Assembly: GCA_027858915.1 (NCBI GenBank)
Contig: JAQIBT010000141.1
Coordinates: 1 to 54,478 of the forward strand
DNA: 54,478 bases
Direction of reading: 5' to 3'
DNA from: Salinisphaera sp.
GTDB lineage: Bacteria; Pseudomonadota; Gammaproteobacteria; Nevskiales; Salinisphaeraceae
Shown here: positions 1 to 54,478 of the stretch, piece after piece
Numbering within the stretch: the stretch's first letter is position 1
Layout of the letters: the number at the start of each line of letters is the position of its first letter
The notes under the pieces: model-generated
Seen by the model: the letters and a program-made list of their open reading frames with translations, nothing else
The model's database searches: none
Told to the model about the DNA's origin: nothing
Position numbers and translations under genes: made by a program

Positions 1-175
1 CGGGACGGGCGCTAGCGAGCTGCCGGCAGACACGGAGATGGAGATGCAGGGCGACCATGTCACGATGAACGTGGAATTGATCCATCCGATCGCGATGGAA
101 GAAGGTCTGCGTTTTGCAATTCGGGAAGGCGGTCGCACCGTGGGTGCGGGTGTCGTCACCAAGATTACGGCTTGA
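1..175 (+). CDS. tuf: Elongation factor Tu, C-terminal fragment (first tuf copy)
   Basis: Last 57 residues of EF-Tu, the GTPase that delivers aminoacyl-tRNA to the ribosome; only the end of beta-barrel domain III is inside the window, open at the left edge. The reading frame begins at base 2 and stops with TGA at 173-175. From base 57 to 171 it is identical to the complete tuf copy at 15756-16946. The first 56 bases differ at five positions (3, 14, 42, 48, 56), all amino-acid changing, which is odd for a gene normally kept identical between copies and suggests edge-of-contig errors. The copies end differently (GCT TGA here, GCC TAA there), so this is a true second locus next to tRNA-Trp. Confidence 0.93.
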
Positions 176-199
176 TCGGTCATTCTTGACGACTGGCCG

Positions 200-232
200 G
201 CCCGCGGTAACCTCGTTGCCGCGGGCTGTCTT
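200..232 (+). terminator. Probable terminator of the first tuf operon
   Basis: An 8-bp perfect GC stem (200-207 pairs with 219-226) with an 11-nt loop is followed by a weak T-rich stretch TGTCTT. It sits 25 bases after the tuf stop and before the next promoter, where a tuf terminator is expected. The poor U tract makes it a modest call. Confidence 0.55.
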
Positions 233-264
233 GACTGTGGCGTCGGCAGGGCTGGCCGCCGAGG

Positions 265-292
265 TTGCCAAGTTTGCAATCTGTGCTAACAT
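265..292 (+). promoter_or_regulatory. Candidate sigma70 promoter for tRNA-Trp, secE and nusG
   Basis: TTGCCA (265-270, 5 of 6 consensus) is separated by 16 bases from TAACAT (287-292, 4 of 6). The predicted start near 299 lies about 33 bases before the tRNA. It follows the tuf terminator hairpin, so it is the natural start for the tRNA-secE-nusG unit. Confidence 0.55.
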
Positions 293-331
293 CCGTCGTC
301 CGTTTTCATGGACAGAAATTTTTTAGCGTCT

Positions 332-407
<76 letters not shown>

Positions 408-442
408 TTAGGCGCAGCGGTTTCGTATCTTACGAGTAGTCG

Positions 443-817
443 ATGGCAACCCAGGAACAACGCACCAGCAGAGTGCTCGATACGGCCCTGCTTTGGCTTG
501 CCATCGCAGTGCTGCTCGCCAGCATGGCTTCCTATTACTATTTCGCGGCCTATACCGACCTGGTGCGCGTGCTTGGCTTGCTGGCTGGCGTCGTGCTGGC
601 AGTAGTCATTGTCTCTCAGTCGGCAGTCGGCAAGACAACGCTGTCCTATATTCAAGGGTCTCGGACCGAAGTTCGGCGCATGGTCTGGCCTACGCGGCGT
701 GAGACGGTCCAGACGACACTGCTGGTCGTGGTGTTCGTACTGATTCTGGCTGCATTCATCTGGGCGCTGGATATCGTCCTGGCATATGCGGTGACACTGC
801 TGACGGGTCGCGCTTAG
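443..817 (+). CDS. secE: Preprotein translocase subunit SecE
   Basis: Small inner-membrane subunit of the SecYEG channel; it clamps SecY and is essential for export. The 124-residue product has three predicted transmembrane segments (about residues 14-34, 40-60 and 93-117), as in the three-TM E. coli form. The conserved amphipathic stretch before the last helix, containing [13 protein letters not shown], is the family signature. It begins 35 bases after tRNA-Trp and is followed 19 bases later by nusG, so the two are co-transcribed. SecY is encoded about 26 kb downstream in this window. Confidence 0.97.
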
Positions 818-836
818 GCGCGTAAGGCAACTCAAT

Positions 837-1370
837 ATGGCCAAGCATTGGTATGTGGTTCACGCTTTTTCTCAGTACGAGAAAAAAGTGCGTGACTCCC
901 TCAAGGATTATGTCGTCCGTCACGGCATGGAAGAATATTTTGGTGACGTGCTTGTGCCGACCGAAGAGGTTGTGGAAGTGCGGGACGGCCAGCGGCGCAC
1001 CACCGAGCGCAAGTTCTTTCCGGGTTATGTGCTCGTGCACATGGAGATGAACGACGATACCTGGCACCTGGTCAAGAGTGTGCCGCGTGTGCTCGGGTTC
1101 ATAGGCGGCACCGCCGACCGGCCGGCGCCGATTACTGACGCAGAGGCCGATGAAATCCTGAATCGCGTAGAGGAATCGGTCGAGAAGCCACGCCCGAAGA
1201 CCGTATTCGAGCCGGGTCAGGAAGTGCGCGTCATCGATGGGCCCTTCGCGGACTTCAATGGCGTTGTGGAAGAAGTGAATTACGACAAGAACCGGCTGCG
1301 CGTTGCAGTGACCATATTCGGTCGCTCGACACCGGTCGATCTGGAATTCGATCAGGTCGAAAAGAGCTAG
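837..1370 (+). CDS. nusG: Transcription termination/antitermination protein NusG
   Basis: Processivity factor that binds RNA polymerase through its N-terminal NGN domain and contacts Rho or ribosomal protein S10 through its KOW domain. The 177 residues match the normal length. The NGN domain covers about 1-115, including the [10 protein letters not shown] segment, and the KOW domain with [11 protein letters not shown] covers about 125-177. The start has an AAGG ribosome-binding site 9 bases upstream (824-827). It follows secE closely and is separated from rplK by 100 bases with a small hairpin. Confidence 0.98.
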
Positions 1371-1394
1371 CCTCGAATCGACAGATCACGTCGG

Positions 1395-1416
1395 CGTCGC
1401 GTAAGGCGACGTCTTT
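1395..1416 (+). terminator. Weak hairpin between nusG and rplK
   Basis: A 6-bp stem CGTCGC/GCGACG with loop GTAAG is followed by TCTTT. It could partly terminate the secE-nusG transcript before the L11 operon, as E. coli separates these units, but the stem is short and the U tract poor. Confidence 0.3.
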
Positions 1417-1470
1417 CATGCAGGGAGCCTGGGCAGGCCCGGAGCGCAAGTACCTGAAGGAGAAAAAGTA

Positions 1471-1899
1471 ATGGCCAAGAAAGTTACAGGCTATATCAAG
1501 CTGCAGATCCCGGCCGGCAAGGCCAATCCAAGCCCGCCCGTGGGTCCCGCGCTGGGTCAGCACGGCGTAAACATCATGGAGTTCTGCAAGGCGTTCAATG
1601 CCGAGACGCAGGATATGGAAGCGGGTCTGCCGACTCCGGTGGTGATCACCGTGTTTTCAGACCGTAGTTTCTCGTTCATCAAGAAGACGCCGCCGGCGGC
1701 GATTCTTCTGAAGAAGGCAGCCAACATCAAGTCCGGCGCGGCCGACCCGTTGCGCGAGACCGCTGGTACGGTGACTCGCAAACAGGTTGAGGAGATTGCC
1801 GAAACCAAATGGCCGGATCTCAATGCCGCCGACATGGACGCGGCAGTGCGAATCATTTCCGGCAGCGCCCGGAGTATGGGCATCAAGGTGGAGGGCTAG
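1471..1899 (+). CDS. rplK: 50S ribosomal protein L11
   Basis: L11 forms the GTPase-associated centre on 23S rRNA together with L10 and L12, and is needed for RelA activation on stalled ribosomes. The 142 residues equal the E. coli length. The proline-rich N-terminal domain ([20 protein letters not shown], about 14-33) and the C-terminal rRNA-binding domain (about 75-142) are intact. An AAGGAG site lies 8 bases upstream of the ATG. rplA follows after 3 bases, the normal L11-L1 pair. Confidence 0.98.
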
Positions 1900-1902
1900 G
1901 TC

Positions 1903-2601
1903 ATGGCGAAGATTTCCAAGCGCAATGCGGCCATCCGCGATCAGGTCGATCCGGTCAAGGCCTATCCGGTTGATGAGGCTCTGGATCTGTTGAAGAAGCT
2001 TGCCAGCACAAAATTCAAGGAGACCGTCGAAGTCTCGGTGAATCTGGGTGTCAACGCTCGCAAGTCCGACCAGAACGTGCGCGGCTCCACTGTGATGCCG
2101 AACGGCACCGGCAAGAGCGTTCGTGTCGCGGTGTTCACGCAGGGCGCGAACGTCGAGAAAGCTCAGGAGGCAGGCGCTGATATCGTGGGCCTGAATGATC
2201 TGGCCGAACAGGTTCAGGCGGGTGAGATCAACTTCGATGTGGTCGTTGCTACGCCGGACGCAATGCCGGTGGTGGGTCGCCTGGGCCAGATACTGGGACC
2301 GAAAGGTCTCATGCCGAATCCCAAGACCGGCACGGTGACAGCAGACGTGGTGACGGCCGTGAAGAACGCCAAGGCTGGTCAGGTGCAGTATCGTACCGAC
2401 AAGGCAGGCATCATTCACTGCGCCATCGGCAAAGTGGACTTCGAAAATCAGGCGCTGGTCGAAAATCTCAGTGCTTTGATGGCGGATCTAAAGCGTGCCA
2501 AGCCGGCCAACGCCAAGGGTATCTATTTCAAGAAGGTGTCGTTGTCGACCACGATGGGTCCTGGTTTGACGGTCGATCATTCAGGCGTTGTTGCCATCTA
2601 G
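1903..2601 (+). CDS. rplA: 50S ribosomal protein L1
   Basis: L1 builds the mobile L1 stalk of the large subunit that moves deacylated tRNA out of the E site, and in other bacteria represses translation of its own rplK-rplA mRNA. The product is 232 residues (234 in E. coli) with the conserved MPNGTGKS segment near residue 66 and [14 protein letters not shown] near residue 129. The start lies 3 bases after the rplK stop, consistent with translational coupling. It is followed by the 291-base L10 leader. Confidence 0.98.
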
Positions 2602-2892
2602 CAGATAGCAAAGGTATGACGGTGACGATGCCGCGGTTGGCATTGGCACCGTCGAAGTTCTTTGTAGCGCAGCCCGCTCTTCCAGAAAGGCTGCGTCGTC
2701 AAAGACCGCGAGGCGAGCCGTGGTGTCGGCTCTTAAAGGCGATTTTGCCAGCCTGCGTAGATGACGTAAGTTGCTCCGCTGTGTCTTCGTAAGAAGACAT
2801 ATGAGTAGCAGTCGTCAGATGGGTCCGTTCACAAGAGCGGATTCGTGAACACTCCGGCAACAACCGTTGCCGGTAAGTAAGGAGTGATGACT
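2602..2892 (+). ncRNA. Likely L10-type ribosomal protein leader before rplJ
   Basis: A 291-base gene-free stretch between rplA and rplJ contains three clear hairpins near rplJ. A 7-bp stem with GTAA tetraloop lies at 2782-2799. GTTCAC/GTGAAC lies at 2827-2832/2845-2850. An 8-bp perfect stem with AACC loop at 2854-2873 ends just before the AAGGAG of rplJ. In E. coli the same interval is the leader bound by the L10-L12 complex, which represses rplJL translation. Assignment here is by position and structure; the kink-turn consensus was not verified. Confidence 0.6.
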
Positions 2893-3423
2893 ATGGCCAT
2901 GAGTTTTCAAGCCAAACAGGCCATGGTGGCAGAAGTCAGCGATGTGGCGACCCGTGCGCATTCTGCAGTTCTTGCAGAATACCGTGGGCTCACCGCTGGC
3001 CAGATGGACACGCTTCGTGTAAAAGCTCGCCACGGCGGTGCCTATATGAAGGTGATCAAGAACAATCTGGCCAAGCTGGCACTCAAGGGTACCGACTACG
3101 AATGCATGAGCGACGCGTTCAAGGGTCCGGTTATTCTGGGGTTTTCCCTGGAAGATCCGGGCTCCGCAGCGCGCGTGATCAGTGAATTCGGCAAGTCGAA
3201 CGACAAGCTGAAGGTCACTGCGATCTCGTTCAACGGGCAGCTGCTGCCCGGCGAACAGCTGGATCGTCTGGCCAAGCTGCCGACCCGCGACGAAGCGCTG
3301 TCTCAGCTGATGCGCGTCATCAAGGCGCCTGTCGAGAAGCTGGCACGTACTGTCCGCGAGCCGGCCGCGAAGCTTACCCGCACCGTGGCAGCAGTCCGCG
3401 ACGAAAAGAAGCAGGCTGCTTGA
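2893..3423 (+). CDS. rplJ: 50S ribosomal protein L10
   Basis: L10 anchors L12 dimers to the GTPase centre and represses its own operon by binding the leader RNA. The chosen ATG gives 176 residues beginning MAMSFQAKQ, aligning with the E. coli start, with AAGGAG (2879-2884) 8 bases upstream. In-frame GTG and ATG codons at 2884 and 2887 overlap that site and are unlikely starts. The N-terminal rRNA-binding domain spans about 1-130 and the C-terminal helix that carries L12 is intact. It is about 11 residues longer than the E. coli protein. Confidence 0.96.
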   Translation: MAMSFQAKQAMVAEVSDVATRAHSAVLAEYRGLTAGQMDTLRVKARHGGAYMKVIKNNLAKLALKGTDYECMSDAFKGPVILGFSLEDPGSAARVISEFGKSNDKLKVTAISFNGQLLPGEQLDRLAKLPTRDEALSQLMRVIKAPVEKLARTVREPAAKLTRTVAAVRDEKKQAA

Positions 3424-3501
3424 TAACCGTTTGATAACCCATCTGGGAACTATCTGTTGAATCGGCTTGGCTGATCCCAACGTATACATTAGGAGCTAGC
3501 A

Positions 3502-3879
3502 ATGGCTGCAACGAAAGAAGAAGTACTTGAAGCAATCGCCGAAATGTCCGTGATGGACGTCGTCGAGCTTGTTGAGATGATGGAAGAGAAGTTTGGCGTA
3601 TCGGCTGCAGCGCCGGTTGCCATGGCCGCCGGCGCTGCCGGTGGTGAAGCGGCTGCCGAAGAAGAGCAGACCGAGTTCGACGTCGTACTCGCCAGTTTTG
3701 GTGAGAACAAGGTTGGCGCCATCAAGGCCGTCCGTGCGCTCACGGGTCTTGGTCTGAAGGAAGCCAAGGAAATGGTCGAATCGGCTCCGGCTACGCTGAA
3801 GGAAGGCGTTGCCAAGCAAGAGGCCGAGGAAATGAAGACCAAGCTTGAGGAAGCCGGCGCCAAGGTCGAGCTCAAGTAA
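3502..3879 (+). CDS. rplL: 50S ribosomal protein L7/L12
   Basis: Multi-copy acidic stalk protein that recruits and activates translational GTPases. The 125-residue product shows the N-terminal dimerisation helices (1-35), an Ala/Gly/Glu-rich flexible hinge (about 36-56) and the globular C-terminal domain with the [20 protein letters not shown] surface that contacts EF-Tu and EF-G. AGGAG lies 6 bases before the ATG. It is separated from rplJ by 78 bases and from rpoB by an attenuator-like hairpin, fitting its need for higher expression than rpoB. Confidence 0.98.
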
Positions 3880-3934
3880 GGTCGGGAAACGCGAAACGAG
3901 TTGTTTCAGAAGATAACTTGATGCGTTGGGATCT

Positions 3935-3965
3935 GGCTGGTAGCGCATGCCGCTACCGGCCTTTT
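3935..3965 (+). terminator. Attenuator hairpin between rplL and rpoB
   Basis: An 11-bp stem (3935-3945 with 3951-3961, one G-U pair) with a 5-nt loop is followed by TTTT and CCC. It lies in the 225-base rplL-rpoB gap. E. coli has a partial terminator at the same point that lets only a fraction of transcripts continue into rpoBC; this hairpin probably does the same. Confidence 0.7.
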
Positions 3966-4104
3966 CCCGTTGCTGCTGTAAGCGGACTTCTGCTCCATGC
4001 GCCACGATCGCGTGCTCATGGATCAGGGGTTCGAAAGAAGCCCGTGCTTATTGCCGCGAGGATTGCCCCACTCGCGGCCCGTCCAACCAAGAGGGTTGAG
4101 TGAC

Positions 4105-7100
4105 ATGGCCTACTCGTTTACCGAGAAAAAACGAATCCGCAAGGATTTCGCGAAACAGCCGTCTGTGCTGGAGATGCCGTTTCTCCTGGCCACGCAGCTG
4201 GATTCCTATCGTCAGTTCCTGCAGGAAGGTGTGGACCCCGACAAGCGTGCTGAAGCAGGTCTGCACGCTGCGTTTTCGTCCGTGTTCCCGATGGCCAGCC
4301 ATTCGGGTAGTGCCGCGCTTGAGTACGTCAGCTATCGCTTGGGTCATCCAGTATTCGACGAGAAGGAATGTCGTGTTCGCGGCATGATCTACTCGGCGCC
4401 GCTGCGAGTCACGATTCGGCTGATCATCTACGATAAGGACAGCAAGGCGAATCCGAAGCCGGTCAAGGATATCAAGGAGCAGGAAGTCTATATGGGCGAA
4501 ATGCCGCTCATGACAGGCACCGGCACCTTCATCATTAATGGCACCGAGCGGGTGATCGTCAACCAGCTGCATCGCAGTCCCGGCGTGTTCTTCGATCATG
4601 ATCGTGGCAAGACGCACAGCTCGGGCAAGTATCTGTATTCGGCGCGCGTGATTCCTTACCGTGGCTCGTGGCTCGACTTCGAGTTTGATCCCAAGGATAA
4701 CGTCTACGTACGTATCGATCGTCGTCGCAAGCTGCCGGCAACTATTCTGTTGCGTGCCCTGGGCTACGACACCGAGCAGATGCTCGAGATGTTCCATGAA
4801 ACCAATATGTTCCACCTGTCGACCAACGGCGTGGAAATGGAGCTGGTGCCGGAGCGCCTGCGCGGCGAGACTGCCACCTTTGATATCAAGGCCGGCAGCG
4901 ACGTTGTGGTCGAGGAAGGCCGCCGCATTACCGTGCGCCATATCAAGAAGCTCGAAGAGTCGGGTGTCGATCGCCTGGAGGTTCCCGAGAACTATCTGGT
5001 CGGCAAGGTGCTGGCCAAGGCTGTGGTCGACACCGATACCGGTGAAGAGCTGGCACCAGCGAACACCGAGCTGACCGAAGAGCTGGTTGACAAGATGCGC
5101 AGCATGGGCATCAAGGATGTGCCGACGCTGTATATCAACGATCTGGATCATGGTCCCTACATGTCCAGCACGCTGATGGTCGACCCCTCGACCTCGCCGT
5201 TGGAAGCGCTGGTCGAGATCTATCGCATGATGCGTCCGGGCGAGCCGCCGACCAAGGATGCGGCCGAAAATCTGTTTAATAACCTGTTCTTCAATCCGGA
5301 GCGCTACGATCTCTCGGCCGTTGGTCGCATGAAGTTCAACCGCCGTCTGGGCCGCGAAGAAGCCGAAGGCAAATCAGTGCTGTCGCACGAAGACGTCATC
5401 GATGTCTTGAAGGAGCTGGTTTCCATCCGTAACGGCGTGGGTACTACCGACGATATTGATCATCTGGGCAATCGTCGCGTGCGTTCGGTCGGCGAGATGG
5501 CGGAAAACGCGTTCCGTACCGGCCTGGTGCGTGTCGAACGCGCGGTTCGCGAGCGTCTGTCGATCGCTGAGTCGGAAGGCCTGATGCCGCAGGATCTGAT
5601 CAACGCCAAGCCAGTGGCCGCCGCGATCAAGGAATTCTTTGGCTCCTCGCAGCTGTCGCAGTTCATGGATCAGAACAATCCGCTGTCCGAGGTGACGCAT
5701 AAACGTCGTGTGTCGGCTCTTGGGCCGGGTGGTCTGACGCGAGAGCGTGCCGGTTTCGAAGTGCGAGACGTGCATCCGACCCACTATGGTCGTATTTGTC
5801 CGATCGAGACGCCGGAAGGTCCGAACATCGGCCTGATCAACTCGTTGTCGGTGTATTCGAGGACCAACAAATACGGTTTCCTGGAGACGCCCTATCGCAA
5901 GGTCGAGAACGGTACGGCGCTCGCGGAGATCGAGTACCTGTCGGCCATTGAAGAAGGCCGCTACGTCATCGCCCAGGCCAATGCCAAGGTCGACGACAGC
6001 AACAACTTCACCGACGAACTCGTCTCTTGTCGTTACCAGGGCGAGTTCAACATGGTCGCCCCGGATCGCGTGCAGTACATGGACGTCAGTCCGAAGCAGA
6101 TCCTGTCGGTGGCAGCATCGCTGGTGCCATTCATTGAGCACGACGACGCCAACCGCGCGTTGATGGGCTCGAACATGCAGCGCCAGGCCGTCCCATGCCT
6201 GCGGGCGGACAAGCCGCTGGTGGGCACCGGGATCGAGCGCAAGGTGGCGATCGACTCCGGCAACGCGGTGACGGCGCGTCGCGGCGGTGTCGTGGACAAG
6301 GTTGATGCCTCGCGCGTGGTGGTGCGGGTGCATGATTCCGAGACCGCAGCCGACGAGTCGGGTGTGGATATCTACAATATGGTCAAGTACACACGTTCGA
6401 ATCAGAACACGTGTCTGAACCAGAAGCCGTTGGTATCGCCGGGTGACGTCATCGAGCGCGGCGACGTGCTCGCCGATGGCCCGTCGACCGACATGGGTGA
6501 GTTGGCACTGGGCCAGAACCTGCTGGTGGCCTTCATGCCCTGGCACGGTTACAACTTCGAGGATTCGATTCTCATCTCCGAGCGCGTGGTAGAGGAAGAC
6601 CGCTTCACCTCGGTGCACATCGAAGAACTGACCTGTGTGGCGCGTGAGACCAAGCTCGGGGCGGAGGAAATCACCTCTGATATCCCGAACGTGAACGAGG
6701 CCGCGCTCAACAAACTGGACGAGTCGGGTATTGCCTATATCGGGGCCGAGGTCACCTCCGGTGATATTCTGGTCGGCAAGGTCACGCCCAAGGGCGAGAC
6801 CCAGCTCACGCCCGAAGAAAAGCTCTTACGGGCCATCTTTGGCGAAAAAGCATCCGATGTGAAGGATTCTTCACAGCGGGTGCCGCCGGGCATGGACGGC
6901 ACCGTGATCGACGTGCGCGTATTCACGCGCGACGGCGTCGAGAAGGATGCGCGTGCCCTGTCGATCGAGGAAGACGAGCTGAGCGAGGTCCGGACGGACC
7001 TGGCCGATCAGCAGCGCATCTTTGAGGACGATCTGTTCGATCGCCTGCGTTCCATGCTGCTTGGCAAGGTCGCCGACGGCGGTCCGAACAAGCTCAAGGC

Positions 7101-8187
7101 CGACAGCAAGGTGACGGCGTCCTATTTGGACGATATCGACCGCGGCAAGTGGTTCGATATTCGTCTGCAGGATGAAGACGCACAGTCGCAGCTGGAATCG
7201 GTCGCGCAGCGTCTCAAGGACCAGAAAGCCGACTTCGAGCGTCGTTTCGCCTCGAAGAAGGAAAAGATCACCCAGGGCGACGAGCTTGCGCCGGGCGTGC
7301 TCAAGATGGTCAAGGTATATCTGGCGGTCAAGCGTCGGGTACAGCCGGGCGACAAGATGGCCGGCCGCCACGGTAACAAGGGCGTGATCTCGCAGATCGT
7401 GCCGGTCGAGGATATGCCGTATCTGGAAGACGGCACCCCGGCTGATATCGTGCTCAACCCGCTGGGCGTGCCCTCGCGCATGAACATTGGTCAAGTGCTG
7501 GAAACCCATCTGGGCTGGGCCGCACGCGGCATCGGTCTGCGTATTGGCGAGATGCTGGAGCAGCACAAGGCGATCGGCGAAATTCGAGAATTCCTGAAAA
7601 AAGCCTATTACGTTGAAGGCGGGACACAGGAAGATATCGATGAGCTGACCGACGACGAGATGCTGGCGATGGCGCATAACCTGGTGGGCGGCATGCCGAC
7701 CGCCACGCCGGTATTCGACGGCGCCAACGAGGACGAGATCCGGGCGCTGTTGAAGCTTGCTGGGCTGCCGGAATCCGGTCAGGCCAATCTGATCGACGGC
7801 CGTACTGGCGACACCTTTGATCGCCCGGTCACCGTGGGCTACATGTACATGCTCAAGCTCAACCATCTGGTTGACGACAAGATGCATGCGCGTTCCACCG
7901 GCCCGTACTCGCTGGTCACCCAGCAGCCGCTGGGCGGCAAGGCACAGTTCGGCGGTCAGCGTTTCGGCGAGATGGAAGTCTGGGCGCTGCAAGCATACGG
8001 TGCGGCTTATACGCTGCAGGAAATGCTCACCGTCAAGTCGGACGACGTCACCGGTCGTACCCGCATGTACAAGAACATCGTCGATGGCGATCATCAGATG
8101 CATGCCGGGATGCCGGAGTCCTTCAACGTGCTGACCAAGGAGATTCGTTCGCTTGGTCTGAACATCGAACTCGAGGAAGACGATTGA
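4105..8187 (+). CDS. rpoB: DNA-directed RNA polymerase beta subunit
   Basis: Catalytic beta subunit of RNA polymerase, 1360 residues (E. coli 1342). The start [15 protein letters not shown] aligns with the E. coli N-terminus. An in-frame ATG 36 codons upstream lies in the attenuator region and would add sequence with no counterpart in the family. The rifampicin-binding cluster ([21 protein letters not shown], roughly residues 513-533) has the sensitive residues D, H and S in place. The C-terminal clamp segment including [13 protein letters not shown] is intact. It is followed by a 107-base spacer filled by a large hairpin before rpoC. Confidence 0.98.
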
Positions 8188-8280
8188 GGATGGGGCTGGG
8201 GATTGAGGACTTGGGACTGGGAAAATCTCCCGGTCACCTGTCTTTCCAGTCCCCGGTCCTCGGTTCCCAATCCCCTCAAT
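8185..8280. repeat. Long imperfect palindrome filling the rpoB-rpoC spacer
   Basis: The 107-base gap consists almost wholly of two complementary arms, about 8185-8220 and 8246-8279. The best-matched part pairs 8205-8220 with 8246-8261 (14 of 16 bases). The left arm contains GACTTGGGACT, the reverse complement of the heptamer unit AGTCCCA tandemly repeated at the right end of the window (54411-54478). It therefore looks like an inserted copy of a dispersed intergenic repeat; if transcribed it folds into a hairpin just before the rpoC ribosome-binding site. Confidence 0.75.
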
Positions 8281-8294
8281 TCCCGGAGTAGCAC

Positions 8295-12533
<4,239 letters not shown>

Positions 12534-12542
12534 TCTCGGGTT

Positions 12543-12581
12543 GGGTTGGCGATGCTGTTGACAGCACGCCAGCCCTGCTTT
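12543..12581 (+). terminator. Hairpin after rpoC overlapping the str promoter
   Basis: GGGTTGGCG (12543-12551), one bulged A, and TGCTG (12553-12557) pair with CAGCA (12562-12566) and CGCCAGCCC (12567-12575). The apical loop is TTGA and a short TGCTTT tail follows. The stem is long and GC-rich, so it probably ends or attenuates rpoBC transcription. The loop and first stem bases form the -35 hexamer of the next promoter. Confidence 0.6.
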
Positions 12582-12586
12582 AGTAT
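12558..12586 (+). promoter_or_regulatory. Strong sigma70 promoter for the str operon
   Basis: A perfect -35 TTGACA (12558-12563), a 17-base spacer and TAGTAT (12581-12586, 5 of 6) form a near-consensus promoter. The predicted start near 12593 leaves about 68 bases of leader before the rpsL GTG. Spacing and both boxes are clear. Confidence 0.8.
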
Positions 12587-12660
12587 CCGCCGTCCTCTAT
12601 CGGCAGTCCGGCATTGTGCCGAACTGCCTTGTTTTTTCATCGATCGAGCAGGGTGACGAC

Positions 12661-13035
12661 GTGTCTACGGTCAACCAATTGGTCCGCAAGGGCCGCAAAG
12701 ACAAGCGTCAGAAGAATGACGTTCCCGCGCTGCAGGGTTGCCCGCAGCGCCGCGGCGTTTGTACCCGTGTGTACACGACGACGCCTAAGAAACCGAACTC
12801 CGCGTTGCGTAAGGTAGCCCGTGTGCGTCTTACCAACGGGTTCGAAGTCGCCAGCTACATCGGCGGCGAAGGCCACAACCTTCAAGAGCATTCCGTGGTG
12901 CTGATCCGCGGTGGCCGAGTGAAGGATCTTCCGGGTGTGCGTTATCACACCGTGCGCGGCGCGCTTGATGCCTCGGGTGTCGAAGCTCGGCGTCAGGGTC
13001 GCTCGAAGTATGGCGCCAAGAAGCCGAAGTCGTAA
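12661..13035 (+). CDS. rpsL: 30S ribosomal protein S12
   Basis: S12 lies at the decoding centre and controls accuracy; it is the target locus for streptomycin resistance. The GTG at 12661 gives 124 residues beginning [12 protein letters not shown] after the initiator, matching the family. Upstream in-frame codons would add 15 residues with no counterpart. The lysines of [11 protein letters not shown] (about 43-44) and [13 protein letters not shown] (about 88) are the streptomycin-sensitive residues. It is the first gene of the str operon, 38 bases before rpsG. Confidence 0.97.
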
Positions 13036-13072
13036 TCGGCGCCTCCAGATCAACGAATAGGTAAGTCACACT

Positions 13073-13546
13073 ATGTCCCGTCGTGCATCGGCTCCGCGCC
13101 GCGAAATCCTACCCGACCCTCGCTATCACAGCGAATTGCTGTCCAAGTTCATGAACATGATCATGGAGGACGGTAAAAAGTCGAAGGCAGAAACGATCGT
13201 CTATGGCGCGTTGTCGCAGATTGCGACCAAGAAAGGCACCGACGAGCCTCTTGAGATCCTCCAGGAAGCTCTGGATAATGTCCGGCCTGCAGTTGAGGTT
13301 AAGTCCCGTCGCGTGGGCGGTGCCACTTATCAGGTGCCAGTCGAAGTGCGGGCCACCCGTCGCACCGCACTTGCTATGCGCTGGGTCATTGATGCCTCGC
13401 GCAAGCGCGGCGAAAACACCATGGCTCGTCGCTTGGCCGGCGAGTTGGTTGATGCCTCCGAGCACCGCGGCGCAGCCGTGAAGAAGCGTGAGGATACGCA
13501 TCGCATGGCCGATGCCAACAAGGCGTTTTCACACTTTCGCTGGTAG
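13073..13546 (+). CDS. rpsG: 30S ribosomal protein S7
   Basis: S7 nucleates assembly of the 30S head by binding the 3' major domain of 16S rRNA and contacts E-site tRNA. In E. coli it also represses the str mRNA. The product is 157 residues. The N-terminal [16 protein letters not shown] and the beta-hairpin region with [12 protein letters not shown] (about 83-94) are conserved. It lies between rpsL and fusA, with 87 bases before fusA. Confidence 0.98.
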
Positions 13547-13633
13547 ACGCGAGCATGATGTGACGGCGCAGGTCTGCGTGGTCTCCTCGGCCTCGTGCAG
13601 CGCATAGAATTTTCTAGGTTTTAAGAGATACTC

Positions 13634-15742
13634 ATGGCCCGTAAGCATCCCCTCGAGCGTTATCGCAACATCGGTATCATGGCCCATATCGATGCTGGCA
13701 AGACGACGACGACCGAACGCGTTCTGTTTTACACCGGTATTTCGCACAAAATGGGCGAAGTGCACGATGGCGCGGCCGTCATGGACTGGATGGCGCAGGA
13801 GCAAGAGCGCGGCATCACGATCACCTCGGCGGCTACCACCTGTTTCTGGCAGGGCATGGAGCAGCAGTATCCAGACCAGTACCGCATCAACATCATTGAT
13901 ACGCCGGGCCATGTGGACTTCACGATCGAAGTCGAGCGTTCGCTGCGTGTGTTGGACGGAGCGGTTTGTGTGCTGGATGCCAATGCTGGCGTCGAGCCGC
14001 AGACTGAGACCGTCTGGCGTCAGGCAAACAAGTATCACGTGCCGCGGATAGTATTCGTCAACAAGATGGATAAGCTCGGTGCTGATTACTGGCGTTGTCT
14101 CGAGATGATGAGGACGCGTCTTGCGTCGACCCCGGTGACGATTCAGCTGCCGATCGGCGCGGAAGATGAGTTTGAAGGCGTCGTCGACTTGATGCGCATG
14201 GAAGCCATTTACTGGAATGAGGAAGATGGCGGCCGTACCTTTGAGGCGCGTGAAATTCCCGATCACCTCAAGGCGGATGCCGAGAAGTATCGCGAGGAAA
14301 TGATCGAGGCAGCGGCCGAGGCCGATGAGCAGATCATGGAGAAGTACCTCGAGAACGGCGTGCTTTCGAATGACGAGATCAAGGCCGGCCTGCGCAAGCG
14401 CACGATCAACAACGAGATCACGCTGACGATCTGCGGTACCGCGTTCAAGAACAAGGGTGTTCAGGCCATGCTTGATGCCGTGGTAGATTATCTGCCTGCG
14501 CCGACCGAAGTGCCGGCGATCAAGGGTGTGGACGCGAACGATCCGGATAAGGCGGTCGAGCGCCACGCCACCGACGATGAGCCGTTTTCTGCACTGGTGT
14601 TCAAGATTGCCACCGACCCGTTTGTCGGCTCGCTGTCCTTTATACGTGTGTATTCAGGCGTGCTAGCCACCGGCGACGCGGTCTACAACCCGATCGAGAA
14701 CAAAAAAGAGCGGGTCGGGCGTCTGTTGCAGATGCATTCGAACAGCCGTGAGGAAATCAAGGAGGTTCGCGCCGGGGATATCGCCGCCGTGGTCGGTCTA
14801 AAAAATGTTACGACCGGTTATACGCTGTGCGCCCCCGACTCGCAGGTGATTCTTGAGCGCATGGAGTTCCCGGAGCCGGTGATTGCGGTGGCCGTAGAGC
14901 CGAAGACCAAGTCTGATCAGGAAAAGATGGGCGTTGCGCTGTCGAAACTGGCACAAGAGGATCCGTCCTTTCGTGTGCGCACCGACGAGGAGACATCGCA
15001 GACCATTATTTCCGGCATGGGCGAGCTGCATCTCGAGATCATTGTCGATCGCATGAAACGTGAGTTCGGCGTTGACGCCAATGTGGGTGCGCCCCAGGTG
15101 GCCTACCGCGAGACCATCCGCAAGGAGGTCGAGCAGGAAGGTAAGTTTGTTCGTCAGTCGGGTGGTCGCGGGCAGTACGGTCATGTGTATATTCGTATCG
15201 CCCCCCAGGAAGAGGCGGGGACGGGCTACGAGTTCGTCAACGCCATTACTGGCGGTGTCGTCCCGAAGGAATACATAGGCGCGGTCGATAAGGGTATTCA
15301 GGAAGCGATGACCAACGGTGTGGTCGCCGGCTATCCAATGGTTGACGTCAAGGTCACGTTGTACGACGGCTCCTACCATGACGTTGACTCGAACGAGCAG
15401 GCCTTCAAGATCGCGGGTTCGATGGCGTTCAAGGACGGTGCTAGAAAGGCTTCGGCCGTATTGCTCGAGCCGATGATGGACGTCGAGGTGGTAACCCCGG
15501 AAGAGTATATGGGTGACGTGATGGGTGATCTGAATCGCCGTCGCGGCAACCTGAAGGGCATGGAGGATATCCCGACCGGCAAGCAGATATCTGCGAGTGT
15601 GCCGTTGTCGGAAATGTTTGGTTATGCGACTGATCTGCGCTCCATGAGCCAGGGTCGCGCGACCTATACCATGCAGTTCGAAAACTACGCCCAGGCGCCT
15701 TCGCACGTAGTCGAAGCGCTTACCCGCAACCAACAGGCATAA
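13634..15742 (+). CDS. fusA: Elongation factor G
   Basis: Translocation GTPase, 702 residues (E. coli 704). The G domain shows AHIDAGKTT near residues 17-25, the switch region with RGITITSAA near 59, DTPGHVDF near 91 and NKMDK near 145. Domains II to V follow, with the domain IV tip region present. No insertion or frameshift is visible. It sits between rpsG and tuf in the standard str order; tuf starts 13 bases after its stop. Confidence 0.98.
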
Positions 15743-15755
15743 GAGGAAGTCTTTC

Positions 15756-16946
<1,191 letters not shown>

Positions 16947-16960
16947 GGCAAGCAAATCTC

Positions 16961-17275
16961 ATGGCAGCAAGTCAGAATATTCGTATCCGCCTCAAGGCGT
17001 TTGATCATCGGCTTATCGATAAGTCGGCACGAGAGATCGTCGAAACCGCGAAGCGCACAGGCGCCCAGGTGCACGGCCCCATACCGTTGCCGACGCGCAA
17101 GGAGCGCTACACGATTCTCATCTCGCCGCACGTCAACAAGGACGCGCGCGATCAGTATGAGATCCGTACGCACAAGCGTATGATGGATATTGTCGAGCCG
17201 ACCGAGAAAACGGTTGATGCGTTGATGAAGCTCGATCTTGCTGCGGGCGTCGACGTCCAAATTAAATTGCAGTAA
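16961..17275 (+). CDS. rpsJ: 30S ribosomal protein S10
   Basis: S10 is a 30S head protein and, as NusE, couples NusG and ribosomes to RNA polymerase and acts in antitermination. The ATG at 16961 gives 104 residues starting [16 protein letters not shown], matching E. coli length (103). The conserved loop [15 protein letters not shown] is present at about 38-52. Unlike the E. coli S10 operon it follows tuf after 14 bases, while the promoter and hairpin lie downstream of it, before rplC. Confidence 0.97.
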
Positions 17276-17279
17276 TTAC

Positions 17280-17308
17280 GAGACAAACGCGGCGTGAACT
17301 GTTATAGT
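17280..17308 (+). promoter_or_regulatory. Candidate promoter between rpsJ and rplC
   Basis: GAGACA (17280-17285, 4 of 6) lies 17 bases upstream of TATAGT (17303-17308, 5 of 6). The predicted start near 17315 leaves about 105 bases of leader before rplC, including a perfect 10-bp stem. This would drive the rest of the S10-spc cluster independently of the str promoter. Confidence 0.5.
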
Positions 17309-17325
17309 TCGCGCCCCTGATCGCA

Positions 17326-17347
17326 AAGGCCCGCGTCCGCGGGCCTT
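17326..17347 (+). promoter_or_regulatory. Perfect hairpin in the rplC leader
   Basis: AAGGCCCGCG pairs exactly with CGCGGGCCTT across two bases. No U tract follows, so it is not a classic terminator. It may be a leader structure for autoregulation (L4 controls this operon in E. coli) or an RNA processing site; the role is inferred from position only. Confidence 0.45.
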
Positions 17348-17419
17348 ATGCACTGGGCAAACCATACTTGAACTGTCGCCCCCTCTAGCGAGTGGCGATA
17401 AGCGAGAAGGTATTTCAAA

Positions 17420-18124
17420 ATGGCTATTGGATTGGTAGGTCGTAAGCGCGGCATGACTCGCGTGTTCGACGAAAACGGTGTCTCGGTCCCGGTGACGGTC
17501 GTCGAGGTAGGGCCCAACCGGGTTCTGCAGAAAAAAGACGTTGATACCGACGGCTATCGCGCGCTCCAGGTTACGACCGGTGAGCGCCGCGCGAGCCGGG
17601 TAACGGCGGCAGCGGCCGGGCACTACAAAAAGGCTGGCGTTGAAGCTGGCCGCGGTGTCTGGGAGTTCCGCATTGAAGGCGAGTGGCCGAAGGTCGCCGG
17701 TAAGGTAGTGGAAGCTACTGAAGGCGAAGAGGCTGCAGAGCCTGAGCCGGTTGAGATCGAAGTTGGCGGCGAATTGAACGTTTCGCTGTTCGCTGAAGGT
17801 CAGATCGTCGATGTCATTGGGCGTTCGATCGGCAAGGGCTATGGCGGCGTAATCAAGCGTCATAACTTCAGCTCGCAGCGTATGACGCACGGCAACTCGA
17901 AGGCGCATCGCGCTCCGGGTTCGATTGGTCAGAACCAGTCGCCGGGGCATGTGTTCAAGGGTAAGAAGATGGCAGGCCAGCTGGGTAACGTGCGCAAGAC
18001 TGTGCAGAATCTGCAAATCGTGCGGGTTGATGTAGAGCGCGGCCTGATTCTGGTTCGCGGCGGCGTTCCCGGAGCCAAGAACGGCGACGTCATTATTCAG
18101 CCCGCGGTCAAGAAGGCCGGGTAG
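17420..18124 (+). CDS. rplC: 50S ribosomal protein L3 with an acidic insertion
   Basis: L3 is an early assembly protein whose loop reaches the peptidyl transferase centre. The product is 234 residues, about 25 more than E. coli L3. The extra length is an acidic segment after the WEFR motif, rich in Glu and Ala (about residues 90-117, containing [20 protein letters not shown]). The conserved [21 protein letters not shown] region near 162-182 is intact. It is the first gene after the candidate internal promoter and precedes rplD. Confidence 0.97.
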
Positions 18125-18151
18125 TCGGCGCGCCACAAGGCAGGTTTAAGA

Positions 18152-18760
18152 ATGGAACTGAATTTAGCAAACGGTGATAAGACGGTATCGGTGTCCGACG
18201 CTGTGTTTGATCGCCCGTTCAACCAGACCCTGGTGCACCAGATCGTCACTGCGTATCTCGCTGGCGGCCGTTCGGGTACCAAGGGTCAGAAAAATCGCGC
18301 GGCGGTGCGTGGTGGTGGCAAGAAGCCATGGCGCCAGAAAGGTACTGGCCGTGCGCGTGCCGGTACGATCCGCAGCCCGATCTGGAGCGGTGGTGGTGTG
18401 ACGTTCGCGGCTGTCCCGAGGGATTATTCGCAGAAAGTCAACCGCAAGATGTATCGCGCCGGTATGCGCTCGATTGTGTCCGAGCTTGTGCGTCAGGATC
18501 GCCTGACTATCGTCGGCGATCTCGGGCTGACCTCGCGCAGTACGAAGGGTCTGCTGAAGGCCTTGAACGATCAGAAGTGCGCGCCGCGCGGCGTACTGGT
18601 GGTTTCGGAAGTTGACGAAAACATTGGCTATTCGGCTAATAATATCGTCGGACTCGACGTAGTGGGCGTTAAGGCGCTTGACCCGGTTGTTTTGGTCGGT
18701 GCCGATCGGGTGATGATGACAGAAGAAGCGCTGCAGGCGCTCGAGGGTTGGCTGGCATGA
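18152..18760 (+). CDS. rplD: 50S ribosomal protein L4
   Basis: L4 lines the peptide exit tunnel; in E. coli it is also the feedback regulator of the S10 operon, acting on transcription and translation. The product has 202 residues (E. coli 201). The tunnel loop with GTGRARAGTIRSPIWSGGG (about 67-85) is conserved. The stop codon overlaps the start of rplW in an ATGA arrangement, indicating translational coupling. Confidence 0.98.
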   Translation: MELNLANGDKTVSVSDAVFDRPFNQTLVHQIVTAYLAGGRSGTKGQKNRAAVRGGGKKPWRQKGTGRARAGTIRSPIWSGGGVTFAAVPRDYSQKVNRKMYRAGMRSIVSELVRQDRLTIVGDLGLTSRSTKGLLKALNDQKCAPRGVLVVSEVDENIGYSANNIVGLDVVGVKALDPVVLVGADRVMMTEEALQALEGWLA

Positions 18761-19059
18761 ATCAGGAGCGTATTTTCGAAATTCTGCGCGCGCCGCATAT
18801 TTCCGAGAAAGCCTCGGTTCAGGGCGATGCGGCCAATCAGGTTGTCTTTGAAGTGGCCCGTTCGGCCAGCAAGCGGGAGATTGCTGCTGCTGTCGCTGCA
18901 TTGTTCGACGTCAAGGTAGAAGGTGTGACCACCCTCAATGTCAAGCCAAAACAAAAACGTTTTCGCGGTCAGGCTGGTGTTCGCAGTGGCTGGAAAAAAG
19001 CCTATGTCACGCTGGCGGCTGGCGATGAGATCGATTTCCTCGATGGCGCCACGCAGTAG
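18757..19059 (+). CDS. rplW: 50S ribosomal protein L23
   Basis: L23 sits at the tunnel exit and docks trigger factor and SRP. The ATG at 18757 gives 100 residues beginning MNQERIFEILRAPHISEKAS, matching the family, with GAGGG 9 bases upstream and ATGA overlap with rplD. A TTG three codons earlier is possible but less likely. The C-terminal GWKKAYVTL motif is intact. Confidence 0.97.
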   Translation: MNQERIFEILRAPHISEKASVQGDAANQVVFEVARSASKREIAAAVAALFDVKVEGVTTLNVKPKQKRFRGQAGVRSGWKKAYVTLAAGDEIDFLDGATQ

Positions 19060-19098
19060 GCCGGTTGAAGAGCACGCGGCAAGGATTGGAAAGTAAAT

Positions 19099-19935
19099 AT
19101 GGCACTCAAAAAAGCTAAGCCGACATCGGCCGGCCGACGGTTCGTCGTCAGCGTCAAAAATACGGCGTTGCATACCGGAAAACCGCACGATGCACTGCTC
19201 GTAAAGAAGAGCAAGCATGGTGGTCGAAATAGTACCGGTCGCATTACAGTTCGCCATCGTGGTGGCGGTCACCGCCAGCACTATCGTCTGGTCGACTTCA
19301 AGCGCGACAAGGACGGCGTTCCGGGTCGGGTCGAACGCCTGGAATATGATCCGAATCGCAGTGCCAATATCGCTCTGGTCCTGTACGCTGATGGCGAACG
19401 CCGCTATATTATCGCGCCTCGAGGCGTTGATGTTGGTAACGACATCATGTCCGGGCCGCAGTCGCCGATCCGTCCCGGCAACGCGTTGCCATTGGCTAGT
19501 ATCCCGGTTGGCACCACGGTGCATTGTGTGGAGATGCGGCCTGGCAAGGGCGCTCAGTTGGCGCGTAGTGCTGGCACATCGATTCAGATTGCAGCCCGCG
19601 GCGGCGAGTATTGCGTGCTGCGGCTGAAATCGGGTGAAACGCGTCGCGTGCACGTGAACTGCAAGGCCACCGTTGGTGAAGTCGGCAACAATGAGCATAG
19701 CCTGCGTCAACTTGGCAAGGCCGGCGCTACGCGTTGGCGCGGCAAACGGCCAACGGTCCGTGGCGTGGCGATGAACCCCATCGATCATCCGCATGGCGGT
19801 GGCGAGGGTCGCACCAGCGGTGGCCGTCATCCGACCAGTCCCTGGGGCTGGAAAACGAAGGGTTTCAAGACCCGTTCAAACAAGCGCACTGACGGCATGA
19901 TTGTCCGTCGGAGCTCGAAACGTAAGAAGCGCTAA
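19099..19935 (+). CDS. rplB: 50S ribosomal protein L2
   Basis: L2 is essential for subunit association and peptidyl transferase centre assembly. It has 278 residues (E. coli 273), with the N-terminal [18 protein letters not shown]-like segment (here [20 protein letters not shown], about 35-54) and the strongly conserved C-terminal [15 protein letters not shown] (about 225-239), including the histidine implicated in activity. It begins 39 bases after rplW. Confidence 0.98.
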
Positions 19936-19965
19936 ACAGCGTTTCCCACCGGCACAGGAACAGCT

Positions 19966-20235
19966 ATGCCACGTTCAATCAAGAAAGGTCCGTTTGTTGA
20001 CCTGCACCTGGCCAAGAAAGTCGAGGCGGCTCAGGGTCAGAGCACCAAGCGGCCAATCAAAACCTGGTCGCGGCGGTCGATGGTGACTCCGGACATGATC
20101 GGTCTGACGATCTCGGTACACAATGGTCGGCTTCACGTGCCGGTCTTCGTGTCGGAAAACATGGTCGGTCATAAGCTAGGCGAGTTTTCGCCGACGCGGA
20201 CCTTCAAGGGCCATCTCGGCGACCGTAAGAGCTAA
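19966..20235 (+). CDS. rpsS: 30S ribosomal protein S19
   Basis: S19 is a 30S head protein near the A-site finger, paired with S13. The product is 89 residues with the conserved [12 protein letters not shown]-terminus and the [16 protein letters not shown] motif near the end. It lies between rplB and rplV as usual; an AGGA site precedes the ATG. Confidence 0.98.
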
Positions 20236-20253
20236 GGCGGAGACGTAATTATC

Positions 20254-20586
20254 ATGGAATCTGTCGCCAAACTGCGCTTCGCGCACATCTCGCCGCAAAA
20301 AGCCCGGCTCGTCGCTGACGAGGTCCGTGGCATGCCGGTTGAGCGCGCGCTTGAGTTGTTAGAGTTTTCGACCAAGAAGGCTGCCCACATCGTACGCAAG
20401 GTGCTCGAGTCGGCCGTTGCCAACGCCGAGCACAACGACGGGGCTGATATTGATGAGTTGAAGGTTTCTGTGATCATGGTGGACGAGGGTCCGACCATGA
20501 AACGCATGAAGCCGCGTGCGCGCGGTCGTGCCGATCGTATTCTCAAGCGTACGAGCCATCTCACGGTTCGTGTCGCCGACCGATAA
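20254..20586 (+). CDS. rplV: 50S ribosomal protein L22
   Basis: L22 extends a beta-hairpin to the constriction of the exit tunnel and is a site of macrolide-resistance changes. The product has 110 residues (E. coli 110). [15 protein letters not shown] lies near 12-26, and the tunnel hairpin with [17 protein letters not shown] is at about 81-97, with no insertion. GGAG lies upstream, and rpsC follows after 26 bases. Confidence 0.98.
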
Positions 20587-20612
20587 GCGGCCTCAAGTAA
20601 ACGGATATAGAT

Positions 20613-21290
20613 ATGGGTCACAAAGTACATCCCGTCGGTTTCCGCCTTGGCATTACCAGCGAATGGTCTTCGCGGTGGTATGCCGAAGGCCAGGGCTATG
20701 CCGACGCGCTCAACACCGATCTGGCTGTGCGCGAGTTCATCCGCAAGCGTCTGTCGCATGCGTCGGTAAGTCGTATTCAGATTGACCGCCCGGCGCGCTC
20801 TGCCCGCATTACGATTCATACGGCTCGGCCGGGTATCGTGATCGGCAAGAAAGGCGAGGACATCGACAAGCTGCGCATGGAAGTTGCTTCGCAGATGGGT
20901 GTGCCAGTGCATTTGTCGGTCGAGGAAATTCGACGGCCAGAGCTTGATGCTCTGCTTGTGGCCCAGAATATCGCCCAGCAGCTGGAACGCCGCATCATGT
21001 TCCGGCGCGCAATGAAGCGTGCGGTCGGCAATGCCATGCGTCTCGGCGCTGGAGGCATTCGGGTTAATGTAGCCGGACGTCTTAACGGCGCCGAGATCGC
21101 TCGTACTGAATGGTATCGAGATGGCCGCGTGCCTTTGCACACGCTCCGCGCGAATATCGATTATGGGCTGGCCGAGGCGAAGACCACCTACGGCATCATC
21201 GGCGTCAAGGTCTGGATCTTCAAGGGCGAAGTGTTCGACACAGAGCCGAAAATCGAAGAGGGCGCCGAGAGCAGCGCCGCGGCAGGATAA
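20613..21290 (+). CDS. rpsC: 30S ribosomal protein S3
   Basis: S3 guards the mRNA entry channel and has helicase activity with S4 and S5. It has 225 residues (E. coli 233). The KH domain with [14 protein letters not shown] lies near 70-83, and the C-terminal S3 domain contains [20 protein letters not shown]. The tail is acidic and Ala/Ser-rich. It ends 6 bases before rplP. Confidence 0.98.
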
Positions 21291-21296
21291 TAGATC

Positions 21297-21710
21297 ATGT
21301 TGCAACCCAAACGACTGAAATATCGCAAACAGCACAAGGGCCGTAACCGCGGCCTTGCGCAGCGCGGCAATGAAGTGAGCTTCGGCGAATTCGGGCTCAA
21401 AGCGGTCGAGCGTGGTCGTTTGACTGCGCGCCAGATCGAGGCGGCTCGTCGCGCCATGACTCGTCACATCAAGCGTGGTGGCAAGACCTGGATTCGAGTG
21501 TTCCCCGACAAGCCCGTCACCAAGAAGCCAATCGAGGTTCGCATGGGCAAGGGTAAGGGTAACGTCGAGTTCTGGGTCGCGAAGGTTCAGCCCGGCTCGA
21601 TGATTTACGAGATGGAAGGCGTCAGCCGCGAGATAGCTCAGGAAGCGTTTCGTTTGGCAGCGTCGAAGTTGCCGGTCAAGACGGCGTTCGTTGAACGCAA
21701 GATTCTGTAG
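21297..21710 (+). CDS. rplP: 50S ribosomal protein L16
   Basis: L16 organises the A-site region of the large subunit and is added late in assembly. The product is 137 residues (E. coli 136). The N-terminal [15 protein letters not shown] and central [20 protein letters not shown] segments are typical. It is tightly packed with rpsC upstream and rpmC 8 bases downstream. Confidence 0.98.
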
Positions 21711-21718
21711 AGGCGATC

Positions 21719-21913
21719 ATGAACGTTAAGGATTTGCGAGAGAAGTCGGCTGAAGATCTCAACAAGGAGTTGCTGGCGCTGCGTCGCGAGCAATTTAATT
21801 TGCGCATGCAGCAGGCGACTGGCCAGCTGTCCCAGACGCATCAGTTTGGTGGTCTTCGCCGTGACATCGCCCGTATCAAGACCGTGCTCAGCGAAGCGCG
21901 CAAACAGGGTTAA
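21719..21913 (+). CDS. rpmC: 50S ribosomal protein L29
   Basis: Small helical-hairpin protein next to L23 at the tunnel exit. The 64 residues (E. coli 63) start [17 protein letters not shown], and the [10 protein letters not shown] signature lies near 44-53. The stop at 21911-21913 is 6 bases before the chosen rpsQ ATG. Confidence 0.97.
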
Positions 21914-21919
21914 TCAGTG

Positions 21920-22219
21920 ATGAGCGATACGACTGAACAAGACGTCGCAAAACATGTTCGTCAGCGCGCGCTGGTCGGCAGAGTCGTCAGCAGCGCGATG
22001 GACAAGACGATCGTGGTAGCTATTGAGCGCCGGTTGCAGCATCCGCTGTACGGAAAGTATGTACGTCGGAGCACGAAGCTCAAGGCGCACGACCCGGAAA
22101 ACACCTGTAATGTGGGTGACTGGGTCGAGATCGTCGAGGGTCGTCCGATTTCCCGTCACAAATCGTGGTCGTTGAGCCGTGTCGTAGACAAGGCCGGCGA
22201 ATTCGATACTGCAGGGTAA
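21920..22219 (+). CDS. rpsQ: 30S ribosomal protein S17
   Basis: OB-fold protein that binds 16S rRNA in the 5' domain early in assembly. The chosen ATG gives 99 residues; a GTG one codon earlier is an equal alternative. The core [19 protein letters not shown] and [18 protein letters not shown] is intact. It is longer than E. coli S17 (84) by a polar N-terminus and a short C-terminal tail after SRHKSWSL. Confidence 0.95.
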
Positions 22220-22225
22220 GTAATC

Positions 22226-22591
22226 ATGATTCAGACTGAATCAGAACTCAGTGCGGCCGACAATAGTGGCGCGCGACGGGTCCAGTGCATCAAGGTGCTT
22301 GGTGGCTCACATCGTCGCTATGCGGGTATTGGCGACATCATCAAGGTCACCGTAAAAGACGCTATTCCGCGCGGTCGCGTTAAGAAAGGCGAAGTGATGA
22401 ACGCCGTGGTGGTCCGGACTCGGCATGGCGTACGTCGAAGCGACGGTTCGCTGATTCGCTTTGACGGTAACGCAGCTGTGTTGTTGAATCCCAATAATGA
22501 GCCGATCGGTACTCGTATCTTTGGCCCGGTGACGCGCGAGCTTCGTGAGAAATTCATGCGTATTATTTCGCTGGCCCCGGAGGTTCTATGA
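22226..22591 (+). CDS. rplN: 50S ribosomal protein L14
   Basis: Beta-barrel protein at the subunit interface contacting 16S h14. It has 121 residues (E. coli 123) with [18 protein letters not shown] near 11-28 and the [14 protein letters not shown] segment near the end. The final ATGA overlaps the rplX start, a sign of coupled translation. Confidence 0.98.
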
Positions 22592-22920
22592 GCTCCAAGC
22601 GTATTCGTAACGGCGACGAAGTTATTGTGGTGTCGGGCAAGGACCGCGGTCGGCGCGGCACGGTCACCCGTGTGCGCGACGACGGCAAGATTGTCGTGGA
22701 AGGCATAAATCTCGTTAAGAAGCATGTCAAATCTGATCCGAATGCAGGGGTTCAGGGAGGCATCGAGGAGCGGGAAATGCCGCTCCACATCTCAAACGTG
22801 ATGCTGTATAACCCGCAGGCCGAAAAGGGCGAGCGGGTCGGTTTCAAATTCCTGGGCGAAGGAGCCGAGCGCCGCAAGGTGCGCGTCTTCAAGTCGTCTG
22901 GCGAAGTAGTGGACGCGTAA
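22588..22920 (+). CDS. rplX: 50S ribosomal protein L24
   Basis: KOW-domain assembly initiator of the 50S subunit. The product is 110 residues (E. coli 104). [18 protein letters not shown] lies near 11-28, followed by the [16 protein letters not shown] segment. The start overlaps the rplN stop by four bases (ATGA), and rplE follows after 8 bases. Confidence 0.98.
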
Positions 22921-22928
22921 GGCGAGTC

Positions 22929-23492
22929 ATGGAAAACGCAACAAAAATTCCGGCGCCGCGGCTGAAGGCCGTGTATAGCGACACGATCGTGGCGCAACTG
23001 GTCGAAAAGTTCGGCTATTCCAGCCGCATGGCCGCGCCACGTATTACCAAGATCACGCTTAATATGGGCGTTGGCGAGGCAGTGTCTGATCGCAAGGTCA
23101 TCGAGGCTGCGATGGGTGACATGCAACTGATTGCCGGCCAAAAGCCGGTGATGACACGTGCTCGCAAATCGGTTGCCGGCTTCAAGATTCGCGAGGACTG
23201 GCCGATCGGCTGCAAGGTGACTCTGCGCGGCGCGCGCATGTATGAGTTTCTGGATCGCCTGGTCAACGTGGCGCTGCCGCGTATCCGGGATTTTCGTGGT
23301 CTCAATCCGCGGTCGTTCGACGGCCGTGGCAACTACAGTCTTGGTGTCAAGGAACAGATCGTGTTTCCTGAGATCGACTATGATCGCGTCGACACGCTTC
23401 GTGGCATGGACATCATCATCACGACGTCCGCTACGAACAACGAAGAGGGACGGGCTTTGTTGGAAGGTTTCAACTTCCCGTTCCGGAAATAG
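22929..23492 (+). CDS. rplE: 50S ribosomal protein L5
   Basis: Binds 5S rRNA in the central protuberance and contacts P-site tRNA. The product is 187 residues (E. coli 179), the excess being an N-terminal extension before [10 protein letters not shown]. Motifs [15 protein letters not shown] and [22 protein letters not shown] are conserved. It is followed 8 bases later by rpsN. Confidence 0.98.
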
Positions 23493-23500
23493 GTTTAACT

Positions 23501-23806
23501 ATGGCAAAGAAAAGCATGATTGCCCGTGATCGCAAGCGCATCAAGACGGTAGCGAAATTCGCTGCCAAGCGCGAAGCGATCAAGGCGCGTATCAACGACT
23601 CAGAGGCGACGCCTGAAGAGCGTTACATGGCTTCGCAGGAGCTTCAGGCGCTTCCGCGCGATGCCAGTCCGACTCGGGTAACGCGACGCTGTCGTGTGAC
23701 GGGTCGTCCCCGTGGCGTGTACCGCAAGTTTGGTCTCGCTCGCAATCAGCTGCGTGAAGCGGCGATGCGCGGCGAAGTGCCGGGCCTCGTCATGTCTTCC
23801 TGGTAG
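23501..23806 (+). CDS. rpsN: 30S ribosomal protein S14 (long, zinc-free type)
   Basis: S14 helps assemble the 30S head. The 101-residue product is the long gammaproteobacterial form without the CxxC zinc ribbon of the short form; only the single cysteine of [18 protein letters not shown] (about 62-79) is seen. Position between rplE and rpsH is normal for the spc operon. Confidence 0.98.
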
Positions 23807-23830
23807 TCACAGAAATAGGTATCGGTACGC

Positions 23831-24226
23831 ATGAGTATGACTGACCCCATCGCCGACATGCTCACCCGTATTCGTAACGGGCAGTCGGCAGATAAGGAAA
23901 GCGTTGAAATGCCCTCGTCGAAGGTCAAGTTGGCTATTGCCAAAGTCCTCCAGAACGAAGGTTACATTTCGGAATTTGAAACTCTGGAAGTGGACGGCAA
24001 GGCGCGGCTGCGTGTAGCCCTCAAGTACTTCCAGGGTCAAGGTGTGATCGAATATATCGGGCGAGTGTCCAAGCCGGGCCTTCGGGTCTACCGGAGCAAG
24101 GGCGATATTCCCCTGGTGGTCGGTGGCCTTGGTATTTCGATCATATCCACTTCTCAGGGTGTGATGTCCGACCGAGCCGCGCGCGACGCCGGCCACGGCG
24201 GCGAAGTGCTTTGCTACGTATCTTAA
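23831..24226 (+). CDS. rpsH: 30S ribosomal protein S8
   Basis: Binds the central 16S domain and, in E. coli, represses spc operon mRNA at rplE. It has 131 residues (E. coli 130). The N-terminal [15 protein letters not shown] is conserved, and the C-terminal [22 protein letters not shown] carries the rRNA-binding Ser/Thr loop. Between it and rplF are 41 bases. Confidence 0.98.
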
Positions 24227-24267
24227 GACGGCGCCCGCAACGGTTAGACGATTTCAGGTAATCGAGT

Positions 24268-24798
24268 ATGTCCAGAGTAGCGAAAGCGCCGGTGGAACTT
24301 CCGACTGGCGTTGAATGCAATTTGAGCGGTCGAGATGTCACCGTCAAGGGCAAAGGGGGGCAATTGGTCTTCCGCCTGCCGCTCGGTGTTGATCTCGACG
24401 TAGAGGACGGTGTTGCCCGTGCCCGTGCGACCGGTCGTCAGCCGAACCTTGCCATGGCGGGTACGGTTCGCGCCACGGTGGCTAATATGGTTCGCGGCGT
24501 GACCAATGGATTTGAGCGTAAGCTTGAGCTGGTTGGCGTAGGCTATCGCGCGAACGCACAGGGTAATAAGGTAAACCTGTCGCTCGGGCTTTCGCACCCC
24601 GTGGTCTACGAGGTGCCGGAGGGCGTTTCGGTCGCCACCCCGAGTGCCACCGAGATCGTGTTGAAAGGCGCTGATAAACAGGTCGTGGGTCAGGCTGCTG
24701 CCGAGATCCGAAGGTATCGTCCGCCCGAGCCTTACAAGGGCAAGGGCATTCGGTACTCGGACGAGCGCGTTGTCCGCAAGGACGCAAAAAAGAAGTAG
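24268..24798 (+). CDS. rplF: 50S ribosomal protein L6
   Basis: Two-domain protein near the sarcin-ricin loop and factor-binding site. It is 176 residues (E. coli 177), with [22 protein letters not shown] near the N-terminus and the signature [13 protein letters not shown] near 151-163. It lies between rpsH and rplR in normal spc order. Confidence 0.98.
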
Positions 24799-24859
24799 CG
24801 GTCGCTAATCTCGGTTTGCGGCTCGCCTGCGCCGAACACAGCAACGGATTTATATCGTC

Positions 24860-25216
24860 ATGCACAAGAAAACGGTTTCTCGCCTGCGGCGCGCCCGCCG
24901 GGCACGGATGCACATCCGCAACTTGGGGGCGGCTCGTCTGTCCGTGCACCGCACGTCGCAGCATATTTACGCCCAGGTTGTGGCGTCGGACGGTTCCAGG
25001 ACGTTGGCCTCGGCGTCGACGGTGGAGAAGGATCTCCGCGGTCAGGTCGGCTCCGCCGGCAACCAGGATGCAGCGCGCCTGATTGGTCGTACTATTGCCG
25101 AGCGGGCCAAAGCCGCCGGTGTCGAGGAAGTCGCGTTCGATCGTTCGGGCTTTGCCTATCACGGTCGGATCAAGGCCCTCGCGGATGCCGCTCGTGAAGG
25201 CGGCCTGAAGTTCTAA
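24860..25216 (+). CDS. rplR: 50S ribosomal protein L18
   Basis: Binds 5S rRNA with L5. The 118-residue product has the basic N-terminus [16 protein letters not shown] and the conserved [15 protein letters not shown] and [12 protein letters not shown]-type motifs (here [12 protein letters not shown]). It starts 61 bases after rplF and is followed by rpsE after 12 bases. Confidence 0.98.
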
Positions 25217-25228
25217 GGAAAGCTAGAC

Positions 25229-25738
25229 ATGGCAACACGTAACGAACAAAGAACCGAAGGCGATCTGCTCGAGAAGCTGATTACCGTCAATCGCGTAGCC
25301 AAGGTGGTCAAAGGTGGCCGCCAGTTTGGTTTCACCGCTCTGACGGTGGTTGGCGACGGCGAGGGACGCGTCGGATTTGGATATGGCAAGGCGCGTGAAG
25401 TGCCGCTGGCGATCGCCAAGGCGATGGAGGCAGCACGCAAGAGTATGATCCGCGTCCAGCTCAAGGAAGGCTCGACGCTGCAGCATGCGATTGTGGGTCG
25501 CCACGGCGCGACCAAGGTCATTATGCGTCCGGCTTCCGAAGGTACTGGAGTGATCGCTGGAGGTGGTATGCGAGCGGTGTTCGAGGTGGCAGGCGTTGGT
25601 AACGTCCTTGCCAAGAGCTACGGCTCGCGTAACCCGATCAATATCGTACGCGCCACTATTAACGGTCTGCGAGAGATGCACGATCCCGAGTACATCGCGG
25701 CCAAGCGTGGCAAGTCGGTCGAAGAGATCACGGCGTAA
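25229..25738 (+). CDS. rpsE: 30S ribosomal protein S5
   Basis: S5 influences decoding accuracy and lines the mRNA entry site. It has 169 residues (E. coli 167). The N-terminal dsRNA-binding-like domain with [19 protein letters not shown] lies near 18-36, where spectinomycin-resistance changes occur, and is wild type in outline. The C-terminal domain with [13 protein letters not shown] is intact. Confidence 0.98.
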
Positions 25739-25750
25739 CAGAGGCCCGAT

Positions 25751-25936
25751 ATGTCGAGTAAGCACATTATAATTACGCTCATCAAGAGCCCGGCGGGACG
25801 ATTGAAGCGCCATCGCGCCTGCGTGCGCGGGCTTGGTCTGCGCCGAATGCATCACACCGTCAGCGTGATCGACACGCCGGAAAATCGCGGCATGATCAAC
25901 AAAGTTGTTGACATGTTGCGGGTCGAGGAGGCCTGA
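25751..25936 (+). CDS. rpmD: 50S ribosomal protein L30
   Basis: Small late-assembly protein, 61 residues (E. coli 59). The motif [22 protein letters not shown] (about 11-32) is a short-form bacterial L30 signature. The stop lies one base before the rplO start. Confidence 0.97.
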
Positions 25937-25937
25937 G

Positions 25938-26366
25938 ATGAAACTCAATGACTTGCATTTCAACGCCGGCTCGCGGGAAGATCGCAAGCGCGTAGGCCGT
26001 GGTCCAGGTTCAGGACTTGGCAAAACGGCTGGACGTGGCCACAAGGGTCAGAAGGCACGATCAGGCGGCTACCACAAGGTTGGTTTTGAAGGGGGTCAGA
26101 TGCCTCTTCAGCGCCGGATTCCCAAGCGCGGTTTTCGCGCGACCGGCGAGCCTGTCGCGGAGGTGCGTCTTGACACACTGGCAAGGTTATCAGGCGTGAT
26201 CGATCTTGCCGCGCTTAAGGCAGCGCATGTCATACCGCGCGACGCCAGGCGCGCCAAGGTGATCGGATCGGGTGAGCTCGTGACATCCGTCGCGCTCAAG
26301 GGCATTCAGGCTACCGTCGGCGCGCGCAAAGCGATCGAGGCCGCAGGCGGATCGATCTCCGAGTAA
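25938..26366 (+). CDS. rplO: 50S ribosomal protein L15
   Basis: Late-assembly 50S protein spanning several rRNA domains. The ATG at 25938, preceded by GAGGAGG within the end of rpmD, gives 142 residues (E. coli 144) starting [20 protein letters not shown]. The glycine-rich extension [20 protein letters not shown] (about 20-39) is present. secY follows after 2 bases. Confidence 0.97.
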
Positions 26367-26368
26367 CC

Positions 26369-27715
26369 ATGGCTAAACGTCCCAACAACTCGTCAGTCGG
26401 GCGACCGGGGTCCAGCGGCGGGAATCTCACCGAGATCCGTCAGCGGCTCCTGTTTCTGGTCGGGGCCCTGATCGTTTTTCGTATCGGTAGCTTTATTCCG
26501 GTGCCGGGCATCGATCCGGAGCAGCTCGCTCGGTTGTTTTCCCAGGAGTCGGGCACCATTCTCGACGTCGGCGTAATGTTCACGGGTGGGGCGTTGAAGC
26601 GGCTCTCGCTGTTCGCGCTGGGTGTGATGCCGTATATCTCTGCATCGATTATCATGCAGCTGTTGACGGCGACCGTTCCGTCGCTGAAGGACCTGAAGAA
26701 GGAGGGCGAGGCCGGGCGTCGCAAGATTACCCAGTACACGCGCTATGGAACGGTGTTTCTCGCGGGTTTTCAGTCGATTGGGACCGGTTTCGCTCTTTGG
26801 AACCAAGGGATTGCGCAAAGCGGAGTCAGCGAAGTCAGCTTCATCTTCACGACTGCGGTTAGTCTCACTACCGGCGCGATGTTCCTGATGTGGCTGGGCG
26901 AGCAAGTCACCGAACGCGGCATCGGTAACGGCATTTCGATGCTGATCTTTTCGGCCATTGTGTCGGGCCTGCCATCTGCGGTCGGCGGCACGCTGGATCT
27001 GGTGCGGACGGGCGAGCTGAGTTTCTTCTTCGTGGTAGCACTGTTCGTTGGCGCACTGGCGGTATTGGGGTTTGTAGTGTTTGTTGAGCGCGGGCAGCGC
27101 CGAATTCCGGTACACCATGCCCAGCGGCAGAGCGGCAGGCGTATGTACGCCGCGCAAACGCAACATTTACCATTGAAATTGAACATGGCCGGCGTGATTC
27201 CGCCGATCTTTGCTTCCAGTATTATCTTGTTTCCGGCGACGATGATCCGTTTTCTCGGTCAAGGCGGGAGCGCTGCCAACTGGGTTTCAAATGCGATCGC
27301 ACCAGGGCAGCCGCTATACGTGCTGTTCTACTCGGTGATGATTGTATTCTTTTGTTTCTTCTATACCGCTCTGGTCTTTGATTCGCGTGAGACCGCTGAC
27401 AACTTGAAGAAATCAGGCGCGTTCATACCAGGTGTCCGTCCAGGGATGCAGACCGCCAATTACATTGACGTCGTGTTGACGCGCCTGACCGTGGCCGGCG
27501 CGATCTACGTGACTTTAGTCTGTCTTCTGCCGGAACTCCTGATTCTCAAGTACAACGTGCCGTTTTATTTTGGTGGCACTTCGTTGCTGATTATCGTGGT
27601 GGTCGTCATGGATTTCATGGCCCAGCTGCAGGCTCACTTGATGTCTCATCAGTATGAAGGGCTCATGCGTAAAAACAATTTAAAAGCCGGCGGTCGCGCG
27701 GGAATGTTGCGTTGA
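26369..27715 (+). CDS. secY: Preprotein translocase subunit SecY
   Basis: Channel-forming subunit of SecYEG, 448 residues (E. coli 443), with ten expected transmembrane helices. Recognisable parts are the plug-region [19 protein letters not shown], the [11 protein letters not shown] helix region near 190, and the cytoplasmic loop containing [18 protein letters not shown] near 238-255. The ATG begins two bases after rplO, the usual spc position. SecE is encoded at the start of the same cluster. Confidence 0.98.
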
Positions 27716-27780
27716 TCACGACTCATCCTGCCGCGCCTGAGAAGAACGTGTGGCGCTGGTCGCCACTGTAGAGGAAAGAC

Positions 27781-27897
27781 ATGAAAGTAAGAGCATCGGT
27801 CAAGAAAATCTGCCGTAACTGCAAGGTCATTCGCCGCAACGGTGCGGTTATGGTGATCTGCGCTACCGACCCGCGCCATAAACAGCGCCAGGGTTAG
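27781..27897 (+). CDS. rpmJ: 50S ribosomal protein L36 (zinc-ribbon type)
   Basis: A 38-residue protein. It carries the complete zinc ribbon C11-x2-C14 ... C27-x5-H33, so it is the zinc-binding form. L36 stabilises domains of 23S rRNA late in assembly. It has the normal position at the end of the spc operon after secY, with GAGGAAAGAC just before the ATG. Confidence 0.97.
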
Positions 27898-27908
27898 TTC
27901 GTCAGGTC

Positions 27909-27937
27909 TTGTATTAAACCAAACTAATCGATATAGT
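27909..27937 (+). promoter_or_regulatory. Candidate promoter for the alpha operon
   Basis: TTGTAT (27909-27914) lies exactly 17 bases before TATAGT (27932-27937, 5 of 6), the same -10 as the candidate promoter before rplC. The 116-base gap between rpmJ and rpsM is one of the few long gaps in the cluster. The weak -35 limits confidence. Confidence 0.4.
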
Positions 27938-27960
27938 GGCGGGCTTTTCCGGACTTATAT

Positions 27961-27979
27961 CCGCAGCGTAAATCTGCGG
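27961..27979 (+). promoter_or_regulatory. Hairpin in the rpsM leader, possible S4 control element
   Basis: CCGCAG/CTGCGG with a 7-nt loop lies 35 bases before the rpsM start. E. coli has an S4-binding pseudoknot at this place that represses the alpha operon. Only the simple stem is evident here, so equivalence is uncertain. Confidence 0.35.
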
Positions 27980-28013
27980 CAGGCCGTTACCCGTTAGCTG
28001 GGAGTTCAATCAA

Positions 28014-28370
28014 ATGGCGCGAATCGCTGGAGTCAATCTCCCGATCAACAAGCATGCCGTAATCGCTCTGACGTCGCTCTATGGCGTCGGTCCGACGCGG
28101 GCGCGGCAGATCTGCGGTGACGCCGACGTTGCTGTAGACACCAAGATCAAGGATCTGACTGAAGGTGAAGTGGAAGCGCTTCGCGGTCAGGTTCAGCAGT
28201 ACATCATCGAGGGTGATTTGCGTCGAGAGGTCTCGATGAACATTAAACGGCTGATGGACCTCGGGTGTTATCGCGGCCAGCGTCATCGTCGCGGGCTGCC
28301 GGTGCGTGGTCAGCGGACCAAGACCAATTCGCGTACACGCAAGGGCCCGCGTCGGCCCATCCGCCGTTAA
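28014..28370 (+). CDS. rpsM: 30S ribosomal protein S13
   Basis: Head protein that forms intersubunit bridges and touches P-site tRNA with its basic tail. It has 118 residues (E. coli 118) with [20 protein letters not shown] at the start and the basic C-terminus [24 protein letters not shown] site precedes it. It is the first gene of the alpha group. Confidence 0.98.
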
Positions 28371-28404
28371 ATTTCGTTCTCTGACGAGACATAGGTAATC
28401 AATT

Positions 28405-28809
28405 ATGGCGACAGGCACTTCTTCCTCGGGCAACCGCAGCCGCAAGGCGCGTGCACGCCGGAATGTGACTGACGGGATCGCATTTGTCTATGCGACCTTC
28501 AATAACACGATCATTACGATCTCCGATCGTCAGGGTAACGTCCTGGCATGGTGCACATCCGGCAGCTGCGGCTTCAAGGGCTCTCGCAAGAGTACCCCGT
28601 TTGCTGCCCAGGTGGCAGCCGAGCGTGCCGGTGAGGGTGCTACGCAGTGGGGGGTTAAGAACCTCGAAGTGCGAGTCAAGGGTCCTGGCCCAGGTCGTGA
28701 GGCCGCCGTGCGCTCACTGAACGGATCGGGATTCAAGGTGACCAGCATCATCGATGTGACGCCGATCCCACACAATGGCTGCCGCCCGCCCAAGAAGCGC
28801 CGCGTCTAA
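28405..28809 (+). CDS. rpsK: 30S ribosomal protein S11
   Basis: Platform protein that contacts mRNA upstream of the E-site codon. It has 134 residues (E. coli 129), the extra residues being in a Ser/Thr-rich N-terminus. Core motifs [18 protein letters not shown] and the C-terminal [18 protein letters not shown] are conserved. It starts 34 bases after rpsM. Confidence 0.98.
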
Positions 28810-28841
28810 CGCGCGCTGTTCAAGCGAAAAGAGTACTAAAC

Positions 28842-29465
28842 ATGGCCAAATATACCGGTCCCAAGTGCAAGCTTTCCCGCCGTGCCGGCACCGATCTGCT
28901 GCTGAAAGGGCGCGGTCGTTCGCTCGAAGGAAAATGCAAGATTGATACGCCGCCGGGTGCCCAGGGCACGCAGCGTCGCCAGCGCCTTTCTGATTACGCG
29001 CTGCAATTACGTGAGAAGCAGAAGCTTCGTCACATGTACGGCGTGCTGGAGCGGCAGTTCCGTAATTATTACAAGAAGGCTGCCGGGCAGAAAGGCGCGA
29101 CCGGCGTGCTTTTGCTCCAGCAGTTGGAATCACGGCTCGATAACGTCGTATATCGGATGGGGTTTGCGTCGACGCGTGCAGAAGCCCGTCAGCTGGTAAA
29201 CCACAAGGCGGTCGCAGTTAACGATTACACCGTCAACATTCCTTCTTATCAGGTCAGGGAGGGAGACGTGATTGCGATTCGCAACAAGGCTAAGCAGCAG
29301 AACCGCATTCTGGAGTCCATCCAAGTGGCGTCTCAGCTGGGTTTTGGCGACTGGTTGGAGGTAGACGAAAAGGGCTTGAAGGGTACGTACAAGGCAATTC
29401 CCGATCGTGATCAGGTGCTTCCTGACATCAACGAGAATCTTGTCGTCGAACTCTACTCCAAGTAA
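28842..29465 (+). CDS. rpsD: 30S ribosomal protein S4
   Basis: Primary 16S-binding assembly protein, mRNA helicase partner of S3 and S5, and regulator of the alpha operon in E. coli. It has 207 residues. The N-terminal region resembles the zinc-free form. The central [19 protein letters not shown] and the S4 RNA-binding domain with [20 protein letters not shown] (about 98-117) are intact. Confidence 0.98.
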
Positions 29466-29504
29466 TCACGCGGTGCTGCTCAGGCAGCCAGAGGTATTTG
29501 CAAT

Positions 29505-30491
29505 ATGCAGTCCAACGAGTTGTTGAAACCGCGTCTGGTCGAGGTCGAGCGGATCAGCGATCGGCGCGCCAAGATAGCGCTGGAGCCGCTCGAGCGTGGC
29601 TATGGCCATACGCTCGGTAATGCCATGCGTCGGATTTTGCTGTCGTCGATCCCGGGCGCGGCTATTACGGAGGTGTCTATAGACGGCGTCCTTCACGAGT
29701 ACACTACGGTTGAGGGCATGCAGGAAGATGTCATCGACGTTCTGCTGAATCTCAAGAACGTCGCTGTGCGGATGCACGCACGTGAGGAAGCAGAATTGCA
29801 CCTTCACAAAAAGGGTGAAGGCCCGGTGACGGCCGCCGACATCACGACCGACCACGACGTTGAAATTGTCAATCCGGATCTTGTGATTGCCCATCTGACG
29901 ACCGGTGAGCTGCGGATGACCATGAAGGTTCGTCGCGGCCGCGGTTACCAGGCGGCACAAAGCAAGGCGGAACCGGGCGAAGAGGACGCAGGCGCCAGTG
30001 AAATCGGCGCGTTGCGGCTCGATGCGTCCTTCAGTCCGATTCGACGGGTGAGCTATTCTGTTGATCGTGCGCGTGTTGAGCAACGTACCGATCTCGACAA
30101 ATTGATTCTTGATATCGAAACCAACGGCAGCGTGGAGCCGGAAGACGCGGTGCGCACTGCGGCAGGCACGCTGTACGACCAGCTGGCCGTTTTTGTGGAT
30201 CTTGAGGCTCGCGAGGAGTCGTCGCGCAAGGGTGAAACCGGTGAGGTCGATCCTACGCTTCTGAAGCCAATCGAAGATCTCGAATTGACTGTGCGCTCGA
30301 CCAACTGCCTCAAGGCAGAAGACATTCATTATGTGGGTGACCTGGTTCAGCGCACGGAGACTGAGTTGATGCGCACGCCGAATCTGGGCAAGAAATCGCT
30401 GACCGAGATCAGCGAGGTTCTGGCTGAGCACAATCTCAGACTGGGTATGTCGGTTGAGAACTGGCCGCCGGCCGAGCTCGAAAAAGCCTGA
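29505..30491 (+). CDS. rpoA: DNA-directed RNA polymerase alpha subunit
   Basis: Alpha dimer scaffolds RNA polymerase and its C-terminal domain binds UP elements and activators. It has 328 residues (E. coli 329). The N-terminal domain includes [20 protein letters not shown] (about 29-48), then comes a flexible linker near 235-250. The C-terminal domain includes [20 protein letters not shown], with the DNA-binding Arg in place. It lies between rpsD and rplQ as usual. Confidence 0.98.
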
Positions 30492-30534
30492 TTCGAAGCG
30501 TAACCAGTCGATCGTTAGTTAAGGAATTTACGTT

Positions 30535-30915
30535 ATGCGTCATCGCAAGAGCGGTAGCAACCTGGGTCGTGAATCGTCCCATCGCGCTGCCATGATGAAA
30601 AACATGTCTTCTTCGCTTTTCAAGAAGGAGTTGATCCGCACTACGGTGGCGCGTGCTAAAGAACTGCGTCGAGTCGCCGAGCCGCTGATCACATTGTCGA
30701 AAACAGATAGTGTGGCTAATCGGCGGTTGGCTTTTGCTCGCCTGCGCGACAAGGAAGCAGTTGGAAAGCTGTTTACTCAACTGGGTACTCGCTATGCCGA
30801 TCGGCCGGGCGGCTACCTGCGGATTCTGAAGTGCGGGTTTCGTCCCGGCGATAACGCGCCGATGGCGTATGTCGAGCTCGTAGATCGCCCCATGGCGGCT
30901 GGGGAAGACGACTAG
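30535..30915 (+). CDS. rplQ: 50S ribosomal protein L17
   Basis: L17 lies near the tunnel exit. The product is 126 residues (E. coli 127) starting [20 protein letters not shown], with [17 protein letters not shown] in the middle. TAAGGA precedes the ATG. It is the last gene of the ribosomal cluster and is followed 30 bases later by a strong terminator. Confidence 0.98.
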
Positions 30916-30944
30916 GCGCATTTTTCGTATTGTTGCCTCTCTTG

Positions 30945-30978
30945 AAGCCGGCGCCCATTGTAGGCGCCGGCTTTTTTT
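30945..30978 (+). terminator. Strong intrinsic terminator ending the ribosomal cluster
   Basis: GCCGGCGCC (30947-30955) pairs perfectly with GGCGCCGGC (30963-30971) around a 7-nt loop, followed by seven T. Two A before the stem can extend pairing with the T run. It closes the alpha operon after rplQ. Confidence 0.95.
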
Positions 30979-31126
30979 GTGGTCGTTTTTGGGTCATTTA
31001 AAGCGCAGTTCGTGAGTGTCTTGGGGTTAGTCTTCCTCGCTATTTCTGGTGATTGGCGTGTCGCTCGGGGGCGTTGCTCGATGCGTGTGAGCTTTCGGTA
31101 TGGATGGCAAAAAAAATTTGGCGAGC

Positions 31127-31960
31127 TTATTGCTCACCGCCCAGCGGCGGAACCGACGTCAGCACAGGGGGCTGCGCGTCAAGTTGCAAGGCGCTCAGGG
31201 TGCCGTTCCATGCAGCCCCCGTATCGATGCCCCAGACGTGGTGCTCGGGCCATTCGACGTGTTCCAGCGCCGACCAGTGGCCGAACACAATATGCTCGCA
31301 CGCACTTGCTCGCTGAGGATGGAGGAACCAGGGCATAAGCGGCTTCGGCGCGTTGGCGATTGTCTTCTTGTACTCCATATCGAGTGCGCCGGTTACGGTG
31401 ACAAACCGTTGGCGGGTAAGTGCATTGGCAATGAACCTCAGCCTTTTCATACCAGTCAGGCTGGGTTTCCAGCGGCTCGGTGTGTTACCGAAGAGGTGGG
31501 TAAGCAGCTGGTGATGCTCGGCGCCGCGCAGCGCTTGTTCCAACTCCCCGGCGTGGTCGATTGCCTCGTCCACGCTCCAGGCTGTCGGTATGCCCGCGTG
31601 AACCATCGTCCAGCCGAGTTGCGTGTCGCGGTGGATCAATGGGCGATGCCGCAGCCAGTCGAGGAGTTCTGCGCAATCGTGAGCGCGCAGCAGAGGCTTC
31701 AGTGATTCGGGGGCGCGGCCTATGGCATCTGGTTGATCGGCCAGCGAGAGCAGACTCAGATCATGATTGCCGAGAACGGTGACGGCACGGTCGCCAAGTG
31801 CTCGTACTCGGCGCAGTACGCCCAACGAATCGGGGCCACGGTTTACCAGGTCGCCGACGAACCAGAAGGCATCGACATTGCCGCGGGCGTCCAGTGTGTT
31901 CAGCAGGTCACGTAGCAGATGGTCGGCGCCGTGTACGTCGCCGATGGCGTAGGTGCTCAA
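31127..31960 (-). CDS. apaH: Symmetrical bis(5'-nucleosyl)-tetraphosphatase
   Basis: Hydrolyses Ap4A and related dinucleotides (and can decap Np4-capped RNA) to nucleoside diphosphates. The 277-residue product carries the PPP-family metallophosphatase motifs GDVHG (7-11), GDLVNRGPDS (36-45) and GNHD (64-67), and FGHWS near residue 233. Its start overlaps the stop of the upstream membrane protein by four bases (ATGA), so the two are probably co-transcribed. In E. coli apaH ends the rsmA-apaG-apaH run; here apaG is absent and apaH is displaced about 3.5 kb from rsmA. Confidence 0.95.
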   Translation of the reverse strand: MSTYAIGDVHGADHLLRDLLNTLDARGNVDAFWFVGDLVNRGPDSLGVLRRVRALGDRAVTVLGNHDLSLLSLADQPDAIGRAPESLKPLLRAHDCAELLDWLRHRPLIHRDTQLGWTMVHAGIPTAWSVDEAIDHAGELEQALRGAEHHQLLTHLFGNTPSRWKPSLTGMKRLRFIANALTRQRFVTVTGALDMEYKKTIANAPKPLMPWFLHPQRASACEHIVFGHWSALEHVEWPEHHVWGIDTGAAWNGTLSALQLDAQPPVLTSVPPLGGEQ

Positions 31961-33561
31961 TGAAGGGCCTCGGGATCGCGGATTAAAAGACTGGCGTTAT
32001 TTTCGCTGCCCGGTGCATTCGAATCCACCTTTAGGCGTAGTTCGAACAGGTGCGTGTGACGATCATGCCAGACCTGACGGAAACGGGCGTTGTGTTCGAG
32101 TAGCGGCAACAGCGGGGCGCCATTGGCAAGCAGCACCAACCGGATGCGCCAATGATCGAACAGACGCTGCCAGTCGTCGCGATGCTGGTAAGCGTGGTAC
32201 CAGCGCAAGACGAAATTCTCGGGGTACATGTCAAAGCGCGTGTCGATGAACACGCGCCGCTGCGGTGCGTACAATCGTGTGCAGCTACCGACGATTTCGC
32301 TGGAGAACCAGTGCGTATCGGGTCGATAGTGTTGGTCGAGATAGCGAATGCCGCCAGCGAGCGGCGCGCAGTTAGCCATGCGGACCGCGCCGAGGCGCCA
32401 TGGTAGCAACGCGCCGATCATGGCCAGCGCCAGCACTGAATACAGAGCAAGAATACGAACAGACGCGGCCCTGGCCGCTGGCGTTGGCTCATGATCCGGC
32501 CTGTCGTTTGCCCACAGGCCAGGAATTACCAAGGCGTAGAACAGGCCGACCCAGACCACGAACCGCACGCTGTGGGCTGTCGCGATGGCAAACAGCAGGA
32601 CATGCAGGCCATCGCCTGCTGCGAGGCGCCCGGGCCGACGCCACGACTGCACGAGCGCCAGCGCGAGCAAGGCGATGCCGGTCGCCACGTATCGGTTGCT
32701 GGCATCCGGCGGCATCAATTCGTGGATATGCGCGTTCATAGCGCTCTCGAGCGACAGTTCGGCAATATACGAATAGATATGCCAGCCATAAGGGTTCACC
32801 AGGCTACCCGCCAGGGCTGCCCCGGTGAGCCACGCATAGCTTCGCCAGTCGGCGACGAACTCTTGATCGCGCCAGCGATCGAGTGTGTCGCCGGTGGCAA
32901 ACAGGCTCAGCGATACCAGGCCCATCGCTACGCCGAGATGCATGTTGGCCCATACGAGGTAGACGGCAGCTATCGCTGCACAGGCAGGCTTCAGCGACAA
33001 GGTGCCGCGACGCAGCCGATGCACGAGGACAAACTGCAGCAGCAGCGCCAGGCAGCTGGCAAGCATCGGCCGCAGGCCGAGGTTAATGCTGACCGGAAGC
33101 AGCACCAGCGAACCGAGCGTTAGACTGAGTGCCACGGGCACGCCGCGTCGTGCATGGATTGCCGTCGGTATCAGCACATAAATGACGACCGCGAATACGC
33201 ATAGCGCCATCACACTCCCGTCAGGGCCCGCGATGCTGTAGAGCGCGGCCATGGCGACTTCGAACAACCACTGGTACAGCACCCAGTTGCGCCCCGGAAA
33301 GGTCCACGAATACAGATCAGTCGACGGTAGGCCGTGGTGCGTGATCCATTGTCCGGTGCGCCAGATCCAGGGCCAGTCGCCGGTAATCGCGCCGTGCCAC
33401 ATATGTTGGCCGAACAGGTAGAGCGAAAACGCACAAAGCACACCGCTGCACACGAGCATCCCGGTGCGCAGTATCCACAGCTGCTGGGTCGAAAGCGCGG
33501 GGCGCCTCAGCACGAGCGACTCCAATACGCGAGCAGGGGACAGTTCGCCGGCACCGGGCAC
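31957..33561 (-). CDS. Polytopic membrane protein, GT-C-like, function unknown
   Basis: The 534-residue product has roughly ten hydrophobic segments between about 28 and 390 (for example LLQFVLVHRL, VYLVWANMHLGVAMGLVSL). A soluble C-terminal domain of about 130 residues contains RRVFIDTRFDMYPENF and ends with LFEL. This pattern resembles large families of membrane proteins with a GT-C glycosyltransferase-like fold, where a WAN-H-G loop and an FID-R-(D/E)-Y motif recur; that is from memory and no substrate can be inferred. The GTG start has no obvious Shine-Dalgarno, so the N-terminus is uncertain. It is coupled to apaH and divergent from the EAL-like gene. Confidence 0.75.
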   Translation of the reverse strand: MPGAGELSPARVLESLVLRRPALSTQQLWILRTGMLVCSGVLCAFSLYLFGQHMWHGAITGDWPWIWRTGQWITHHGLPSTDLYSWTFPGRNWVLYQWLFEVAMAALYSIAGPDGSVMALCVFAVVIYVLIPTAIHARRGVPVALSLTLGSLVLLPVSINLGLRPMLASCLALLLQFVLVHRLRRGTLSLKPACAAIAAVYLVWANMHLGVAMGLVSLSLFATGDTLDRWRDQEFVADWRSYAWLTGAALAGSLVNPYGWHIYSYIAELSLESAMNAHIHELMPPDASNRYVATGIALLALALVQSWRRPGRLAAGDGLHVLLFAIATAHSVRFVVWVGLFYALVIPGLWANDRPDHEPTPAARAASVRILALYSVLALAMIGALLPWRLGAVRMANCAPLAGGIRYLDQHYRPDTHWFSSEIVGSCTRLYAPQRRVFIDTRFDMYPENFVLRWYHAYQHRDDWQRLFDHWRIRLVLLANGAPLLPLLEHNARFRQVWHDRHTHLFELRLKVDSNAPGSENNASLLIRDPEALH

Positions 33562-33694
33562 GGAGAATTCTTGGTAGCTGTCGCCGGAGCCCGACGTGTC
33601 GGCGGTTCAGTCATGGGCAGGCTGGCCGATAATCTTTTTGTTGTCATCAATCAGTTGCGACGGCGCGCTGTGTCGTGTGTGGGGCTTCCGGATC

Positions 33695-35365
33695 ATGTTC
33701 GCTGCTAGCAATCGCCATCGCTTGTCCATTGCTGTGTTGTGCGCTGGTCTGTTGTTGATCGGTCTTGGCGGCCTGCGGACGCTCTCCGCAGTGGGCGCTC
33801 AACGCGCACAGGCCGTGGCGCAGGCAGATAACCGGCTGGCTCGGGCATTAGCCCCGGCAACCGCCGATCAAACCCGCGCTATCCGTGAACAAGTACGCCT
33901 GCTTTTGGCCAATGAGTCCGGCACGTTGTTTACTTACGTGACTGTACGCGATGCCAGTGGGCTCGTAGTTGCGTCGGCTGGCCGCTACGCACGGGCGTTC
34001 GAATGGCTGCCGTCAAGTATGGCGCCTACTTGGCGGGCGTGGTGTTACCGCGCGCTCAGTACTGCGTCGACGATGTCGATTAAAGGCAGCCGTCCGCTGG
34101 CAGTCAGCTTCGGTCTTTCCTGGCCTGACCTGCTCATCGATTCACTGCTGGCCTGGATAATCTGGCCGCTGTTGGTTTGCCTGGGCATTATCTGCGTCGC
34201 TCGCGTAGTCGCCGAATGGCGCAAGGCAGAAAGTTCTGAAAAAACAGCGCCGCCGATTACGAGCGTCTCAAGTCGCCAGACCGACCGGCCAGGTGTCGGC
34301 CGGGAAACGCCGGTTCGGCGCGCAGCAGTCGATTCAAGGCGTCGATCGTTGTTCAGCCGTTCGATTTGGAGGCAGCGCGATACAGGTGGAGTGACCCGCG
34401 GCAAGAAGGCCTTGCCGATGATCTCAGGCCGCGGCTTTGAAGTCATCGGAATACGCGCCACGGCGCCCGAGGCTGTGGCCAAGGCAGACTCGGCGTCAGC
34501 GCAGCCGACGTCGGCTGCGGTTGAGCTGTCGACCCCGTCATCAGAGTTTTCAGCACCACGATTCTTACAGGTGTCGGCTACGCCGCAACCGTTGCGGCCG
34601 GTTACCAGGCGCGCCGTAATGCGCGAGCCAATGAGCAATGCGCCGCCCGCAGTCGATCCAACCGCTGCGGCGGATTCTCATGTACTGAGCGACCAGACGC
34701 TGGATCTGCGTTTCTATCCGATCTGGCGAGGCGCTGATCGCCGAGTTCTGGCTGGCGCCTGGGCAGCGTTGGCCTGGCGCCGTGGCGACGGCGAGATCGT
34801 CGATCCGGGAACGCTGGTGCGCCTGGCCGAACAGGAGGGCGCGCTCAGAGCGTTTACGCAATGGATAGCAGAACGCTTCGCGATGCTGCATGCCAACTGG
34901 CGGACGTTGGAGCTGCTGACCGTGCCGATTGTCCTCCCGATTCCCAGCGCGCTGCTGGCGTTCGCCGACGCCGAGGACATCTGGCACGAGGCACTGTCAC
35001 GCATCGACCACGATCCCGACGACCTGCTGTTGCAGATCGACGCGCCAGACCTGCCGCTCGAGCTGAGCCCGCCCGTGCGACGGGCGATCGTACCGTCGTA
35101 CGTCGATGGTGCTGTGCGAGCCGCTTGCGACCTGGTATTCGTCAGGCCAGGTTCTGATGGCAGCTGTGTCAATGCAGAGCGTGCTCTGGCTGATACGCGT
35201 TATCCCATGCTTGTCGGACCGCTGCTCGATCCGGCGGCACATGCCGCCCTGCTTGGTTTCGGCGAGCGAGTGGCGTGGTTTTCCAACGTGGACAACGAAG
35301 CCAATGTGTATACGCCGAGAGCCTTCGCCCGGCTAATGTCGCAATGCGCCGTGGTTCCACTTTGA
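33695..35365 (+). CDS. Two-TM protein with degenerate EAL-like domain
   Basis: A 556-residue product from the ATG at 33695, chosen because a short basic N-terminus followed by a hydrophobic anchor (AVLCAGLLLIGLGGL) begins there; an in-frame codon at 33596 would add 33 residues. Layout: TM1 (about 12-30), a short extracytoplasmic region, TM2 (about 148-172), a long low-complexity linker to about 325, then a C-terminal region resembling EAL phosphodiesterases (FYPIW..., GTLVRLAEQEGALRAFTQWI). The catalytic EAL triplet is replaced by AWA and no metal-binding set is apparent. It may bind c-di-GMP or a protein partner, or have lost both functions. Convergent with rsmA, divergent from the membrane protein upstream. 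Confidence 0.7.
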   Translation: MFAASNRHRLSIAVLCAGLLLIGLGGLRTLSAVGAQRAQAVAQADNRLARALAPATADQTRAIREQVRLLLANESGTLFTYVTVRDASGLVVASAGRYARAFEWLPSSMAPTWRAWCYRALSTASTMSIKGSRPLAVSFGLSWPDLLIDSLLAWIIWPLLVCLGIICVARVVAEWRKAESSEKTAPPITSVSSRQTDRPGVGRETPVRRAAVDSRRRSLFSRSIWRQRDTGGVTRGKKALPMISGRGFEVIGIRATAPEAVAKADSASAQPTSAAVELSTPSSEFSAPRFLQVSATPQPLRPVTRRAVMREPMSNAPPAVDPTAAADSHVLSDQTLDLRFYPIWRGADRRVLAGAWAALAWRRGDGEIVDPGTLVRLAEQEGALRAFTQWIAERFAMLHANWRTLELLTVPIVLPIPSALLAFADAEDIWHEALSRIDHDPDDLLLQIDAPDLPLELSPPVRRAIVPSYVDGAVRAACDLVFVRPGSDGSCVNAERALADTRYPMLVGPLLDPAAHAALLGFGERVAWFSNVDNEANVYTPRAFARLMSQCAVVPL

Positions 35366-35411
35366 CCGTTTACTGAGCGATTGCTCGCCAGCGACAGGAG
35401 CAGGGCAGGTT

Positions 35412-36206
35412 CTACGCGTCTAGGCTTGATGCGTGATTCGCCACCAGGCGATTGGCCAGCGCCGCGAAATCTGACGCGGGTAACTGTTCCGGCCGATGCA
35501 TAGGCTCAACACCACAGGCGGCGATGTCGTCGGCGCTCAGCAATGATTTTAGCGACTTGCGCAACGTCTTGCGACGCTGTCCAAAGGCGACGGCAACCAC
35601 GCGATCGAAAACATTCCAGTCCTGGATTTCGAATGCGGGTGGGCGCGGACGCAGTCGGACCACTGCTGACATTACCTTGGGCGGCGGACTGAAGGCGCCA
35701 GCGCCGACATTGAACAAGGCTGCAGTATCGGCTCTGGCCGCCAGGGCCACGCTCAGACGTCCGTAGTCGCGGCTGCCCGGGGCGGCCACCATGCGATCAA
35801 CCACTTCCTTTTGCAGCATGAAGTGCATGTCGATGATGGGCGCGGGACTGGCCAGCAGCGCGAACAACAGTGGTGATGAGATGTTGTAGGGCAGATTGCC
35901 CACCAGCCGCAGGGCGCCACCACGGCGCGCGGCCAGGTCTGCGTAGTCGACACGCAGGGCATCGCCGGCGATCACGTCCAGACGGGGATCGCTGGCGGCG
36001 CGTTGCTCAAGGAGGGCAATAAGATCGCGGTCGATCTCGACCACGCTCAGACGAGCGACACGTGCCAGCAACGGATCGGTCAGAGCGCCTTGGCCGGGAC
36101 CGATCTCCACCAGGCGATCGTCCGCCTGCGGCGCAACGGCCGCTACAATGCGATCGATCACGTTCTTTTCATGCAAAAAATGCTGGCCGAAACGTTTACG
36201 CGCCAT
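35412..36206 (-). CDS. rsmA: 16S rRNA dimethyladenosine transferase RsmA/KsgA
   Basis: Uses SAM to dimethylate two adjacent adenosines in the last hairpin of 16S rRNA, a checkpoint of 30S maturation; loss gives kasugamycin resistance. The 264 residues include the N-terminal RKRFGQHFLHEKN, SAM-binding EIGPGQGALTDPL (about 34-46) and the catalytic NLPYN (about 105-109), followed by the helical C-terminal domain. Its start overlaps the end of pdxA by 11 bases, last in the lptD-surA-pdxA-rsmA operon. Confidence 0.97.
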   Translation of the reverse strand: MARKRFGQHFLHEKNVIDRIVAAVAPQADDRLVEIGPGQGALTDPLLARVARLSVVEIDRDLIALLEQRAASDPRLDVIAGDALRVDYADLAARRGGALRLVGNLPYNISSPLLFALLASPAPIIDMHFMLQKEVVDRMVAAPGSRDYGRLSVALAARADTAALFNVGAGAFSPPPKVMSAVVRLRPRPPAFEIQDWNVFDRVVAVAFGQRRKTLRKSLKSLLSADDIAACGVEPMHRPEQLPASDFAALANRLVANHASSLDA

Positions 36207-37230
36207 GACGGTTGGCGGCAGCGCCCTGGCGGGTCATTTGCAGCGCCACTTGAATCGCGGCGTTCATACTCCCCGTGTTGACCTGACCGGTGCCGGCCAG
36301 ATCGAGCGCGGTGCCGTGGTCGACCGATGTCCGCACGATCGGCAGCCCCAGACTGATGTTGACCGTGCGGCCAAAACCCAGATGCTTGATCACCGGTAGA
36401 CCCTGGTCGTGATACATCGCCAGCACGGCATCGGCGTCGGCCAGGCGGTGGTCAGTAAACAAAGTGTCGGCAGGCAAGGGCCCCACGGCATCAATGCCGC
36501 GCGCGCGGGCGGCTTCGAGAGCGGGCGTGATGACCTCGATCTCTTCGCGTCCCAGATAACCGTCCTCACCGGCGTGTGGATTGAGGCCGGCTACCAGAAT
36601 ACGTGGCCGCGCAATGCCGAAGCGCGCGATCAACTGGCTGTGCAGCACGTTCAGCGCATGGGCGAGCAGTGCATTGTCGATTGCCGCGGGCACGTCGGCC
36701 AGCGGCAGATGCACGGTAGCCAGCGCGACGCGCAGTGCGCCGTCGTCGGTGGCCAGCATCATCACCGGTGCCGCACTGGCGCAACGCGCGGCGAGATAAC
36801 CCGTGTGTCCGGAGAATGCAACGCCGGCCTGGTTGATAACGGCCTTGTGCACCGGCCCTGTCACTACCGCCTGTGCCGTGCCGGCCAGACATTGATCGAC
36901 CGCGCGATCAAGCGTATCAAGCACGTAACGGGCATTGGCCGGGTTCAGTTGGCCGGCGACTGCTGGTCGCGCCATTGCGATCGGGTCGATCAAGAGCCGG
37001 CCGGGACTGTGCGCTCTCGGCGGCCGGTCGTAATCGACGCCTTCTAGAACAATGGGCACGCCGATCAGCTCGGCGCGTGCCTTCAGCAGCTCAGGATCGG
37101 CGACAGCCACCAACTCACAATCATAACGGCCCTGAGCGATGCGTATTGCCAAGTCAGGCCCAATGCCGCCGGGTTCGCCCGGCGTCAGCAACAGTCTCGG
37201 AATCGGCGCCATGTCGACAACGTTTGTCAC
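36196..37230 (-). CDS. pdxA: 4-hydroxythreonine-4-phosphate dehydrogenase
   Basis: NAD-dependent enzyme of pyridoxal 5'-phosphate synthesis; the product condenses with deoxyxylulose phosphate through PdxJ. It has 344 residues. The TPGEPGGIGPDLA start and metal-binding histidines in SGHTGYLA, NPHAGEDGYLG and YHDQGLPVIKH are visible, as is the C-terminal NTGSM. It lies 11 bases after surA and overlaps rsmA by 11 bases. Confidence 0.97.
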   Translation of the reverse strand: MTNVVDMAPIPRLLLTPGEPGGIGPDLAIRIAQGRYDCELVAVADPELLKARAELIGVPIVLEGVDYDRPPRAHSPGRLLIDPIAMARPAVAGQLNPANARYVLDTLDRAVDQCLAGTAQAVVTGPVHKAVINQAGVAFSGHTGYLAARCASAAPVMMLATDDGALRVALATVHLPLADVPAAIDNALLAHALNVLHSQLIARFGIARPRILVAGLNPHAGEDGYLGREEIEVITPALEAARARGIDAVGPLPADTLFTDHRLADADAVLAMYHDQGLPVIKHLGFGRTVNISLGLPIVRTSVDHGTALDLAGTGQVNTGSMNAAIQVALQMTRQGAAANRHGA

Positions 37231-37241
37231 AGCAGCAAATT

Positions 37242-38642
37242 CTACGAACCGCTGCCCGTTGGCTGATAGTCGGGCATACGAATATCGACATAGGCTTCAT
37301 CACGCAGCTTGCGCAGCCACAGATTGCCTTCCTCGCTGGCACGCTGCTTGCCCAGCGTCTGCCTCGCCTCGTTGCGTTTCGACTGATCCGTCTGATCCTG
37401 ATCGCGGCGACCGACCAGCTTGATGATCTCGTAGCCGTCCTGGGTCTGGAAAATTCGACTGATACCGCCTTTGTCCAATCCGCTGACCTGGCGACGGGTA
37501 TCGGGCGGCAGCTGGTCCACAGGCACCCAGCCGATATCGCCGCCCTGATTGGCGGTCGCCTTGTCGTCGGAATACTTACGCGCCAGCGAGGCGAAATCGT
37601 CGCCGGCCAGCAGGCGCTGATGGATTTGCTGGGCCAACTTGCGCGTGCGTGCGTCGCTGCGGATTTCATTCGGCTTGAGCAGGATGTGGCTGACATCGAC
37701 CTCGTGAACCATCACTTTCTTCTGCTCGGGAGCCGCATTGCCGCCGCGCTCGCCTTCCAGCTTGATCAGATACAGGCCACCGTCGCCGCGAAAGACCTTG
37801 CTGACATCGCCGGTCTGCATGCCTGATAACGCCGAGTCGAACGAGTCGGGCACAGCTGCGCCCTTGAGCCATCCCATGTCACCGCCGTTGTCGGCGTCTT
37901 CGGCCTGTGAATTGTTGTTGGCCGCCTCGGCAAACGTCAGGTCGCCGGAGACGATCTTCTGGCGCAATGTTTTGAGCTGGTCGCGAGCCACGCCCACGGT
38001 GGTCGAGTCCGCGCCGTCGGGCAGGGCGATCTGGATCTCGCGGATATGGTACTCATGATCCTGGGTGAACCGCAGCCTTTGGTTCTTCAGATACTGGTCA
38101 ACATCGGCATCCGAAATCGACACCTTGTCCATGACTTCCTTCTGACGCACCTTGGATACGAGAATTTCGTCGCGTATCTGGTTGCGCAGACTCTTCATGC
38201 TCATACCGCTGGCTGAGACCGCCTGCGTGAACTGCTGCATGTTCATGTTGTTGCGCTGGGCAATTCGGGCCAGGCCCGACTGCAGCTGCGACGGTGACAC
38301 CTTGATCTTGTCCTGTTTCGCGCGCTCGATCTGCAGCTGCCGCATGATCAGCTGATCCAACACCTGAGAGCGCAGGACGTTCGGCGGCACGCGGTTGATC
38401 TGGCTGCCGGCCCGTTGCCGGATCTGTGCCACTGCAGTGTCTAGCTCGCTTTCCAGAATAACGTCGTCATTAACCACTGCGACAATCTGATCGAGCTTCC
38501 GTGGTCCGGACTGTGACTGTGCCGGCTGACCGAGAGAAAAACTCGTCAGCCCGCCGCCGCCCAGCTGGGCATGTGCGGCCGGTAGATGCAGGATGAATGC
38601 GGCCAGGCCGAGAGCCAGCCCAGAAGTCGTTGTATATCTCAT
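37242..38642 (-). CDS. surA: Periplasmic chaperone/peptidyl-prolyl isomerase SurA
   Basis: Escorts unfolded outer-membrane proteins across the periplasm to the Bam complex; LptD is a major client. The 466 residues begin with a cleavable signal peptide ending AAHA (about residue 25). An N-terminal chaperone domain with VNDDVILESELD follows, then two parvulin domains (about 195-310 and 318-425; the second includes VSHILLKPNEI and GGDIGWV). Its start overlaps the lptD stop by four bases, so client and chaperone are co-expressed. Confidence 0.97.
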   Translation of the reverse strand: MRYTTTSGLALGLAAFILHLPAAHAQLGGGGLTSFSLGQPAQSQSGPRKLDQIVAVVNDDVILESELDTAVAQIRQRAGSQINRVPPNVLRSQVLDQLIMRQLQIERAKQDKIKVSPSQLQSGLARIAQRNNMNMQQFTQAVSASGMSMKSLRNQIRDEILVSKVRQKEVMDKVSISDADVDQYLKNQRLRFTQDHEYHIREIQIALPDGADSTTVGVARDQLKTLRQKIVSGDLTFAEAANNNSQAEDADNGGDMGWLKGAAVPDSFDSALSGMQTGDVSKVFRGDGGLYLIKLEGERGGNAAPEQKKVMVHEVDVSHILLKPNEIRSDARTRKLAQQIHQRLLAGDDFASLARKYSDDKATANQGGDIGWVPVDQLPPDTRRQVSGLDKGGISRIFQTQDGYEIIKLVGRRDQDQTDQSKRNEARQTLGKQRASEEGNLWLRKLRDEAYVDIRMPDYQPTGSGS

Positions 38643-41047
38643 GGCGAACGCATCGTATCAAAGGTGTGGCTTGAGCGACCGGTGGTGTCGTTGGAGAACA
38701 CATCGCTATCAACGAAGGACCGCACGTTGTTGCCGAACTGCCCCAGACCGCGGAAGACGAATTGGAACAGGATGGCAGAGGCCTGACTGCCGTCGCGTCG
38801 CGCGACATAATGGCGCCAGGCAACGCGGGCAGCATAACAACATGACGGGCTGTACTCGATGCCTGCCAGTGTCTCGACGTTTCGACTTTTTTCCAGCGAA
38901 TAGTTCCATCGCCCGACGAAGTCGAAGCGATCGGAAATAGGCGCGCGTACCCCAAGCACGGTCTGGGACAGGTTCTCGAACTTACCCGGAATCAGATTGG
39001 TCTGGATGTTGCGCCTGAAATTTCCGCTGCCGTTACCGGTATAGAACACGTTACGCGCAGGACGGAAGTCTCGATAGAAGCGATAGCCGAGATTCAGTTG
39101 ATAGCCGGACCGGCTGCCCAAAGTGGCAGTTGCGATGGCCCTGTTGATCCGGTTGTGGTGCGGATCGTACTGTACGGTCGCGCGGCCGCTCAGGGTGCTC
39201 GTGGGCGCGAGCGTGACGCCAGCCACATAGTCGGATCCGCGCGAGCCGTATCCGGTTTCGCCACTGTTGGGTACGGTCACGCGCAGATTCCGGAAGCCGG
39301 TGACCCGGCCCAGATCGAGTTTGGCGACTGTCCGACCGCTGCCCGGCGAGATCAATCGTGAGGTTAGACCGACTGTTACCTGGTTGGCATCTCCGATGCG
39401 ATCGAGTCCCGTGAAACGGTTGTCTGCAAACAGACGGTCATAGTGCAGGTCGGGCACACCGGAGTCGAAGATCGGAATGTTTGACTGGTTCTGGTACCCG
39501 ACGAAAAGATACTGCATGCGCGGCTCTAATGTCTGAATCCACCCGTTTTTCAGCGTGCGCGAGAAACGCAGGCCCCCGCCCGCGGTAAAGCTCGGAATTT
39601 CGCGGTTGATGACGCTTTTGTTGGGTCTGATAAACGCATCGGTGGGAATCTGGTCAAGATTCTGCAGCTGATAATGGGTTACTCGATAGGCGGCTTCGCT
39701 ATTGGCATACCAGCCGCCCCGGTCGACGCCCCACAGCAGGCGAGGACGCAGATCGGAACGATAACCCGTGACGCTGTTGTTGCGCTGGAAGTCAGTGAAC
39801 TCGGCGTCCAGGCCGGCCTGGAATGGCGCGGTCGGGGTGAGCATTTCCAGCCGCGCCTGTGGCAGGCGCTTGTAAGGCTTGTTGTCATACAGTCCGCCCA
39901 GGCCGTTAAAGTTGTTGTATAGGCTCTGGAAATCCTGGGCAAGCAACGTGAACCGCACGCCGCCGCTGGCGTCAGCCGCGGTCAGTTGCAGCGAGCGTTC
40001 CAGATTCGCTGTTGACGTATGCGACAGATCATTGCTCAGATCGTTGAAGTAGTTCTTGTCCGTCACGTAGTTATACTGAGCTTGTACGCCGACGTAGGGA
40101 TTGAGCTCGCCCTGATGCTCGAAGTGTACCAGCCCGCGATCGGCACCGTATTTCCGGTCGTGCGGCAAGTATTGGCCATCCAGTTCGCCGCGGTTGTGTT
40201 CAAAAAGATAGCGGCCCTGGACCCCCAGCTGGAAACCGCGCTTGGCCAGCACGCGTGGTACCAGCGTTGCGTCAAAGTTGGGCGAAATATTAAAATAATA
40301 AGGCGCGGACAACTCGAAGCCCGACTTGCTCGAGACGCCGATTGTCGGCGCCAGAAAACCCGTATGGCGCTGATTGTCGAGCGGAAAATTGATATAGGGC
40401 GTATACAGAACCGGTACGCCGTAGATTCGCATGGTTGCATCGCGGGCTATCCCGCGACCCGTGTTGCGGTTGAGTTCGATATGTTTTGCCGATAGCAGCC
40501 AGGCTTTGGTGGGGCCAGGGCAGGTGCTGTAGTCCGCATCTGTCAACTCGTACTGGTTGTCGCCGGGCGAGACGATAGTCGCCGCCTTGCCGCGCGCGCC
40601 CGAGCCGATTACCGAATAGTGTGTCTTATCGAACTGACCGGTGCGGTTGCGGGTATTCACGTTGGCGGTATCGGCGGTCAGATACAGACCGGGCCGGTAA
40701 TACTTGACGCCCCCCTTGGCCTGAGCGTCGGTGGTCTGACGGTTGTAGCGCACGTAGGGCGCTTCCATGGTCTGGCCGTTGCGTTCCAGACGTACGTTGC
40801 CGGTCGCGGTAGCGATCTGATTGGCCACCGTGGCCTGGTCGGCGACCAGGGTGGATTCGTCGCTCTGTTCGGGCAAACTGAGAGGCGGGGCTTTCACCGG
40901 GCAACCGGCGCTGGAAGCGGCCGACGCCACGATTGGCAGTAAGCAGACGCCGACGCACAGCAGTGACCGGCTGATTGCAAGGCCGGTCCGAATTCGTGGT
41001 GCAGCGGCGTTCAGGCCGGCGGCATTACCAGTTTTTTCTTCGATCAC
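38639..41047 (-). CDS. lptD: LPS-assembly protein LptD
   Basis: Outer-membrane beta-barrel that inserts lipopolysaccharide into the outer leaflet with LptE. It has 802 residues. A signal peptide ends near residue 45 (IVASA), then an OstA/LptA-like jellyroll (about 65-175, with GNVRLERNGQTMEAP) and the C-terminal barrel. The four disulfide cysteines are all present: C49, C176, C736 and C737, giving the usual two inter-domain bonds. It is first in the operon lptD-surA-pdxA-rsmA and divergent from amgK. Confidence 0.97.
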   Translation of the reverse strand: MIEEKTGNAAGLNAAAPRIRTGLAISRSLLCVGVCLLPIVASAASSAGCPVKAPPLSLPEQSDESTLVADQATVANQIATATGNVRLERNGQTMEAPYVRYNRQTTDAQAKGGVKYYRPGLYLTADTANVNTRNRTGQFDKTHYSVIGSGARGKAATIVSPGDNQYELTDADYSTCPGPTKAWLLSAKHIELNRNTGRGIARDATMRIYGVPVLYTPYINFPLDNQRHTGFLAPTIGVSSKSGFELSAPYYFNISPNFDATLVPRVLAKRGFQLGVQGRYLFEHNRGELDGQYLPHDRKYGADRGLVHFEHQGELNPYVGVQAQYNYVTDKNYFNDLSNDLSHTSTANLERSLQLTAADASGGVRFTLLAQDFQSLYNNFNGLGGLYDNKPYKRLPQARLEMLTPTAPFQAGLDAEFTDFQRNNSVTGYRSDLRPRLLWGVDRGGWYANSEAAYRVTHYQLQNLDQIPTDAFIRPNKSVINREIPSFTAGGGLRFSRTLKNGWIQTLEPRMQYLFVGYQNQSNIPIFDSGVPDLHYDRLFADNRFTGLDRIGDANQVTVGLTSRLISPGSGRTVAKLDLGRVTGFRNLRVTVPNSGETGYGSRGSDYVAGVTLAPTSTLSGRATVQYDPHHNRINRAIATATLGSRSGYQLNLGYRFYRDFRPARNVFYTGNGSGNFRRNIQTNLIPGKFENLSQTVLGVRAPISDRFDFVGRWNYSLEKSRNVETLAGIEYSPSCCYAARVAWRHYVARRDGSQASAILFQFVFRGLGQFGNNVRSFVDSDVFSNDTTGRSSHTFDTMRSP

Positions 41048-41127
41048 GGCGGGATGTCACACCAGTTAGCTAAAACGATAGTCCACAATGCGATACGCAT
41101 CGCCGCGCTACCGCTCGAAGCAATCTT

Positions 41128-41141
41128 GTTCGCAAGCGAAC
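41128..41141. promoter_or_regulatory. 14-bp palindrome in the lptD-amgK divergent gap
   Basis: GTTCGCAAGCGAAC is a near-perfect palindrome with two central A. It lies between the divergent lptD and amgK genes, 77 bases before amgK, so it could be an operator, but no regulator is suggested. A smaller dyad ATGCG-ATA-CGCAT lies at 41088-41100. Confidence 0.3.
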
Positions 41142-41217
41142 CCCCTGTGGCGTCGATTATGCGCACCCGTGGCTGCCCTCGCAATGCAGCGGTCGCTCAT
41201 CACTGTAAAGGAATGCT

Positions 41218-42923
<1,706 letters not shown>

Positions 42924-42945
42924 TAGACTGCGCCCGTTTGCCAAG

Positions 42946-42969
42946 CACCGCCCAACTTGGCGGTGTCTT
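42946..42969 (+). terminator. Weak terminator after murU
   Basis: CACCGCC (42946-42952) pairs with GGCGGTG (42959-42965) around a 6-nt loop and is followed by TCTTTA. It would partly separate amgK-murU from the lipoprotein genes; the U tract is poor. Confidence 0.35.
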
Positions 42970-43005
42970 TACACCTACCTGTGTTCCTCTTCTGGGAGAT
43001 GCCGC

Positions 43006-43554
43006 ATGTCGGCTCGTTATCAAGGCTCGACTCTGTGTCTGATTCGGAGGCTCATGCCGCTGATCGTCCTGCTGCTGGCCGCGGCACTGGGCGGCTGCGC
43101 CACGGACGCTGTCCGCGGCCCGGCCACGCCTGATCTCAGTGCCCTCAAGCCTGCGCAGCAGGCGCTGAACAAAGCGCTCGCGGCCAACGCAGGGGACTTC
43201 GCGCCGCGTACAGTCGACGCATCGCGGCGGCGCATTACTATCGCGCGGGATATTGTCTACAGCGCGGCGCGTCAGGATCGATCACTGACCGCAAGCGAGA
43301 ATGATCGGGTGCAGAAGCTGGTCGACGCCGCCCGATTGGATGCGCGTGCAGCGCTGGTCGAAACCCAGGCCAAGGCCGTGCAGACCAAACTTGCCGAGCT
43401 CCAGCAACCGGCCGGTGGGTCGGTCAACGGCGCCGCGAAGACCAGCCATTCGTCGAATCAGGCGCTATCGAACCAGAACCGTGGAGCTGACTCGTCCGCG
43501 CTGGGGCTGTCCGCCTTCGGCGAGCAACGTAATGCAACAGGAGCCCGTCAGTGA
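43006..43554 (+). CDS. DUF4398-like outer-membrane lipoprotein
   Basis: The 182-residue product has a lipoprotein signal with lipobox LGG-C31; the residue after Cys is Ala, which predicts outer-membrane sorting. A helical region (about 42-135) contains ALNKALAANAGDFAP and RARITIARDIV-like segments typical of DUF4398 proteins. The tail is Ser/Asn-rich. The start at 43006 has GGGAG 7 bases upstream; a longer frame back to 42910 overlaps murU and lacks such a site. The final GTGA overlaps the OmpA-domain gene, so the two lipoproteins are likely partners. Function unknown. Confidence 0.75.
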   Translation: MSARYQGSTLCLIRRLMPLIVLLLAAALGGCATDAVRGPATPDLSALKPAQQALNKALAANAGDFAPRTVDASRRRITIARDIVYSAARQDRSLTASENDRVQKLVDAARLDARAALVETQAKAVQTKLAELQQPAGGSVNGAAKTSHSSNQALSNQNRGADSSALGLSAFGEQRNATGARQ

Positions 43555-44498
43555 AACGTCTATTTTTAATGGCAGGCATCGTTGTGCTGCCCGTGTTGTC
43601 TGGCTGTTCTGTTTTCCACAAAAGCCCGGTACCGCCCAGCCCCTCCTTGACCGGCATCGCGGCAGAGAACGCGGGGCTGCGGGATCAGGTGCAGCGCGCA
43701 CGGCACGGCGGCCTGCCGCGTTTCGCTCCGATCACGCATGCAGAAAAAGCAGTGAACGCCGCGAGGGCTCAACCGCAGGTCGAGCAATTCGACAGTCAAT
43801 CGCTGGCGCAGGCCGAGCAGTCGCTCACCCAGGCGCAATCCGACTGGCAGTCGTTCGCGAAGGGCGACAAGCCAACCAACAAACAACTGGCGCAAGTGGC
43901 CGATGAGGCCAATCGTGCGCAGCGCCTGGCAGAGATTGCGCAGTACACCGCGCAACGAGAAATCGGCTTGTCCCAGTTGCAGAACGCTACTGGGCGAACA
44001 GCGCAAGCGTCGCCGCCACAGTCGCATCTCACGGACGCGAAGCTGGTCGGGCGCAAAGTGGTGCCCGACATGCTCGGCCCACTAGAATTCGAACCCGGCA
44101 CCGCGCGTCTGACATCGACATCCCATCTGGTCGTTGCTCGCCTGGCGAAGCTCATGCAAGCGCATCCCAAGCAGGGCATTGCTATCTTCGGTTTTACTGA
44201 CAATACAGCGCCGCCCGCCAAGCGACTCAAGGCATTTGTGAGCGCCAATCCGGGGCTGGAGAAAAAAGCGAAAACGCATGCCGCCCAAGTGGCAGCCTAC
44301 AATCAAGGGCTATCGAGCGCTCGCGCGCGTGACGTTGCCCAGCTACTGGTGCAGGCCGGTATCGATCCGCACCGCATCGGTGCGCGCGGCTTCGGCTCTC
44401 AGCATCCGATCGCCTCGAATGATACCGCTGCGGGCAGGCACAAGAACGAACGCGTTGAAGCCGTCGTTGTTCCGCTAAAGCAGCAGGACGGCGGATAA
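43551..44498 (+). CDS. OmpA-domain lipoprotein with DUF4398-like N-terminus
   Basis: The 315-residue product starts at GTG with AGGAG 8 bases upstream. The lipobox is LSG-C19, followed by Ser, so outer-membrane sorting is expected. Residues about 35-150 are helical and DUF4398-like. Residues about 178-310 form an OmpA-like peptidoglycan-binding domain: FEPGTARL, FGFTDNT at 214-220, and RHKNERVE near the end. An extra segment of about 30 residues (220-249) separates the FTD motif from NQGLSSARA, longer than the usual loop. It probably links outer membrane and cell wall together with the preceding lipoprotein. Confidence 0.85.
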   Translation: MKRLFLMAGIVVLPVLSGCSVFHKSPVPPSPSLTGIAAENAGLRDQVQRARHGGLPRFAPITHAEKAVNAARAQPQVEQFDSQSLAQAEQSLTQAQSDWQSFAKGDKPTNKQLAQVADEANRAQRLAEIAQYTAQREIGLSQLQNATGRTAQASPPQSHLTDAKLVGRKVVPDMLGPLEFEPGTARLTSTSHLVVARLAKLMQAHPKQGIAIFGFTDNTAPPAKRLKAFVSANPGLEKKAKTHAAQVAAYNQGLSSARARDVAQLLVQAGIDPHRIGARGFGSQHPIASNDTAAGRHKNERVEAVVVPLKQQDGG

Positions 44499-44538
44499 CA
44501 GCCCGTTCCTGAACAGGCGCCGCCAGCCGTTGCTGAGT

Positions 44539-45174
44539 TCAGATTGAGCGGAGCACGCCAACAGCGATACCTTCGACATTGAGCGAATCGCGTGTGGGAT
44601 CGAGGTGGATGTCCGCGAACGCTGGATTGTCCGCGGCGAGGCGAATTCCGCTGCCGTCGCGGTAAAAGCGTTTGACGGTGACCTCGTCGTCGAGCCGGAA
44701 GACAGCAATCTGGCCGACCCGCAGGTCGGTCGTGCTTTTTACGCCGAGCAGATCGCCGTCAAGTATGCCGGCGCCGATCATGCTGTCGCCATGGACGATC
44801 AGCAGGTAATCAGGCGGCGACGAAAACACACTGGGATCAATATGCAGGCGGCGTGACACGTGTTCGACTGCCTGGATCGGTACGCCCGCCGCCACGCGCC
44901 CGATCACGGCCAGGCCGGAATCGCCGGATTCATCGTTGTCGGCTACGAACGACAGTGCATCGGCATCCACCAGGCGGATACCGCGGCTGCGCCGGGCACC
45001 CAACTCGATCAGCCCTTTTCTATGCAGCGTCTGCAGGTGCGCCTGTGCGGCGTTGGCCGAGGCAAAGCCGAGCGCGTTCGCGATTTCGGCGCGCGTCGGC
45101 GGCGCGCCAGTGTCGATCATCGACTCGCGGATGAAATCGTAGACGCGCTGCTGTTTTCTGGTGAGCTTTTCCAC
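44539..45174 (-). CDS. lexA: LexA repressor
   Basis: SOS repressor that self-cleaves when bound to RecA filaments. The GTG at 45174 gives 211 residues starting MEKLTRKQQRVYDFI, aligning with family N-termini; the frame is open upstream to 45243 but that part has no counterpart. The winged helix includes PPTRAEIANALGFAS. The cleavage site is A96-G97 (GRVAAGVP), with catalytic Ser131 (HGDSM) and Lys168 (VTVKRF). No Shine-Dalgarno precedes the GTG; instead the SOS box ends one base before it. It is convergent with the OmpA-domain gene. Confidence 0.95.
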   Translation of the reverse strand: MEKLTRKQQRVYDFIRESMIDTGAPPTRAEIANALGFASANAAQAHLQTLHRKGLIELGARRSRGIRLVDADALSFVADNDESGDSGLAVIGRVAAGVPIQAVEHVSRRLHIDPSVFSSPPDYLLIVHGDSMIGAGILDGDLLGVKSTTDLRVGQIAVFRLDDEVTVKRFYRDGSGIRLAADNPAFADIHLDPTRDSLNVEGIAVGVLRSI

Positions 45175-45175
45175 G

Positions 45176-45191
45176 TTGTAAATATATGCAG
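45176..45191 (-). promoter_or_regulatory. LexA (SOS) box overlapping the lexA -10
   Basis: On the lexA strand it reads CTGCATATATTTACAA, close to the gammaproteobacterial consensus CTG-N10-CAG with an AT-alternating core. It occupies the 16 bases ending one base before the GTG start. The likely -10 is inside it. Confidence 0.85.
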
Positions 45192-45209
45192 TTATTCGAT
45201 TGCAGTAAA
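45181..45209 (-). promoter_or_regulatory. lexA promoter giving an apparently leaderless mRNA
   Basis: On the - strand TTTACT (45209-45204, 4 of 6) is followed by a 17-base spacer and TATATT (45186-45181, 5 of 6). A start 7 bases after the -10 falls on the first base of the GTG codon at 45174. The promoter is fully covered by the SOS box at its -10. Confidence 0.55.
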
Positions 45210-45236
45210 GGAACCTCTGCACAATCGAAGTTCTGT

Positions 45237-45265
45237 TTGACATTGCACTGCAACAATTTTAATCT
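45237..45265 (+). promoter_or_regulatory. Candidate promoter of the phasin gene
   Basis: A perfect TTGACA (45237-45242), a 17-base spacer and TAATCT (45260-45265, 3 of 6). The predicted start near 45272 leaves about 45 bases before the ATG. The arms of an inverted repeat lie in the spacer and on the start site. Confidence 0.5.
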
Positions 45266-45283
45266 CAGCGTTGTTGCATTGCA
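45244..45283. promoter_or_regulatory. Inverted repeat straddling the phasin promoter
   Basis: TGCACTGCAACAA (45244-45256) and TTGTTGCATTGCA (45271-45283) match as inverted copies at 12 of 13 positions, 14 bases apart. TGC-rich repeats are typical targets of PhaR, the PHA-responsive repressor of phasin genes. The adjacent GCACCAAATCAA (45281-45292) fits a PhaR motif recalled from Ralstonia. The regulator's identity is inference. Confidence 0.55.
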
Positions 45284-45316
45284 CCAAATCAACTTCGACG
45301 TACGAGATAATCGATC

Positions 45317-46048
45317 ATGAAAATCCAGTCTGTAGTCTCTGATGTTCGCCAGCGTCTCGAAACAGCCGCCCGTCCCTACCAGGGCGCGTTCAAGGCCTAT
45401 GTCGACGCGCAGCGTAAAGCTCTTACCGTGGTCACGCGAAGCAGCCAGTCGCTGGCCAATACGGAAATCGGCGCGGCCAAGAATATTTTCGCCTCGGCGC
45501 GGGCCAGCTTTGATCGTGCTCGAAACGACGGCCTGCTCCAGCTCGCCAGCAAGCCGCGCAGCTATCTGCCGCGCAGTCGCCCGCAGTTGATCGAGGCTTA
45601 CAAGGTGACTATTGATCTGCTGATGAAGACCGGCAACGAACTCAACGATGTCGTATCGAACGGCTACCGCAGCGTGCGCGGTGAATTGGCCGGCCAGCCG
45701 GCGCTCGAAAATTCGACCAATGAGGCAACCGAGTCCGACGGCCCGGCGCGCAAAACCGCTGCGCGTCGCAAGACGGCCACGGCATCGACCGCGGCCAAGG
45801 CGACGGTCAAAAAATCGACGACTGCGCGCAAGAAGACCGCAGGCGCCGCCAAATCAGCCGACACAAAGACAACCAGCGCCAGCAAGTCACCGACCAGCAA
45901 GACCGCAGCAACCAAGAAGCCGGCAACCCCGCGCAAGCGCGCGGCGACGTCCAAAGCCGCTACGGCTGCGACGACCACTGAGGCGAGCAAGACAAACGAT
46001 GCTGACAGCAGCGCGGCCAGCAAACCGACCACCGGTAGCGATAGCTGA
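45317..46048 (+). CDS. PhaF-like phasin with Lys/Ala-rich histone-like tail
   Basis: The 243-residue product has an N-terminal helical phasin-like region (about 1-125), amphipathic and without membrane anchor. It then has a tail (about 140-243) of Lys, Ala, Thr and Ser repeats such as AARRKTATASTAAKATVKKS and TSKTAATKKPATPRKRAA, like histone H1 or the AlgP/PhaF tails. In Pseudomonas, PhaF binds PHA granules through the phasin part and the nucleoid through the tail, so granules segregate at division. No PHA synthase is in the window, so wax or other lipid inclusions are an alternative. Divergent from lexA; ends at a terminator. Confidence 0.75.
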   Translation: MKIQSVVSDVRQRLETAARPYQGAFKAYVDAQRKALTVVTRSSQSLANTEIGAAKNIFASARASFDRARNDGLLQLASKPRSYLPRSRPQLIEAYKVTIDLLMKTGNELNDVVSNGYRSVRGELAGQPALENSTNEATESDGPARKTAARRKTATASTAAKATVKKSTTARKKTAGAAKSADTKTTSASKSPTSKTAATKKPATPRKRAATSKAATAATTTEASKTNDADSSAASKPTTGSDS

Positions 46049-46085
46049 CCGATAGGCGCGGTTTGGCCGTCATAAGCCAACGGGT

Positions 46086-46119
46086 AAGGCCCCCGCGCGT
46101 GCTACGCCGGGGGCTTTTA
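46086..46119 (+). terminator. Terminator after the phasin gene
   Basis: GCCCCCG (46089-46095) pairs with CGGGGGC (46108-46114) and is followed by TTTTA; two A before the stem can extend it. It lies 38 bases after the phasin stop. Confidence 0.8.
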
Positions 46120-46522
46120 TACGCACAGTGATTTCTCAGTGTTGAGGGGCGGGCTATGTGTCGCAAGCGGCTGGGCAGCCGTGACGCACGATGCCCAGCC
46201 GCTGGCTGCTGCGCCAGAAACTCGCAGTAGAGCTCAATGCCACGCCGGCCGGATGACGAATAATCGGGCCAGACGGGACGGAACCGTAAGCACGGGGCCT
46301 GAAAACGCGCCATGTCCGTGCCCTTGATCTGCGATCATCGGCGGAATAAAGCCTTCTGCTTCACGGCTGGTGCGTCAAAGGCATTAGTGGCCTGTCTAAT
46401 GAGAGCGCCCGCTTTCGCGGAAAAAACAAGCCTCTCTACCTTGCGTAAGGCGCTGTAGGGTTTCCGCAGCTTGCTGTCGGATGCGCTCGCTGATGCAAGA
46501 CGGACTTTGAATCGAACGAAGG
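46120..46522. other. Gene-free stretch between the phasin gene and folE2
   Basis: About 400 bases between convergent genes. Open frames here are short, without ribosome-binding sites or recognisable products. A CCGC-TTTC-GCGG hairpin followed by AAAAAA (about 46410-46427) has the T run on the wrong side to terminate folE2. No RNA gene or repeat was recognised. Confidence 0.5.
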
Positions 46523-47380
46523 CTATGAGTTAGCCGCATCCTTGTCATGCTCAATCATCGCGTAGGCCGAATGGTTGTGTATCGATTCGAAATTCTCAGA
46601 TTCCACCCGATACCGACGAAAACGCTCGTCGTCGTTCAGGCGGATCGCGATATCACGCACCACGTCTTCGACGAATTTCGGGTTTTCATAGGCGCGCTCT
46701 GTCACCACTTTCTCGTCGATGCGCTTGAGAATACCAAACAGTTCGCAGGAGCCTTCCGACTCAGCCATCTCGATCAGCTCCTCGGCCCAGAAGAATTCGT
46801 CGGCGCGAACTTCCAGGGTGATCAGCGACCGCTGATTATGGGCTCCGTACTTGGAGATGTCTTTCGAGCATGGGCATAACGTGGTGACGGGGACCTTCAC
46901 GCGCACATGCATCTGGGTCTGACCGTCAATACGATCGCCGATGAAGCAGACTTCGTAGTCCATAACTCCTTTTTCGCGCGTCACCGGTGCAAACTTGTCG
47001 ATGAAGTAGGGAAAGGACATTTCGATATGTCCGTTGTCCGACTCCAGACGTTCGGTCATTTCGGTCAGCATCTGCTTGAACGATTCCAGAGTGATCTGGT
47101 GTTCATGCGCGTTCAGGATCTGCACGAAGCGGGACATGTGTGTGCCCTTGAATTCGTGCGGCAGGTTCACATACATACCGAAGGTGGCGACTGTCGCCTG
47201 ATGGCCGCCTGACCGCTGTGCGATCGATACCGGATGACGGATATCGCAGATGCCGACCTTGTTGATCGCCAGTTGGCGCGGATCGGCACGCCCTTGCACG
47301 TCTGCAATCTGGGTATCGCTCGCGTCGCTGGAGGAAAGACGATTGGGGGCGCCGGAAATTTTGGCCATGGGTCGACTCAT
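46523..47380 (-). CDS. folE2: GTP cyclohydrolase FolE2 (type IB)
   Basis: Converts GTP to dihydroneopterin triphosphate, the first step of folate and queuosine synthesis; the IB enzyme works with metals other than zinc. The 285-residue form from the ATG at 47380 contains [13 protein letters not shown], and the signature [21 protein letters not shown] with the catalytic Cys. Start choice is unsure: an ATG at 47368 or one at 47419 is also possible, and none has a clear Shine-Dalgarno. folE2 genes often respond to zinc through Zur, but no Zur box was recognised upstream. Confidence 0.93.
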
Positions 47381-47497
47381 CGCATGGAAACTTGTTCGAG
47401 ATGGAAACCGCAGCCGCATCGTGCTGCGCGGCTGCGTATTTTTACGGAATTGTAATTGGGGGCTGGTTGTGCGAACACAAGCAGTGACGAATAGGCC

Positions 47498-47839
47498 CTA
47501 TCCCGGTGGCCAGGCGAAATCGCGGCCGCCCAGCACGTGCAGATGTAGATGGAAAACAGTCTGACCGACCGTCTCGCCGTTGTTGACCACCAAGCGGAAG
47601 GCGTCAGGGTAGCCTTCATCGGCGGCGACCTGACGGGCGACAAGCATAAGATGCCCGAGCAGAGACGCATCGCTGTCATCGGCGTGGGCTAGCATATCGA
47701 TCGGTTTTTTCGGAATGACCAGAACGTGCATCGGCGCTTGCGGATTGACGTCGCGAAACGCCAGGCAGCGATCGTCCTCGAAGACGATGTCCGCCTCTAT
47801 CTTGCGATCGATGATTTTCGAGAAGATGGTGTCACTCAT
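47498..47839 (-). CDS. hinT: HIT family purine nucleoside phosphoramidase (HinT-like)
   Basis: Hydrolyses AMP-N linkages such as aminoacyl-adenylates and adenosine phosphoramidates. The 113-residue length fits Hin[21 protein letters not shown] is the typical N-terminus, and the catalytic triad motif HLHLHV is at 97-102 with [11 protein letters not shown] before it. It lies 78 bases from folE2 on the same strand, and divergent from the acyl reductase gene. Confidence 0.93.
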
Positions 47840-48002
47840 ACGCGCTGCTTCCTGTCGAAAAATAGGGTTTGCATCAGAGTTTCCCGATGAGTGGTCCTGC
47901 GGCTATAGAATGACTGGTGCAGGCCGTGGGTCGAGTTTACCGTGTATGTCAGGATTGGGTTGCGGCTTGTCGTAGCCCGAGCCAGAAGGGAAATAGGTGT
48001 TT

Positions 48003-50015
48003 ATGAATTATCTTGTGACCGGCGCTACCGGTTTTCTCGGCCGTTTTCTGGTCGAACGATTGCTGGCGCGCAAGAATGCCACGGTATACGCACTCATGCG
48101 GCGGGCCAGCAAGGATCGGTTCGAGGCGTTGCGTGCGCGGCTGGGCGCCGATGATCAGCATCTGGTGCCGGTCTGGGGCGACATTACCCGGACCGAGGTA
48201 ATCGACGCCGAAGCGCTGGGCCATCTGGCGGGTCGTATCGATCACGTCTTTCATCTGGCAGCGGTCTACGACATGGGCATGAGCGATGCTCAGGCCGATC
48301 GGGTCAATAATCAGGGCACCGCCAATATCGTTGCCCTGGCGGCAGCGCTGGCAAATCAGTCGGGCAGCAAGCCGCGATTTCATCATGTCTCTTCGGTGGC
48401 GATCGTTGGTGCCGATTACGAAGGCGTGTTCACCGACGAGATGTTTGACGAGGGCCAGCACGTCACGCATCCGTATTACCGCACCAAGTTCCAGTCGGAA
48501 GCCATCGTCCGCGAGCACTGCACGCTGCCATGGCGCATCTATCGTCCAGGCATGGTGGTAGGTGATTCGCAGACCGGCCAGATGGACAAGGCCGATGGGC
48601 CTTATTATTTCTTCCCGGCGATCAAGGCGCTGCGCGACAATCTGCCAAAATGGCTGCCGTTGCTCGGGATCGAGGGCGGTCAGATGCCGTTGGCGCCGGT
48701 CGATTACGTGGTCGATGCCATGGTGCATATCGGCCACAAGCGAGTCGGCGACGGCAAAGCGTATTTCCTGATTCAGCCGGACCCGCCGACTGCCGGTGAC
48801 ATGCTCAAGACGTTGGTCCGTGCTGCCCACGGCCCGGACACCATCCGCAATCTGCCGAGCCAGGAATGGCCGGCATCGGTCGAGCACCAGGTCAAACGCC
48901 TGGCTGGCCGGCTGCCGATGGCTGGCTGGCTCGAAAAACGGTTTTCGAAGACCTTGGGCATCCCGTTATCGATTCTGGGCTTTGTGAACAACCGCGCCGT
49001 ATTCCGCGACGTCAATACCCAGGCCGCACTCAAGGGTAGCGGTATCGAGTGTCCGAAGCTTGCGACCTACGCCCACAAACTGTGGGAGTACTGGGAGCTG
49101 CATATGGATATCGACGTCTGGGTGCCCGAGACACTCGTGCGTCGCATGCAGGGCAAGGTCGTGGTGATCACCGGCGCCTCCAGCGGTATTGGCTTCATGA
49201 CCGCCAAGAAGATGGCGCGTGCAGGCGCTCGTGTCTGCATGATTGCGCGCAGCCCGGACAAGCTCGAGGAGACGCGCGTTATCGTCGAGAAGATGGGCGG
49301 GCAAGCGTTTGCCTACTCCTGCGACCTGTCGGATATCAAGGCCATCGACGAATGCACAGCACGGATTCTAGCCGAGCAGCATCATGTGGATGTGCTGATC
49401 AACAACGCCGGGCATTCCATCCGGCGCTCGGTGTTCGAATCGCTCAATCGCTTCCACGATTTCGAGCGCACCATGCAGCTGAACTACTTCGGCGCTATCC
49501 GCATGATTTTCAATCTGCTGCCGTCGATGGCGAAACGGCGCAGCGGACATATCATCAACATCTCGTCGATCGGCGTGCTGACCAATGCGCCGAGGTTTTC
49601 GGCTTATGTCGCCTCCAAGGCCGCACTCGATGCGTTTTCGCGTTGTCTGTCGCCGGAGGTCGCCTCGCGTAATATCGATCTCACCACCATCTACATGCCG
49701 CTGGTACGTACGCCGATGATCGCGCCTACCAAGCTCTACGATTACGTGCCGGCGCTGACCCCCGAAGAAGCCGGTGACATGATCGTCGAAGCACTCGTCA
49801 ACAAGCCCAAGAGCATCGCCTCGCCGCTTGGCACCGTGGCACAGATTAATTATGCCTTGTGGCCGAAGTTCAACGACTTCATCTTCCACAAGGCCTTTCA
49901 TATGTTCCCGTCGTCCAAGGCCTCGCGGGGCCTGGCGGGTCGCCGAGAGGCGAACGAGAGACCGGATATTCCGGCAAGATTGCTGGCCGCTATCCTGCCC
50001 GGTCCCTATTGGTAG
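48003..50015 (+). CDS. Two-module fatty acyl-CoA reductase (alcohol-forming, Marinobacter type)
   Basis: The 670-residue product joins two Rossmann reductases, as in the Marinobacter enzyme that reduces acyl-CoA through aldehyde to fatty alcohol. Module 1 (1-380): TGATGFLG at 6-13, Y158-x3-K162, and YRPGMVVGDS-like NAD_binding_4 features. Module 2 (about 383-640): short-chain dehydrogenase with TGASSGIG at 390-397, NNAG at 467-470, Ser521-522 and Y535-x3-K539. Both active sites look intact. Resemblance was judged by recalled motifs (FERTMQLNYFGAIR, SSIGVLTNAPRFSAYVASK), so the specific reaction is inference. The start at 48003 is favoured over an in-frame GTG two codons earlier. Fatty alcohols feed wax ester synthesis. 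Confidence 0.88.
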   Translation: MNYLVTGATGFLGRFLVERLLARKNATVYALMRRASKDRFEALRARLGADDQHLVPVWGDITRTEVIDAEALGHLAGRIDHVFHLAAVYDMGMSDAQADRVNNQGTANIVALAAALANQSGSKPRFHHVSSVAIVGADYEGVFTDEMFDEGQHVTHPYYRTKFQSEAIVREHCTLPWRIYRPGMVVGDSQTGQMDKADGPYYFFPAIKALRDNLPKWLPLLGIEGGQMPLAPVDYVVDAMVHIGHKRVGDGKAYFLIQPDPPTAGDMLKTLVRAAHGPDTIRNLPSQEWPASVEHQVKRLAGRLPMAGWLEKRFSKTLGIPLSILGFVNNRAVFRDVNTQAALKGSGIECPKLATYAHKLWEYWELHMDIDVWVPETLVRRMQGKVVVITGASSGIGFMTAKKMARAGARVCMIARSPDKLEETRVIVEKMGGQAFAYSCDLSDIKAIDECTARILAEQHHVDVLINNAGHSIRRSVFESLNRFHDFERTMQLNYFGAIRMIFNLLPSMAKRRSGHIINISSIGVLTNAPRFSAYVASKAALDAFSRCLSPEVASRNIDLTTIYMPLVRTPMIAPTKLYDYVPALTPEEAGDMIVEALVNKPKSIASPLGTVAQINYALWPKFNDFIFHKAFHMFPSSKASRGLAGRREANERPDIPARLLAAILPGPYW

Positions 50016-50045
50016 ATAGCGCCGTGGCGCCCTGTCCGTAAACAG

Positions 50046-50071
50046 GAAAGCCGCCTTTCGGCGGCTTTCTT
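50046..50071. terminator. Bidirectional terminator between the acyl reductase and DAHP synthase genes
   Basis: GAAAGCCGCC (50046-50055) pairs perfectly with GGCGGCTTTC (50060-50069) around TTTC. The A and T runs within the stem ends allow termination from both sides. It lies between two convergent genes. Confidence 0.85.
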
Positions 50072-50094
50072 GTCACGGCAGAGGCTCGATGCGA

Positions 50095-51171
50095 TCAGTC
50101 GCCATTGCCCTGACGCAGATCGCGGCGTTCGGCCACTGCCTTGGCCAGCTCGTCGAGCAGCGCGTCGGTGTCTTCCCAGTGGAGACAGGCGTCAGTGATC
50201 GAAACGCCGTATTCCGGCTCCATGCCCGGCACCAGTTTCTGGTTGCCCTCCTTGAGGTGTGATTCGATCATCACGCCAAAGATGGCCTGGCTGCCGGCCG
50301 ATATCTGACCGGCCACGTCGGCGCCGACTTCCAGCTGTTTCTTGAACTGCTTGCGGCTGTTGGCATGCGAGAAATCGATCATCAGGCGCTGCGGCAGGTT
50401 TGCCTGGCCGAGCTGAGCCACGGCACCCGCCACAGCATCGGCATCGAAGTTGGGCCCGTTGTTGCCGCCGCGCAGGATGATGTGGGTGTCTTCGTTGCCT
50501 GAGGTAGCGAAGATCGCCCATTCACCAGGCTTGGTCAGCGACAGAAAATGATGTGGATGATGGGCCGCACCTACGGCATCCACTGCGATCTTGATCGAGC
50601 CGCCGGTACCGTTCTTGAAGCCGACCGGACAGGACAGGCCAGACGCGAGCTCGCGATGGCCCTGAGACTCGGTGGTGCGCGCGCCGATCGCACCCCAGGA
50701 CACCAGTTCGGCCAGATACTGCGGCGTGGTCAGGTCGAGAAATTCGACGCCGGCCGGTATACCGTCTTCGGCCAGACGACACAACAGCTCGCGTGCCAGG
50801 CGAATGCCCTTGTTGATCCTGAAGGAGTCGTCGAGATCCGGGTCGTTGATAAGGCCTTTCCAGCCGACCGTCGTCCGCGGCTTCTCGAAATAGACGCGCA
50901 TCACGATCAACAGATCGTCGGCGTATTTACCGCGTGCGGCCTTGAGTTTTTCAGCGTATTCGAGTGCCGCATCAATATCGTGAATCGAGCAGGGGCCAAC
51001 GACCACCAGCAGGCGGTCGTCGCGGCCGTGAAAGATATCCTGAATCGCGGCGCGTGAATCCTGTATCGTCGTCGAGGCCGACTCGGTGACTGGATATTCG
51101 TGGCGTAGATCCTCGCACGAGATCATTTTCTGAGTGCCGGTAATACGCAGATTGTCGGTTTCGTGCTTCAT
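50095..51171 (-). CDS. aroG: 3-deoxy-7-phosphoheptulonate (DAHP) synthase, class I
   Basis: Condenses PEP with erythrose 4-phosphate, the first step to chorismate and aromatic amino acids. The ATG at 51171 gives 358 residues starting MKHETDNLRITG, matching AroF/AroG/AroH length; an upstream in-frame start at 51237 is unlikely. Motifs VVGPCSIHD (about 57-65), MRVYFEKPRTTVGWKGLIND and GARTTESQ with PVGFKNGT are conserved, and metal-binding Cys, His, Glu and Asp are expected in place. Which aromatic amino acid inhibits it cannot be told, so the G/F/H suffix is loose. Its upstream region carries dyads. Confidence 0.95.
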   Translation of the reverse strand: MKHETDNLRITGTQKMISCEDLRHEYPVTESASTTIQDSRAAIQDIFHGRDDRLLVVVGPCSIHDIDAALEYAEKLKAARGKYADDLLIVMRVYFEKPRTTVGWKGLINDPDLDDSFRINKGIRLARELLCRLAEDGIPAGVEFLDLTTPQYLAELVSWGAIGARTTESQGHRELASGLSCPVGFKNGTGGSIKIAVDAVGAAHHPHHFLSLTKPGEWAIFATSGNEDTHIILRGGNNGPNFDADAVAGAVAQLGQANLPQRLMIDFSHANSRKQFKKQLEVGADVAGQISAGSQAIFGVMIESHLKEGNQKLVPGMEPEYGVSITDACLHWEDTDALLDELAKAVAERRDLRQGNGD

Positions 51172-51605
51172 GAAGAGCCGCGCCGTTGTTGAAGGTGTAA
51201 AATTTGCTGCCGAGTGCAGGGCCTGTTGCCTTTTCATGCGATGCCGCGCCGACGGCTATTTTTGCAAGACGAGGCGCAGCGCGCGCAGTGTAGCTATCTA
51301 CATGAGTGAGCTGCAACGCTGGATTGCAGAATGAATAGTCGCCGTCTCTCTCGGGGGCGGCCCAAAATCACGCCATCCGACGTTGCAGAGCTTGACCACA
51401 GGATGCTGTGGCCAGCGTTCTGTGCCTGGCTTGAAGGGGTTTTGAGTCACAAGGCGGGGTCGAATGAAACGGCAGAAGACCCTGTCTGACGCGCGGCCTG
51501 CTGTTCGCTGTCAATCTCTGGTTTGAGGTCAACAAGTCGGGCGATCACGAGCCGTCTATTTTTGGCCTGCGCCGATTCTCCATTCTTCCAGCCGAGGCAG
51601 TCTTC
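51172..51605. promoter_or_regulatory. Divergent control region with dyads upstream of aroG
   Basis: A 434-base gap between divergent genes. Two dyads lie 118-158 bases upstream of the aroG start: TGTAG-CTAT-CTACA (51289-51302) and CTGCAA-N7-TTGCAG (51311-51329). They could be operators for the aromatic pathway or part of a structured leader. No clear -10/-35 pair was found for either gene, and no convincing small gene. Confidence 0.35.
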
Positions 51606-53765
51606 GTGACCATCACGCGTGTTCTTCTGGCCGTCGCGGCAATTGGGTTGGTCGCGGCGTATTTCTTCCTCGATCCTGGCCGTTTTCTGGGCGGCGACTG
51701 TAGCGGCCAACTACTTAGCCTGGCCTGCTTCGACAGCCAGCGCACAGCGCTCGCGGTACAGGTCGCCAGTCATCCGTGGATAGCCGCGATCTCGTTTTTC
51801 GTGATCTACGTTGTGCTCACGGGTCTTTCGGTGCCGGGCGCGGTCCTTCTGACCCTGGTTGGCGGCGCGCTGTTCGGACTGGTCGAGGGCACGTTGATCG
51901 TGTCGTTTGCATCGGCGACCGGAGCGACGCTGGCTTTTCTGATCGCACGCTTCGTACTGCGCCACTGGGTGCAGGATCGGTTCGGACGGCGCCTGGCCGC
52001 GCTCAACCGGGGCGTAGAAAACGACGGCGCTTTCTATCTGTTCGCCTTGCGGCTCGTGCCGGTGTTCCCGTTCTTCGTGATCAATCTGGCCATGGGGCTG
52101 ACGCCCCTGCGTACGGTCACCTTCTACTGGGTCAGCCAGCTGGGCATGCTGGCCGGCACCATCGTCTACGTGAACGCTGGTACCCAGCTGGGCCAGCTGC
52201 AATCGGTGTCCGGTATTGTCTCGCCGGCGTTGATCGGCTCTTTCGTGCTGCTGGGTGTGTTCCCGCTGATCGCCCGCAAAGGGCTGGATTTTTACCGTCG
52301 ACGACAGGCGCTGTCGAGCTACAAAAAGCCGACGTCCTTTGATCGCAACGTGATCGTGATCGGCGCCGGTTCAGCCGGGCTGGTGGCCGCGCTGATTGCG
52401 GCTACGGTCAAGGCGCGGGTTACCTTGATCGAAAAGAGCGCGATGGGCGGCGACTGTCTGAACAGCGGTTGTGTGCCGTCCAAGGCCCTGCTGCGCACCG
52501 CGAAGCTGGCGCACGAGATGCGCCACGCAGATCGGTTTGGTCTGCGGGCGGTCGAGCCGGTGTTCTCTTTTCCCGACGTGATGGCACGGGTGAAACAGAT
52601 CATCGCCACGATTGCACCGCACGACTCGGTCGAGCGCTATGAGTCGCTGGGCGTGGAATGCCTGATCGATAGCGCACGCCTGGTCGATCCCTGGACAGTG
52701 GAGACCGGCAGCGGCCAACGGCTGACGGCACGATCGATCATTCTGGCCACCGGTGCAGTGCCGGCCGTGCCGCCCATCGAGGGCCTCGCCGACGCCGACC
52801 CGCTCACCTCCGATAATCTGTGGGATCTGGCGACGTTGCCCGAGCGTCTTGCGGTTCTCGGTGGCGGGCCGATCGGCTGCGAGATGAGCCAGGCGTTCGC
52901 CCGGCTTGGCTCCTGCGTGACGCTGCTGGAGCAGGGCGAGCAGTTGTTGGCGGCCGAGGACGACGATATCGCGGCGCGGCTGGCCGAGGTGCTGCGTGAG
53001 GAAAAGATCGATCTGCGCCTGGGGACGCGATTGGAGCGTGTCGAACGCCAGGCTGATGGCCTGCATCTTTACTGCGCCGGGCCGAACGGCAGCGAGACAC
53101 AGGTGGTCGATCGGGTGCTGGTCGCGGTGGGTCGTCGGGCACGAACCGAAGACATGGGGCTGGAAGACCTGGGCATTGTCCGCCACGGCGCGATAGAGGT
53201 GGACGAGCGGCTGCGCACGTCGATTCCCACGGTCTATGCCTGCGGCGATGCGATCGGCGGCTACCAGCTCACCCATGCGGCCTCTCACGAAGCCTGGCAC
53301 GCCGCGGTCAATGCCTTGTTCGGCAGCTTCAAGAGCTTTGCGATCGATTATTCCAAGCTGCCCTGGTGCACCTTTACCGAGCCGCAGGTCGCCCATGTCG
53401 GCCATAACGAAAACAGCGCAACAGCACAGGGGATCGCCTACGAGGTGACGACCTACGATCTGGCCGCGCTCGATCGGGCCATTACCGAGTCGGCGACCAG
53501 CGGTGTGGTCAAGGTGCTCAGCGTGCCGGGCAAGGACACTATTCTGGGCGTGACGATCGTCGGTGAAGCCGCGGGTGAATGGATCGCCGAATACGTAACG
53601 GCCCTCAAGCACGGCATCGGCCTGAACAAGATACTGTCGACTATTCATGCGTATCCGACCTTTTCGGAAGGCAACAAGTTTGCCGCCAGCGAATGGAAGA
53701 AAGCCCATGCGCCCGAATGGGTCTTCCCGTGGCTGGCCCGGTTTCATGCCTGGCGCCGGGGGTGA
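51606..53765 (+). CDS. Fusion of VTT/TMEM64-like membrane domain and FAD-NAD disulfide oxidoreductase
   Basis: The 719-residue product starts at GTG with GAGG 8 bases upstream. Residues 1-235 form a DedA/TVP38-TMEM64 (VTT) domain with about six hydrophobic segments and the FALRLVPVFPFFVINLAMGL core (146-165). Residues about 245-710 are a pyridine nucleotide-disulfide oxidoreductase like mercuric or dihydrolipoamide reductase: GAGSAG (253-258), redox pair C284/C289 in GGDCLNSGCVPSK, GGGPIGCE, GDAIGGYQLTH, and the C-terminal H681-x2-PT-x2-E688. There is no N-terminal HMA domain and no C-terminal CC pair, so Hg(II) reduction is doubtful. The electron acceptor is unknown, possibly a membrane quinone or thiol. 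The architecture occurs in other proteobacteria; its role is unsettled. Confidence 0.88.
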   Translation: MTITRVLLAVAAIGLVAAYFFLDPGRFLGGDCSGQLLSLACFDSQRTALAVQVASHPWIAAISFFVIYVVLTGLSVPGAVLLTLVGGALFGLVEGTLIVSFASATGATLAFLIARFVLRHWVQDRFGRRLAALNRGVENDGAFYLFALRLVPVFPFFVINLAMGLTPLRTVTFYWVSQLGMLAGTIVYVNAGTQLGQLQSVSGIVSPALIGSFVLLGVFPLIARKGLDFYRRRQALSSYKKPTSFDRNVIVIGAGSAGLVAALIAATVKARVTLIEKSAMGGDCLNSGCVPSKALLRTAKLAHEMRHADRFGLRAVEPVFSFPDVMARVKQIIATIAPHDSVERYESLGVECLIDSARLVDPWTVETGSGQRLTARSIILATGAVPAVPPIEGLADADPLTSDNLWDLATLPERLAVLGGGPIGCEMSQAFARLGSCVTLLEQGEQLLAAEDDDIAARLAEVLREEKIDLRLGTRLERVERQADGLHLYCAGPNGSETQVVDRVLVAVGRRARTEDMGLEDLGIVRHGAIEVDERLRTSIPTVYACGDAIGGYQLTHAASHEAWHAAVNALFGSFKSFAIDYSKLPWCTFTEPQVAHVGHNENSATAQGIAYEVTTYDLAALDRAITESATSGVVKVLSVPGKDTILGVTIVGEAAGEWIAEYVTALKHGIGLNKILSTIHAYPTFSEGNKFAASEWKKAHAPEWVFPWLARFHAWRRG

Positions 53766-53789
53766 GCGGGCTCGCTCCGTGCCTGCTGT

Positions 53790-53805
53790 CGGAAGGGACC
53801 TTCCG
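53790..53805 (+). promoter_or_regulatory. Perfect hairpin between the fusion gene and the thioesterase gene
   Basis: CGGAAGG and CCTTCCG pair perfectly around GA. There is no U tract, so termination is doubtful; it may be an operator or a processing site in the 137-base gap. Confidence 0.3.
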
Positions 53806-53902
53806 TATCGCGTTCTGATCGATTCTTCTGCTATTGGTAGTCAAGCCGGCGTGGGATAGCATCCGTGGTTTGAGCGGTGCCTGAGCAGGCTCTGGAAGTC
53901 TT

Positions 53903-54346
53903 ATGAAAAAACCGACCCTCGATGTCATCCAAGCCACGATCCGAGCGCATGTCGGCGTAGTCGCCTCGCCGGAATTTGTGGTCGAACAGATATTCGAAGA
54001 CGGCGCGCAGGTTGTTCTTGGGCACGCGCCGGGCATGAGCCGGCTGGGTGATACCGTTTCCGGCCCGGTGCTGATGACGTTGGCGGATGCGGCCATCTAT
54101 GCTGCGATCATCGCCCATGTCCCAGACGGAGAAAACGCGGTCACCAGCCATCTGAACATCGAATTCCTGCGCCGGCCGCCGCTGGCCGATTTGCGCGCCA
54201 GAGCATTCATTCTGCGTGCCGGCCGGCGTAGCGTGACTTGTCGTGCCGAACTGTTCAGCGGTGACGACGCCAAGCCGGTGGCCCATGTCACTGCCGCCTA
54301 CGCGAGAATCACACGGGAACACGGAATAGAAGCCCCAACGCGTTGA
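53903..54346 (+). CDS. Hotdog-fold (PaaI-like) acyl-CoA thioesterase
   Basis: The 147-residue protein has the PaaI/4HBT hotdog pattern: a long helix segment GDTVSGPVLMTLADAAIYAAI (about 50-70) holding the usual catalytic Asp, then strand SHLNIEFLRRPP and AHVTAAYAR. Such enzymes hydrolyse acyl- or aryl-CoA thioesters; the substrate cannot be told. It lies 137 bases after the VTT-flavoenzyme gene on the same strand and is the last gene before the terminal repeat. Confidence 0.8.
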   Translation: MKKPTLDVIQATIRAHVGVVASPEFVVEQIFEDGAQVVLGHAPGMSRLGDTVSGPVLMTLADAAIYAAIIAHVPDGENAVTSHLNIEFLRRPPLADLRARAFILRAGRRSVTCRAELFSGDDAKPVAHVTAAYARITREHGIEAPTR

Positions 54347-54410
54347 TTCCAAAAATTGTTCAGCCGTTGAGCGACAGGCCCTTACGACGCCACCGTCTGA
54401 TTCGATCCTG

Positions 54411-54478
54411 AAGTCCCAAGTCCCAAGTCCCAAGTCCCAAGTCCCAAGTCCCAAGTCCCAAGTCCCAAGTCCCAAGTC
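54411..54478. repeat. Tandem heptamer array (AAGTCCC)n at the window end
   Basis: Nine full copies of AAGTCCC plus five bases fill 68 bases without error and run off the right edge. On the other strand it reads GGGACTT. A single related segment, GACTTGGGACT, lies in the rpoB-rpoC spacer. Its true length is unknown since the window stops inside it. Confidence 0.97.

What the first reader, a model, noticed from the sequence alone, without database searches (positions are those of the whole stretch)
45174..45316. lexA appears leaderless, with the SOS box on the -10 and divergent from an operator-controlled phasin
The conserved LexA start is a GTG with no Shine-Dalgarno. The 16-bp SOS box ends one base before it, and the best promoter (TTTACT-17-TATATT) would start transcription on the GTG itself. 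Immediately divergent is a perfect TTGACA for the phasin gene, only 27 bases from the lexA -35. The compact region could join SOS repair to storage-granule control. The geometry is seen in the sequence; leaderless translation and cross-talk are inference.
Basis: partly seen in the sequence, partly recalled or inferred. Interest (0 to 1): 0.7.

Follow-up and report, generated by a model that had tools for sequence, protein, structure and literature searches.

The report
Leaderless lexA fused to its operator
In Salinisphaera bacteria the gene for the DNA-damage repressor LexA appears to begin its message directly at the start codon, with the repressor's own binding site touching that codon, and two other conserved damage-response genes are built in nearly the same way.

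Summary
The geometry is real. lexA (44539-45174, minus) starts at GTG 45174 without a Shine-Dalgarno sequence. Its SOS box (45191-45176) ends one base before the start, and TTTACT-17-TATATT predicts transcription from the G of GTG. In all 13 genus genomes with a lexA match (14 searched) the box ends exactly 1 nt before ATG/GTG. S. japonica has no in-frame start further upstream, so the upstream ATG (45243) is rejected. Two further recurrent LexA-type targets share the design: imuA (box 2 nt before ATG, 14 of 14 genomes) and a radical-SAM/UDG gene (1-2 nt, 13 of 13 loci). No recA box was found in 13 loci. A few boxes in single genomes lie 8-32 nt from a start. The 1-nt abutment at lexA recurs in other lineages (Polynucleobacter, two other families of the order, four families of a class sample). 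Leaderless lexA is on record in M. tuberculosis, so this is a new variant; I found no report from Proteobacteria. The divergent gene is a probable phasin with two PhaR-type sites. It is missing from 3 of the 13 genomes while the lexA unit is unchanged, so SOS-storage cross-talk is not supported. No transcript was mapped: leaderless translation is inferred.

The parts
44539..45174 (-). lexA, GTG start at 45174, 211 aa
   Evidence: TIGR00498 195.9 bits (cut-off 110.95); PF01726 and PF00717
45176..45191 (-). SOS box CTGCATATATTTACAA, ends 1 nt before GTG
   Evidence: same position in 13 of 13 genus loci
45181..45186 (-). -10 TATATT inside the SOS box; predicted transcription start = G of GTG
   Evidence: best of a scan over -60..0
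45204..45209 (-). -35 TTTACT, 17 bp from the -10
   Evidence: TTTACG in five genus relatives, TTGC-type in the others
45237..45242 (+). -35 TTGACA of the divergent gene
   Evidence: TTGACA, TTGACG or TTGACT in the nine genus loci with the gene that were scanned and in G015
45260..45265 (+). -10 TAATCT of the divergent gene, spacing 17
45241..45255 (.). PhaR-type site 1 (fits TG[N]TGC[N]3GCAA on the minus strand), over the -35 end and spacer of the phasin-like gene
   Evidence: motif as published for PhbF
45272..45286 (.). PhaR-type site 2, just after the -10 of the phasin-like gene
45317..46048 (+). phasin-like gene (MKIQ...; K/A-rich tail), divergent from lexA
   Evidence: relatives match PF09361 below cut-off
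45241..45243 (-). upstream in-frame ATG, rejected as the LexA start
   Evidence: no upstream start at all in L005

Best explanation
[quoted passage not shown] LexA dimers on the box block the -10, so LexA represses itself by promoter occlusion. When LexA cleaves itself after DNA damage, RNA polymerase enters and makes a leaderless mRNA that ribosomes must take up without a Shine-Dalgarno. In Salinisphaera the two other LexA-type targets that recur across the genus (imuA and the radical-SAM/UDG gene) have the same operator-start fusion, so the conserved core of the SOS regulon looks leaderless or nearly so. Shown: box, start codon, distances, conservation, lack of Shine-Dalgarno. Inferred: transcription start, LexA binding, leaderless translation. 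The divergent phasin-like gene is a separate unit, probably repressed by PhaR.
For: Box ends 1 nt before the start in 13 of 13 genus lexA loci, no Shine-Dalgarno word in any. No upstream in-frame start in L005; codon-phase conservation (0.86/0.87/0.59) begins at the start codon, while stretches upstream of the box show 0.41-0.56 without it. The promoter scan puts the start point on the start codon in 12 of 12 genus loci tested (L012 left out as near-copy of L011), against 1 of 83 non-abutting class lexA loci, 4 of 83 within one base. -35 match at 16-18 bp: mean 2.60 against 1.62 in shuffles, 0 of 2000 reach it. imuA: box + 2 nt + ATG in 14 of 14 although the first residues differ. Radical-SAM/UDG gene: gap 1 in 8 and 2 in 5 of 13 loci. 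The same genomes do use Shine-Dalgarno: 9 of 10 phasin-like genes and 3 of 5 ompA-like genes, lexA 0 of 12.
Against: No mapped 5' ends. Any AT-rich SOS box supplies a -10-like hexamer, so the scan is not independent of the box; at single loci 1-15% of shuffles reach the observed -35 score, and the loci are related. The window and two relatives (near-copies of each other) start with GTG, which is inefficient on leaderless mRNA in E. coli (PMC9031893 passages). In the nearest other genus (G015) my rule finds no box at lexA; by eye a degenerate one ends 3 nt away. For the radical-SAM/UDG gene the best scan gives -1 to -3 in 12 of 13 and -7 in one, for imuA -1 in 14 of 14, so these may have a leader of a few bases. 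A box in G012 lies 8 nt before a 364-aa frame, others 12-32 nt, so not every LexA-type box in the genus abuts a start.
Confidence: 0.8

Rival explanations
1. lexA mRNA has a leader from a promoter further upstream (or read-through from folE2, which lies upstream on the same strand), the box acts as a roadblock, and translation is Shine-Dalgarno-independent on the AT-rich stretch before the start codon.
For: Lack of a Shine-Dalgarno word is common: 57 of 90 class lexA loci lack a 4-nt match. In three genomes folE2 lies directly upstream of lexA.
Against: Sequence upstream of -36 is little conserved and the neighbour differs between species. A -35 and a -10 sit at promoter spacing. The exact 1-nt distance has no reason under this model.
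Confidence: 0.15
2. LexA starts upstream at ATG 45243 or another in-frame codon, and the box lies inside the coding region.
For: The frame is open upstream in the window to -87, with ATG at -69 and GTG at -48; most relatives also have some in-frame start codon upstream.
Against: L005 has no start between the stop at -45 and the ATG; L007 has only a TTG next to its stop; no codon-phase pattern upstream.
Confidence: 0.02
3. The divergent arrangement couples SOS repair to storage-granule control: LexA, PhaR or RNA polymerase at one promoter affects the other.
For: Short distance between the two -35s, 13-29 bp where scanned. The divergent pair is kept in 10 of 13 genus genomes with lexA and in G015.
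Against: G001, G009 and G013 have no match to the phasin-like protein anywhere and no strong PhaR-type site by lexA, with the lexA unit unchanged. The two operators do not overlap.
Confidence: 0.1

Closest known systems
Leaderless lexA of Mycobacterium tuberculosis (PMC2897130, passages read)
   Same: LexA start codon coincides with the transcription start
   Different: Actinobacterium with about 500 leaderless genes (PMC4117421 passage) and another operator type (recalled); here a beta/gamma-type box ends 1 nt from the start, in a genus whose phasin-like genes mostly have Shine-Dalgarno words
E. coli lexA and other canonical beta/gamma SOS promoters (recalled; class sample)
   Same: LexA family, CTG-N10-CAG operator over the promoter, autorepression
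   Different: In the class sample 68 of 75 lexA loci with a box have the last box 4-86 nt from the start; 5 have it at 1 nt
Leaderless mRNA of the lambda cI repressor (recalled, not tested here)
   Same: Another self-cleaving S24-type repressor read from a leaderless mRNA
   Different: Phage gene, other operators, activated by its own product
Deinococcus radiation/desiccation motif (PMC8072749, passages)
   Same: Damage-response operators close to or over the transcription start; a title in its reference list reports leaderless mRNAs as important in D. deserti
   Different: DdrO/IrrE, not LexA
PhaR/PhbF-repressed phasin promoters (PMC3206438, passages)
   Same: TG[N]TGC[N]3GCAA-type sites; two PhaR sites at the R. 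eutropha phaP promoter are reported there
   Different: Phasin-like protein here is below the family cut-offs; binding untested

Membership tests
LexA (TIGR00498) | full-length match above the curated cut-off | tested here: met
   195.9 bits against 110.95, residues 1-210
LexA (TIGR00498) | LexA DNA-binding domain plus S24 peptidase | tested here: met
   PF01726 81.9 bits, PF00717 109.5 bits
LexA (TIGR00498) | self-cleavage stimulated by RecA | not testable with these tools
   Ala-Gly, Ser and Lys motifs visible in the translation (assignment recalled); no assay
beta/gamma-type SOS box | CTG-N10-CAG palindrome | tested here: inconclusive
   exact CTG...CAG in 8 of 13 genus lexA loci; the window's box ends CAA
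leaderless gene | no Shine-Dalgarno before the start | tested here: met
   no word of 4 nt in 13 of 13 genus lexA loci
leaderless gene | transcription starts at the start codon | not testable with these tools
   predicted only, 12 of 12 genus loci tested
phasin (PF09361 / TIGR01841) | match above the curated cut-off | tested here: not met
   window protein: no phasin match; three relatives 18.5-19.6 bits against 24.9, one of them TIGR01841 18.8 against 30.2
PhaR operator | TG[N]TGC[N]3GCAA-type motif at the promoter | tested here: met
PhaR operator | bound by PhaR | not testable with these tools
   a PhaR gene is present (PF07879 104.4 bits), but the motif was not found near phaR or the genome's own Phasin_2 gene

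The most novel reading that the evidence does not exclude
Salinisphaera runs an SOS response whose conserved core (lexA, imuA, radical-SAM/UDG gene) is made of leaderless messages with operator, -10 and start codon fused, while recA stands outside it. The damage response would then depend on the 70S/leaderless route of translation. lexA has been locked into the same 1-nt fusion repeatedly in Proteobacteria.
Probability: 0.5. Interest if true: 0.75.

Novelty: new variant of a known kind. Interest (0 to 1): 0.6.

Why it matters
It gives a small natural set of stress genes in a gammaproteobacterium that appear leaderless beside ordinary Shine-Dalgarno genes in the same genomes, so the question of what leaderless translation is for can be tested on one regulon. 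It also suggests that an operator can fix the place of a start codon: the first residues of ImuA differ between species, yet the box-to-ATG distance does not change.

Tried and rejected
Upstream start ATG 45243: rejected. SOS-phasin coupling: not supported. Wider LexA regulon: the genus scan (one mismatch to one consensus) is too narrow to be complete; it misses the lexA boxes of the window and of L007-L010, and recN, uvrA, sulA and the like were not looked at one by one. Besides lexA, imuA and the radical-SAM/UDG gene its hits were single or shared by two or three genomes. Of these, G012 (also a hit in G011, not fetched) has a box 8 nt before a 364-aa frame, G007 12 nt, G009 20 nt and G012 32 nt before a frame: not abutting. 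recA: no box by my rule within about 200 nt in the 13 loci that printed; the split recA of G006 and a second RecA match of G008 were not tested. Abutment of other SOS genes in other lineages: in one Polynucleobacter genome and G216 (f150) recA- and umuD-like frames (named by eye) have boxes 7-60 nt away, so there only lexA abuts; G019 has a box 7 nt before another frame (three of the seven genomes gave no hit). Permissive flag: 45 of 220 rows; L016, L079, L094, L176, L186, L239 and L244 were dropped because the abutting codon is unlikely to be the start, and L031 and L032 are the same loci as L004 and L005. Tree of 71 LexA proteins: at least 5 label changes, but starred branches do not rule out one origin. 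f126 and f7 abut but the scan puts the start at -2 and -24. Phasin-like alignment against the genome's own Phasin_2 protein: weak, probability 28. PhaR-type motif genome-wide with one mismatch: 57 hits against 37 for the control. Papers: searches showed no description of leaderless lexA in Proteobacteria, but mostly as listings; papers on other groups listed there (Leptospira, Corynebacterium, Streptomyces start maps) were not opened. One search gave nothing useful; one search was a listing, of which PMC9031893 was opened.

Full report
Setting. lexA is 44539-45174 on the minus strand, TIGR00498 195.9 bits, and the only match in its genome.

Observation. The minus-strand order is -35 (45209-45204), -10 (45186-45181, inside the box), six bases, GTG.

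Genus comparison. lexA was found in 13 of the 14 genomes of the genus (the 14th, G010, is 81% complete). In all 13 the box ends exactly one base before ATG (10) or GTG (3), and no Shine-Dalgarno word of 4 nt is present. Eight have CTGGATATATTTACAG, three CTGGATATCCTTACAC, one CTGGATATTCTTACAA, and the window CTGCATATATTTACAA. In S. japonica (L005) no start codon lies between the in-frame stop at -45 and the ATG, and L007 has only a TTG next to its stop; the other loci do have some in-frame start upstream. Conservation by codon phase is 0.86/0.87/0.59 inside the gene and 0.41-0.56 without that pattern upstream of the box (L012, a near-copy of L011, left out). So the start is the abutting codon.

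Promoter. [quoted passage not shown] Among 83 class lexA loci without an abutting box the same scan gives exactly 0 once and within one base of it 4 times. The -10 comes with the AT-rich box, so the -35 is the more independent sign: its mean score is 2.60 against 1.62 in shuffled upstream sequence and none of 2000 shuffles reaches it, though at single loci 1-15% do and the loci are related.

Other targets. A scan of 14 genus genomes for strong boxes and reading of the sites gave two further recurrent targets. imuA (NF033429, 165.3 bits against 150 in the window's genome) has CTGTATATAAATACAG (one substitution in G009) + 2 nt + ATG in 14 of 14 genomes, although the first residues of ImuA differ; predicted start -1 in all. 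The radical-SAM/uracil-DNA-glycosylase gene (TIGR03916 356.8 bits against 343.5) has a box 1 nt (8 loci) or 2 nt (5 loci) before ATG in 13 of 13; six of the boxes have one changed arm base. Its best predicted starts are -1 to -3 in 12 loci and -7 in one. Not all boxes abut: G012 has one 8 nt before a 364-aa frame (a like hit in G011 was not fetched), and boxes 12, 20 and 32 nt before frames occur in G007, G009 and G012. The scan is narrow (it misses the window's own lexA box), so weaker targets may exist. recA has no box by my rule within about 200 nt in the 13 loci tested. In the same genomes a Shine-Dalgarno word precedes 9 of 10 phasin-like genes and 3 of 5 ompA-like genes, and 0 of 12 lexA (L010's lexA was missed by that script's filter), so the lack is not general. 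The window's own phasin-like gene is the one without.

Other lineages. From 232 class genomes (144 with a match over the cut-off) I took the 93 best matches to PF01726. Ninety were analysed as a class sample (30 loci, 60 regions); the other three (G000, G002, G020) belong to the window's genus or order. Of the 90, 15 have no box by my rule. Among the other 75 the distance from the last box to the start is 0 in none, 1 in five (families f126 twice, f150, f154, f7), 2 in one, 3 in one, 4 in three; the rest lie at 5-86. Outside the sample the 1-nt abutment is found in f4 (3 of 4 genomes; not G023), f5 (3 of 4; G020 has 2 nt), MAG SJ34 (L055) and seven closely similar Polynucleobacter loci. In most of these the scan again puts the start on the ATG: f4 3 of 3, f5 3 of 3, L055, f150, f154, Polynucleobacter 5 of 7 with the other two second best; not f126 (-2, two loci) or f7 (-24). 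A tree of 71 LexA proteins needs at least five changes of the label, but its backbone is weak and one origin is not excluded. In one Polynucleobacter genome and G216 (f150) recA- and umuD-like frames have boxes 7-60 nt from the start, so there only lexA abuts.

The divergent gene. It is kept beside lexA in 10 of the 13 genus genomes with lexA and in G015 of another genus. G001, G009 and G013 have no match to it anywhere in the genome; neither has G010, which also has no lexA match. The window protein has no phasin match in Pfam or NCBIfam; three relatives match Phasin_2 at 18.5-19.6 bits, below the 24.9 cut-off, so 'phasin' is probable only. Two palindromes fit the PhbF/PhaR motif TG[N]TGC[N]3GCAA, the second with its last base changed: 45241-45255 over the -35 end and spacer, and 45272-45286 after the -10. 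The best such site scores 12-13 of 13 in the 10 genomes with the gene and in G015, and 7-10 in the three without it. The genome has PhaR, but the motif was not found near phaR or the genome's own Phasin_2 gene. In the three genomes lexA keeps box, start and -35, so the two units are separable.

How it most likely works. LexA bound to the box covers the -10, and the start codon is about the first transcribed codon. Repression is by occlusion. On damage the message is leaderless and must be translated without a Shine-Dalgarno. Steps not shown: transcription start, LexA binding, translation route. A doubt is the GTG of the window and of two near-identical relatives, since GUG is poor on leaderless messages in E. 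coli (PMC9031893 passages).

Known and new. M. tuberculosis LexA starts at its transcription start (PMC2897130 passages). Caulobacter has 375 leaderless mRNAs (PMC4117421 passages; 'lexA' does not occur in its main text). My searches (mostly seen as listings) showed no report of leaderless lexA in Proteobacteria or of an SOS regulon with operators fused to start codons; the library lacks most subscription papers. Hence: new variant of a known kind.

Noticed in passing
L253-L265 (recA loci of the genus): recA has no SOS box by my rule within about 200 nt in 13 loci, so RecA may not be LexA-controlled in Salinisphaera.
   Followed up: partly
L249:203-1498 (G000:C44): The radical-SAM repair protein of the window's genome matches the front half of TIGR03916 and then a UdgX-type UDG domain in one 431-aa frame. 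Frames of relatives have about the same length; whether they share the domains was not checked.
   Followed up: no
L225 and L226 (lexA of family f16): A palindrome like TTAGTAGTATTACTACTAA (Xanthomonas type, name recalled) ends 2 nt before the lexA ATG: a different operator in nearly the same place.
   Followed up: no
L247, G000:C50:63363-63378: A near-perfect SOS box (TTGTATATATATACAG) lies in the same 3-kb locus as a frame that looks by eye like a phage terminase, possibly a LexA-controlled prophage.
   Followed up: no
L313, L319, L322 (G013, G009, G010): CTGTATGTAAATACAG is shared by three genomes without an obvious abutting gene.
   Followed up: no
L315, G012:C16:29936-29951: A box CTGTTTATTTATACAG lies 8 nt before a 364-aa frame (MPHRPTHHKTRGALTN...), and a similar-looking frame in G019 (L348) has a box 7 nt before it: a possible further LexA target, not abutting.
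   Followed up: no
class sample, for example L222 (G201): 15 of 90 class lexA loci show no box by my rule; other operator types were not sought.
   Followed up: no
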